Shown here in pieces: positions 1 to 37,875 of a stretch of 37,875 nucleotides of DNA. The notes beneath the pieces are model-generated. The model had not been told where the DNA came from. It did no database searches and saw only the letters and a list, made by a program, of their open reading frames with translations. A program made the translations under genes and the position numbers. The stretch is from positions 1 through 37,875 of the forward strand of contig LDXR01000022.1 of assembly GCA_001443495.1 (NCBI GenBank), in the 5' to 3' direction. Within the stretch, counting starts at the first letter, position 1, and each line of letters begins with the position of its first letter. Source of the stretch: a candidate division NC10 bacterium CSP1-5. GTDB taxonomy: Bacteria; Methylomirabilota; Methylomirabilia; Methylomirabilales; CSP1-5.

Positions 1-1
1 C

Positions 2-508
2 CTTCGGGCGGAGGTGGGGATGGTCTTTCAGCAGTTGAATCTCTACCCGCATATGACCGCTCTGGGGAACATCATGCTGGCCCCGATGAAGATCCGCGGG
101 CTCGAGCGGGCTCACGCCGAGGCCACCGCCCGGGATCTCCTGGCCAAGGTCGGTATGCCGGAGAAGGCGGACGCGTACCCGGCCCAGCTCTCCGGCGGCC
201 AGCAGCAACGCGTCGCCATCGCGCGAGCGCTCGCCATGCAACCCAAGATCATGCTCTTTGATGAACCGACCTCCGCCCTCGACCCGGAGATGATCAACGA
301 GGTCCTCGACGTCATGGTCAGCCTGGCGAAGGAGGGGATGACCATGATGGTCATCACTCACGAGATGGGCTTCGCCAGGAAGGTGGCCCGCCGCATCATC
401 TTCATGGATGAAGGGCGGATCGTGGAGGAGGGTCCCCCCGATACCTTCTTCAGCCATCCCCGTGAGGAACGGACCCGGCTTTTTTTGAGCAAGATTCTCG
501 TTCACTAA
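2..508 (+). CDS. Polar amino acid ABC transporter, ATP-binding subunit (5' end outside window)
   Basis: This is the ATPase of a GlnQ/ArtP/GltL-type importer, the cytoplasmic engine that drives uptake of a polar amino acid. The frame is open from the first bases, so the Walker A part lies upstream of the window. Visible are the Q-loop ([13 protein letters not shown]), the ABC signature [16 protein letters not shown], Walker [15 protein letters not shown], and the H-loop histidine in VITHEMGF. This order and the FQQ/NL...PHMT wording are typical of the polar amino acid uptake class. The stop is two bases before the first ATG of the binding-protein frame, and the two permease genes follow, so this is one operon. 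The substrate cannot be read from the ATPase. The GTG at 14 is internal and is not the real start. Confidence 0.93.
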
Positions 509-528
509 CCATGAGAGGAGGAAGAACG

Positions 529-1401
529 ATGGTGTGCAGGCGATCGATGCGCGGCGTGGTACTCCTGTGGGTCACGCTGGGGCTCAGCGTTTGGGGGGTC
601 GGTCACGCCAGCGCGGAGACGACCCTGGAAAAGATCGGCCGGACGGGAGTCTTCACCGTGGGGACCCGGACCGCCTCGCCCCCCTTTGGGTTCATCAACA
701 AGCAGAACGAGTGGGTGGGGTTCTCCATCGATTTGGTCAAGCTGGTCCATGCCACCATCGAGAAGAAGCTCGGGAAGTCCATCAAGTTCGAGCTGAAGGA
801 ATCGACGCCGGCCACCCGGATCCCGCTCCTCTCCAGCGGCGCCGTCGATCTCATCGCCGGCACCATGACCGACACGCGCTCTCGCCGCGACAGCGTTGAC
901 TTCAGCCTCACCTTCTTCGCGACCGGCGCCCAGCTTCTCGTGAAGAAGGGGAGTCCGATCCGTGGGGTCAAGGACATCGCGGGCAAGCGGATCGGCGCCC
1001 AGCAGGGCTCGACCAATGAACGGATCATCCGCGAGAAATATCCGCAGGCCCAATTGGTGGTCTTTCCGGACCAGCCGGCCGCCTTCACGGCGCTGGCCCA
1101 GGGGAAGCTGGACGCCTACACCAACGACGGGATCCAACTCGCCGGCCTCAAGGCCAAGGCCCCGAACCCCGGTGGGTGGGAGATCGTCGGGGAGTTTTAC
1201 AGCTACGAGCCGTATGGGATGGCCATGCGGAAGAACGACTCGGATTTCCGTGCCATCGTCAACAACACCCTGATGGAGGCCATCGAGGGAGGCGAGTACT
1301 TCACACTCTACGACAAATGGTTCGGACTGAAAGGGGAGGTGCCCTACCCCATGAGCGAGCCGGTCCTGGCCTTTCTCCTGATGCAGGTGGTACCCAAGTA
1401 A
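529..1401 (+). CDS. Amino acid ABC transporter substrate-binding protein
   Basis: This is a periplasmic solute-binding protein of SBP family 3 (GltI/HisJ type) that captures a polar amino acid and delivers it to the two permeases downstream. It has 290 residues. The N-terminus has a basic stretch, a hydrophobic core and an Ala-x-Ala-like cleavage region (HASAE), so it is secreted. Family wording follows: GVFTVGTRTASPPFGFIN, then the ligand-contact region GAVDLIAGTMTDT with an R-rich segment, then GKRIGAQQGST. The frame is open from an ATG at 511, but a strong AGGAGG lies inside that extension and is well spaced from the ATG at 529, so 529 is chosen. Glutamate, aspartate or glutamine are plausible ligands; the sequence alone does not decide. 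Confidence 0.93.
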   Translation: MVCRRSMRGVVLLWVTLGLSVWGVGHASAETTLEKIGRTGVFTVGTRTASPPFGFINKQNEWVGFSIDLVKLVHATIEKKLGKSIKFELKESTPATRIPLLSSGAVDLIAGTMTDTRSRRDSVDFSLTFFATGAQLLVKKGSPIRGVKDIAGKRIGAQQGSTNERIIREKYPQAQLVVFPDQPAAFTALAQGKLDAYTNDGIQLAGLKAKAPNPGGWEIVGEFYSYEPYGMAMRKNDSDFRAIVNNTLMEAIEGGEYFTLYDKWFGLKGEVPYPMSEPVLAFLLMQVVPK

Positions 1402-1408
1402 CGCACCT

Positions 1409-2149
1409 ATGCTCTTCTTCGGTCTCGCCTACGAACTGCGTTGGAGCGTCCTCTGGACCGAGGGGCATGGTGGCTGGATCCTCGAGGGGATCCTCACAAC
1501 CCTGAAGCTGTCGGCCCTTGGCTGGATCATCGCCTGCCTGCTCGGCATGCTCTTCGGGGCCATGCGGACTGCGCCGGTGCGAATCGTCCGCTGGGCCGGG
1601 GCGGCCTACGTCGAATGCTTCCGGAACGTCCCCTTGCTGGTCTGGCTCTTCTTCTGGTACTTCGGCGCCCCCCAAGTCCTGCCGCAATCGGCCCAGGAAT
1701 GGCTCAACCGCCACGGGGCCGAGTTCTGGTCGGCCGTGGCCGGCCTCAGCGTCTACCACGGGGCCCGAATGGCCGAGGTCATCCGGGCCGGGATCCAGTC
1801 AATCCCCAGGACGCAATTCGAGGCGGCCGTCTCGACGGGCCTATCGGTGGTCGAGGCCTACCGCTACGTGATTCTTCCCATCGCGCTGCGCCTCATCATC
1901 CCGCCGGCGACGAATGAATCCCTCAATCTCCTCAAGAACTCATCGCTGGCATTGACCATCGGCGTCGCCGAGCTGACCTTCATGACCCGTCAGATCGAGA
2001 CGTACACGGCCCGGGCCTTTGAAGCCCTCACGGCCGGCACCCTTATCTACCTGGTCCTCTGTCTCGGCATCGCGTCCGTCATGGGACAGGTGGAACGCTC
2101 CTTTCGCATCCCGGGCCTCATTGCCCGCGTCGGGGGGGCCGAGCATTGA
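1409..2149 (+). CDS. Amino acid ABC transporter permease (first of two)
   Basis: This is an inner-membrane permease of the HisM/GltJ family with 246 residues and several hydrophobic spans. The EAA coupling loop that contacts the ATPase is visible as YHGARMAEVIRAGIQSIPRTQFEAAVSTGLS around residues 113-145, with the usual spacing to the following ILPIALRLIIPP. The N-terminal span and the motif AAYVECFRNVPLLVWLFFW are typical of this class. It starts 7 bases after the binding protein and its stop overlaps the TTG start of the next permease, so translation is probably coupled. It would pair with the second permease to form a heterodimeric channel. Confidence 0.93.
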   Translation: MLFFGLAYELRWSVLWTEGHGGWILEGILTTLKLSALGWIIACLLGMLFGAMRTAPVRIVRWAGAAYVECFRNVPLLVWLFFWYFGAPQVLPQSAQEWLNRHGAEFWSAVAGLSVYHGARMAEVIRAGIQSIPRTQFEAAVSTGLSVVEAYRYVILPIALRLIIPPATNESLNLLKNSSLALTIGVAELTFMTRQIETYTARAFEALTAGTLIYLVLCLGIASVMGQVERSFRIPGLIARVGGAEH

Positions 2150-2841
2150 CCTTCGACTGGGCGGTCATCGTCGGCAACTGGAAATTCCTGATACTCCAGG
2201 GCCTCATGGGAATCGGGGCCTTCGGTGGCGGGACGCTCCGCCTGGCCATTCCTGCGATCGTGCTGGGCTTCTGCCTGGGCGTCCTCATCGGGCTAGCCCG
2301 CCTCGCGCAGCGGTCCTGGATCCGCTACCCGGCCGTCCTCTACGTCGAGTTCTTCCGAGGTGTTCCGCTGGTGATGGTGATCTTCTGGTTCTGGTTCCTC
2401 ATCCCGCAGATCACCGGGCAGCGGCTGCCGGAGTACACCGTGGCGTTGTCCGCCTTCGTCGTGTTCGAGGCGGCCTATCTCGCGGAGATCGTCCGCGCCG
2501 GCATTCAGTCGGTCCCCCGCGGCCAGATCGACGCCGCAGTGTCCAGCGGTCTGTCCTACCTCCAGATGATGCGCCACGTGATCCTGCCCCAGGCTATCCG
2601 GAACATGATCCCGTCCCTGGTCACGCAATTCATCGTCCTGTTCAAGGATACCTCGCTCGCCTCGATCATCGGGATGATGGATCTCACCAAGGCGGCCCAG
2701 ATCATCAGCCAACGCGAGATCCGCCCCTTCGAGCTGTACCTCTTCATTGCCGTCGTGTACTGGATCTGCACCTACAGCATGTCCCACATCAGCCGCCGGC
2801 TGGAGCTCCGCCTGGCGGTCCCCCACGGGACTGACCTCTAG
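2146..2841 (+). CDS. Amino acid ABC transporter permease (second of two)
   Basis: This is the second permease (GltK/HisQ-like, 231 residues) of the importer. The hallmark sequences are YVEFFRGVPLVMVIFWFWFL and the EAA loop AAYLAEIVRAGIQSVPRGQIDAAVSSGLS, followed by ILPQAIRNMIPSL. The start is a TTG at 2146 that shares four bases with the upstream stop (TTGA); the hydrophobic N-terminus begins soon after, and no better start is seen. This is the last gene of the transporter group; the phosphodiesterase that follows begins only 6 bases later and may be co-transcribed. Confidence 0.92.
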   Translation: MTFDWAVIVGNWKFLILQGLMGIGAFGGGTLRLAIPAIVLGFCLGVLIGLARLAQRSWIRYPAVLYVEFFRGVPLVMVIFWFWFLIPQITGQRLPEYTVALSAFVVFEAAYLAEIVRAGIQSVPRGQIDAAVSSGLSYLQMMRHVILPQAIRNMIPSLVTQFIVLFKDTSLASIIGMMDLTKAAQIISQREIRPFELYLFIAVVYWICTYSMSHISRRLELRLAVPHGTDL

Positions 2842-2847
2842 GGGTCC

Positions 2848-3726
2848 ATGATGAAGACTCGAACCATCCTCCTCGGATTTTTCCTCTCTCTCCTTGTCGC
2901 GGGCTGGCTCGCGGTTCCCCCGGCCCACTCCAGATCCCGCAGGGTCATTGTCGTCAGCATCGACGGCGCACGCCCGGACGCGCTCCTTGTGGCCAAGACC
3001 CCGACCATCACCCGCCTGTGGAAGCAGGGAGCGTACTCCTTCCGCGCCCAGACGGTCTCCCCCAGCACCACGCTCCCCGCCCACACCTCGATGCTGACCG
3101 GAATCTCTCCTGACCGCCACGGCGAGCGAGACAATAGCTGGTGGCCCGGAGAAGCGATAGTAGCCGTCGAGACGGTCTTCAGCCTGGCCAAATCCCGCGG
3201 GCTAAAGACCGCGATGGTGGTGGCGAAGGAGAAGTTCGGCTTCCTCGCCCGCCCCGGCAGCCTGGATCATTTTGAGGTCGTCACCCATCCCGCGCCTGAA
3301 GTGGTCCGTCGGGCGGTCGCGTATCTGAGGTCGGAGAGGCCCCACCTCCTGTTCATTCACTTCACCGATGCCGACCTGATCGGCCACCTGCACGGCTGGA
3401 TGAGCTCGGAATATCTGATCGCGCTACAGACCGTCGATGACGCGGTAGAGACCTTGCTCCTGGCGCTCGAGGAGACGAGGCTTATCCGCGAGACCCTGCT
3501 CATTATCACCTCGGATCACGGAGGCCATGACTTCACCCATGGCACGACGCTTCCCGAAGATATGACCATCCCCTGGATCGCCGTTGCGCCCGGCGTTCGC
3601 GAGGGCTACCAGATTCCCGATCAGGTCGTGATCTACGATACCGCCGCCACCGTCCTCTATTTCCTGGGGGTCCCCATTCCGGCCCATTGGGACGGCGGCC
3701 CCCTCCGATCCATCTTCCGTCCATGA
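2848..3726 (+). CDS. Secreted type I phosphodiesterase / nucleotide pyrophosphatase family protein
   Basis: This is an alkaline-phosphatase-superfamily enzyme (292 residues) expected to hydrolyse phosphodiester or pyrophosphate bonds outside the cytoplasm. A hydrophobic signal segment (residues about 5-28) ends near AHS. The metal site begins with VIVVSIDGARPD; the catalytic Thr sits in PSTTLPAHTSMLTG; the later metal ligands appear in HFTDADLIGHLHGW and ITSDHGGHDFTHG. All of these fit the ectonucleotide pyrophosphatase/phosphodiesterase group. It starts 6 bases after the transporter operon, which hints at joint transcription, perhaps to release a nutrient that is then imported; that link is inference. 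The exact substrate is unknown. Confidence 0.88.
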   Translation: MMKTRTILLGFFLSLLVAGWLAVPPAHSRSRRVIVVSIDGARPDALLVAKTPTITRLWKQGAYSFRAQTVSPSTTLPAHTSMLTGISPDRHGERDNSWWPGEAIVAVETVFSLAKSRGLKTAMVVAKEKFGFLARPGSLDHFEVVTHPAPEVVRRAVAYLRSERPHLLFIHFTDADLIGHLHGWMSSEYLIALQTVDDAVETLLLALEETRLIRETLLIITSDHGGHDFTHGTTLPEDMTIPWIAVAPGVREGYQIPDQVVIYDTAATVLYFLGVPIPAHWDGGPLRSIFRP

Positions 3727-3777
3727 AACCATTTCAACCTTCACCTCCATGAGGCCGCACATGGCCCTACCCACGAC

Positions 3778-3954
3778 CCGGCAACAGCGCCTGTAGGTCC
3801 CGAGCGACATTGGCGAAAGCGGCGGGGTCCCTCGGCGCGCGACGGCCTGGGAAACCGAGGCGCGATCCGTGCCCAAGTTCGTTGCACGGATCGTGAACAC
3901 GGAGGGACCCGGGCCGTAAGCCGCCGTTCAGGGTCGCCGCGAAAGCCCCGGAGC
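3778..3954. repeat. Structured intergenic repeat, copy A
   Basis: This stretch matches 37699-37875 with no gap. By hand count there are 22 mismatches over the 174 columns from 3781 (about 87% identity). It lies in the gene-free interval 3727-4071. It contains a perfect 10-bp hairpin (CGATCCGTGC at 3863-3872 with GCACGGATCG at 3884-3893). Further complementary pairs nest around it: GGGTCCC 3825-3831 with GGGACCC 3904-3910, GCGGC 3819-3823 with GCCGC 3920-3924, and GCGAC 3804-3808 with GTCGC 3933-3937. Both hairpin arms are unchanged between copies while the loop differs, which favours a folded RNA or cruciform DNA element. A minus-strand reading frame is also open across both copies, so a decayed coding origin is not excluded. 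Confidence 0.75.
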
Positions 3955-4018
3955 GAGGGGCCGAGGGTGCTGTTACTTTCCGTGCCTGTGGGGCTGCCGA
4001 CGCAAGCTCCGTACGGAT

Positions 4019-4047
4019 TTGACGGCAGGAGGCGGGTGTGCTATAAC
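4019..4047 (+). promoter_or_regulatory. Sigma70-type promoter for the cyclophilin-like gene
   Basis: TTGACG (4019-4024) and TATAAC (4042-4047) are separated by 17 bases. Transcription would begin near 4054, just ahead of the GGAGGGG ribosome site at 4062-4068. This argues for translation from ATG 4072 and not from the ATG at 4060. Confidence 0.75.
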
Positions 4048-4071
4048 AGGCAAGCCTTTATGGAGGGGCCG

Positions 4072-4479
4072 ATGGCGCACAAGATCATTATCAAGACGGG
4101 CGATGTCACGGTTGAGGCGGTCCTCAATAACAGCCCCACCGCCAAGGCGGTCTGGGGGGCCCTTCCGATCACCGGCAAGGCCAACACCTGGGGCGACGAG
4201 ATCTACTTCGCCACTCCGGTCAAGCATGAACTAGAGCCGGCCGCCAGAGAGATCGTGGAAATGGGCGACCTGGGCTATTGGCCCCCCGGCAGGGCCCTCT
4301 GCATCTTTTTCGGACCCACCCCGGTCAGCACCGGCAGCGAGATCCGTTGCGCGAGTGCCGTCAATATCATCGGGCGCGTCCGGGGAGACCCGACGATCTT
4401 TAAGAAGGTCAAGGACGGTGCCCGCATCCAGATCGGCCCCCGCGTAACCGGCAAACTCTCAGAATTACCACGAAAATAG
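4072..4479 (+). CDS. Cyclophilin-like fold protein (TM1367-like family)
   Basis: This is a 135-residue protein of the small cyclophilin-like beta-barrel family related to Thermotoga TM1367. Family marks include an opening beta strand HKIIIKTGDVTVEAVL, NNSPTAKAVWGALPITG, the WGDEIYF segment, and the conserved block MGDLGYWPPGRALCIFFGPTP. The family resembles cyclophilins in fold, but prolyl isomerase activity is not established. No signal peptide or membrane span is present. A good promoter lies immediately upstream and the ribosome site GGAGGGG supports ATG 4072. It appears to be monocistronic: the next gene begins 116 bases later with its own ribosome site. Confidence 0.85.
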   Translation: MAHKIIIKTGDVTVEAVLNNSPTAKAVWGALPITGKANTWGDEIYFATPVKHELEPAAREIVEMGDLGYWPPGRALCIFFGPTPVSTGSEIRCASAVNIIGRVRGDPTIFKKVKDGARIQIGPRVTGKLSELPRK

Positions 4480-4595
4480 AAAGCCTTGACCTCAAGGGAC
4501 ATGTGCCCGCGTGACACATCGCACACGGCGAGCTCACGCGATGATCCACACCTAATGCGGAAGTTCCCCGGGGAACGGATAACAGGGGAGGGGCC

Positions 4596-4937
4596 GTGAA
4601 CATCGGTCCGAGAGAGCAGCGAAAGCGGCTTATCATGGGAGTAGCCACGCTGGCCATGTCCGTAGGGATCGCCATCGGACTCATCTATTTTGGCATCGAT
4701 TGGTGGTGGAGGCTCGGTCTCTTCTTCCCGTTCTGGATGGCAGCCCTTGGCCTCTTCCAGGCGCTCGAGGAGACCTGAGTGGCTCTGGCGGCGCGAGGCT
4801 CGCGAAATCTGGACACCGGAGAGGAGAAAATCCAAGACACCGCAGTGGTCGGGGAGCTTCGCCGCCAAGCGCGTCGCGTGTACATCGAATCCATCCTGGC
4901 GGCGACCTGGCTCACCGTGCTTTTTCTGATTCCCTAA
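4596..4937 (+). CDS. Small two-span membrane protein with in-frame TGA (candidate selenoprotein)
   Basis: From a GTG at 4596, preceded by GGGGAGGGG, the frame reads a basic N-terminus (NIGPREQRKRL), two adjacent hydrophobic stretches, then FQALEET and a TGA at 4776-4778. The same frame stays open past the TGA for another 52 codons to TAA at 4935. It keeps GC-rich third positions and encodes a soluble segment (VALAARGSRNLDTGEEK...RRQARRVY) and a final hydrophobic span (LAATWLTVLFLIP). The product would have 113 residues if the TGA is read, or 60 if it stops. A 5-bp hairpin lies 13 bases downstream of the TGA. Selenocysteine insertion is the favoured reading; alternatives are a genuine stop with decay, reinitiation at the adjacent GTG 4779, or a point nonsense mutation. 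I have no recognised function for this family. Confidence 0.55.
4792..4804 (+). promoter_or_regulatory. SECIS-like hairpin downstream of in-frame TGA
   Basis: CGCGA (4792-4796) pairs perfectly with TCGCG (4800-4804) around a GGC loop. The loop begins 18 bases after the TGA at 4776-4778 and its first base is G. Bacterial selenocysteine insertion elements are known to be short stem-loops at about this distance with a G early in the apical loop. The stem is short and GC-rich hairpins are common here, so this is suggestive only. Confidence 0.4.
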
Positions 4938-4970
4938 AAGGCGCCCAACTCCTTTGGAGGACAAGGTACC

Positions 4971-5129
4971 GTGAACATGCTGCGTCTCTCCGAAGTGAAT
5001 GCCTCGCAAGCTCTCCGCGCGCGAGGAACTGTTGGGCAACTGACCCTAGCACGCCTGCGTACCGGTGATACTTCCCTGGGTGTGCCCAACAAGATCGGCG
5101 GCCATGAGAAAATCGTTCCTTTTCGTTGA
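4971..5129 (+). CDS. Possible small ORF of 52 codons
   Basis: A GTG at 4971 follows TTTGGAGG at a distance of 10 bases and opens a 52-codon frame ending in TGA at 5127-5129, between the membrane protein and the methyltransferase. The predicted peptide (starting MNMLRLSEVNAS) has no recognised domain, no signal peptide and no membrane span. The good ribosome site is the only positive evidence. It may instead be non-coding spacer. Confidence 0.22.
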   Translation: MNMLRLSEVNASQALRARGTVGQLTLARLRTGDTSLGVPNKIGGHEKIVPFR

Positions 5130-5179
5130 GGGATCGGCTAGAATATCGTCCTCTATATCCAAGGGGAACGGGCCACATC

Positions 5180-5866
5180 ATGGATTCGCGATGGCAGCTC
5201 TCGCATAAGTCCGTCAAGCGGGCCTACGCCGCCGTTTCCCCCTTCTATGATCTCATCTTCGATCGCGTTTTCTATCCCGGGCGGGTCGAGGCCATCAAGC
5301 TCCTGGGCGTCGGCCCATACGATCAGATCCTGGAGGTTGGGATCGGCACCGGCCTGAACCTGCCCCTCTACCCGCGCCACCGCCGACTGGTGGGGATCGA
5401 TCTCTCGGGGCAAATGCTTCGCAGGGCGAAGGAACGCGTCCACGAGCTCGGCGCCCAACACGTGCGTCTCGTCGTGATGGACGCCACGCGGATGGGCTTC
5501 CAGGACAACAGCTTTGACCATGTCCTCGCGACGTACGTCATCAGCGCGGTGCCGGATCCCATCCAGGTCCTGCGCGAGATCAAGCGGGTGTGCCGGCCAA
5601 AGGGCCATATCATCATCCTGAATCACTTCAAGAGCGACCATCCCGTCATGGGCCGGCTCGAGAGGATGATGGCCCCTCTCATCACGCGCACGGGCCTCTT
5701 CAAGCCGGACCTCCAACTGATCCCCCTCCTGGAGAAGGTGGGCCTCGTCCCAGACCAGATCCACCGCGTCAATCTCCTCAGCGGCTGGCGCCTGGTCCGG
5801 TGTATCAATGTCAAGGAGACCCGGCCACAGATCTGGCCGATCGACGGAGGTAAACATGGCTCGTAG
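5180..5866 (+). CDS. Class I SAM-dependent methyltransferase, phospholipid N-methyltransferase-like
   Basis: This is a Rossmann-fold methyltransferase of 228 residues. Motif I is ILEVGIGTGLNLPLYP, the acidic end of beta 2 is LVGIDLSGQML, the motif II region is VVMDATRMGFQDNSFDHVLATYVISAVPDP, and RVCRPKGHIIILNHF follows. The N-terminal YAAVSPFYDLIFDRVFYPGR and the LEVGxGTG form recall PmtA-type phosphatidylethanolamine N-methyltransferases, but ubiquinone/menaquinone-type C-methyltransferases are close relatives, so the acceptor is uncertain. ATG 5180 follows AAGGGGAAC; an in-frame start at 5126 would add an unconserved basic tail. The gene overlaps the next by 11 bases, so it heads a four-gene translationally coupled group ending at 7304. 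Confidence 0.85.
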   Translation: MDSRWQLSHKSVKRAYAAVSPFYDLIFDRVFYPGRVEAIKLLGVGPYDQILEVGIGTGLNLPLYPRHRRLVGIDLSGQMLRRAKERVHELGAQHVRLVVMDATRMGFQDNSFDHVLATYVISAVPDPIQVLREIKRVCRPKGHIIILNHFKSDHPVMGRLERMMAPLITRTGLFKPDLQLIPLLEKVGLVPDQIHRVNLLSGWRLVRCINVKETRPQIWPIDGGKHGS

Positions 5867-6356
5867 CTCTCTCTCCCGGCAGTGGGTCCTCCTGTTCACT
5901 CTCCTGTTCTGTGGCATCACACCCGGTCTCGCCCACGCCCAGGAGACGGGAACGCTCCAGGAGATGGAGGTCCTCGGCGTTGTCGCCGATCCGGGCGGAC
6001 AGGCGCGCGTCCTGCTCCGCAGCAAGAGAGACAAGCGGGCCCTCTCCATGGCCATCGGGCAGTTTGAGGCTGTGGGGATCGCACTCCCACTCGAAGGCGT
6101 GACCCCTCCACGGCCGTACACCCATGATCTGTTGCTGGACGTGCTCCGCCGTTTCCAGGCCAGCGTGGCCAGGGCGGTGATAACCGAGCTGAAGGAGAAC
6201 ACCTACTACGCCACCCTCGTCCTCCAGGTGGACGGGCGAGAGGTACAGGTCGACTCTCGACCGAGCGACGCCGTCGCGTTAGCTCTTCGCGTCGGCGCGC
6301 CGATCCTGGCGGCGGAACAGGTGCTCGAGGCCCAACCCCAAGGGGCCCAGCCGTGA
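5856..6356 (+). CDS. Exported bifunctional nuclease (BFN/DUF151) domain protein
   Basis: This is a 166-residue protein with an N-terminal signal peptide (basic start, hydrophobic [18 protein letters not shown], cleavage near AHAQ) followed by a BFN/DUF151 domain. Typical pieces are [41 protein letters not shown], and the signature [29 protein letters not shown] proteins are described as nucleases or as nucleic-acid-linked regulators, but the export signal points to an extracytoplasmic role here. GGAGG at 5846-5850 supports ATG 5856, inside the end of the methyltransferase gene. The next gene starts on the GTGA at its stop. Confidence 0.88.
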
Positions 6357-6754
6357 CGCGGGACCGGGAGTACCCGCGGGCCTCCCTGCGAGTACGGGTA
6401 AGCCACGCCGACATCCATTATGGGGGAACGTTGGTTGCCGGGTCTCACATCCTTCGCCTCTTCGGCGACCTGGCCACGGAACTGACGATCCATTACGATG
6501 GGGACGAGGGGCTCCTCCGGGCCTACGAATCGGTCGAGTTCCTGGCCCCCGTCCGAGGTGGGGACTACATCGAGGCGTCCGGAACGATCGTTGCGGTCGG
6601 GAGCACCTCGCGCCGCATGGTCTTTGAGGCCCAAAAGGTCATCACCTGCGAGGGCCCCTTCCCCTCCTCGGCTCGAATCCTCGATCCCCCCGTGCTGGTA
6701 GCCCGGGCCGTGGCGACCAGCGTCGTGCCCAAGGAGCGCCAGCGACCGGCCTGA
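6353..6754 (+). CDS. Hotdog-fold protein, 3-aminobutyryl-CoA ammonia-lyase-like
   Basis: This 133-residue single-hotdog protein matches the Kal family of the lysine fermentation pathway, which removes ammonia from 3-aminobutyryl-CoA to give crotonyl-CoA. Family wording is clear: [51 protein letters not shown], then [14 protein letters not shown]. The start is a GTG overlapping the upstream stop (GTGA). Other lysine-fermentation genes (kdd, kce, aminomutases) are not in the window, so the physiological reaction could differ; related hotdog thioesterases or dehydratases are alternatives. It forms part of the operon from 5180 to 7304. Confidence 0.82.
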
Positions 6755-6761
6755 ACTGCCG

Positions 6762-7304
6762 ATGGCCCGCGCACAACTCATCACAGGTCCTCCCGGCGTG
6801 GGGAAGACATCCCTGCTCCTCTCCCTTCTGAAGATGCTCCCGGGGAGGAAAGGCGGGTTCACTACCCGGGAGATTCGCGAAGGGGGAGAGCGGGTCGGCT
6901 TTCAGATCACCGATCTCAGCGGTCGCGAAGGGGTCCTGGCCCATCTGAGACGTCCGGGGCCGCCGCGGGTCGGGCGGTACGGCGTTGACCTCAAGACTTT
7001 TGAAGCGATCGGGGTTGAGGCCGTCACGCGCGCCCTGCACGAAGCTGATCTCATCGTGATCGACGAGATCGGCAAGATGGAGCTTTGCTCCCGCGCCTTC
7101 CAGGCGGTCCTCTTCGAAGTCCTCGACGGGCCGCGCCCACTCGTGGGCACGATAATGGCCAAGGCGCATCCGGTCGCGGACCGGATCAAGGCCCGCCCCG
7201 AGGTACAGGTGCAGCGCCTCACGCCCACGAACAGCAAGGAGGTGGTCCGGGCCGTCACGGCAGATCTCGGCTGGTGGCTCGGTTCAGCCGGGATTTCGTG
7301 TTGA
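6762..7304 (+). CDS. THEP1-family nucleoside-triphosphatase
   Basis: This is a 180-residue P-loop NTPase. The Walker A motif GPPGVGKTS lies near the N-terminus; Walker B plus the family signature appear as LIVIDEIGKMEL around residues 92-103; GGFTTREIREGGERVGFQI is the characteristic THEP1 strand pair. Members hydrolyse NTPs in vitro, and a nucleotide or RNA kinase role has been proposed, but the cellular function is unknown. It begins 7 bases after the hotdog gene and ends the operon. A promoter for the next gene overlaps its stop codon. Confidence 0.88.
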   Translation: MARAQLITGPPGVGKTSLLLSLLKMLPGRKGGFTTREIREGGERVGFQITDLSGREGVLAHLRRPGPPRVGRYGVDLKTFEAIGVEAVTRALHEADLIVIDEIGKMELCSRAFQAVLFEVLDGPRPLVGTIMAKAHPVADRIKARPEVQVQRLTPTNSKEVVRAVTADLGWWLGSAGISC

Positions 7305-7329
7305 CGGGCCCGGTCCGCTTGGGTACGCT
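7301..7329 (+). promoter_or_regulatory. Sigma70-type promoter for the DUF2203 gene
   Basis: TTGACG (7301-7306) and TACGCT (7324-7329) with a 17-base spacer sit just downstream of the NTPase gene, the -35 box overlapping its stop codon. The expected transcript start near 7336 precedes GAGGGG and ATG 7357. Confidence 0.55.
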
Positions 7330-7356
7330 CAGATGCACGCTCCTTGAGGGGCATCG

Positions 7357-7773
7357 ATGGCGAGGCGGTACTTCACGGTCGAGGAGGCCAACGCCCTCCT
7401 TCCCGAGCTGCGGGTGATCCTGGAGCATCTCCAGGCGAGGCGACGGGAACTGGAAGAGCGGCAGCAGGCCTTGGAGAGGATCCGGCAACAGGCGGGGGAA
7501 AACGGCTACCGACTGGGAGGGGAGGGATTCCTTCGCCTCAAGCGCGAGGCTGAATCGATCCTGGAGCAATGCAGCGCCGCCGTCACACAGATCGAAACCC
7601 TGGGATGCCTCCTCAAGGATTTCCACCTGGGTCTCGTGGATTTTCCCTTCCTCCACGAAGGCCGGGAGGTCCTGCTCTGCTGGAAGCCGGATGAGGCCGA
7701 GGTGGCGTATTGGCACGGCCTCACTGAAGGCTTTGCGGGTCGAAAGCCGATCCGGCCCCAGACGGTCTCCTGA
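7357..7773 (+). CDS. DUF2203 family protein
   Basis: This is a 138-residue protein of the uncharacterised DUF2203 family. It opens with YFTVEEANALLPELR, continues with a long amphipathic helix or coiled coil (about residues 17-75, LEHLQARRRELEERQQALERI), then a C-terminal block GCLLKDFHLGLVDFPF followed by EVLLCWKPDEAEVAYWHGL. The family has no assigned function; no signal peptide or membrane span is visible. It has its own promoter and a GAGGGG ribosome site. It is upstream of, and in the same direction as, the ubiquitin-like cassette, but a separate promoter between them suggests a different unit. Confidence 0.87.
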   Translation: MARRYFTVEEANALLPELRVILEHLQARRRELEERQQALERIRQQAGENGYRLGGEGFLRLKREAESILEQCSAAVTQIETLGCLLKDFHLGLVDFPFLHEGREVLLCWKPDEAEVAYWHGLTEGFAGRKPIRPQTVS

Positions 7774-7798
7774 TTGTCGTCCAACCGCCGATTACGTC

Positions 7799-7826
7799 TT
7801 GACAACACGGGACGGGCGATGGTAAC
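7799..7826 (+). promoter_or_regulatory. Candidate promoter of the ubiquitin-like cassette
   Basis: A consensus TTGACA (7799-7804) is followed after 16 bases by GGTAAC (7821-7826), a weak -10 box. A start near 7833 would give a leader of about 50 bases before GTG 7887. No operator-like palindrome was noticed. Confidence 0.45.
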
Positions 7827-7886
7827 AGAAAAACACCTTCCATCATCACGAGGCACTCACAAGGGCCTTGAGTAGGGACACACGCC

Positions 7887-9149
7887 GTGTCCAGGCGATC
7901 GACTTCAGCGGGTGGAACGGATGTCCCTCCCCTTTCCCAGGCTCCTCTCCAGGGCGGTGGGCCTGACGGGGAGCTGCGCATTCCGCCGGAATTTTCCGTT
8001 CGTCTCGAATGCGGAAAGGGGGCGGATTCCCCTCTGGCGTATCCCCTCGGCCTGTCCCCTCTTCCGGAGGTACTGAGGCACTACGCCCAAAGGCTCGAGG
8101 TGCCCTTCTCGTTTCTCGGCAATCAGCGCCGATACGCGCGTCCGAGCCGCGGAGAAGCCATCACCGTCCATCATTTCGCCCTTCCGACACCGCCGATCCT
8201 TTTGGGGTTATTCCCGCGCGTGCCGGAAATCCGCATCCCCTTCGCCTTCGGCTATCCCCTCGCACCGTCAGCCCAGCACGGCTTTCCCCCCGGCTCTCAC
8301 ATCGGTCGGGGAAGGACTCTGCGGGACGAGGAAGGGCGAGCCGTGGCAGAGATCGCCAAAGGAAACATCTACGTCCTCTTCAACCTCCTCGGTCAGGACG
8401 GAGAACTCCGGCCACTTCTCCTGCGACGCCTGCTCGACCTGAGTCTCCCCCGGGTCCTCACAGAGCGCAGAGGTCTGTCCCCGCTGGGATGGGATCCTCT
8501 CGAGGCCACCCTGGAGACGCTCCGGCAGGAGACCGAGGAGACAGCAGCCGGATGGGACCGACGACGGCAGGCCAAGGTCCGGCAGGCCTATGTTCAGGAA
8601 TGCCGGAGTCGCGTGCACGAGGAGATGGCCTTTCTGGAACAGGAGATGCGTCTCCTCGAGGAGAACCTGGAAGAGTATGCCCGTCGGATCACGGCCGAGA
8701 CCCGGCGGCTCTCGACATACCGGGAGCGTCTCAACACCCTGCGGGGCACCGCGCCCTCGCAGGCGCAACATCTCAAGGAGCTGGACGATCTCAAGGAGCT
8801 CCCCGAGGTCCGAGAGGTGCAGGTCCAGGATGGCCGGATCACGGTCTTCACCGCCCCGATCCATGCGGAGTACGAGGGCCGGGAATTCTGCCTGGGGAGT
8901 TATCGGATAGAGATCTCCCTCGCCGGCGATATTCGGATCTGGAACCTCACCAGCGCCGTCGGGGCCTATGACCACCCGCACATCTATCAGGGCCGGCCCT
9001 GTCTCGGCAACGCCCGGGAGGGCATCGCCAAGTTGATCGGGGAGTACCAGTTTGTGGCCCTCGTCTACGTCATCCTCGACTTTTTGAAGACGGTCAATTC
9101 GAAGGACTGGCGCGTTCCCATCGTCTACTGGCAGGAGTCGAGATCGTGA
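7887..9149 (+). CDS. Coiled-coil protein with C-terminal E2-like (ubiquitin-conjugating) domain
   Basis: This 420-residue protein has three parts. Residues 1-200 are an unrecognised proline-rich region. Residues about 205-300 are charged and coiled-coil (VHEEMAFLEQEMRLLEENLEEY). Residues about 310-405 resemble the UBC/E2 fold: a strand pair (SYRIEISLAGDIRIWNL), then HPHI at 363-366, then PCLGN with Cys372 nine residues after His363, then a hydrophobic helix (FVALVYVILDFLKTV). In E2 enzymes the HPN motif precedes the catalytic cysteine by a similar distance; here Asn is replaced by His, as in some prokaryotic E2 relatives. The following two genes encode E1-like and Gly-Gly ubiquitin-like proteins. 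GTG 7887 is the first start after the stop at 7869. The function is inferred from motif and neighbours. Confidence 0.75.
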   Translation: MSRRSTSAGGTDVPPLSQAPLQGGGPDGELRIPPEFSVRLECGKGADSPLAYPLGLSPLPEVLRHYAQRLEVPFSFLGNQRRYARPSRGEAITVHHFALPTPPILLGLFPRVPEIRIPFAFGYPLAPSAQHGFPPGSHIGRGRTLRDEEGRAVAEIAKGNIYVLFNLLGQDGELRPLLLRRLLDLSLPRVLTERRGLSPLGWDPLEATLETLRQETEETAAGWDRRRQAKVRQAYVQECRSRVHEEMAFLEQEMRLLEENLEEYARRITAETRRLSTYRERLNTLRGTAPSQAQHLKELDDLKELPEVREVQVQDGRITVFTAPIHAEYEGREFCLGSYRIEISLAGDIRIWNLTSAVGAYDHPHIYQGRPCLGNAREGIAKLIGEYQFVALVYVILDFLKTVNSKDWRVPIVYWQESRS

Positions 9150-9826
9150 GACCCGGGCGGTCCATGGAGTTTTTGCGGCAGCTGGATCTGGTGAATCCGG
9201 AGACGTTGGACCTCCCCATCCACCTCATCGGCTGCGGCGGGATCGGTTCCTTCGCCGCCCTGGCCCTTTCCAAGATGGGGGCCCAGCAGCTGCACCTCTA
9301 TGACCCTGATGGGATCGAGGAGCATAACCTACCGAACCAACTCTTCCGCCTGAGGGACGTGGGGCGGTTGAAGGTCGAGGCGCTCCGAGAAATCCTGCAG
9401 GAGTTCACCGGGGCTCCCGTGCAGGGGGTCCCGATCGAGGTGGAGGCCCAGCGCATGACGGGGATCGTGATTGCGGCGGTGGACACCATGCGGGCCCGGA
9501 AGGCGATTTGGCAGCGATCCATCCGCTATCGTGCCGGCGTGCTGAGGTACCTGGACGCGCGAATGGGCGCGGAGGTGGCACGGATCTACGCCGTGAATCC
9601 GACTGATCCGGACGACGTCCGGCTGTACGAAAAGACCCTGTATGGCGACGAGGAGGCCGAGGTTTTCCCTTGCACGGCAGCGGCGATTAGCTATAGTGGA
9701 TTTGCGATCGCCAGCCTGATCGGCAATCTGGTCAAGCGGCTGGCGACCGGCGAGGATCTCCCCCGCGAGATCCTCCTAGACCTCAAGACCCTCACCCTGC
9801 TCACCAGCTCGGGCGACCGATGCTGA
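9146..9826 (+). CDS. E1/ThiF-like adenylating enzyme
   Basis: This 226-residue Rossmann protein belongs to the ThiF/MoeB/E1 superfamily, which adenylates the C-terminal glycine of a ubiquitin-like protein. GCGGIGS at 29-35 binds ATP; YDPDGIEEHNLPNQLF with Asp53, then RLRDVGRLKVEAL, match the metal and nucleotide residues; AAVDTM follows at 110-115. Cys176 in FPCTAAAISYSG is in the place of the thioester cysteine of E1-like enzymes. The CxxC zinc pairs of ThiF/MoeB are absent, so it is the short E1 type seen in prokaryotic E2-containing cassettes. GTG 9146 overlaps the upstream stop (GTGA); an ATG at 9164 is an alternative start. A normal thiamine role is less likely because thiS lies elsewhere in the window. 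Confidence 0.87.
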   Translation: MRPGRSMEFLRQLDLVNPETLDLPIHLIGCGGIGSFAALALSKMGAQQLHLYDPDGIEEHNLPNQLFRLRDVGRLKVEALREILQEFTGAPVQGVPIEVEAQRMTGIVIAAVDTMRARKAIWQRSIRYRAGVLRYLDARMGAEVARIYAVNPTDPDDVRLYEKTLYGDEEAEVFPCTAAAISYSGFAIASLIGNLVKRLATGEDLPREILLDLKTLTLLTSSGDRC

Positions 9827-9842
9827 GGAAAGGAGGCAGATC

Positions 9843-10076
9843 ATGACGACGGACCTCTTGGAAAAGGAGCGAACCATTGCCGTCAAGGTGGTGATGATGG
9901 GAAAAAGCATCACCACGTACGTCGGGAAGGATCCGCTCTCCCTCGATGAGCTGCTGACCGAGATGGGCACCAACGGGAAGACGGAGGTGCGGGTCAACGG
10001 CCTGACGGTGGACAAGACGCACCGGCTGGCCTCGGGGGACATGGTCCTGGTCGTCCCTAAGATCCGGGGTGGCTAG
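9843..10076 (+). CDS. Beta-grasp ubiquitin-like / MoaD-ThiS-like protein ending in Gly-Gly
   Basis: This 77-residue protein has the pattern of a MoaD/ThiS-type beta-grasp fold: strand AVKVVMMGKSITTYVG, helix SLDELLTEMG, strand TEVRVNGLTV, then HRLASGDMVLVVPKIRGG. The chain ends exactly at Gly-Gly, so the terminal carboxylate is ready for adenylation without proteolytic processing. AAAGGAGG precedes ATG 9843, and the gene begins 16 bases after the E1-like gene. With E2-like and E1-like partners in the same unit, protein conjugation is more likely than sulfur transfer, but molybdopterin or cysteine-sulfur roles for MoaD-like proteins remain possible. Confidence 0.83.
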   Translation: MTTDLLEKERTIAVKVVMMGKSITTYVGKDPLSLDELLTEMGTNGKTEVRVNGLTVDKTHRLASGDMVLVVPKIRGG

Positions 10077-10172
10077 CCCGTCTGGGACCGAAAGGGGAGC
10101 CACCGGGCGAGGACTTGCGCAGGGGCTCGATGGAGTCCCGCGGCTGCTCCCTGCCGTGCCGGGGGCCTCGAG

Positions 10173-10407
10173 ATGGGCGCTCGGGGGCCGTCCCGGCTCG
10201 CTTTCGCGCGCGACCTCATAGGCGATCACTGGGGGGTGCCTGCCCCTCGTCGCTCCCGGCGACATCCCCATCCCTCCCGGCTTTCAGCAGATCGAAAAAG
10301 ACTCGGTCCTGATCAGACCGCTCACCGATGACGACTCGACTGAGGCCTCGGCGCTGAGCTCGGCCGAACCGCTCGTCGAAGGCTCGTCGAAGTCCGTGAT
10401 CCGCTGA
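10173..10407 (+). pseudogene. Possible frameshifted small gene downstream of the Ubl cassette
   Basis: From ATG 10173 one frame reads LAFARDLIGDHWG; the +1 frame then continues as LVAPGDIPIPPGFQQIEKD and ends at TGA 10405-10407. The two frames would join if one base of the six-G run at 10231-10236 were absent. The second half has high GC at third positions and protein-like composition, while a 150-codon minus-strand frame over the same DNA looks less biased. No family is recognised. It could be a decayed fourth member of the cassette or a sequencing error in a homopolymer, or it may be non-coding. Confidence 0.3.
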
Positions 10408-10626
10408 CCGTACCGAGGTCGCCAGTACGCACCCGGGGATTGCCCGGGACGAGATCTTCTTTCCCGGATGGACCGGGACCCGGTTCCCCCTTATGAAAGC
10501 GTAAGGCAAGCGCGAAGCAGATGGCGGACACCAGCCGGTCCTCAAATGGGTGGAAATCGTGCGGAGACGCATGACTGGCTGACGTTGGCGAGAAACTGCG
10601 CGGAGAATCAGGGGGAGTTTGTCGGG
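10408..10626. other. Spacer without recognised gene
   Basis: No convincing reading frame, RNA gene or repeat was seen. A minus-strand frame of 150 codons crosses it (10216-10668), but its product is rich in Arg and Gly, lacks any recognised motif and has no good ribosome site. Confidence 0.5.
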
Positions 10627-10656
10627 CAGAGGGCCGGCTCCACCTCCGGCCCTCTG
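10627..10656 (+). terminator. Strong hairpin between convergent genes
   Basis: CAGAGGGCCGG (10627-10637) pairs perfectly with CCGGCCCTCTG (10646-10656) around an 8-base loop. It lies just beyond the end of the minus-strand gene at 10681. A T6 run occurs about 20 bases further on the plus strand, too far for a classical intrinsic terminator, so a transcript-end or mRNA-stabilising hairpin is equally possible. Confidence 0.4.
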
Positions 10657-10680
10657 CGCCGAATTCACTGACAGAGTTTT

Positions 10681-10989
10681 TTAGCTACAAAGACCTGGGG
10701 CGAATCCGGCTTTCCTGAGGGAGTCGGGAACGCTCTTGCAGTAATCGCTGACTGTTTTATCCATCATCTTGGTCATGCCCCCGACTCGGTTGCTGAGCTT
10801 CTGGAGCTCGGCCTGGATGGCAGCCAGATCGTTCTTGAGGGCCTTGAGGTCCTCCCCCGTCGCCTTCATCATCGCCTTGTCGGATTCCATCATCTCCGCG
10901 GCACCAGCGGGAGCGATGGACAAAGCGGGGCCTCCGAGGGTTACCAAGAGCATGGCAAGGAGCCCAACGATCATCACTGTGCGTGTCAT
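10681..10989 (-). CDS. Small secreted helical protein of unknown function
   Basis: This 102-residue product begins with a clear signal peptide (MTRTVMIVGLLAMLLVTLGGPALS, Ala-rich cleavage region before AEMMESDK). The mature part is short and helical: EDLKALKNDLAAIQAELQKLSNRVGG has heptad spacing, followed by MTKMMDKTVSDYC. Two cysteines (in SDYCKSV and the C-terminal GLCS) could form a disulfide. The start at 10989 is fixed by AAAGGAGGTGACAAC directly upstream; the longer frame from 11112 is not needed. A candidate promoter about 250 bases upstream implies a long leader. No family was recognised. Confidence 0.7.
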   Translation of the reverse strand: MTRTVMIVGLLAMLLVTLGGPALSIAPAGAAEMMESDKAMMKATGEDLKALKNDLAAIQAELQKLSNRVGGMTKMMDKTVSDYCKSVPDSLRKAGFAPGLCS

Positions 10990-11237
10990 GTTGTCACCTC
11001 CTTTCATGCGCAAATCCCCATCGGTCGAGGCGGTGCTCACGAAACCTACCCTTGTTTCCAGACGACGACGTCGCCGGTTTTGTTCCCGGCCATCGCCTAT
11101 GCCTACCTCCATCGATTAGACACAGGAAGGGAGGGAAAGGATGCGCTCCTGCCGTCCACGGCTCGCTTCAAACCTCTCCGCATTGAACCGTCCGGCGAAA
11201 CTCCGGCCCAGGGACTGAAGCACCACAAGGGAATCGC

Positions 11238-11265
11238 ACGCTATCACGATCCGCACATTTGTCAA
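11238..11265 (-). promoter_or_regulatory. Candidate promoter for the small secreted protein
   Basis: On the minus strand TTGACA (plus coordinates 11260-11265) is followed after 16 bases by TAGCGT (11238-11243) with a TG one base ahead of it (extended -10). The start would be near 11231, leaving a leader of about 240 bases before ATG 10989. The interval 10990-11335 contains nothing else I can support. Confidence 0.45.
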
Positions 11266-11335
11266 GCAAAAGTAAAGACTTTCTGAGGGCGCCTCTTGTT
11301 CCCGGACCGGTCGAGGCCGGACGGGAAACGGACGA

Positions 11336-12586
11336 TCACCGTTTGCCACCGGCAAGCTGCCGACCCTCCGGGAGAGACCGAAGCCAGATCATGGCGCACA
11401 CCCCCAGGACCCCCCCGATCCCCAAGACGCTGAACGCCAACCCCCACGCCCCTCGGGTCGGGTCCGATGCGCCCGCCGTCACATCCAGCACCGCGCCAAA
11501 GGCGAGCGGTGCCACAGCGCCCGCCCCAAAGCCCAGCAGCGAACGCACCGCCAGCACCGAACCCAGCTGTGCAGGCGCCACGACCTCCGTGATCCCTGCA
11601 GAGTATACCGGCGAATCGCCCAAGGCCGAGAAGCCGTATACGATGCCAACCAGCAACAGGAGCCCCAGCGGCGCAGTCAGGAGCCAGCCAAAGGTAAACG
11701 AGCACACGGTGCTGGTGGCCATCATGGCGATGATGACCGCCGTCCGGCCCCAGCGGTCGGAGAGCCAGCCGCCGACGCTGGCCGCGACAATCCCCATGAC
11801 ATGGAAGAGGGCCGAGAGGTTCGCGCCAATGCCGGCCGAGCGGCTGAGATCCAGGCCGGTGGCGGCAAACACCACGGTCAGGTAGGCGGGCGTCCACGCC
11901 CACATGCCAAGAAGCTCCCAGCAATGAAAGGTGTACCCGGCCACCATCAGCTGGGCAGCGCGGTTCCGGCGCATGATCTCCGAAAACCTCGAGAGGCGGG
12001 GCGCTGCGGAGTGCTGCGGCGGCGCGCCCCGCAGGACCGCGGCGGTGAGAGCCGCGCCGACGACCGGCCCCAGCGCGAGGGCGAACAGGGCCGCACGCCA
12101 GCCAACGATCACCATCATCAGCCCCGCCAACCCGAGAGCGACCGCATACCCTAATGAGGAGGATCCCAGGAACCATCCGATAGCCCACCCCCGCCGTTCA
12201 GGAATAAACCGCCCGGCGAGAAGAACCAGCCCCGGAGTGTAGGTCCCGGCCAGCGCGGCGGCGAGGACGGAGAATAGGATCAGGGCCGAAACATACCCAT
12301 CGATGAAGAAAGGGAGGGACAAAGAAACAGCGGCCGAAGCGACGCTCGACCAGAGGAGGATGGGTCGGGCCCCCACCCGGTCGATCAAGGCCGAGAGGAT
12401 TGCCAAAGAGACGGCACCGACGAGCTGAAAAGCTGATGAGATGGACCCTGCTGCGGTCCCTGACAGTTGCCACTCGCGCTGGACAATGGGGAGGATGGCC
12501 GGGTAGGCCATGAACATCATTGCCGCGCTCGCGCGTGCCCCGCAGAGGCCCGCGAGCCACAGCGTATCGTGGGACTCACGAGACAT
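11336..12586 (-). CDS. Major facilitator superfamily transporter
   Basis: This 416-residue integral membrane protein has about 12 hydrophobic spans in two six-span halves separated by a charged loop (APRLSRFSEIMRRNRAAQL, near residue 200). The MFS loop 2-3 signature appears as SALIDRVGARPIL, and the equivalent in the second half is GGWLSDRWGRTAVI. The substrate cannot be inferred; it resembles cyanate/oxalate-type or general metabolite transporters only loosely. The GTG at 12607 opens the frame, but TGGAGG lies between it and ATG 12586 at proper spacing, so 12586 is preferred. It is transcribed away from the RRM gene. Confidence 0.88.
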   Translation of the reverse strand: MSRESHDTLWLAGLCGARASAAMMFMAYPAILPIVQREWQLSGTAAGSISSAFQLVGAVSLAILSALIDRVGARPILLWSSVASAAVSLSLPFFIDGYVSALILFSVLAAALAGTYTPGLVLLAGRFIPERRGWAIGWFLGSSSLGYAVALGLAGLMMVIVGWRAALFALALGPVVGAALTAAVLRGAPPQHSAAPRLSRFSEIMRRNRAAQLMVAGYTFHCWELLGMWAWTPAYLTVVFAATGLDLSRSAGIGANLSALFHVMGIVAASVGGWLSDRWGRTAVIIAMMATSTVCSFTFGWLLTAPLGLLLLVGIVYGFSALGDSPVYSAGITEVVAPAQLGSVLAVRSLLGFGAGAVAPLAFGAVLDVTAGASDPTRGAWGLAFSVLGIGGVLGVCAMIWLRSLPEGRQLAGGKR

Positions 12587-12717
12587 CGCCCCGGCCTCCA
12601 GGCCCACCTGATCATAGAGCGAATCACCCTACCCCCTTTGACCCGAAAACGCAACGGTTTTGCCCTCGATGCGTTTGACTGTCCTCTGTGCCGACTCCCT
12701 CCGGCACAAAAGATGCA

Positions 12718-12747
12718 TTGACACTCTCCCCTGAAGGGCTCTATACT
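12718..12747 (+). promoter_or_regulatory. Sigma70-type promoter for the RRM gene
   Basis: TTGACA (12718-12723) and TATACT (12742-12747) with an 18-base spacer give a near-consensus promoter. The start near 12754 leaves a leader of about 95 bases holding a strong hairpin. Confidence 0.75.
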
Positions 12748-12791
12748 CGTTCCGACTTTAGCTTCTCACGGTTTTGCCGTGTATTCGTGAC

Positions 12792-12822
12792 GAGGCCGCG
12801 AGGACTGCAGTCTGGCGGCCTC
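12792..12822 (+). promoter_or_regulatory. Leader hairpin upstream of the RRM gene
   Basis: GAGGCCGC (12792-12799) pairs perfectly with GCGGCCTC (12815-12822); the interior contains the palindrome ACTGCAGT. TTGTGTT follows, then AAAGGAG and ATG 12850. The position within the 5' leader of an RNA-binding protein suggests autoregulation or a cold-response element; transcription attenuation is possible but the U-run is poor. Confidence 0.5.
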
Positions 12823-12849
12823 TTGTGTTAGGGGAAAGGAGACAGAGGC

Positions 12850-13179
12850 ATGGCAGCCCGAGTATACGTGGGCAATCTTCCCTTCACCGTCGATGCGGAG
12901 CAGTTGCGCGCCCTTGTTGAGCAAGGTGGCCATAAGGCGCTGGACATCAAGGTCGTCACCGATCGCGACACCGGCCGACCCCGCGGGTTCGCCTTCGTGG
13001 AGATGGGGAGCGCCGAGGAGGCGCAGGCGGTCATCTCGGCCTTGAACGGGCGCGACATCGGGGGACGCACGCTCACAGTCAGCCTGGCCCGCGAGCGTGA
13101 GCCACGGGGCGGCGGCCCGGGTCGGGGCGGTTTCGGCAGGGACCGCACCGGCGGCGGCGGCCGGCGGCAACGGTACTAA
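12850..13179 (+). CDS. RNA-binding protein with single RRM and glycine-rich tail
   Basis: This 109-residue protein has one RNA recognition motif. RNP2 is VYVGNLPF at residues 5-12 and RNP1 is RGFAFVEM at about 45-52, with the usual LNGRDIGGRTLTVSLA ending. The tail is rich in Gly and Arg (RGGGPGRGGFGRD), as in cyanobacterial and deltaproteobacterial Rbp proteins, which bind single-stranded RNA and are often cold-induced. A near-consensus promoter and a structured leader precede it. It is followed 73 bases later by a secreted foldase gene; whether they share a transcript is unclear. Confidence 0.95.
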   Translation: MAARVYVGNLPFTVDAEQLRALVEQGGHKALDIKVVTDRDTGRPRGFAFVEMGSAEEAQAVISALNGRDIGGRTLTVSLAREREPRGGGPGRGGFGRDRTGGGGRRQRY

Positions 13180-13252
13180 GGACTCGGCAGCCCGGGCCTC
13201 CCCGGGGGCCGAGCGCCAGCAGGAGAGAGGCAATCGCCCAGAGGAGAGAAGC

Positions 13253-14227
13253 ATGACACGTCGGTTTGTGGTTCTCACGCTCGCCCTGGCATTGGCGCTG
13301 GTGGGCTCGTCCTGGAGCTTTGTAGCGGCTGCGCCGCCTTCAGCGCAGGACGCAGTGGCTCAGGTGAATGGCAAGAAGATTACCTACCAAGAACTGAACA
13401 CCGAATTTCTTGCTCGCACACGAGTTTCCTTTGACAAGGTGCAGGAAGACCCACAGGCGCAGCAGGCTCGAAAGGAGCTATTACAACAGCTCATCGACAG
13501 CGAACTCGTCCTGGAGCAGGCAGAGCGCCAGAAACTGACCGTGACACCCCAGGCGGTCGATGAGCAGGTCAAGAGCATCCGGGGTCGCTTTCCCTCCGAA
13601 GAGGCCTTCAAGCAGGCCCTGAGCACCAACGGATTGACCGCGGAGCGCCTGAAGGCCAATATCAAGAAGGACATGTTGCGCCAACAGATCCTCAAGAAGG
13701 AGGTCCTGGAAAAGGTCTTGGTCTCCCCGAAGGAGGTCGAGACCTTCTTCAACGAGCGCAAGGATACGTATGTCCAGGAGGAAGCGGTGCAGGCCAGGCA
13801 CGTCTTGATCAAGGTGGCGCCTGATGCTTCTCCGGAAGTCGAACAGAAGACCAAGGAACGGGCCAATGCGGTGCTGGCCAAGGCGAAGAAGGGGGAGGAT
13901 TTCTCGAAGCTGGCCGCGCAACATTCTGAGGATTCCACGAAGGACAACGGAGGCGATCTCGGCTATTTCGGACGAGGGAGAATGGTGAAGCCTTTCGAAG
14001 AGGCTGCCTTCGCCCTCAAGGCTGGCCAGATCAGCGATCTGGTGCGGTCCCAGTTTGGTTACCACATCATCAAGGTGGAAGCCCGCAAAGAGGCCAAGCG
14101 CCTCTCCTTTACCGAGGCAAAGGAGTGGGCGGAAAAGGATCTCACGAGGGAAAAGGCGAGGGCCCGTTACGGGGAATATGTCGGAGGGTTGCGCGAGAAG
14201 GCCAAGATCACCGTCAATCTGAAGTAG
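13253..14227 (+). CDS. Periplasmic peptidyl-prolyl isomerase, SurA/PpiC type
   Basis: This 324-residue exported foldase has a signal peptide (MTRRFVVLTLALALALVGSS, cleavage near AAA), a SurA-like N-terminal helical chaperone region (VAQVNGKKITYQEL, then LLQQLIDSELVLEQAER), and a parvulin PPIase domain at about 175-285 (QARHVLIKV, FSKLAAQHSEDSTKDNGGDLGYFGRG, VRSQFGYHIIKVE). It should assist folding of outer-membrane or secreted proteins. GAGGAGAG at about 13241 fixes ATG 13253; the frame is open from 13097 only because it crosses the end of the RRM gene. A small lipoprotein gene follows 29 bases downstream. Confidence 0.93.
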   Translation: MTRRFVVLTLALALALVGSSWSFVAAAPPSAQDAVAQVNGKKITYQELNTEFLARTRVSFDKVQEDPQAQQARKELLQQLIDSELVLEQAERQKLTVTPQAVDEQVKSIRGRFPSEEAFKQALSTNGLTAERLKANIKKDMLRQQILKKEVLEKVLVSPKEVETFFNERKDTYVQEEAVQARHVLIKVAPDASPEVEQKTKERANAVLAKAKKGEDFSKLAAQHSEDSTKDNGGDLGYFGRGRMVKPFEEAAFALKAGQISDLVRSQFGYHIIKVEARKEAKRLSFTEAKEWAEKDLTREKARARYGEYVGGLREKAKITVNLK

Positions 14228-14256
14228 CACCACCCGACGAAAGAGAAGCACCAGCG

Positions 14257-14502
14257 ATGCGGCGGCGGTGGGCGGGTGTCGCCCTGGCGATCCTCCTGAC
14301 GGCGTGCACCGGCAAGACCCAGACGATGGGGGGCAGCTGGGCGGGGCGCCCGACGGCCCCAGAGAATTTCCGGCGCGAGTTTCAGCTCCCGGTGGAGTTC
14401 AAGAACGACGGAGACGCCGGCAGGAATCGGGTTACGCCGTCTCCGATGGCTGACCGACCTCAGAGTTCGACCCGCGCTTCGTCGCCCTCCTCATCCCATT
14501 GA
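14257..14502 (+). CDS. Small lipoprotein
   Basis: This 81-residue product has a lipoprotein signal: basic start MRRRWAGVALAILLTAC with the lipobox LTAC at residues 14-17, so it should be lipid-anchored at Cys17. The rest is short, hydrophilic and rich in Arg, Ser and Pro with no recognised domain. It begins 29 bases after the foldase gene and could be co-transcribed with it. The frayed C-terminus (RASSPSSSH) suggests either a spacer-like tail or partial decay. Confidence 0.55.
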   Translation: MRRRWAGVALAILLTACTGKTQTMGGSWAGRPTAPENFRREFQLPVEFKNDGDAGRNRVTPSPMADRPQSSTRASSPSSSH

Positions 14503-14551
14503 TCCCCCACCCTCAGGAAGCACCTCTTCAACGGAGTCCGCGCGCGAACTG

Positions 14552-14640
14552 TGGTGCCGGGAGGGGGAGTCGAACCCCCACGGGCGCGAAGGCCCAAGAG
14601 ATTTTGAGTCTCTCGCGTCTTCCTGTTTCGCCATCCCGGC
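14552..14640 (-). tRNA. tRNA-Leu (anticodon CAA)
   Basis: On the minus strand a GCCGGGA acceptor arm pairs perfectly with TCCCGGC, followed by A and an encoded CCA (plus 14552-14554). The anticodon loop CTCAAAA gives CAA, reading UUG leucine codons. A long variable arm (GGGCC-TTCG-type) marks a class II tRNA, and the T loop is GTTCGACTC. It lies after HU on the same strand but beyond a terminator. Confidence 0.95.
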
Positions 14641-14650
14641 CCCTGGCGAT

Positions 14651-14687
14651 CAAAAACGAAAGAAGGGAAGCCTCGCGACTCCCCTTC
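14651..14687 (-). terminator. Intrinsic terminator of the minus-strand HU gene
   Basis: On the minus strand GAAGGG plus GAGTC pairs with GGCTT plus CCCTTC around a GCGA tetraloop (plus 14662-14687), with two G-U pairs, followed by TTTCGTTTTT. It separates the HU gene from tRNA-Leu. Confidence 0.75.
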
Positions 14688-14724
14688 CGGATGCAGAATC
14701 CTGAGAGCCTGCTGATAGTGGGGA

Positions 14725-14997
14725 TTATCTTACGGCCTTCTTCAGTCCCGCTCCCGGCCGGAAGCGGACGACCCTCGCCGCGGGGATCCTGATCGTCTTC
14801 CCGGTCTGGGGATTCCGCCCCGCGCGGGCCTTGCGCCGTCCCGTGCCAAAAGTCCCAAACCCCACCAGCGTGACCTTCTGCCCCTTCTTCAGGGTATCCT
14901 TCACCGCCTTCAGCGCGGTCTCCAGTGCGGTCTCGGCGGCCCGTTTGGTTACCTTGGCATCCTTGGCCATCCGGTCAACCAGCTGCGCTTTCGTCAT
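14725..14997 (-). CDS. HU-family DNA-binding protein (first copy)
   Basis: This is a 90-residue nucleoid protein of the HU/IHF family. The N-terminal helices are MTKAQLVDRMAKDAKVTKRAAETAL, followed by the conserved KVTLVGFGTFGTGRRKARAGRNPQTGK, with the DNA-intercalating RNPQTG arm tip, and the IRIPAARVVRFRPGAGLKKAV end. It acts as a dimer that bends DNA. A terminator follows it. A paralogue lies at 20436; the two differ mostly in helix 1-2 and the arm flank, so heterodimers are possible. Confidence 0.96.
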   Translation of the reverse strand: MTKAQLVDRMAKDAKVTKRAAETALETALKAVKDTLKKGQKVTLVGFGTFGTGRRKARAGRNPQTGKTIRIPAARVVRFRPGAGLKKAVR

Positions 14998-15062
14998 CGC
15001 CTCTCCTCCCCTTCCCCGATCGTTTCCACCCAGAGGCGGGCTCGTGCACGCCCCCCATTTCC

Positions 15063-15344
15063 TTACTTCAAGACGCGGGCCTTCTGGAGCAACTCCTCAA
15101 GACCCTTCCGAGCCGCCTGCTCTTCCTTGAGCCGGCCCTCTGCCTCTGCGAGCGCGGATGTGAGCTTCTTCACCTCATTCCGCAGATTCTGCATTTCCAC
15201 ACCCGTCTTCGATTTCAGATCGCTCAGCTCCGCTTGCAAGGCAGACACCTGAGTGGACGCCTGTCGGGACTGCCAGAAGTATGCGATCCCGAACCCGATG
15301 AGGATCGCCACGGCAATGAGAACGATAACCGCCGGTGGCCTCAT
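15063..15344 (-). CDS. Small membrane-anchored coiled-coil protein
   Basis: This 93-residue protein has an N-terminal membrane anchor (PAVIVLIAVAILIGFGIAYF, residues 4-23) and then an extended coiled coil to the end (VSALQAELSDLKSKTG, LRNEVKKLTSALAEAEGRLKEEQ). The layout is that of single-pass scaffold or LemA/YtxH-like small proteins, but no family was recognised. It lies between HU and the TPR gene on the same strand, with 65 and 77 base gaps. Confidence 0.65.
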   Translation of the reverse strand: MRPPAVIVLIAVAILIGFGIAYFWQSRQASTQVSALQAELSDLKSKTGVEMQNLRNEVKKLTSALAEAEGRLKEEQAARKGLEELLQKARVLK

Positions 15345-15421
15345 GACACACCATCCTCGATACCTTCACGTGCGAGGCAGTCTAGCACGGCCCCCGAACG
15401 GACCCAAGCACAATCTCCCCG

Positions 15422-16594
15422 CTATCCCCGAGGGTGCCGCGGCCTTCCCCGGTACGGTTCTGACAGATGCCGCTCGGCCGTCTCCTGGGCCAACCCTCGT
15501 CCCTCGATCTCGAGCGCCCGGTGATACGACTGGACCGCCCTATCCCGCTGCCCCTGCAGATCATAGATCATGCCGGTCCGCGTGTGGGCCCAGGCGGTGA
15601 TCCAGGCGAACTTGGCATTCCGCTGCTCGATCGCCTGGCGGAAGAAGGCCAGCGCCTCTTCATGGGCGCCCGCATCCATGGCAATCTTGCCTCGGAGCTG
15701 TAGATACCTGGGGGTGAGCTCTGAAGGAAAGTGAGGGTGCCTCTGCTCCAAGGCGATCCGGATCGCCTCGGCCACGGAGAGCGCCTGTGTGGTCTGATGC
15801 GCCTCGGAGTACAGAAAGGCCAGGAGAAACAGGAATTCAGGATTTCCCGGGTATCGGGCCGAAAGCAGCTCCGCGTAGGGGAGGGCCTCGGCGTACTGTT
15901 CTTCCCACCCGCTGAGGATGCGGGTCAGCGCGACCACCGCCGGGACGGCGGCGAAGGTCCCCTCCCGTGCCGCCCGCCTGAGTCTGTTGAGCCCGCGCTC
16001 GCGGTCCCCGGTGGGGAGCACCAGCGAGACGAACGGCTTGAGCAGTGCCGGAACCCGGGAGACGGCGTAGTCGTATAGCCCCAGAGGCCAGAGGGCATCA
16101 ACGCGCTGCGGGTCCATCTCGAGGACGCGCGTAAAGAGTTGGTGGCTCGCCCGGATCCCGCGGTAGGCCTCGAGATAGTTCTTCCGCGTCCGGTCCACCG
16201 CTCCCTTCACCCCACGGATCATCCCCAGAGCCAGCATCAGATCCGCATTGTCCGGCGTGGCCTGGAGGAGCGCCTCCCCGCGCACCACCACCGGCTCCAT
16301 GCGCGCGAGAAAACGATCGAGAACCTCTGTGATTTCCTCCTCGCCGCGCTCCTCTTGAACGGCCTGGTCCATATCGACGAGCCCCTCCAGTAAGGGAGAG
16401 AGCAGGTCACCCCCCGGGAGGTCCTTGAGCTGCCGGAACACCTCCCGGGCCTCGGCATAGTTCAGGTTCGCCATGTGGTCAATCCCGCGCACGATCTGCC
16501 GGGTCACATCCGCCGTGAGCTGGAAGGCTCCCCCGCCCTCCGCAGGGCGGACCAGGAAGAGGACGAGGACAAGCCCGGTGATCACCCGCCTCAT
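15422..16594 (-). CDS. Exported tetratricopeptide-repeat protein
   Basis: This 390-residue protein starts with a signal peptide (RRVITGLVLVLFLVRPAEGGG) and then contains helical repeats of TPR type: FARMEPVV..., NADLMLALGMIRGVKG, ALPYAELLSARYPGNPEFLFLLAFLYSEA, and two C-terminal units around AHEEALAFFRQAIEQRN and DRAVQSYHRALEIEGRG. It would act as a periplasmic or outer-membrane-associated scaffold. ATG 16594 is chosen because translation from 16687 would attach a 31-residue macro-domain-like leader ahead of the signal peptide. No enzyme motif is seen. Confidence 0.78.
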   Translation of the reverse strand: MRRVITGLVLVLFLVRPAEGGGAFQLTADVTRQIVRGIDHMANLNYAEAREVFRQLKDLPGGDLLSPLLEGLVDMDQAVQEERGEEEITEVLDRFLARMEPVVVRGEALLQATPDNADLMLALGMIRGVKGAVDRTRKNYLEAYRGIRASHQLFTRVLEMDPQRVDALWPLGLYDYAVSRVPALLKPFVSLVLPTGDRERGLNRLRRAAREGTFAAVPAVVALTRILSGWEEQYAEALPYAELLSARYPGNPEFLFLLAFLYSEAHQTTQALSVAEAIRIALEQRHPHFPSELTPRYLQLRGKIAMDAGAHEEALAFFRQAIEQRNAKFAWITAWAHTRTGMIYDLQGQRDRAVQSYHRALEIEGRGLAQETAERHLSEPYRGRPRHPRG

Positions 16595-16612
16595 GGTGTG
16601 GCCTTTCTGTCC

Positions 16613-16687
16613 GCTGTTGGCGGCGTTGACGATGGCCTCGCAGGCGGCCTCGAGGATGCTCCCCTGCTGAACCTTGATCTGCACCAT
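16613..16687 (-). pseudogene. Remnant of a macro-domain gene (N-terminal fragment)
   Basis: In frame with the TPR gene and directly before it, about 25 codons read MVQIKVQQGSILEAA followed by EAIVNAANSG. This is the N-terminal strand, the ADP-ribose-contacting D/E-A-I-V-N-A-A-N-S block of macro domains. The homology stops there: the GGGGV loop and the rest are missing and the signal peptide of the TPR protein begins seven residues later. It is most simply a deletion scar of an ADP-ribose-binding protein gene. Confidence 0.65.
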
Positions 16688-16690
16688 CCA

Positions 16691-16719
16691 TTGACCCGGG
16701 ATGACGTCGGTGGTAATGA
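16691..16719 (+). promoter_or_regulatory. Sigma70-type promoter for the MBL-fold hydrolase and pyrF
   Basis: TTGACC (16691-16696) and TAATGA (16714-16719) are 17 bases apart, with a TG immediately before the -10 (extended type). It abuts the start of the macro remnant on the other strand. The start near 16726 would give a leader of about 40 bases to ATG 16766. Confidence 0.6.
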
Positions 16720-16765
16720 TATTATGATACGGTATGTCCAGCCCACCCCCAAAAGGAAATCCGGT

Positions 16766-17533
16766 ATGGAGGTGACGGTCCTCGGATCGGGGACTGCCAT
16801 TCCATCGGCCGAGCGGGCCTCGCCTGGTTACTTCGTTCAGGTGGCGAATGAGTCACTCCTGCTCGACGGCGGCACCGGCACGCTGCACCAACTGGTTCGG
16901 GCCGGTTCCTGCCTCGGAGCGTTAGATCGAGTGCTCTATACTCACTACCACCCCGATCACGTGGGGGATTTTCCCCACCTCCTCTTTGCCCTTCGGAGCC
17001 GCGAGATCGGACGGCACCGTCCCCTCTGGGTGGGCGGGCCTCCAGGGCTCAAGCGCCACTACCACCTCCTGGGCGAATTGTACGGCTCATGGGTGGCCAA
17101 TCTGCCCTTCGTCCTCGAGCTCAACGAACTCAAGGCGGGGACGATCGACTTGGGCGCGTGGCGCCTGACAGCGCGGCCCGTCCCCCACACCGATGTCAGT
17201 CTGGCGTATCGAATCGACGCCGCTCAAGGCTCCGTCGTCTACTCCGGTGACACCGACTACTCCGAAGATCTGATCCGGCTGGCGAAGGGCGCCGATCTTC
17301 TCATTCTCGAATGCGCCTTTCCGGACGGCCAGAAGGTCACGGGGCACCTGACGCCGAGCCTGGCCGGCGAGATCGCCGCGCACGCCGGTGTGAAGCGGCT
17401 GCTGCTCACCCACTTTTCTCCGGCCTGCGTGGGGCATGACCTGCTCTCCCCCTGCCAGAAGCAGTTCCCAGGGGAGGTCCTGTTGGCCCGGGACCTGATG
17501 CGGCTCACGGTGGGCAACCGAGGGGGGCGATGA
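16766..17533 (+). CDS. MBL-fold metallo-hydrolase, RNase Z-like
   Basis: This is a 255-residue metallo-beta-lactamase fold enzyme. The start MEVTVLGSGTAIPS is typical of the RNase Z/ElaC branch. The zinc site is THYHPDHVGDFPHLL (HxHxDH), with a later His in ARPVPHTD, Asp in VVYSGDTDYSEDL, and His in LLTHFSP. The C-terminus lacks the long exosite arm of tRNase Z, so it may be a phosphodiesterase or other hydrolase of the same clade. AAAAGGAAAT supports ATG 16766 over an upstream ATG at 16724. The stop overlaps the pyrF start (ATGA). Confidence 0.87.
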   Translation: MEVTVLGSGTAIPSAERASPGYFVQVANESLLLDGGTGTLHQLVRAGSCLGALDRVLYTHYHPDHVGDFPHLLFALRSREIGRHRPLWVGGPPGLKRHYHLLGELYGSWVANLPFVLELNELKAGTIDLGAWRLTARPVPHTDVSLAYRIDAAQGSVVYSGDTDYSEDLIRLAKGADLLILECAFPDGQKVTGHLTPSLAGEIAAHAGVKRLLLTHFSPACVGHDLLSPCQKQFPGEVLLARDLMRLTVGNRGGR

Positions 17534-18246
17534 CTGCCCGAGATCGGTTAATCCTCGCCCTGGACCTCCCCTCGCTCGAATTGGCCGAGGGAATGGTCAA
17601 ACGACTGCACGGAACGATCCATCTCTTCAAGGTTGGCCTCGCCCTGTTCACCGCCGCGGGTCCCCGGGTGATCAGCCGGATTCATGAGCAGGGAGGACGG
17701 GTCTTCCTCGATCTCAAGTTCCACGACATTCCCCAGACGGTGGCCGCCGCCGTGGCGAAGGCTGTCGAGTGGGGGGTCTTCATGCTGGACCTCCATGTGG
17801 CAGGGGGGCGGGAGATGATGCGGGCGGCGGCGGAGGCCGTCGTCGAAAGGGCGGAGGCCGTCGGCATCGAGCGCCCCCGCCTGATTGGGGTCACCGTCCT
17901 CACGAGCCTGACCCAGGGCGATCTCCAGGCGCTGGGCATCGGGTGGGGAGTCGAAGAGCAGACCCTCGCCCTCGCCCGCCTGGCGAAGGAGTCGGGACTC
18001 GACGGGGTGGTGACCTCGCCTCACGAGGTTCGAGCCATCCGGCGGCGGTTCGGCCCCGACCTCCTCGTGGTCACGCCGGGCATCCGACCGAAGGCGGCCG
18101 AGCCCGACGACCAGCGCCGGATCGCGACGGCCCGCGAGGCAGTCAGAGCGGGTGCGGATTACGTGGTGGGGGGGCGTCCAATCCTTACGGCGGCGGATCC
18201 GGTAGAGGCGGCGGAACAGCTCGTGGCAGAAATGGAGACGCCGTGA
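17530..18246 (+). CDS. pyrF: Orotidine 5'-phosphate decarboxylase
   Basis: This enzyme converts OMP to UMP, the last step of de novo pyrimidine synthesis. It has 238 residues and the class I bacterial layout: LILALDLPS at the N-terminus, LFKVGLALFTAAG, the catalytic block VFLDLKFHDIPQTVAAA (Asp-Lys-Asp array), then GVTVLTSL, VVTPGIRP and the phosphate-binding ADYVVGGRPI. It overlaps the MBL hydrolase gene by four bases, so it is translationally coupled to it. It is intact. Confidence 0.97.
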   Translation: MTARDRLILALDLPSLELAEGMVKRLHGTIHLFKVGLALFTAAGPRVISRIHEQGGRVFLDLKFHDIPQTVAAAVAKAVEWGVFMLDLHVAGGREMMRAAAEAVVERAEAVGIERPRLIGVTVLTSLTQGDLQALGIGWGVEEQTLALARLAKESGLDGVVTSPHEVRAIRRRFGPDLLVVTPGIRPKAAEPDDQRRIATAREAVRAGADYVVGGRPILTAADPVEAAEQLVAEMETP

Positions 18247-18296
18247 AAGGCCCCCCGCAGACCTTCGATGTCCACTGAACTTCGAGGGAGGAGATC

Positions 18297-18815
18297 ATGG
18301 CCTATCAGCATCTGCACGTCGCGACCGCCGATGGCGTGACCACAATCACCATCAACCGCCCCCAGGCCCTCAACGTCCTGACCGCAGTCACCATGCAGGA
18401 GCTCGAACAGGCTTTCCTCGCAGCCCACCACGACCCCGCCGTGCGGGTGGTGATCACCCAGCGCCTCCCCCGACAGGTGGGGCGCAAGCACGCCATGGCG
18501 CTCATCCTGACCGGAGAAATGATCGACGCCCAGGAGGCCTACCGGATCGGCCTCGTGAATAAGGTGGTCCCATTGAAAGATCTGATGGCCGAGGCGGTGA
18601 AGCTCGCGCGGCTCCTGGCGAGCAAGTCCCCGACCGCGCTGCAGCTCTGTCTCGAGGCCGTGAACCGCGGATGCGAGATGGCGCTCGATGAAGGCCTCGA
18701 ATATGAGGCGACCCTTTTCGCTATGGCGGTCGCATCCGGGGATGCCCAGGAGGGAACGCAGGCCTTCCTGGAGAAGCGCACCCCCGTCTGGGCGCGTGCG
18801 CGCCAACTCGGCTAG
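18297..18815 (+). pseudogene. Internally deleted enoyl-CoA hydratase/isomerase
   Basis: The frame is open for 172 codons, but crotonase-family enzymes are about 255-260. The N-terminus (VTTITINRPQALNVLT) is normal to DPAVRVVI-T, and the sequence then jumps to QRLPRQVGRKHAMALILTGEMIDAQEAYRIGLVNKVVP. The family normally has about 85 residues between, including the AGADI oxyanion-hole segment, the GGGxEL block with the first catalytic Glu, and the GGT before QRLPR. ACC is shared at the junction, consistent with an in-frame deletion by microhomology. Ribosome site GAGGGAGGAG is good, so it may still be translated, but the catalytic centre is gone. CoA-binding only is possible. Confidence 0.8.
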
Positions 18816-18826
18816 GAAGCTGGAAG

Positions 18827-18897
18827 GCTGGGACGCTAGAAGGCGAATCCAAGCGTCTTGTGATCCCCTAAGCGTTCCAGCATTCTAGCCTCCCAGC
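18827..18897. repeat. Imperfect inverted repeat between crotonase remnant and rarA
   Basis: GCTGGGACGCTAGAAGGC (18827-18844) is nearly complementary to GCATTCTAGCCTCCCAGC (18880-18897), with two mismatches. Related shorter copies (GCTGGAAGGCT, AGCGTTCCAGC) flank the loop. The pattern suggests a dispersed intergenic palindrome or bidirectional transcript end. Confidence 0.55.
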
Positions 18898-18917
18898 GTG
18901 CTAGCAGGTGTTTCGTG

Positions 18918-20279
18918 ATGGAGCTGTTCGAGCAACCCAAGAGTCGAGAGCACAAGGATCGGGCGCCCCTCGCCGATCGCATGCGGCCCAGGACCCTCCA
19001 GGAGTTTGTGGGGCAGACGCACCTGTTGGGCGAGGGCAGGGTCCTTGCCCTCGCGCTGGACCGGGGCGAGGTCCCATCGATGATACTCTGGGGGCCCCCG
19101 GGGTCGGGCAAGACCACGCTCGCGTATCTGATCGCCGAGCGCATGCGTGCGGCATTCGTCCCCTTCTCCGCGGTCACCGCCGGCATCAAGGAGATCAGAG
19201 AGGTCATGAAGCAGGCCCAGTGGCATGCAGAGCGGGAAGGACGGCGGACCATCCTCTTTGTCGACGAGATTCACCGCTTCAACAAGGCCCAGCAGGATGC
19301 CTTTCTCCCCCATGTGGAAAAGGGGACGATCATCCTGATCGGGGCCACGACGGAGAATCCCTCCTTCGAGGTGGTGGCCCCGCTCCTCTCACGGGTGAAG
19401 GTTTTTCGCCTTAACCCGCTCACGGAGGCAGAGCTTGACCGCATTGTCCAGCGCGCCCTGGAGGATCAGGAACGGGGCCTTGGCGTCTTGAGACCACAGC
19501 TCCCCCCGGAGGGCCTGCAGCATCTGCTCCGCCTGGCCTCGGGCGATGCTCGCACGGTCCTCAATACGCTCGAGCTCGCCGCCCAGATCGCCTCCCGAAG
19601 CCAGGACGGCATGCTCGAGGTCACCCTCACCGCCGTCGAGGAGGCGGCCCAGCGCCGAACCCTCCTGTACGACAAGGCGGGTGATGAGCACTACGCCCTC
19701 ATCTCCGCCCTCCACAAGAGCGTCCGGGACAGTGACCCCGACGCGGCGCTCTACTGGCTGGCCCGCATGCTCGCTGCCGGGGAAGATCCCCTCTACATCG
19801 CACGGCGGCTCATCCGCATCGCCTCAGAGGACATCGGTAACGCCGATCCGTCCGCCCTCTCGGTGGCAGTGACGGCGAAAGAGGCGTACCACTTTCTCGG
19901 AAGTCCGGAAGGGGAGTTGGCCCTGGCTCAGTGCACCTGTTATCTTGCGACCGCCCCGAAATCGAACGCAGTCTACCGCGCCTACGAAGAGGCCCGGCGT
20001 GATGTAGAGCAGGGGCCCATCGCGCCGGTGCCGCTCCATCTGCAGAACGCGCCGACCCCACTGATGAGAGGCCTGGGCTACGGAGCGGGCTACCGATACG
20101 CCCATGACGCCCCCGATGCCCTCGTAGACCAAGAGCACCTGCCGCCGGAGTTGCAAGGCCGCACCTACTACCAGCCCACAGACCGGGGCTACGAAGCCGA
20201 GATCCGGCGCCGGCTCGCGGAGTGGCGCACCCGGCTCAAGGCGGAATCTCCCGACCCGCATGCCGAACCTCGCGGCTGA
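18918..20279 (+). CDS. rarA: Replication-associated recombination protein A (MgsA/RarA) ATPase
   Basis: This 453-residue AAA+ protein acts at stalled replication forks as a tetrameric DNA-dependent ATPase of the RarA/WRNIP1 family. Motifs in order: [20 protein letters not shown], Walker [10 protein letters not shown], sensor region [12 protein letters not shown], Walker [29 protein letters not shown], then the C-terminal clamp-loader-like helical part with [39 protein letters not shown] and the Pro-rich end. GTG 18915 directly precedes the ATG at 18918; the ATG is preferred. The upstream palindromic spacer separates it from the crotonase remnant. Confidence 0.95.
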
Positions 20280-20334
20280 GCCTCCGAAGCCTCCCCAGGG
20301 GGCCGGCGGCCTCGATTCTCGGGCGACTTTCTCC

Positions 20335-20363
20335 TTGACACTGATACACCTCTCTGGTATATC
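20335..20363 (+). promoter_or_regulatory. Strong promoter for the second HU gene
   Basis: A perfect TTGACA (20335-20340) and TATATC (20358-20363), spaced by 17, are joined by a TG one base before the -10. The start near 20370 leaves a leader of about 65 bases ending in AAAGGAGGTGACTCGAT. Confidence 0.8.
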
Positions 20364-20435
20364 CAAACCATTCCCATCTCCCCCCGTTGTCATTCCGTCT
20401 TGATCATTGCGCCAGGCGAAAGGAGGTGACTCGAT

Positions 20436-20708
20436 ATGACCAAGGCGGGGCTGGTCGCCGCAATGGCAAAGGCCTCAGGGATCACCAAGAAGGCCGCCGA
20501 AACCGCCCTTGAGAGCACCCTGAAGTCGATACGCGACTCCCTCAAGAGAGGGAAGAAGGTGACGTTGGTAGGCTTCGGCACGTTCTCCGTCGCCCGGCGG
20601 GCGGCCCGGAATGGTCGGAACCCCCAGACCGGAAGAGCCATTCGCATCCCAGCAGCCAGGGTTCCACGGTTCAGGGCGGGTAAGGATCTCAAGAACGCCG
20701 TAAAATAG
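20436..20708 (+). CDS. HU-family DNA-binding protein (second copy)
   Basis: This 90-residue HU/IHF-family protein has the usual layout: MTKAGLVAAMAKASGITKKAAETAL helices, KKVTLVGFGTFSVARRAARNGRNPQTGRAIRIPAARV with the RNPQTG beta-arm tip, and a Lys-rich end. It has its own strong promoter, a very strong ribosome site and a terminator immediately downstream, so it is a monocistronic, probably highly expressed gene. The copy at 14725 is weaker in these signals. Together they could give HU homo- or heterodimers. Confidence 0.96.
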   Translation: MTKAGLVAAMAKASGITKKAAETALESTLKSIRDSLKRGKKVTLVGFGTFSVARRAARNGRNPQTGRAIRIPAARVPRFRAGKDLKNAVK

Positions 20709-20728
20709 TCATCCTCCACGATAACGCG

Positions 20729-20760
20729 AAAAGCCGGAAGGTGATCCCTTCCGGCTTTTT
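20729..20760 (+). terminator. Intrinsic terminator of the second HU gene
   Basis: AAAAGCCGGAAGG (20729-20741) pairs with CCTTCCGGCTTTT (20747-20759) around a TGATC loop, then a T run. It is 20 bases after the HU stop. Confidence 0.93.
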
Positions 20761-20786
20761 CTCTTCTTCGGCATGGCCCGTGGCCT

Positions 20787-21416
20787 CTAGGCACGCAAGG
20801 CCCTGACCGCCGCCGAAACATCGGGGGCCGCCATGACCGCAGAGATGACGGCGACCCCGTCTGCCCCGGCGGTGCGCACCTCCGACCGATTCGCCGCGGT
20901 GATCCCCCCGATGGCGACGATGGGCAATCCGATCCTCGGCCGGACCTCACGGATAAGCTCGAGGCCCACGGGAGGCCCGTACAAGGCCTTGGACGGCGTA
21001 TAGAAGATGGGCCCCAGCACGATGAAGTCGGCTCCGCCCTGCTGGGCCTCTTCCGCCTCGGCGAGCGAGTGACAGGAAACGCCCAGCAGCCGTGTGGGGC
21101 CTAACAGACGACGGGCGACGACGGGCGGAAGACCTCGTTGGCTCAGATGGACCCCGTTGGCCCCCACGGCCAGCGCCACATCGATTCGGTCATTGATGAG
21201 CAGCAGCCCCCCGACGGGCGTGATGAGCTGAAGGAGGCGTTCGGCCAGCGCCGTCATCTCCCGGGCTTCCAGATCCTTCTCGCGCAACTGAAAGACCCTG
21301 GCGCCCCCTTGTATACAGGCCCCCACGACCTCTTCAAGCGATCTGCCGGAGGTCTGTGTGCGATCGGTGATTACATACAACCCCCACGTCCGGGGATCTT
21401 CGATGGGCGCTTTCAT
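20787..21416 (-). CDS. thiE: Thiamine-phosphate synthase
   Basis: This 209-residue TIM-barrel enzyme joins HMP-PP and the thiazole phosphate carboxylate to make thiamine monophosphate. Family wording: GLYVITDRT, VFQLREKDL (pyrophosphate and metal site region), LLINDRIDVALAVGANGVHLSQ, SCHSLAEAEEAQQGGADFIVLGPIFYT, and VAIGGITAANRSEV followed by GADGVAVISAV. It is at the expected length and looks intact. It lies on the same strand as thiS-thiG but is separated from them by a plus-strand island at 21606-22724. No TPP riboswitch motif was seen upstream. Confidence 0.95.
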   Translation of the reverse strand: MKAPIEDPRTWGLYVITDRTQTSGRSLEEVVGACIQGGARVFQLREKDLEAREMTALAERLLQLITPVGGLLLINDRIDVALAVGANGVHLSQRGLPPVVARRLLGPTRLLGVSCHSLAEAEEAQQGGADFIVLGPIFYTPSKALYGPPVGLELIREVRPRIGLPIVAIGGITAANRSEVRTAGADGVAVISAVMAAPDVSAAVRALRA

Positions 21417-21605
21417 CGCTTCACCGTTGACCGGTCTGCGTGTCGGGCTCCACGCTCCGCACTATAGCCTATTCGCGAGATCCGTTGCCATCCGTTTCAT
21501 GTCGCAGATCTCATTGAACCGTGTTATAGATCACATCAGGTCGTGCGCTGAGACTCGCGCATGTCCCGTCTTCTTAGACCCAAGAGGACAAGGAGGTCCG
21601 GTGCC

Positions 21606-21830
21606 GTGTGGGAAGGGACGGTGGTTTCCATTCACATCGCTCCGACCGGGGCGGCATCCACGGTGCCAGTCGTGCAGGTCCGCGCCATCGCCGGCAAAGG
21701 GCTGGAGGGTGACCTCGAGCGCCTGAGCCACCCAGGGGTCAGGGAGGCGTTGATTCACCGGGGCGGCCTGCGGGCGCAGATCCTTACAGAGGGTATGATC
21801 CGCGTGGGAGATACTGCAGGGGAGGTCTAA
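21606..21830 (+). pseudogene. Internally deleted MOSC-domain gene
   Basis: The frame encodes 74 residues. The first part (GTVVSIHIAPTG...VVQVRAIAGKGLEGD) is the N-terminus of a MOSC domain, which normally spans about 130-150 residues. The second part (LERLSHPGVREALIHRGGLRAQILTEGMIRVGD) is its C-terminus. The middle, which in MOSC proteins carries the conserved Cys and other sulfur-carrier residues, is missing. AGGAGG at 21591-21596 is well spaced from GTG 21606. The shape of the loss, an in-frame junction of family N- and C-termini, is the same as in the crotonase remnant at 18297. Confidence 0.65.
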
Positions 21831-21944
21831 AGGCGTTCGGCCAAGACCGGCGCAGCGCGAGTGCTCGCGGATGGTGATAACGGGTTCGTGTGCCGCGCCC
21901 CGCATGTTGGAAAACACCCGGGGTCATAGGAGCATAATTCCGGA

Positions 21945-22724
21945 ATGGACCATGAACCGCAGCATGGGCGCATCGACGTCGTAACCATTGGCACGCTGCG
22001 GCCGGACATCCTGGAATTCACCCTCTTATCCTTTCACCGCAAGTTCCTTCGCCAGTTCCAACGGGCCCGCCTCATCATCAACATCGACCCCATCGGCGAC
22101 GAGCGGCGCTCCACCGACGACGTGCTCAGGATCTGCGCGAAATACTTCTCCGAGATCACCCACCGCTGCCCGGACCAACCCCACTTTGCCACGGCGGTGA
22201 AATGGGCCTGGGAGCAGGTGGAAACCGAGATCTTCCTCCATCTGGAAGACGACTGGCTGCTCAAGCGAAACGTGGACGCGACGCGGATCGTGCGCGGGTT
22301 CGAAGCCGACCCCGACCTCGCCTCGTTGCGGTTCAACCTGACCCGCAACCCTTCCCGCGGGCCGCTCTATTTTCAGGGGCCGTCACTCAACCCGAGCGTG
22401 ATTCGCAGGCGCTTCCTGGAGGAAGTCCTCCCCTTCTTCTCGCCGCACCTGGACCCCGAAAAGCAATATACGTACCCGAATGACGCGCGGAGGGAGGTGC
22501 TTGCCCACTGGCGACACATACTGTACGGCGAGCCGGGTGAGGCGTCGTATGTCCTCGACATCGGCAAGAAATGGCGCCGCTTCCACGGATTCGCGAAATG
22601 GCAGCCCGGCAGTGGGGAATTGAGCTGGCGCAAGACGCCCGTCCCCCCGCTCAGGAAGACGTGGTATGCGCTCAAGCACGCCGCGTTCTCCCGTTACCTG
22701 CAGTATCTGGCGGGGCGCGGTTGA
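21945..22724 (+). CDS. Glycosyltransferase-like protein (GT-A type)
   Basis: This 259-residue protein has a putative GT-A layout: an N-terminal alpha/beta start (RIDVVTIGTLRPDILEFTLLSF), a strand with RARLIINIDPIGDE, then the acidic motif IFLHLEDDWLL (residues about 94-104), which resembles the DxD metal site of sugar-nucleotide transferases. No membrane span is evident. The C-terminal part (LDIGKKWRRFHGFAKWQPG) is basic and has no recognised domain. It lies with the MOSC remnant on the plus strand inside the thi genes, hence possibly acquired. I am not sure of the family; the acidic motif and start are the main evidence. Confidence 0.6.
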   Translation: MDHEPQHGRIDVVTIGTLRPDILEFTLLSFHRKFLRQFQRARLIINIDPIGDERRSTDDVLRICAKYFSEITHRCPDQPHFATAVKWAWEQVETEIFLHLEDDWLLKRNVDATRIVRGFEADPDLASLRFNLTRNPSRGPLYFQGPSLNPSVIRRRFLEEVLPFFSPHLDPEKQYTYPNDARREVLAHWRHILYGEPGEASYVLDIGKKWRRFHGFAKWQPGSGELSWRKTPVPPLRKTWYALKHAAFSRYLQYLAGRG

Positions 22725-22825
22725 CTGGGCTTTCCACCTGCAGATCACCATCCTGGAAGCGAAGGACGGAGCGCGGTCCTCCCCCCTGCGCCGGGAGGAA
22801 CGGAGAGGGGAGCGGGGAAGGACGG

Positions 22826-23611
22826 CTATAGCAGTTCGGGCATGCCTTCGAGGGGCGTGGAGGCGGAGGCGTACAGCTTTTTCGGGATGCGCCCGGCGCG
22901 ATAGGCCAACCGTCCCGCCTCGACCGCATGGCGCATCGCGGTTGCCATGGCCACCGGATCCTTCGCCATCGCGATCCCCGTGTTCATCAGCACGCCATCG
23001 CAACCGAGCTCCATGGCCACCGCCGCATCGGAGGCGGTCCCCACCCCCGCATCGACGATGACCGGCACCCGCACCGTCTCCTGGATGATCCTGATGTTGT
23101 AGGGGTTCCGGATGCCGGCGCCCGAGCCGATCGGGGCCCCGAGCGGCATCACGGCGGCCGCCCCCGCGTCCTCGAGTTTCTTGGCCACGATCGGGTCATC
23201 GTTGGTATACGGCAGGACGATGAAGCCCTCCTTGACCAGGATCTTCGTCGCCTCCACCAACGCCGCCGTGTCGGGGAAGAGGGTCTTCTCGTCCCCGATG
23301 ACCTCCAGCTTGATCATATCGGACAGTCCCATCTCGCGGGCGATGAACGAGGTTTTGACCGCCTCCTCGCCCGTGTAGCATCCCGCCGTGTTGGGCAGCA
23401 GAGTGTAGCGGCTGAGGTCGATATAATCCAACAGCGAGCCTCCGGTGGCCAGGTTCATGCGCCGGATGGCCACGGTGATAATCTCGGCCCCTGAGGCTTC
23501 CCACGCCTTCTGCATCGTGGCAGGGTCCGGGTACTTGCTGCTGCCGATGATGAGGCGCGACGTGAATTCCTTCCCACCGAACTTGAGCGGCGTGTCCCTG
23601 CGTTCCGTCAT
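22826..23611 (-). CDS. thiG: Thiazole synthase
   Basis: This 261-residue TIM-barrel enzyme forms the thiazole phosphate moiety of thiamine from DXP, a glycine-derived imine and thiocarboxylated ThiS. Family marks: [84 protein letters not shown], and [18 protein letters not shown] followed by [20 protein letters not shown]. The Lys of IKLEVIGD is the expected Schiff-base residue. The start overlaps the thiS stop and sits behind GGAGGAG. The DXP substrate is made by Dxs, which is not in the window, and is shared with the dxr pathway at 29118. Confidence 0.97.
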
Positions 23612-23823
23612 CGGATCTCCTCCATCCCCCCCGCCATGACGGTGAGGACCTCCACCGCGTCCCCTTCCCGGAGCGTCGTGGACCCGTAGGAGGGCTTCTT
23701 GATGATCCCCTGGTTGATCAGGACCGCCACCCGCTCAGGGCGAACCCTGAGCTCGTGGAGCAGCCCGGCGATGGTGATCCCGTCACTTACATCTCGGGCA
23801 TGGCCGTTCAGGCGGATCTGCAT
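23608..23823 (-). CDS. thiS: ThiS sulfur-carrier protein with five-residue tail after Gly-Gly
   Basis: This 71-residue beta-grasp sulfur carrier begins at [12 protein letters not shown] (ATG 23823; an ATG at 23838 would add five residues). It has the strand-helix-strand ThiS pattern, [13 protein letters not shown], and [16 protein letters not shown]. Unusually for ThiS the chain continues MEEIR after Gly-Gly before the stop. Those codons coincide with the ribosome site GGAGGAG of thiG, so the tail may result from overlap of signals, but it would need to be removed before adenylation. Compare the Ubl at 9843, which ends exactly at Gly-Gly. ThiF was not found next to it. Confidence 0.92.
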
Positions 23824-23899
23824 AGGATGGACCTGCACAGTGTTCCAGGGAAGCTCCGTGTGCGGCTACCGTTACTCTAGCACGGGAGAAAGGGAGGGG

Positions 23900-24346
23900 T
23901 CAATTCCCTCCCACCCGCCGGCGCCTAAGGCGCAGGGCCTTTGTGATCACCGGGACCAACCCCGCAGTCAGGGGCAGGTCTCCGATTCTGGCGGGGTCCA
24001 CCCACGACGCCCCAGAGATATCCGAGGCGGCCTGCAATCTTCCTTTACGCCAGGAAGCGAGGAAGTCGATGATCACATAGTGGTACCGGACCCGGCCACC
24101 GCGGTCGGCATAAATCCGGTCCATCACCTCCACGACCTCTTCCACCCTCACATCGATCCCGCACTCCTCCCTGACCTCGCGTGCCACCGCCTCCCTCAAT
24201 CCCTCGCCACGCCTCACTGCCCCTCCCGGCAGGCTCCAGAGACCCCGACTCGGTTCCCTCCGGCGACGCACCAGCAACACCTTGCCAGCCTTCACCACGA
24301 TGGCACCGACAGCCACGACGGGGCGGGAGGGATACGCGCGACTCAT
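23900..24346 (-). CDS. NUDIX hydrolase
   Basis: This 148-residue protein carries a complete Nudix box: GGAVRRGEGLREAVAREV followed by REECGI, i.e. G(x5)E(x7)REUxEExGU. VVAVGAIVVKAGKVLLVRR precedes it and there is a strand WSLPGG. It hydrolyses a nucleoside diphosphate linked to another moiety; ADP-ribose pyrophosphatase- or MutT-like roles are all possible. ATG 24346 (MSRAYPSRP) is preferred; a longer frame to 24376 would run into the -35 box of the divergent FmdB gene. It may be transcribed with thiSG. Confidence 0.9.
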   Translation of the reverse strand: MSRAYPSRPVVAVGAIVVKAGKVLLVRRRREPSRGLWSLPGGAVRRGEGLREAVAREVREECGIDVRVEEVVEVMDRIYADRGGRVRYHYVIIDFLASWRKGRLQAASDISGASWVDPARIGDLPLTAGLVPVITKALRLRRRRVGGN

Positions 24347-24369
24347 CGCTCCGGAAGGGGGGAACGCGG

Positions 24370-24398
24370 TTGACACGTAAGGTCCAAGAGCCTACAAT
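24370..24398 (+). promoter_or_regulatory. Strong promoter for the FmdB gene
   Basis: Consensus TTGACA (24370-24375) and TACAAT (24393-24398) with 17 bases between. The start near 24405 precedes AGGAGG (24430-24435) and GTG 24445. Confidence 0.8.
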
Positions 24399-24444
24399 AT
24401 ACTTTTGGGCTTTCTACACCCAGGACGCAAGGAGGACGGTCCCA

Positions 24445-24765
24445 GTGCCGATCTACGAGTACCAGTGCGAGGTCTGCGGCCATCACTTTGAGGTCATCCA
24501 GAAGTTCTCTGAGGAGCCGGTCACGTCGTGCGTGGCGTGCACTGGGCCCGTCCGACGGGTTCTGTCGGCGCCCGCCCTGGTCTTCAAAGGGACCGGCTGG
24601 TACGTGAACGACTACGCCAGTCCGGAGCGAAAAAAGGCCCTCGAGGGAGAGAAAAAGGGGGCTGACGGCCCCCCGGACACCAGCAGCAACGAACGAAAAG
24701 CCGAGGCCGAGAAGGGCACCTCCGACCAGCAGCCGCCCCGGCCCTCCTCGTCCGACCAGGACTGA
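24445..24765 (+). CDS. FmdB-family zinc-ribbon protein
   Basis: This 106-residue protein has the FmdB/CxxC-CxxC regulatory-type zinc ribbon: PIYEYQCEVCGHHFEV, then VTSCVACTGPVRRVLSAP, with the expected YVNDYAS segment and a low-complexity, charged C-terminal tail. The family is very widespread, often annotated as a putative regulatory protein, with no settled function. GTG 24445 follows AGGAGG. It ends six bases before the convergent end of proS. Confidence 0.92.
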   Translation: MPIYEYQCEVCGHHFEVIQKFSEEPVTSCVACTGPVRRVLSAPALVFKGTGWYVNDYASPERKKALEGEKKGADGPPDTSSNERKAEAEKGTSDQQPPRPSSSDQD

Positions 24766-24771
24766 CCCCAA

Positions 24772-26484
24772 CTACCCCCCTTCCGTCTGGAGTAAGAGGG
24801 CCTCGATGCGGGGCGCGATCTCGGCGGCCGGGATAAACATATCCTCTCTCGTCCGGCGATTGCGAATTTCCACCTGCCCTTCCTGGATGGCTCGGCTCCC
24901 CACCGTCACGCGATAGGGAATCCCCACGAGATCCGCATCCTTGAATTTCACCCCGGGTCGCTCATCCCGGTCATCGTACAGGACCTCCACCCCCGCTCCG
25001 TTGAGGGCGCGGTACAGCTGCTCGCCCAGCTCTCGCATCGCCGGATCCTTGACATTGACCGTGAGGAGGTGGATCTGAAAGGGGGCGATATTCAGGGGCC
25101 AGATGGCGCCATCCCGGTCGTGATTCTGTTCGATGGCGGCCGCCGCGATCCGGGCCGGGCCCATCCCGTAGCTCCCCATGACGATGGGCCGCTCCCCTCC
25201 TTTCTCGTCGAGATAGAGCGCCTTGAGCGGCGTGGAATACCGGGTGCCCAGCTTGAAGATGTTTCCGACCTCGATCACCCGCTCGACCATGATCGGGCTC
25301 CCGCACTTCGCGCAGCCGTCGCCCGGTTGCACGCGGTGAATATCCGCGTGCCGCGCCCTGAAGTGCGTGCCCGGGACCACCCCGCGGACGTGGGCGTCCT
25401 CGCGATTGGCCCCGGCCACATAGACCCCCTCGGCGAGCGCCTCATCAGCCAACAGAGGGATCTCAAGACCCAGCGGACCGAGGAAGCCGGCCTCGACCCC
25501 CGCTATCGTCTTGACCTCGTCCCGATGCGCCGGCCGGAACGGGCCGACGAGACGCTCGACCTTTCGCTCGTGCAGCTGCTGATCGCCCCGCAACAGGCAG
25601 AGGAGCGGTCCCGCCGTGGTCATGACCATGAGGGTCTTCAGGGTGAGGCGGGGATCAATCTGAAGAAAGGTCGACACCTCGTCGATGCTCCTGGCCCCTG
25701 GGGTCGCGATCTCCTCCAGCGCAGGCCACGAGGGAAAGGGTGGAGGCGCGGGCCGTGACTCCGCCAGCTCGACATTGGCCGCGTAGCCGCACGATCCGCA
25801 CAGCGCCACCTCATCCTCCCCCGAAGGAGACGGGGCCATAAATTCGTGGGAACCGGCGCCGCCCATCATCCCGGGATCAGACTCGACCACGGTGAAGGTG
25901 AGGCCGCACCGTCGAAGGATCCGGCCGTAGGCCTCTTTGTGCAGCTCGTAGCTCTGCGCGAGCCCCTCCTCGTCCGCGTCCAGACTGTAGGAATCCTTCA
26001 TGAGGAATTCCCGGGTCCGGAGCACGCCACTCTTGGGCCGGGCCTCGTCCCGGAACTTGACCTGGATCTGGTACCAGATCTGGGGGAGATTTCGGTACGA
26101 GCGGATCTCTTTCGCGGCCAGCCAGGTGATGATCTCCTCGTGGGTCATCCCGAGGCACATGTCCCGCTTTCCCCGGTCCTTCAGGCGGAACATCTCCTCG
26201 CCGATCTCGGTCCACCGACCGGTCTGCTGCCAGAGCTCGGCGGGGTGGAGCGCGGGCAGGGTGAACTCCTGCCCCCCGATCCGGTTCATCTCTTCCCGGA
26301 TGATGGTGTTGATCTTATCCAGGACCCGCTGGCCCAGGGGGAGGTAGCAATAGATCCCGGCGGCGAGGGCGCGAACCAGCCCACCGCGGATCATGAGCCG
26401 GTGACTCACCGCCTCGGCCTCGGCGGGATCCTCTCTCAGCGTGGGGATGAGCAGGCGACTCCACCGCACGGTATGGTGAGACAA
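24772..26484 (-). CDS. proS: Prolyl-tRNA synthetase
   Basis: This 570-residue class II synthetase charges tRNA-Pro. Motif 2 region is FRDEARPKSGVLRTREFLMKD, the proline-binding region has TWLAAKEI and LTFTVVESDPGMMGG, an inserted editing (INS) domain occupies about 230-390, and the C-terminal anticodon domain contains VLYDDRDERPGVKFKDADLVGIPYRVTVG. The length fits the bacterial editing-competent type. It lies 10 bases downstream of ispG and is the last gene of the minus-strand group. Confidence 0.96.
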   Translation of the reverse strand: MSHHTVRWSRLLIPTLREDPAEAEAVSHRLMIRGGLVRALAAGIYCYLPLGQRVLDKINTIIREEMNRIGGQEFTLPALHPAELWQQTGRWTEIGEEMFRLKDRGKRDMCLGMTHEEIITWLAAKEIRSYRNLPQIWYQIQVKFRDEARPKSGVLRTREFLMKDSYSLDADEEGLAQSYELHKEAYGRILRRCGLTFTVVESDPGMMGGAGSHEFMAPSPSGEDEVALCGSCGYAANVELAESRPAPPPFPSWPALEEIATPGARSIDEVSTFLQIDPRLTLKTLMVMTTAGPLLCLLRGDQQLHERKVERLVGPFRPAHRDEVKTIAGVEAGFLGPLGLEIPLLADEALAEGVYVAGANREDAHVRGVVPGTHFRARHADIHRVQPGDGCAKCGSPIMVERVIEVGNIFKLGTRYSTPLKALYLDEKGGERPIVMGSYGMGPARIAAAAIEQNHDRDGAIWPLNIAPFQIHLLTVNVKDPAMRELGEQLYRALNGAGVEVLYDDRDERPGVKFKDADLVGIPYRVTVGSRAIQEGQVEIRNRRTREDMFIPAAEIAPRIEALLLQTEGG

Positions 26485-26494
26485 AAGGCGAGAC

Positions 26495-27622
26495 TCACTC
26501 CTTGGGAAGGATGGTGAGGAGATTCCCGGCCCCGGGGGAGGCGTCTTCCGCTTCGCCGGACTCCGCCATCTTCAGGATCTCCTCCACAAGGGCGTCGGCC
26601 ATCTCCGCCTCCTTCACCTTGCGGATGATCTGCCCCTTCTTGATGAGGATGCCGACCCCGTTGCCGCCGGCGATCCCGATATCTGCCCCCCGCGCCTCGC
26701 CCGGGCCGTTGACGGCGCACCCCATCACCGCCACATTCATCGCCTTCTTCAGGCCGAGCGCCGCCAGCCGCCGCTCCACTTCCTTGGTGAGCCCCATGAG
26801 ATCGATCTCGACCCGGCCGCAGGAGGGGCAGGCGATGATGTTGAGCCCCCGCTCCCGGAGCTCCAGCGCCTTCAGGATCTCGAAGCCGACCTTGATCTCT
26901 TCGACGCAGTCCTCGGTCAAGGAGACCCGGATGGTATCGCCGATGCCATCAGCGAGCAGCGCCCCCATCCCCACCGCCGACTTCACCGTTCCCGGGAAGG
27001 CGGTCCCGGCCTCGGTCACCCCCAGGTGAAAGGGGTAGTCGACCTGCTCGGCCAGGAGACGGTAGGCGGCAATCATCATGGCGGGGTGCGACGCCTTCAG
27101 GGAGACCTTGATCTCCGGATAGTCGAGATCCTCCAGGATGCGGATATGCTTCAACGCGCTCTCCACCATCGCCTCGGGCGTGGGCTTGCCGTGCTTCGCC
27201 AGCAGCTCCTTCTCCAGCGAGCCGGCGTTGACGCCGATGCGGATCGGGATCTGGCGCTCTCGCGCCGCCCGTACCACCTCTTCTACCTTCCAGCGCGCCC
27301 CGATATTGCCCGGATTGAGGCGCAGGCCGTCCACCCCTTGCTCGAGCGCCTGGAGCGCCAGCCGGTAGTTGAAGTGGATGTCAGAGATGAGGGGGATGCG
27401 GATCTGGGCGCGGATCGTGCTCAGGACTGCCGCGGCCTCCTCATCCGGGACAGCGAGCCGCACCACCTCACAGCCCGCCGCCTCCAGGGCCCAGATCTGA
27501 TCGACGGTGGCCTCGACGTTGCGGGTATCGGTCTTGGTCATGGACTGGACCGAGACCGGCGCGTCCCCGCCGATCTTGAGCGTGCCCACCTGGATCTGCC
27601 GCGTCTTCCGCCGTGCTTTCAT
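26495..27622 (-). CDS. ispG: 4-hydroxy-3-methylbut-2-enyl-diphosphate synthase
   Basis: This 375-residue [4Fe-4S] enzyme converts MEcPP to HMBPP in the non-mevalonate isoprenoid route. Conserved features: VQSMTKTDTRNVEATVDQI, the barrel DIHFNYRLAL and LRLNPGNIG, and the cluster cysteines in IACPSCGRVEID and VMGCAVNGPGEA, with GKQIIRKV-like end. It follows rseP in the same direction, with a 116-base spacer containing a palindromic repeat. Gene name GcpE is synonymous. Confidence 0.97.
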   Translation of the reverse strand: MKARRKTRQIQVGTLKIGGDAPVSVQSMTKTDTRNVEATVDQIWALEAAGCEVVRLAVPDEEAAAVLSTIRAQIRIPLISDIHFNYRLALQALEQGVDGLRLNPGNIGARWKVEEVVRAARERQIPIRIGVNAGSLEKELLAKHGKPTPEAMVESALKHIRILEDLDYPEIKVSLKASHPAMMIAAYRLLAEQVDYPFHLGVTEAGTAFPGTVKSAVGMGALLADGIGDTIRVSLTEDCVEEIKVGFEILKALELRERGLNIIACPSCGRVEIDLMGLTKEVERRLAALGLKKAMNVAVMGCAVNGPGEARGADIGIAGGNGVGILIKKGQIIRKVKEAEMADALVEEILKMAESGEAEDASPGAGNLLTILPKE

Positions 27623-27653
27623 GGATCAGCCTCCGCGTTGTCCGCGCAGCGAG

Positions 27654-27714
27654 TTCACAGTTCTCACTTCACGGTTCACGGGAAAAGCGGAATTGCCAGT
27701 CTGTGAACTGTGAA
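27654..27714. repeat. Inverted repeat in the rseP-ispG spacer
   Basis: TTCACAGTTC (27654-27663) is the perfect complement of GAACTGTGAA (27705-27714). Between lie partial copies (CTTCACGGTTCAC). It resembles an intergenic palindrome of repetitive type and might fold in the mRNA between the two genes. Confidence 0.55.
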
Positions 27715-27738
27715 CCATGGGCGGTGAAGATTACCACA

Positions 27739-29121
27739 TCAGGGCCGCCCGAGCAATCGAAAGATATCATTATAGAAGGCAAAGATCATCAAGCCCACCA
27801 AGAGGACCAGTCCCACCCGCTGCGCCACCTCTCGCTTCTTCACACTGATCGGCCTGCCGCGGAGCAATTCGATGCCAAAGAAGGCGAGATGGCCGCCGTC
27901 CAGGATAGGGATGGGGAGGAGATTCAGGATCCCCAGGTTGATGGAGAGGAGCGCGGTAAAGAAGATCAGGTTAAGCAGCCCCTGCTGGGCCTGCTCGCCG
28001 GTCATCTGGGCCATGAGGATCGGGCCGCCGATCGTCCGAGGGGACACGGCCCCCTCCACCATCTTCACGAGCACATAGAGGATCTTGACGCTCGTGACCA
28101 TTGTTCGGGCCCCGGCATCGACCAGCGCGGTCACCGGGTCTATCCGCTCGTACACGAAACCCTCTACAGGGCTGATGCCGATGAGCCCCACCGTCACCGT
28201 TTGACCACCCGCATCCTGCTGTACGGAGGCCTTCGGTATCAGAGCGACCGGGAAGCGTGTCCCGCCCCGCTCCACCGTCAGTGCGATCTCCTGCCCAGGC
28301 CGGGTGTGAATCCGTCGGGCCAAATCTTCCCAGGTCTCCACCCGCTCCCCGTCGACGGCGACGATGCGGTCGCCGACCTTCAGCCCCACCTGCGCGGCGG
28401 GAAATCCCTCCATCACCCGGCCCACGGCAGTCGAGATGAAGGGTCCGACCCCGATACTCCAGACCTCACGCTCGTCGCCCAGAAGATCGGTGAAGATCTT
28501 GCGGCGGGGCGTCACCGTGAGGTCCCGGTGGACCCCGTCCCGCCCGACACGAAGCGTCACGGGGTTGCCTCTCGAGGCCTGGAACGCCGCCTCGATCTCC
28601 TCCCATGTCCCCACCCGACCGCCCATCACCGCCTCGATGCGATCGCCCGGGCGGAGGCCGGCGACGGCGGCCGGGGAATCCGGTTCGGGCTTTCCGGCCA
28701 CGGGCGGGAAGACCGGGCGACCCACCAGCGCGAAGACCCCCCAGAAGAGGAGCACGGCCAAGAGGAAATTGGCGCCGGGCCCGGCCAGGACGATGGCCAT
28801 CCGCACCCACACCGACTTGTGGGCGAAGGATTTCTGACGATCCAGGGGTTGGCCCGCGGTATCGAAGGCTTGACCGGTGGCGTCCACCACGACCTCGCGT
28901 GGGTCCTCGCCGACCATCTTGACATAGCCGCCGAGCGGGATGGCGGAAATCAGGTACTCGGTCTCTCCCCACCGGAAACCGAAGAGGCGGCGACCGAACC
29001 CGAGGGAAAACTTGAGGACCCCGACGCCGGCCCGCTTGGCGACCAGGAAGTGTCCCAGTTCGTGGACGAAGATCAGGAGCCCCAGGATGATGATGAAAGA
29101 GACGATGGTTTCGACCGTCAT
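27739..29121 (-). CDS. rseP: Site-2 metalloprotease RseP (RIP protease)
   Basis: This 460-residue membrane protease cuts within membrane spans, for example anti-sigma factors in envelope stress. The zinc site is FVHELGHFLVAKRAG near residue 20, the second ligand region is NLLPIPILDGGHL near the C-terminus, and two PDZ-like regions lie between (GDRIEAVMGGRVG and VGDRIVAVDGERVETWEDL). Membrane spans occur at both ends. Its start overlaps the dxr stop by 4 bases (ATGA). RseA-like substrates are not in the window. Confidence 0.95.
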   Translation of the reverse strand: MTVETIVSFIIILGLLIFVHELGHFLVAKRAGVGVLKFSLGFGRRLFGFRWGETEYLISAIPLGGYVKMVGEDPREVVVDATGQAFDTAGQPLDRQKSFAHKSVWVRMAIVLAGPGANFLLAVLLFWGVFALVGRPVFPPVAGKPEPDSPAAVAGLRPGDRIEAVMGGRVGTWEEIEAAFQASRGNPVTLRVGRDGVHRDLTVTPRRKIFTDLLGDEREVWSIGVGPFISTAVGRVMEGFPAAQVGLKVGDRIVAVDGERVETWEDLARRIHTRPGQEIALTVERGGTRFPVALIPKASVQQDAGGQTVTVGLIGISPVEGFVYERIDPVTALVDAGARTMVTSVKILYVLVKMVEGAVSPRTIGGPILMAQMTGEQAQQGLLNLIFFTALLSINLGILNLLPIPILDGGHLAFFGIELLRGRPISVKKREVAQRVGLVLLVGLMIFAFYNDIFRLLGRP

Positions 29122-30287
29122 GATACCGGCCTCACCCTGGCCCGGTATGTGCGAGCGATCTGCGCGCGGACCTCTCGATCCGCCGCCAGGATCTCGTCGA
29201 GACTGTCCCCGTCCCCCGGCCGGTGCCCGCCGAGGCTCGCCTCGATCACCTCGGGGATTTCGCCAAAGCTGATCTGCCGACCGAGAAACAGCTCGACCGC
29301 CACCTCATTGGCGGCGTTCAAGACGGCCGGTGCCGTCCCTCCCATCGCGACCGCCTCGTACGCGTATCCGAGACACCGAAACCGTTCCCGATCGACCGGC
29401 TCGAACGTGAGCGGGGCCACCCGCACCAGATCGAGCGTGGGGAAGGCGTTCTTGAGGCGGGCCGGGTAGCTCAAGGCATAGAGGATGGGAAGGCGCATAT
29501 CGGGCGGGGCGAGCTGGGCCAGGACCGACCCGTCCACATACTCGATGAGGGAGTGCACGATCGACTGGGGATGCAGGATCACGTCCACCTGCTTTGCGTC
29601 GATGTCAAACAGCCATCGCGCCTCGATCACCTCGAGTCCTTTGTTCATCAGCGTCGCCGAGTCGATCGTGATCTTCTTCCCCATGCTCCAGACCGGATGG
29701 TTCAGGGCTTCCTCGGGGGTGACGGAGGCCAGCCGTTCCTTCGGGACCTGCCGCAGTGCTCCCCCCGAGGCGGTCAGGATAATCCGCTTCAGCGCCCCCC
29801 ACCCGCCCCCCTCGAGACACTGGAAGATCGCGGAGTGCTCGCTGTCCACCGGCAAGAGCTTCACCCCTCGGGCCGCGGCCTCAGCCGTCAGCAGTGCCCC
29901 GGCCATTACGAGGGCCTCCTTGGTGGCGATCGCCACGTCCTTGCCGGCCCGGATCGCCGCCAGCGCCGGCTTGAGTCCCGTCGCCCCCACGACCGCCAGC
30001 AGGGTCAGCTCTGCATCGGAGTAGGCCGCAACCTCGCTCAACCCCTCCTCCCCGAAGCAGATCTTCACCGGAAGGCCGCGTAGTCTTTCCTGCAGCTCCT
30101 GCGCCCCGTCCCGGCCCGCCACCGAGACCAGATGCGGTCGAAACTCCCGGACCTGCTGGGCAAAGAGGTCGAGCCGCCGCCCGGCCGCCATCGCCACCAC
30201 CTCAAAGGCCTCGGGGTGGGCGCGGACCACTTCCAGGGTCTGCATGCCGATGGAGCCGGTAGAGCCCAGGACGCTCAGGCGCTTCAT
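29118..30287 (-). CDS. dxr: 1-deoxy-D-xylulose 5-phosphate reductoisomerase
   Basis: This 389-residue NADPH-dependent enzyme turns DXP into MEP, the committed step of the non-mevalonate pathway. NADPH binding is LSVLGSTGSIGMQTL; the metal and substrate loops appear in VDSEHSAIFQCLEGG and LTASGGALRQ; MGKKITIDSATLMNKGLEVIEA and MDKQVDVI-like HPQSIVHSLIEYVDGS follow. Length and order are normal. It overlaps both neighbours by four bases (ATGA), so the GGDEF gene, dxr and rseP are translationally coupled. The usual cdsA and uppS genes are not upstream here. Confidence 0.97.
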   Translation of the reverse strand: MKRLSVLGSTGSIGMQTLEVVRAHPEAFEVVAMAAGRRLDLFAQQVREFRPHLVSVAGRDGAQELQERLRGLPVKICFGEEGLSEVAAYSDAELTLLAVVGATGLKPALAAIRAGKDVAIATKEALVMAGALLTAEAAARGVKLLPVDSEHSAIFQCLEGGGWGALKRIILTASGGALRQVPKERLASVTPEEALNHPVWSMGKKITIDSATLMNKGLEVIEARWLFDIDAKQVDVILHPQSIVHSLIEYVDGSVLAQLAPPDMRLPILYALSYPARLKNAFPTLDLVRVAPLTFEPVDRERFRCLGYAYEAVAMGGTAPAVLNAANEVAVELFLGRQISFGEIPEVIEASLGGHRPGDGDSLDEILAADREVRAQIARTYRARVRPVS

Positions 30288-31174
30288 TGCTTTTCCTTGA
30301 TCCCGACCCCGTCCCTGGTCCCCGTCTTGACGAGATACATCGCCTCGTCGGCGTGGCGCAAGAGATCTTCTCCGCTCTGCCCGTCTTCAGGATAGGTGGC
30401 GACCCCGAAGCTGGCGGTGAGCGACACCTCGGCCCCTTCCACCGGGTGGAACCGATGGGCCCGGATCGCCTGGCGCAGGCGGTGGGCTGTCTCCACCGCC
30501 CCTCGCTGATCAGTCTCGGGCAGCGTCACCGAAAACTCATCCCCGCCAAACCGGAATATCTTATCGGTCCGTCTGAGCTGCTTCATGATGACCTTCACCA
30601 CCTCGACCAGCACCCTGCTCCCCGACAGGTGCCCATATTGGTCGTTGATGTGCTTGAGATGATCGAGGTCGAAAAAGAGGAGAGAGAAGGGGTGTTTGTA
30701 CCGGCGGGACCGCTCGATCTCCTCGCCCAGATATCGATCCAGATATCGACGGTTGAGGACCCCCGTCAGGTCATCCTGCAGGGTCTCGTGGCGGAGACGG
30801 GTGTTGGTGCGGAACAGGTCATATCGCTCGAGGGCATTTCTGAGGCCGATCTCGAGGTCAACCGGTTGCACAGGCGTCGCGAGGGCCGTGTACGCCCCCT
30901 TCGCCGTAGCAGCGCTGGCACCCGCGCTCGCGGGAGGCGCCAGCACAATGATGGACAGCTCCGGTTTCTGCTCGATCATGCGCCCCACCACGTCGGGTCC
31001 TACCCCCGCCAGGTCAAGGAAGACAACCGCGTACTCTTCCTTGGCGAGCTCCTTCAGGGCTTCCTCGCCGCCGGAGGCCTCCACCGGCTGAAGACCTCGT
31101 TGGCGCAGCACCTTTGCGAGCCGCCGACGCGCGGCCTGGTCAGGATCGACGATCAGGATTTTTTCGTCGGCCAC
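30284..31174 (-). CDS. Diguanylate cyclase with degenerate receiver domain
   Basis: This 296-residue protein has an N-terminal response-regulator-like domain (ILIVDPDQAARRRL, FLDLAGVGPDVV) and a C-terminal GGDEF domain. The active site is RFGGDEFSV, so c-di-GMP synthesis is likely; RRTD, eleven residues before GGDEF, fits an inhibitory I-site. In the receiver the phosphoacceptor Asp (FLD) is present, but the conserved Lys near the end is replaced (TPVQP where K-P is expected) and the Thr/Ser switch is Ala (VLAPP), so phosphorylation signalling is doubtful. GTG 31174 is used because the minus promoter at 31215-31243 overlaps the longer N-terminus. It heads the dxr-rseP-ispG-proS operon. Confidence 0.88.
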   Translation of the reverse strand: MADEKILIVDPDQAARRRLAKVLRQRGLQPVEASGGEEALKELAKEEYAVVFLDLAGVGPDVVGRMIEQKPELSIIVLAPPASAGASAATAKGAYTALATPVQPVDLEIGLRNALERYDLFRTNTRLRHETLQDDLTGVLNRRYLDRYLGEEIERSRRYKHPFSLLFFDLDHLKHINDQYGHLSGSRVLVEVVKVIMKQLRRTDKIFRFGGDEFSVTLPETDQRGAVETAHRLRQAIRAHRFHPVEGAEVSLTASFGVATYPEDGQSGEDLLRHADEAMYLVKTGTRDGVGIKEKQ

Positions 31175-31214
31175 ACCCGGCTCCCTGCGGTTCCACCGCT
31201 CCGCGGATGTGGTA

Positions 31215-31243
31215 AGTATATTGAACTCCAGGGCTTCTCGCAA
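31215..31243 (-). promoter_or_regulatory. Promoter of the GGDEF-dxr-rseP-ispG-proS operon
   Basis: On the minus strand TTGCGA (plus 31238-31243) and TATACT (plus 31215-31220) lie 17 bases apart. The start near 31208 is ahead of GTG 31174 and behind the longer open frame. Confidence 0.6.
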
Positions 31244-31254
31244 GTCATTTCACC

Positions 31255-31284
31255 TTGACAGTGTCGAGGAACCGTCCCTATACT
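31255..31284 (+). promoter_or_regulatory. Promoter of the phosphohexomutase-enolase group
   Basis: TTGACA (31255-31260) and TATACT (31279-31284) with an 18-base spacer. The start near 31291 precedes GTGAGGAGG and ATG 31319. It is back-to-back with the minus promoter, the -35 boxes separated by about 11 bases. Confidence 0.75.
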
Positions 31285-31318
31285 GCCGACAATCTTCGCA
31301 CGTGTGCGTGAGGAGGCC

Positions 31319-34063
<2,745 letters not shown>

Positions 34064-34064
<1 letters not shown>

Positions 34065-34414
34065 TGCCTAAGCGGTTTAACCGGGGCCACCGCCCTGAGC
34101 CTGCCGAAGGGGCAGATCCCCTGGAGTCGCACGGGAGACGGCCGCGGCCCGGCCTGTTCCTCCTCCTCTGTTTCCTGGGGCTCCTGCTCTTCCTGTCGCT
34201 GTTCGGGGATCGCAGCCTGTTCCAGCTCTACCAGATGTGGAGTGCCAGGGCGCACCTGGAGCAGCAGATCGAAGCCCTCAAGCAGGAGAACGCCCTGCTC
34301 CGGCAGGAGGTCGAGGCACTGCGCCGGCACCCGTCCCGCACCGAGGAGATCGCCCGGCGGGACCTGGGGCTGGTTCGGCCCGGGGAGACCGTCTACCAGT
34401 TCCGGAAACGGTGA
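34064..34414 (+). CDS. FtsB/DivIC-like septum formation initiator
   Basis: This 116-residue bitopic protein has a basic cytoplasmic N-terminus, one membrane span (FLLLCFLGLLLFLSLFG) and an extracytoplasmic leucine-rich coiled coil (LEQQIEALKQENALLRQEVEALRR) ending in an EEIARRDLGLVRPGETVYQF module, the family signature that precedes the divisome-binding tail. FtsB joins FtsL and FtsQ in the division complex. The position directly after eno is very common for ftsB. ATG 34064 is adjacent to GTG 34061; either may be used. Confidence 0.9.
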
Positions 34415-34610
34415 CTCCGCCCCTCATCGCTCCCGCCGACTGCGCCTACGGAACCCCCGTGATCCTGGAAAGCTTCGGCCGTGAGCCCTTCGACGCGCTC
34501 AGGGCTGCTCAGCCGAACGGTGCGGGCCTGTCTGCTCGGCAGACCGCTGAGACGCCCGAGGGGCCGGGACGAGCCAGGCCGATTCGACTGACCGACGCGA
34601 GGCGGAACAC

Positions 34611-36587
34611 GTGAAGGAATACGTCCTGAAGACGGCCAAGGCCCCTGTGGACCTCTCGCTCTACGAGGCCCAGCTCAATCCCGCCCAGCTTCAGGCGGTG
34701 ACCGCCGGTCCCGGTCCGCATCTCGTCATTGCGGGCGCGGGGAGCGGCAAGACGCGGGTCATCACCTACCGCGTCGCCTACCTCATCGACCAGGGGATCG
34801 ATCCGTCCCGCATCCTCCTGGTCACCTTCACCAACAAGGCGGCCCGCGAGATGCTCCGCCGGGTCGCCCTGGTGAGCAAGGGGGACAGTCGCGAGGTCTG
34901 GGGGGGCACCTTTCACCACATCGGCAACCTGATCCTCCGCCGCCATGCATCCGCCGTGGGCCTCACGGGCGGCTACACCATTCTCGACCGCGAGGACGCC
35001 AAGGAGCTTCTCCAGGCCTGTGTCGCCGATCTCGGGATCGCCGTGACGAGGCACCGCTTCCCGCGAGGGGACGTCCTCCAGGACATCCTGTCGAGCGTCA
35101 TTAATACCGGGCGGTCGCTGATGAAGGTCCTGGAAGAGCGGTATCCCTTCTTCACCCTCTTCGAGGCGGAGATCCTCGAGATCGCCCGCCGGTACCGAGA
35201 GCGGAAGCTCAAGGACAACCTGGTCGATTACGATGACCTCCTCTCGCTCTGGCTCCGCCTCCTCCGCGAGCACCCCGAGGCGCTCGACACCTACCGCCAG
35301 CGGTTCCTCCACGTGCTGTGCGATGAGTATCAGGACACGAACGCGATCCAGGGGGAGATCCTGGATCTCCTCGCCTCCGGGCACCACAACTTCATGGTGG
35401 TGGGGGATGATGCCCAGTCGATCTTCGCCTTCCGCGGCGCGAATTACGCCAACATCCTCCGCTTCACCGAACGCTACCCGGACGCGGCCGTCCACACGCT
35501 GGAGACCAACTACCGGAGCACCCCCGAGGTGCTCGAGCTGGCCAACGCCAGCATCGCCCACAACGTCCACCAGCACCACAAGACGTTACGGGCCGTTCGG
35601 TCCTCCGGGCCGAGGCCGGCTCTGACGGCCCTCGCCGACGAGGAGGAGCAGGCCGCGTTCGTCGCCCAACGGATCCTGGAGCTTCGCGATGAAGGGATCC
35701 CGCTTCACGAAATGGCGGTGCTCTACCGGGCCCACTACCAGAGCATCCAGCTGCAGCTGGAGCTCACGAGGCGCGGCATCCCCTTCGAGATCCGCTCGGG
35801 CCTCCGCTTTTACGAGCAGGCCCACGTCAAGGACATCCTCGCGTATCTCAGGATTGTGGCCAACGCGCGGGATGAGCTGGCCTGGAAGCGGGCGGTCAAG
35901 CTCCATCCGGGGATCGGCAACGCCACTGCCGACGAGATCTGGCGCGCCGTGGCGGAGCAGAGCCAGCCCATCGATCTCGAGGCCCTCGGGGCCATTGCCC
36001 CCCGGCTTCAACCGAGGGCCCGCAGGGGCTTTCAGGAGTTCTCGACTCTCCTGGCCACGCTCCTCGCCCTCCCTCGCGCCCCGGCCCAGATGATTGCCGC
36101 GGCGCTCGAGGGCGGTTATCGCGAGGTCCTGAAGACGCGGTATCCCAACTGGGCCTCCCGGGTGGAGGACCTCGAGCAACTGGCCATCTTCGCCCTCCGC
36201 TACGAGTCCGTCGAGGCCTTCCTCACGGAACTATCGCTCCTCGGGGCGATCACCGGCGAGGACGTCTACTGGGATGAACCGCGGGATGAGCTGTTGATCC
36301 TCTCCAGCATCCACCAGGCCAAGGGCCTGGAGTGGAGTGTGGTCTTCCTCATCTGGCTGGTCGATGGGTGGTTCCCCTCCTCTGCCGCCCTTCGCGAGGA
36401 GGGGGGGCTCGAAGAGGAACGGCGTCTCTTCTATGTGGCGAGCACCAGGGCCAAGGATCAGCTTACCCTCTGCCACCCCCAGCGCACGACGGATCTGAGG
36501 CGGCGAGAGCTCATCCTGAAGCCCTCCCGGTTCCTCCTCGAAATCCCCGAGCCCCTGTACGAGCGCTGGCACGTCCGGGTGGAGTGA
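34611..36587 (+). CDS. UvrD/Rep-family ATP-dependent DNA helicase
   Basis: This 658-residue superfamily 1 helicase unwinds DNA in repair or replication restart. Motifs in order: Q-motif LNPAQLQAVTA, Walker A AGAGSGKTR, motif Ia VTFTNKAAREML, motif II CDEYQDTN, motif III VVGDDAQSIFAFRGA, motif IV TLETNYRS, motif V SSIHQAKGLEW, motif VI VASTRAKD. It is shorter than UvrD or PcrA (about 720) and lacks a long C-terminal tail, which is nearer to Rep-like short forms. GTG 34611 follows GAGGCGG. The 196-base gap after the FtsB-like gene holds nothing recognisable. The DUF72 gene follows in the same frame after a single TGA. Confidence 0.93.
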   Translation: MKEYVLKTAKAPVDLSLYEAQLNPAQLQAVTAGPGPHLVIAGAGSGKTRVITYRVAYLIDQGIDPSRILLVTFTNKAAREMLRRVALVSKGDSREVWGGTFHHIGNLILRRHASAVGLTGGYTILDREDAKELLQACVADLGIAVTRHRFPRGDVLQDILSSVINTGRSLMKVLEERYPFFTLFEAEILEIARRYRERKLKDNLVDYDDLLSLWLRLLREHPEALDTYRQRFLHVLCDEYQDTNAIQGEILDLLASGHHNFMVVGDDAQSIFAFRGANYANILRFTERYPDAAVHTLETNYRSTPEVLELANASIAHNVHQHHKTLRAVRSSGPRPALTALADEEEQAAFVAQRILELRDEGIPLHEMAVLYRAHYQSIQLQLELTRRGIPFEIRSGLRFYEQAHVKDILAYLRIVANARDELAWKRAVKLHPGIGNATADEIWRAVAEQSQPIDLEALGAIAPRLQPRARRGFQEFSTLLATLLALPRAPAQMIAAALEGGYREVLKTRYPNWASRVEDLEQLAIFALRYESVEAFLTELSLLGAITGEDVYWDEPRDELLILSSIHQAKGLEWSVVFLIWLVDGWFPSSAALREEGGLEEERRLFYVASTRAKDQLTLCHPQRTTDLRRRELILKPSRFLLEIPEPLYERWHVRVE

Positions 36588-36596
36588 GGGCAGAGC

Positions 36597-37454
36597 CTGA
36601 CTGAGAAGAGCATCAAGGTTGGGACGTCGGGATTCAAGTATGCGGACTGGAAGGGGGCCTTCTACCCAGAGAGGCTCCGCGACCAGGAGATGCTCGCCTT
36701 TTACGCCCAGTGCTTCGATACTCTGGAGATCAATTACACCTACTACCAGGTGCCGAGCCCGAAGACGCTCGAGGCAATGGCCAGAAATGCGGGCGGCCAG
36801 ATGATGTTCACCGTCAAGGCCCATGGCGACATGACCCACCGGCGCGAGAATCTCGATGCCGCGGCCCCGGCCTTTCGCGAGGCGCTGCGCCCGCTCGAGG
36901 ATCGACAGGCCCTCGGCTGCGTCCTGGCCCAGTTTCCGTATAGCTTCTGGAACAAGCAGGAGAACCGCGATCATCTCCTCCGCCTACGCGAGGCCCTGGA
37001 AGGCGTCCCGCTGGTCGTGGAGTTCCGCAACGCCTCCTGGTACGCCCCCGCGACCCTCGACCTGCTGCGCAAGCACCGGATGGGCCTGTGCGCGGTCGAC
37101 GAGCCGGAACTCCCCAGGCTCCCGCCCAAGGTAGTTGAAGCCACGAGTGAGGTGGGCTACGTGCGGTTCCACGGCCGCGCCGCGGAGAAGTGGTGGAAGC
37201 ATCAAGAGGCCGCGGAGCGGTACGATTACCTGTACGCGGAGGGCGAACTCCAGGAATGGGTCCCGAAGATCCAGGCTCTCGCGTCGCAGACGGGGACGAC
37301 CTTCGTCTTCTTCAATAACCACCCGCGCGGCAAGGCGGCTGCCAATGCCTTCATGATGAAGCACTCCCTGGGCCTCCCCGTCGGCCGCATCCCGAAAAGC
37401 CTCATTGAGCAGTTCCCCGCCCTCAAGACACTCTCCAGCGACAAGACCGGCTGA
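36597..37454 (+). CDS. DUF72 domain protein, apparent CTG start
   Basis: This 285-residue TIM-barrel-like protein belongs to the DUF72 family. The conserved N-terminus is present as IKVGTSGFKYADWKGAFYPE, then FYAQCFDTLEINYTYYQVP, FTVKAHGDMTH, LAQFPYSFW, VEFRNASWY, GYVRFHGR and FFNNHPRGKAAANAFMM at the end. The first ATG in frame (36690) would cut off the opening strand and VGTSGF block. No ATG, GTG or TTG occurs between the helicase TGA at 36585 and this block; CTG 36597 with AGGG (36587-36590) six bases upstream is the best start. Read-through of the helicase stop is the other possibility. Function is unknown. Confidence 0.85.
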   Translation: MTEKSIKVGTSGFKYADWKGAFYPERLRDQEMLAFYAQCFDTLEINYTYYQVPSPKTLEAMARNAGGQMMFTVKAHGDMTHRRENLDAAAPAFREALRPLEDRQALGCVLAQFPYSFWNKQENRDHLLRLREALEGVPLVVEFRNASWYAPATLDLLRKHRMGLCAVDEPELPRLPPKVVEATSEVGYVRFHGRAAEKWWKHQEAAERYDYLYAEGELQEWVPKIQALASQTGTTFVFFNNHPRGKAAANAFMMKHSLGLPVGRIPKSLIEQFPALKTLSSDKTG

Positions 37455-37698
37455 ACGCTCGCCGATGACCCCAGTCCGAGACCGGTGCCACCAGGCTCCA
37501 TTGGCGGGTCGCCACTCGCACACCGGAACCTACCACGGACGGCACAAGGCGCACGGCCATCGGGTCCTGTCGTCGGCCACCCCATCCGTCCTCGGAGACT
37601 TCACGCACCATTTCATCAGGAACGAGGGAGCGGTGGCGAAATTCTCCTTCGGGCGGCTGGGGTCCCGGCCTCCGCCACCCGTTGGCCAAGGTCCCGCC
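37455..37698. other. Spacer without recognised gene, ahead of repeat copy B
   Basis: This GC-rich stretch after the DUF72 gene has only scattered short frames with no motif, no ribosome site of note and no clear RNA gene. It leads directly into the second copy of the intergenic repeat. Confidence 0.55.
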
Positions 37699-37875
37699 AC
37701 GGCAACAGCACCTGCAGGCCCCGAGCGACATTGCCGGGAGCGGCGGGGCCCCTCGGCTGGCGACGGGCTGGGAAACCGAGGCGCGATCCGTGCCTCATCT
37801 CGTTGCACGGATCGTGAACACGGAGGGACCCAGGCCGTGAGCCGCCGACCAGGGTCGCCGCGGGAGGCCTGGAGC
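37699..37875. repeat. Structured intergenic repeat, copy B (reaches window end)
   Basis: This matches 3778-3954 without gaps. The 10-bp hairpin CGATCCGTGC/GCACGGATCG is identical, and so are the GCGAC/GTCGC and GCGGC/GCCGC pairs; the loop inside the hairpin is different (CTCATCTCGTT against CCAAGTTCGTT). GGGTCCC of copy A is GGGCCCC here with its partner unchanged, so that helix gains one mismatch. The outermost part has its own extra pairing, CAGGCC with GGCCTG. The match runs to the last base of the window, so the right boundary is unknown. Confidence 0.75.

Follow-up and report, generated by a model that had tools for sequence, protein, structure and literature searches.

How is a compact set of three genes to be understood which, on the chromosome of an uncultured soil and groundwater bacterium of the Methylomirabilota (candidate division NC10), encodes in close succession an E2-like protein, an E1-like protein and a small protein ending in Gly-Gly? 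The stretch of DNA analysed here (37,875 nucleotides, hereafter the window) is the entire contig C22 of a near-complete genome, and a sequence-only reading had assigned the genes to ubiquitin-like conjugation, with a protein-modifying or antiviral role. In bacteria, ubiquitin-like systems have mainly become known as parts of defence systems or of plasmids. We consider it likely that the present set is a ubiquitin-like protein (Ubl) conjugation cascade of the type borne by phages, which has been kept on the chromosome of this Methylomirabilota lineage.

All features lie on the forward strand. The first gene (7887..9149; GTG start, uncertain), delimited by ORF call, orthologues, alignment and AF2 model, encodes the 420-residue E2-like conjugating enzyme; the second (9146..9826, likewise with a GTG start) encodes a 226-residue minimal Ubl-activating enzyme (E1) of the ThiF family; the third (9843..10076) encodes a 77-residue beta-grasp Ubl, with its terminal Gly-Gly codons at 10068..10073. 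The start of the second gene overlaps the stop of the first by 4 bases and the third begins 16 bases past the stop of the second, in agreement with the sequence-only reading, whose motifs (HPHI at residues 363-366, Cys372 in PCLGN, GCGGIGS, Cys176 and the terminal IRGG) were all found again at their positions and whose three protein identities are borne out by fold, family matches and motif conservation. The operon has housekeeping genes as neighbours, which encode a bifunctional-nuclease-domain protein, a THEP1-type NTPase, a DUF2203 protein, an MFS transporter and a SurA-like PPIase, and no E3 was recognised beside it, in agreement with the same reading.

The full-length AF2 model of the E2 protein consists of a disordered start (residues 1-36, of low confidence), an alpha/beta domain (residues about 56-199; 8052..8483), which spans about residues 59-193 in the model itself, one long helix (residues 202-285; 8490..8741), which is a predicted coiled coil with coiled-coil-type profile matches, and a C-terminal domain (residues 288-420; 8748..9149). 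Searches of the whole protein against Pfam, NCBIfam, PADLOC and PHROGs returned coiled-coil noise or nothing, with no meaningful family match, and the N-terminal domain gave neither a PDB profile match nor a convincing fold match in the structure search, so that the earlier description of a large unassigned N-terminal region and a coiled coil fused to the E2 holds. A stretch similar to this domain occurs in a phage E2 (VYVLFDL; locus L161), and three viral proteins in BFVD (A0A6J5NL39, A0A516LW79 and A0A516LAI7) match the full E2 model with a Foldseek probability of 0.99-1.00, the matched domain not being specified.

Several approaches agree in supporting a UBC fold for the C-terminal domain, as had been predicted from the sequence. 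The isolated domain was modelled with a pLDDT of 86 and a pTM of 0.83, and in a Foldseek search of the PDB E2 enzymes make up all of its best 13 matches (probability 0.89-1.00, TM about 0.4-0.5, E 1e-3 or weaker). Likewise, the best 60 of 76 matches in a PDB profile search are all E2s, each of them individually weak (E 0.016 and weaker). When the domain, together with a diverse phage set, was compared by hhalign with three manually entered yeast E2 sequences, the probability was 94.1% (E=1.3e-7), with the HPH motif (H363-P364-H365, then I366; 8973..8981) placed on the HPN of the yeast enzymes and Cys372 (9000..9002), the predicted E2 catalytic cysteine, on their catalytic Cys. The NC10 sequences alone gave 3.6% in the correct register, adding one phage homologue raised this value to 27%, and the diverse phage set raised it to 94%; as the phage members of the latter had been picked by the pattern HP[HN]..C, the invariance of HPH and Cys within it is partly due to selection. 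The domain displays the succession of elements characteristic of UBC domains: a helix, a four-stranded meander, an HPN-like motif, a Cys about 8-10 residues further on, and another helix. The Asn of HPN is replaced by His invariantly in NC10 and in most phage relatives, and because HPH is common to the whole family, we regard it as a variant rather than a loss. This HPH-type E2 family is new, being named in none of the curated libraries scanned.

The E1 matches the Pfam family ThiF at 1.4e-17 and possesses the features of that family, i.e. GxGGxG (here GCGGIG, the nucleotide-binding motif, 9230..9247), DxD, a catalytic Lys and Asp, and a thioester Cys. D53, D55, K76, D113 and C176 are invariant from NC10 to phage (two phage E1s aligned), and Cys176 (in PCTA; 9671..9673), the predicted thioester cysteine, is present in 14/14 NC10 E1s. 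The arginine of the NxxRQ motif of ThiF-type E1s is absent: NC10 has NLPNQ, with Asn in its place, and Flavobacterium phage FpV4 has NTGGQ. The enzyme is minimal, without a separate Cys or UFD domain, and its hand-over to the E2 must therefore use another surface. Its PADLOC matches are E1-E2 proteins of defence systems (up to 7e-15); BubCD is matched at E=0.49 only, and the PRTRC model at 47.8 bits against a cut-off of 144.75. The third protein, judged by its sequence, corresponds to a beta-grasp Ubl modifier with a C-terminal Gly-Gly: it matches Pfam ThiS at 2.8e-4 (21.8 bits, with the Pfam cut-off at 22.5), and a terminal K-I-[RK]-G-G is invariant in 14 aligned NC10 sequences. The claim that this Ubl needs no maturation is correct for the window species, in which the protein stops exactly at GG (KIRGG-stop), but does not extend to several orthologous Ubls, such as those of L026 and L031, which carry residues past GG that a JAB peptidase could trim.

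Relatives of the E2 are present in 21/95 genomes of the phylum (8/33 genera), and when about 85,000 species of bacteria and archaea were scanned, only Methylomirabilota plus one contig, from a Desulfuromonadales MAG (L060), were recovered. We discarded this sole non-NC10 chromosomal match as probably mis-binned: its profile score and start residues are the same as those of L061/L037, which come from a MAG of the same series. Across loci from several NC10 families the E2, E1 and Ubl genes are for the most part clustered in a constant order, in some loci with a JAB gene inserted between E2 and E1, and among 60 genomes 16/16 with the E1 and 17/18 with the JAB also possess the E2; clustering and co-occurrence of the orthologues thus follow the prediction. 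In all comparisons made between species, dN/dS is below 0.35 for all three genes, and the HPH (363-365), Cys372, the E1 cysteine and the end of the Ubl are invariant in all aligned NC10 sequences. Linkage in the same order, selection and invariant motifs argue against an arrangement by chance: in NC10, the three genes form a single operon that is conserved and under selection. The three conditions named by the sequence-only reading as refuting it (no UBC fold, Cys372 and HPH not conserved, orthologues not clustered) were all examined, and none of them applies.

Two further sets of genes deserve mention. A Pup ligase of the PafA/Dop family is encoded near a contig end (G000:C16:70109-71365), and 20S proteasome genes occur in many NC10 relatives, which means that the NC10 lineage has a second, unrelated protein-tagging system; a link between it and the cassette was considered and rejected, as both the Pup ligase and the 20S proteasome genes are also found in genomes without the cassette. 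Contig C10 of the window's own genome carries a second, different set (L143 4277-6139), consisting of a JAB-like protein, a PRTRC-like ThiF and a Ubl ending ...LEFVRLAGEKG.

It had also been noted that no JAB deconjugase lies in the neighbourhood. This is true within the window but not for the genome, whose contig C14 carries the gene of a cognate JAB immediately behind that of a second, paralogous E2 (L040: E2b 3525-4661, JAB 4658-5293), nor for orthologous operons, as E2 and E1 are separated by the JAB gene in the families f2, f3 and f8 (L029, L031, L034 and L133). From this position, the order E2-JAB-E1-Ubl may be ancestral. Other genomes without an operon JAB have one elsewhere, either alone or beside a second E2, and in three MAGs of the same genus as the window (88-96% complete) the operon is present and a JAB was not detected. 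The JAMM motif of the JAB is complete and invariant in the alignment, and among proteins of solved structure the JAB is most closely related to the archaeal N11 and eukaryotic Rpn11 deubiquitinases. In the E2 tree, the JAB-linked E2b proteins are separate from the operon E2 proteins, with weak deep support. In one genome (G013; L130 2570-3424) an in-frame fusion joins the first part of the E2b N-terminal domain to the JAB, with coiled coil and UBC domain absent, which suggests either a possible cooperation of the N-terminal domain with the JAB or an in-frame deletion. Adjoining E2b and JAB on C14, two paralogues with N-L-[FW]-N-V-Q...CRACLRG flank a small Ubl-like gene (L040 6338-8377); they resemble PRTRC-B/Prok-E2_D by eye, match no Pfam family and are partly conserved in L037 and L038.

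Outside NC10, the nearest relatives among those found are, by sequence, cassettes encoded by phages. A scan of viral contigs with the E2 profile led to a contig (L146) on which Ubl, E2, JAB and E1 occur together with terminase, portal, DNA polymerase and tail genes. The window E1, searched by tblastn against GenBank phages, matched 81 records, the best being FpV4 (40% identity, E=1e-25), with many matches in crAss-like phages at about 30% identity, and a scan of IMG/VR with the E1 alignment yielded at least 453 contigs with E1 relatives (identity up to 50% among the matches listed). In 81 viral loci examined, a JAB lies near the E1 in 78 (with the full JAMM motif in 72), the E2 profile matches in 55, 42 of which display the HP[HN]...C pattern without any pre-selection for it, and all four parts are present in 53, most commonly in the order Ubl-E2-JAB-E1. 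The IMG/VR locus L161 resembles the window cassette in several respects, with the order E2-JAB-E1-Ubl, an E1 of 50% identity, an E2 of similar architecture and a Ubl that terminates in IRGG; since no terminase of the two families tried was found there, its viral nature rests on IMG/VR, and some other viral cassette contigs do carry terminase genes of these families. Searches by E2 tblastn recovered no plasmid or annotated phage relative, and the E1 search of plasmids only a distant PRTRC ThiF. Some viral contigs are more elaborate: one shows five tandem E2 profile matches upstream of JAB-E1 (L185 57-5363), and four carry two cassettes in a row (E2-JAB-E1-Ubl ... Ubl-E2-JAB; L189, L195, L199 and L201), in which some E2 matches without HPH...C may be inactive partners.

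In the E1 tree, the 14 NC10 sequences constitute one clade (SH-aLRT 97), which joins three phage sequences and lies within the phage diversity; the tree search was short, its outgroup very distant and its sampling biased towards viral contigs and NC10. Together with the distribution, this tree favours a single acquisition from a phage by an NC10 ancestor. The chromosomal cassette would then most likely descend from a phage cassette of the order Ubl-E2-JAB-E1 or E2-JAB-E1-Ubl, and JAB and E1/Ubl would subsequently have been partitioned between two E2 loci.

The direction of this transfer might also be the reverse, if a bacterial system directed against phages or triggered by stress, comparable to Bil or Bub and ancestral on chromosomes, had been captured by phages. 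The anatomy (Ubl, E2, JAB and E1) matches that of Bil, the defence-related PADLOC matches of the E1 point the same way, and the sampling of chromosomes is limited. However, the NC10 E1s nest inside the phage diversity, 247 genomes of another phylum contained no E1 of the cassette family at E<=1e-25 (in a search without its own positive control), and there is no defence island in the window or at ten other loci, where the PADLOC matches listed comprise a UvrD-type helicase, cross-matches of an ABC ATPase to mads/DRT, and similar cases. We therefore regard a chromosomal defence origin as rather unlikely, and the antiviral role proposed earlier finds no support among the housekeeping neighbours of the operon.

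A second alternative concerns the chemistry. The E1 and Ubl could be a sulfur-carrier pair of the ThiF/ThiS or MoeB/MoaD kind, in which the Ubl is converted to a thiocarboxylate for biosynthesis, and the first gene would not encode a conjugating enzyme. Both proteins score against the ThiF and ThiS families, the Ubl is a single domain of ThiS size, and Cys176 presumably corresponds to the ThiF cysteine. Against this stand the co-occurrence of a JAB and of a protein of E2 fold whose HPH and Cys are invariant, the same four-gene set in phages, a separate full-length ThiF-family protein in the genome, and the finding that no thiamine or sulfur-transfer genes were recognised adjoining the operon. 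The parts list, the conservation of the motifs and the JAB make protein conjugation far likelier, and we judge a sulfur carrier to be quite improbable. That the operon is a decayed, non-functional relic which lost its JAB, as the absence of this gene from the operon in the window genus might indicate, is largely refuted by the low dN/dS, the intact catalytic residues and the JAB kept in trans beside the second E2, and can hardly be entertained.

Returning to a conjugation cascade of phage type, we infer the following course from its parts, motifs and folds. The E1 would adenylate the C-terminal Gly-Gly of the Ubl with ATP and hold the Ubl as a thioester on Cys176, from which it would be handed to Cys372 of the E2, with the HPH motif shaping the active site. 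The E2 would then transfer the Ubl to lysines of target proteins, and because no E3 is recognised nearby, these targets are probably held by the N-terminal domain and coiled coil of the E2 itself. The Rpn11-like JAB, encoded elsewhere in the window genome and within the operon in relatives, would trim Ubl tails and remove the tag.

This reading has consequences beyond NC10, as the same Ubl logic, with a new HPH-type E2 family encoded beside its E1, is seen both in numerous phage contigs and chromosomally in one phylum. On balance, we lean towards the view that many tailed phages, crAss-like phages probably included, encode complete working pathways of Ubl conjugation and deconjugation (Ubl, HPH-type E2, JAB and E1), of which the literature searched contains no description as a class, and that one such pathway was acquired a single time by Methylomirabilota and retained there, with E1/Ubl and JAB divided between two E2 paralogues. 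If active, the cassette would allow phages to tag proteins during infection, and would offer a compact system of three or four genes, apparently without an E3, for studying what ubiquitin-like transfer minimally requires. Genes of crAss-like phages that are annotated 'thiamine biosynthesis' and 'metalloprotease' may also gain a meaning from it. The openly accessible literature searched yielded no paper on a Ubl E1/E2 cascade of phages, and none that treats ubiquitin-like systems of Methylomirabilota.

The sequence-only reading had placed the cassette beside Bil, CBASS and the prokaryotic E2 classes; its features, however, depart from the definitions of each. Bil (BilABCD) likewise unites Ubl, E2, JAB and E1 in one operon, but BilA has two Ubl domains, BilB a CEHH motif, and BilD an inactive and an active adenylation domain with a Cys domain (PMC11354881), in contrast to the single 77-residue Ubl, the HPH E2 and the single 226-residue E1 of the window. 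Cap2/Cap3 of CBASS share E1 and E2 folds with the window proteins, and the E1 domain is similar, as its PADLOC matches indicate. Cap2, however, is an E2-E1 fusion acting on the CD-NTase, whereas the window proteins are separate and accompanied by their own Ubl, with no CD-NTase in the operon and no CBASS genes among the neighbour families listed. The bacterial classes 6a-6e, in those parts of Iyer et al. 2006 (PMC1779556) considered here, resemble the cassette in their neighbourhoods of E1, E2-fold, JAB and Ubl genes, and 6d also in its stand-alone single Ubl. As characterised there, 6a has an E2-E1-JAB fusion and 6b a nucleotidyltransferase, both lacking in the window cassette; 6c has a metal-binding partner, none being seen beside the cassette; the E2 of 6d has no upstream His, unlike the HPH of the window E2; and 6e has a polyUbl instead of a single Ubl. 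The same parts describe phage Ubls with a JAB peptidase in tail-assembly clusters, and an E1/E2 cascade in phages is not among their accounts. For PRTRC, which we take class 6d to resemble, an E2 without upstream His, a JAB with an N-terminal domain and a helical partner are characteristic, whereas the window E2 has HPH and no Prok-E2 Pfam match.

A closer likeness is found in phages. In crAss-like phages (Steigviridae) and Flavobacterium phages (FpV4), a homologous E1 of about 30-40% identity adjoins a JAB with HSHx7S..D, in a block that mostly comprises a Ubl-like protein, a 370-445-residue HxH...C protein, the JAB and ThiF in the order Ubl-E2?-JAB-E1; the gene pairs are annotated 'ThiF' and 'metalloprotease', with no role stated in the annotation. 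In crAss-like phages, this block differs in being situated between primase and uracil-DNA glycosylase, and the HxH...C protein, a putative E2, aligns with the window E2 at an hhalign probability of 3.8%, which is not significant; these phages probably carry a divergent version of the cassette. A conserved protein of 210-270 residues lies between ThiF and uracil-DNA glycosylase in crAss-like and related phages (L148, L150-L154 and L156). The closest kin found are the phage Ubl-E2-JAB-E1 cassettes, in which a homologous E1, a JAB, an E2 with HPH and Cys, and a Ubl are united in one cluster, as in L161.
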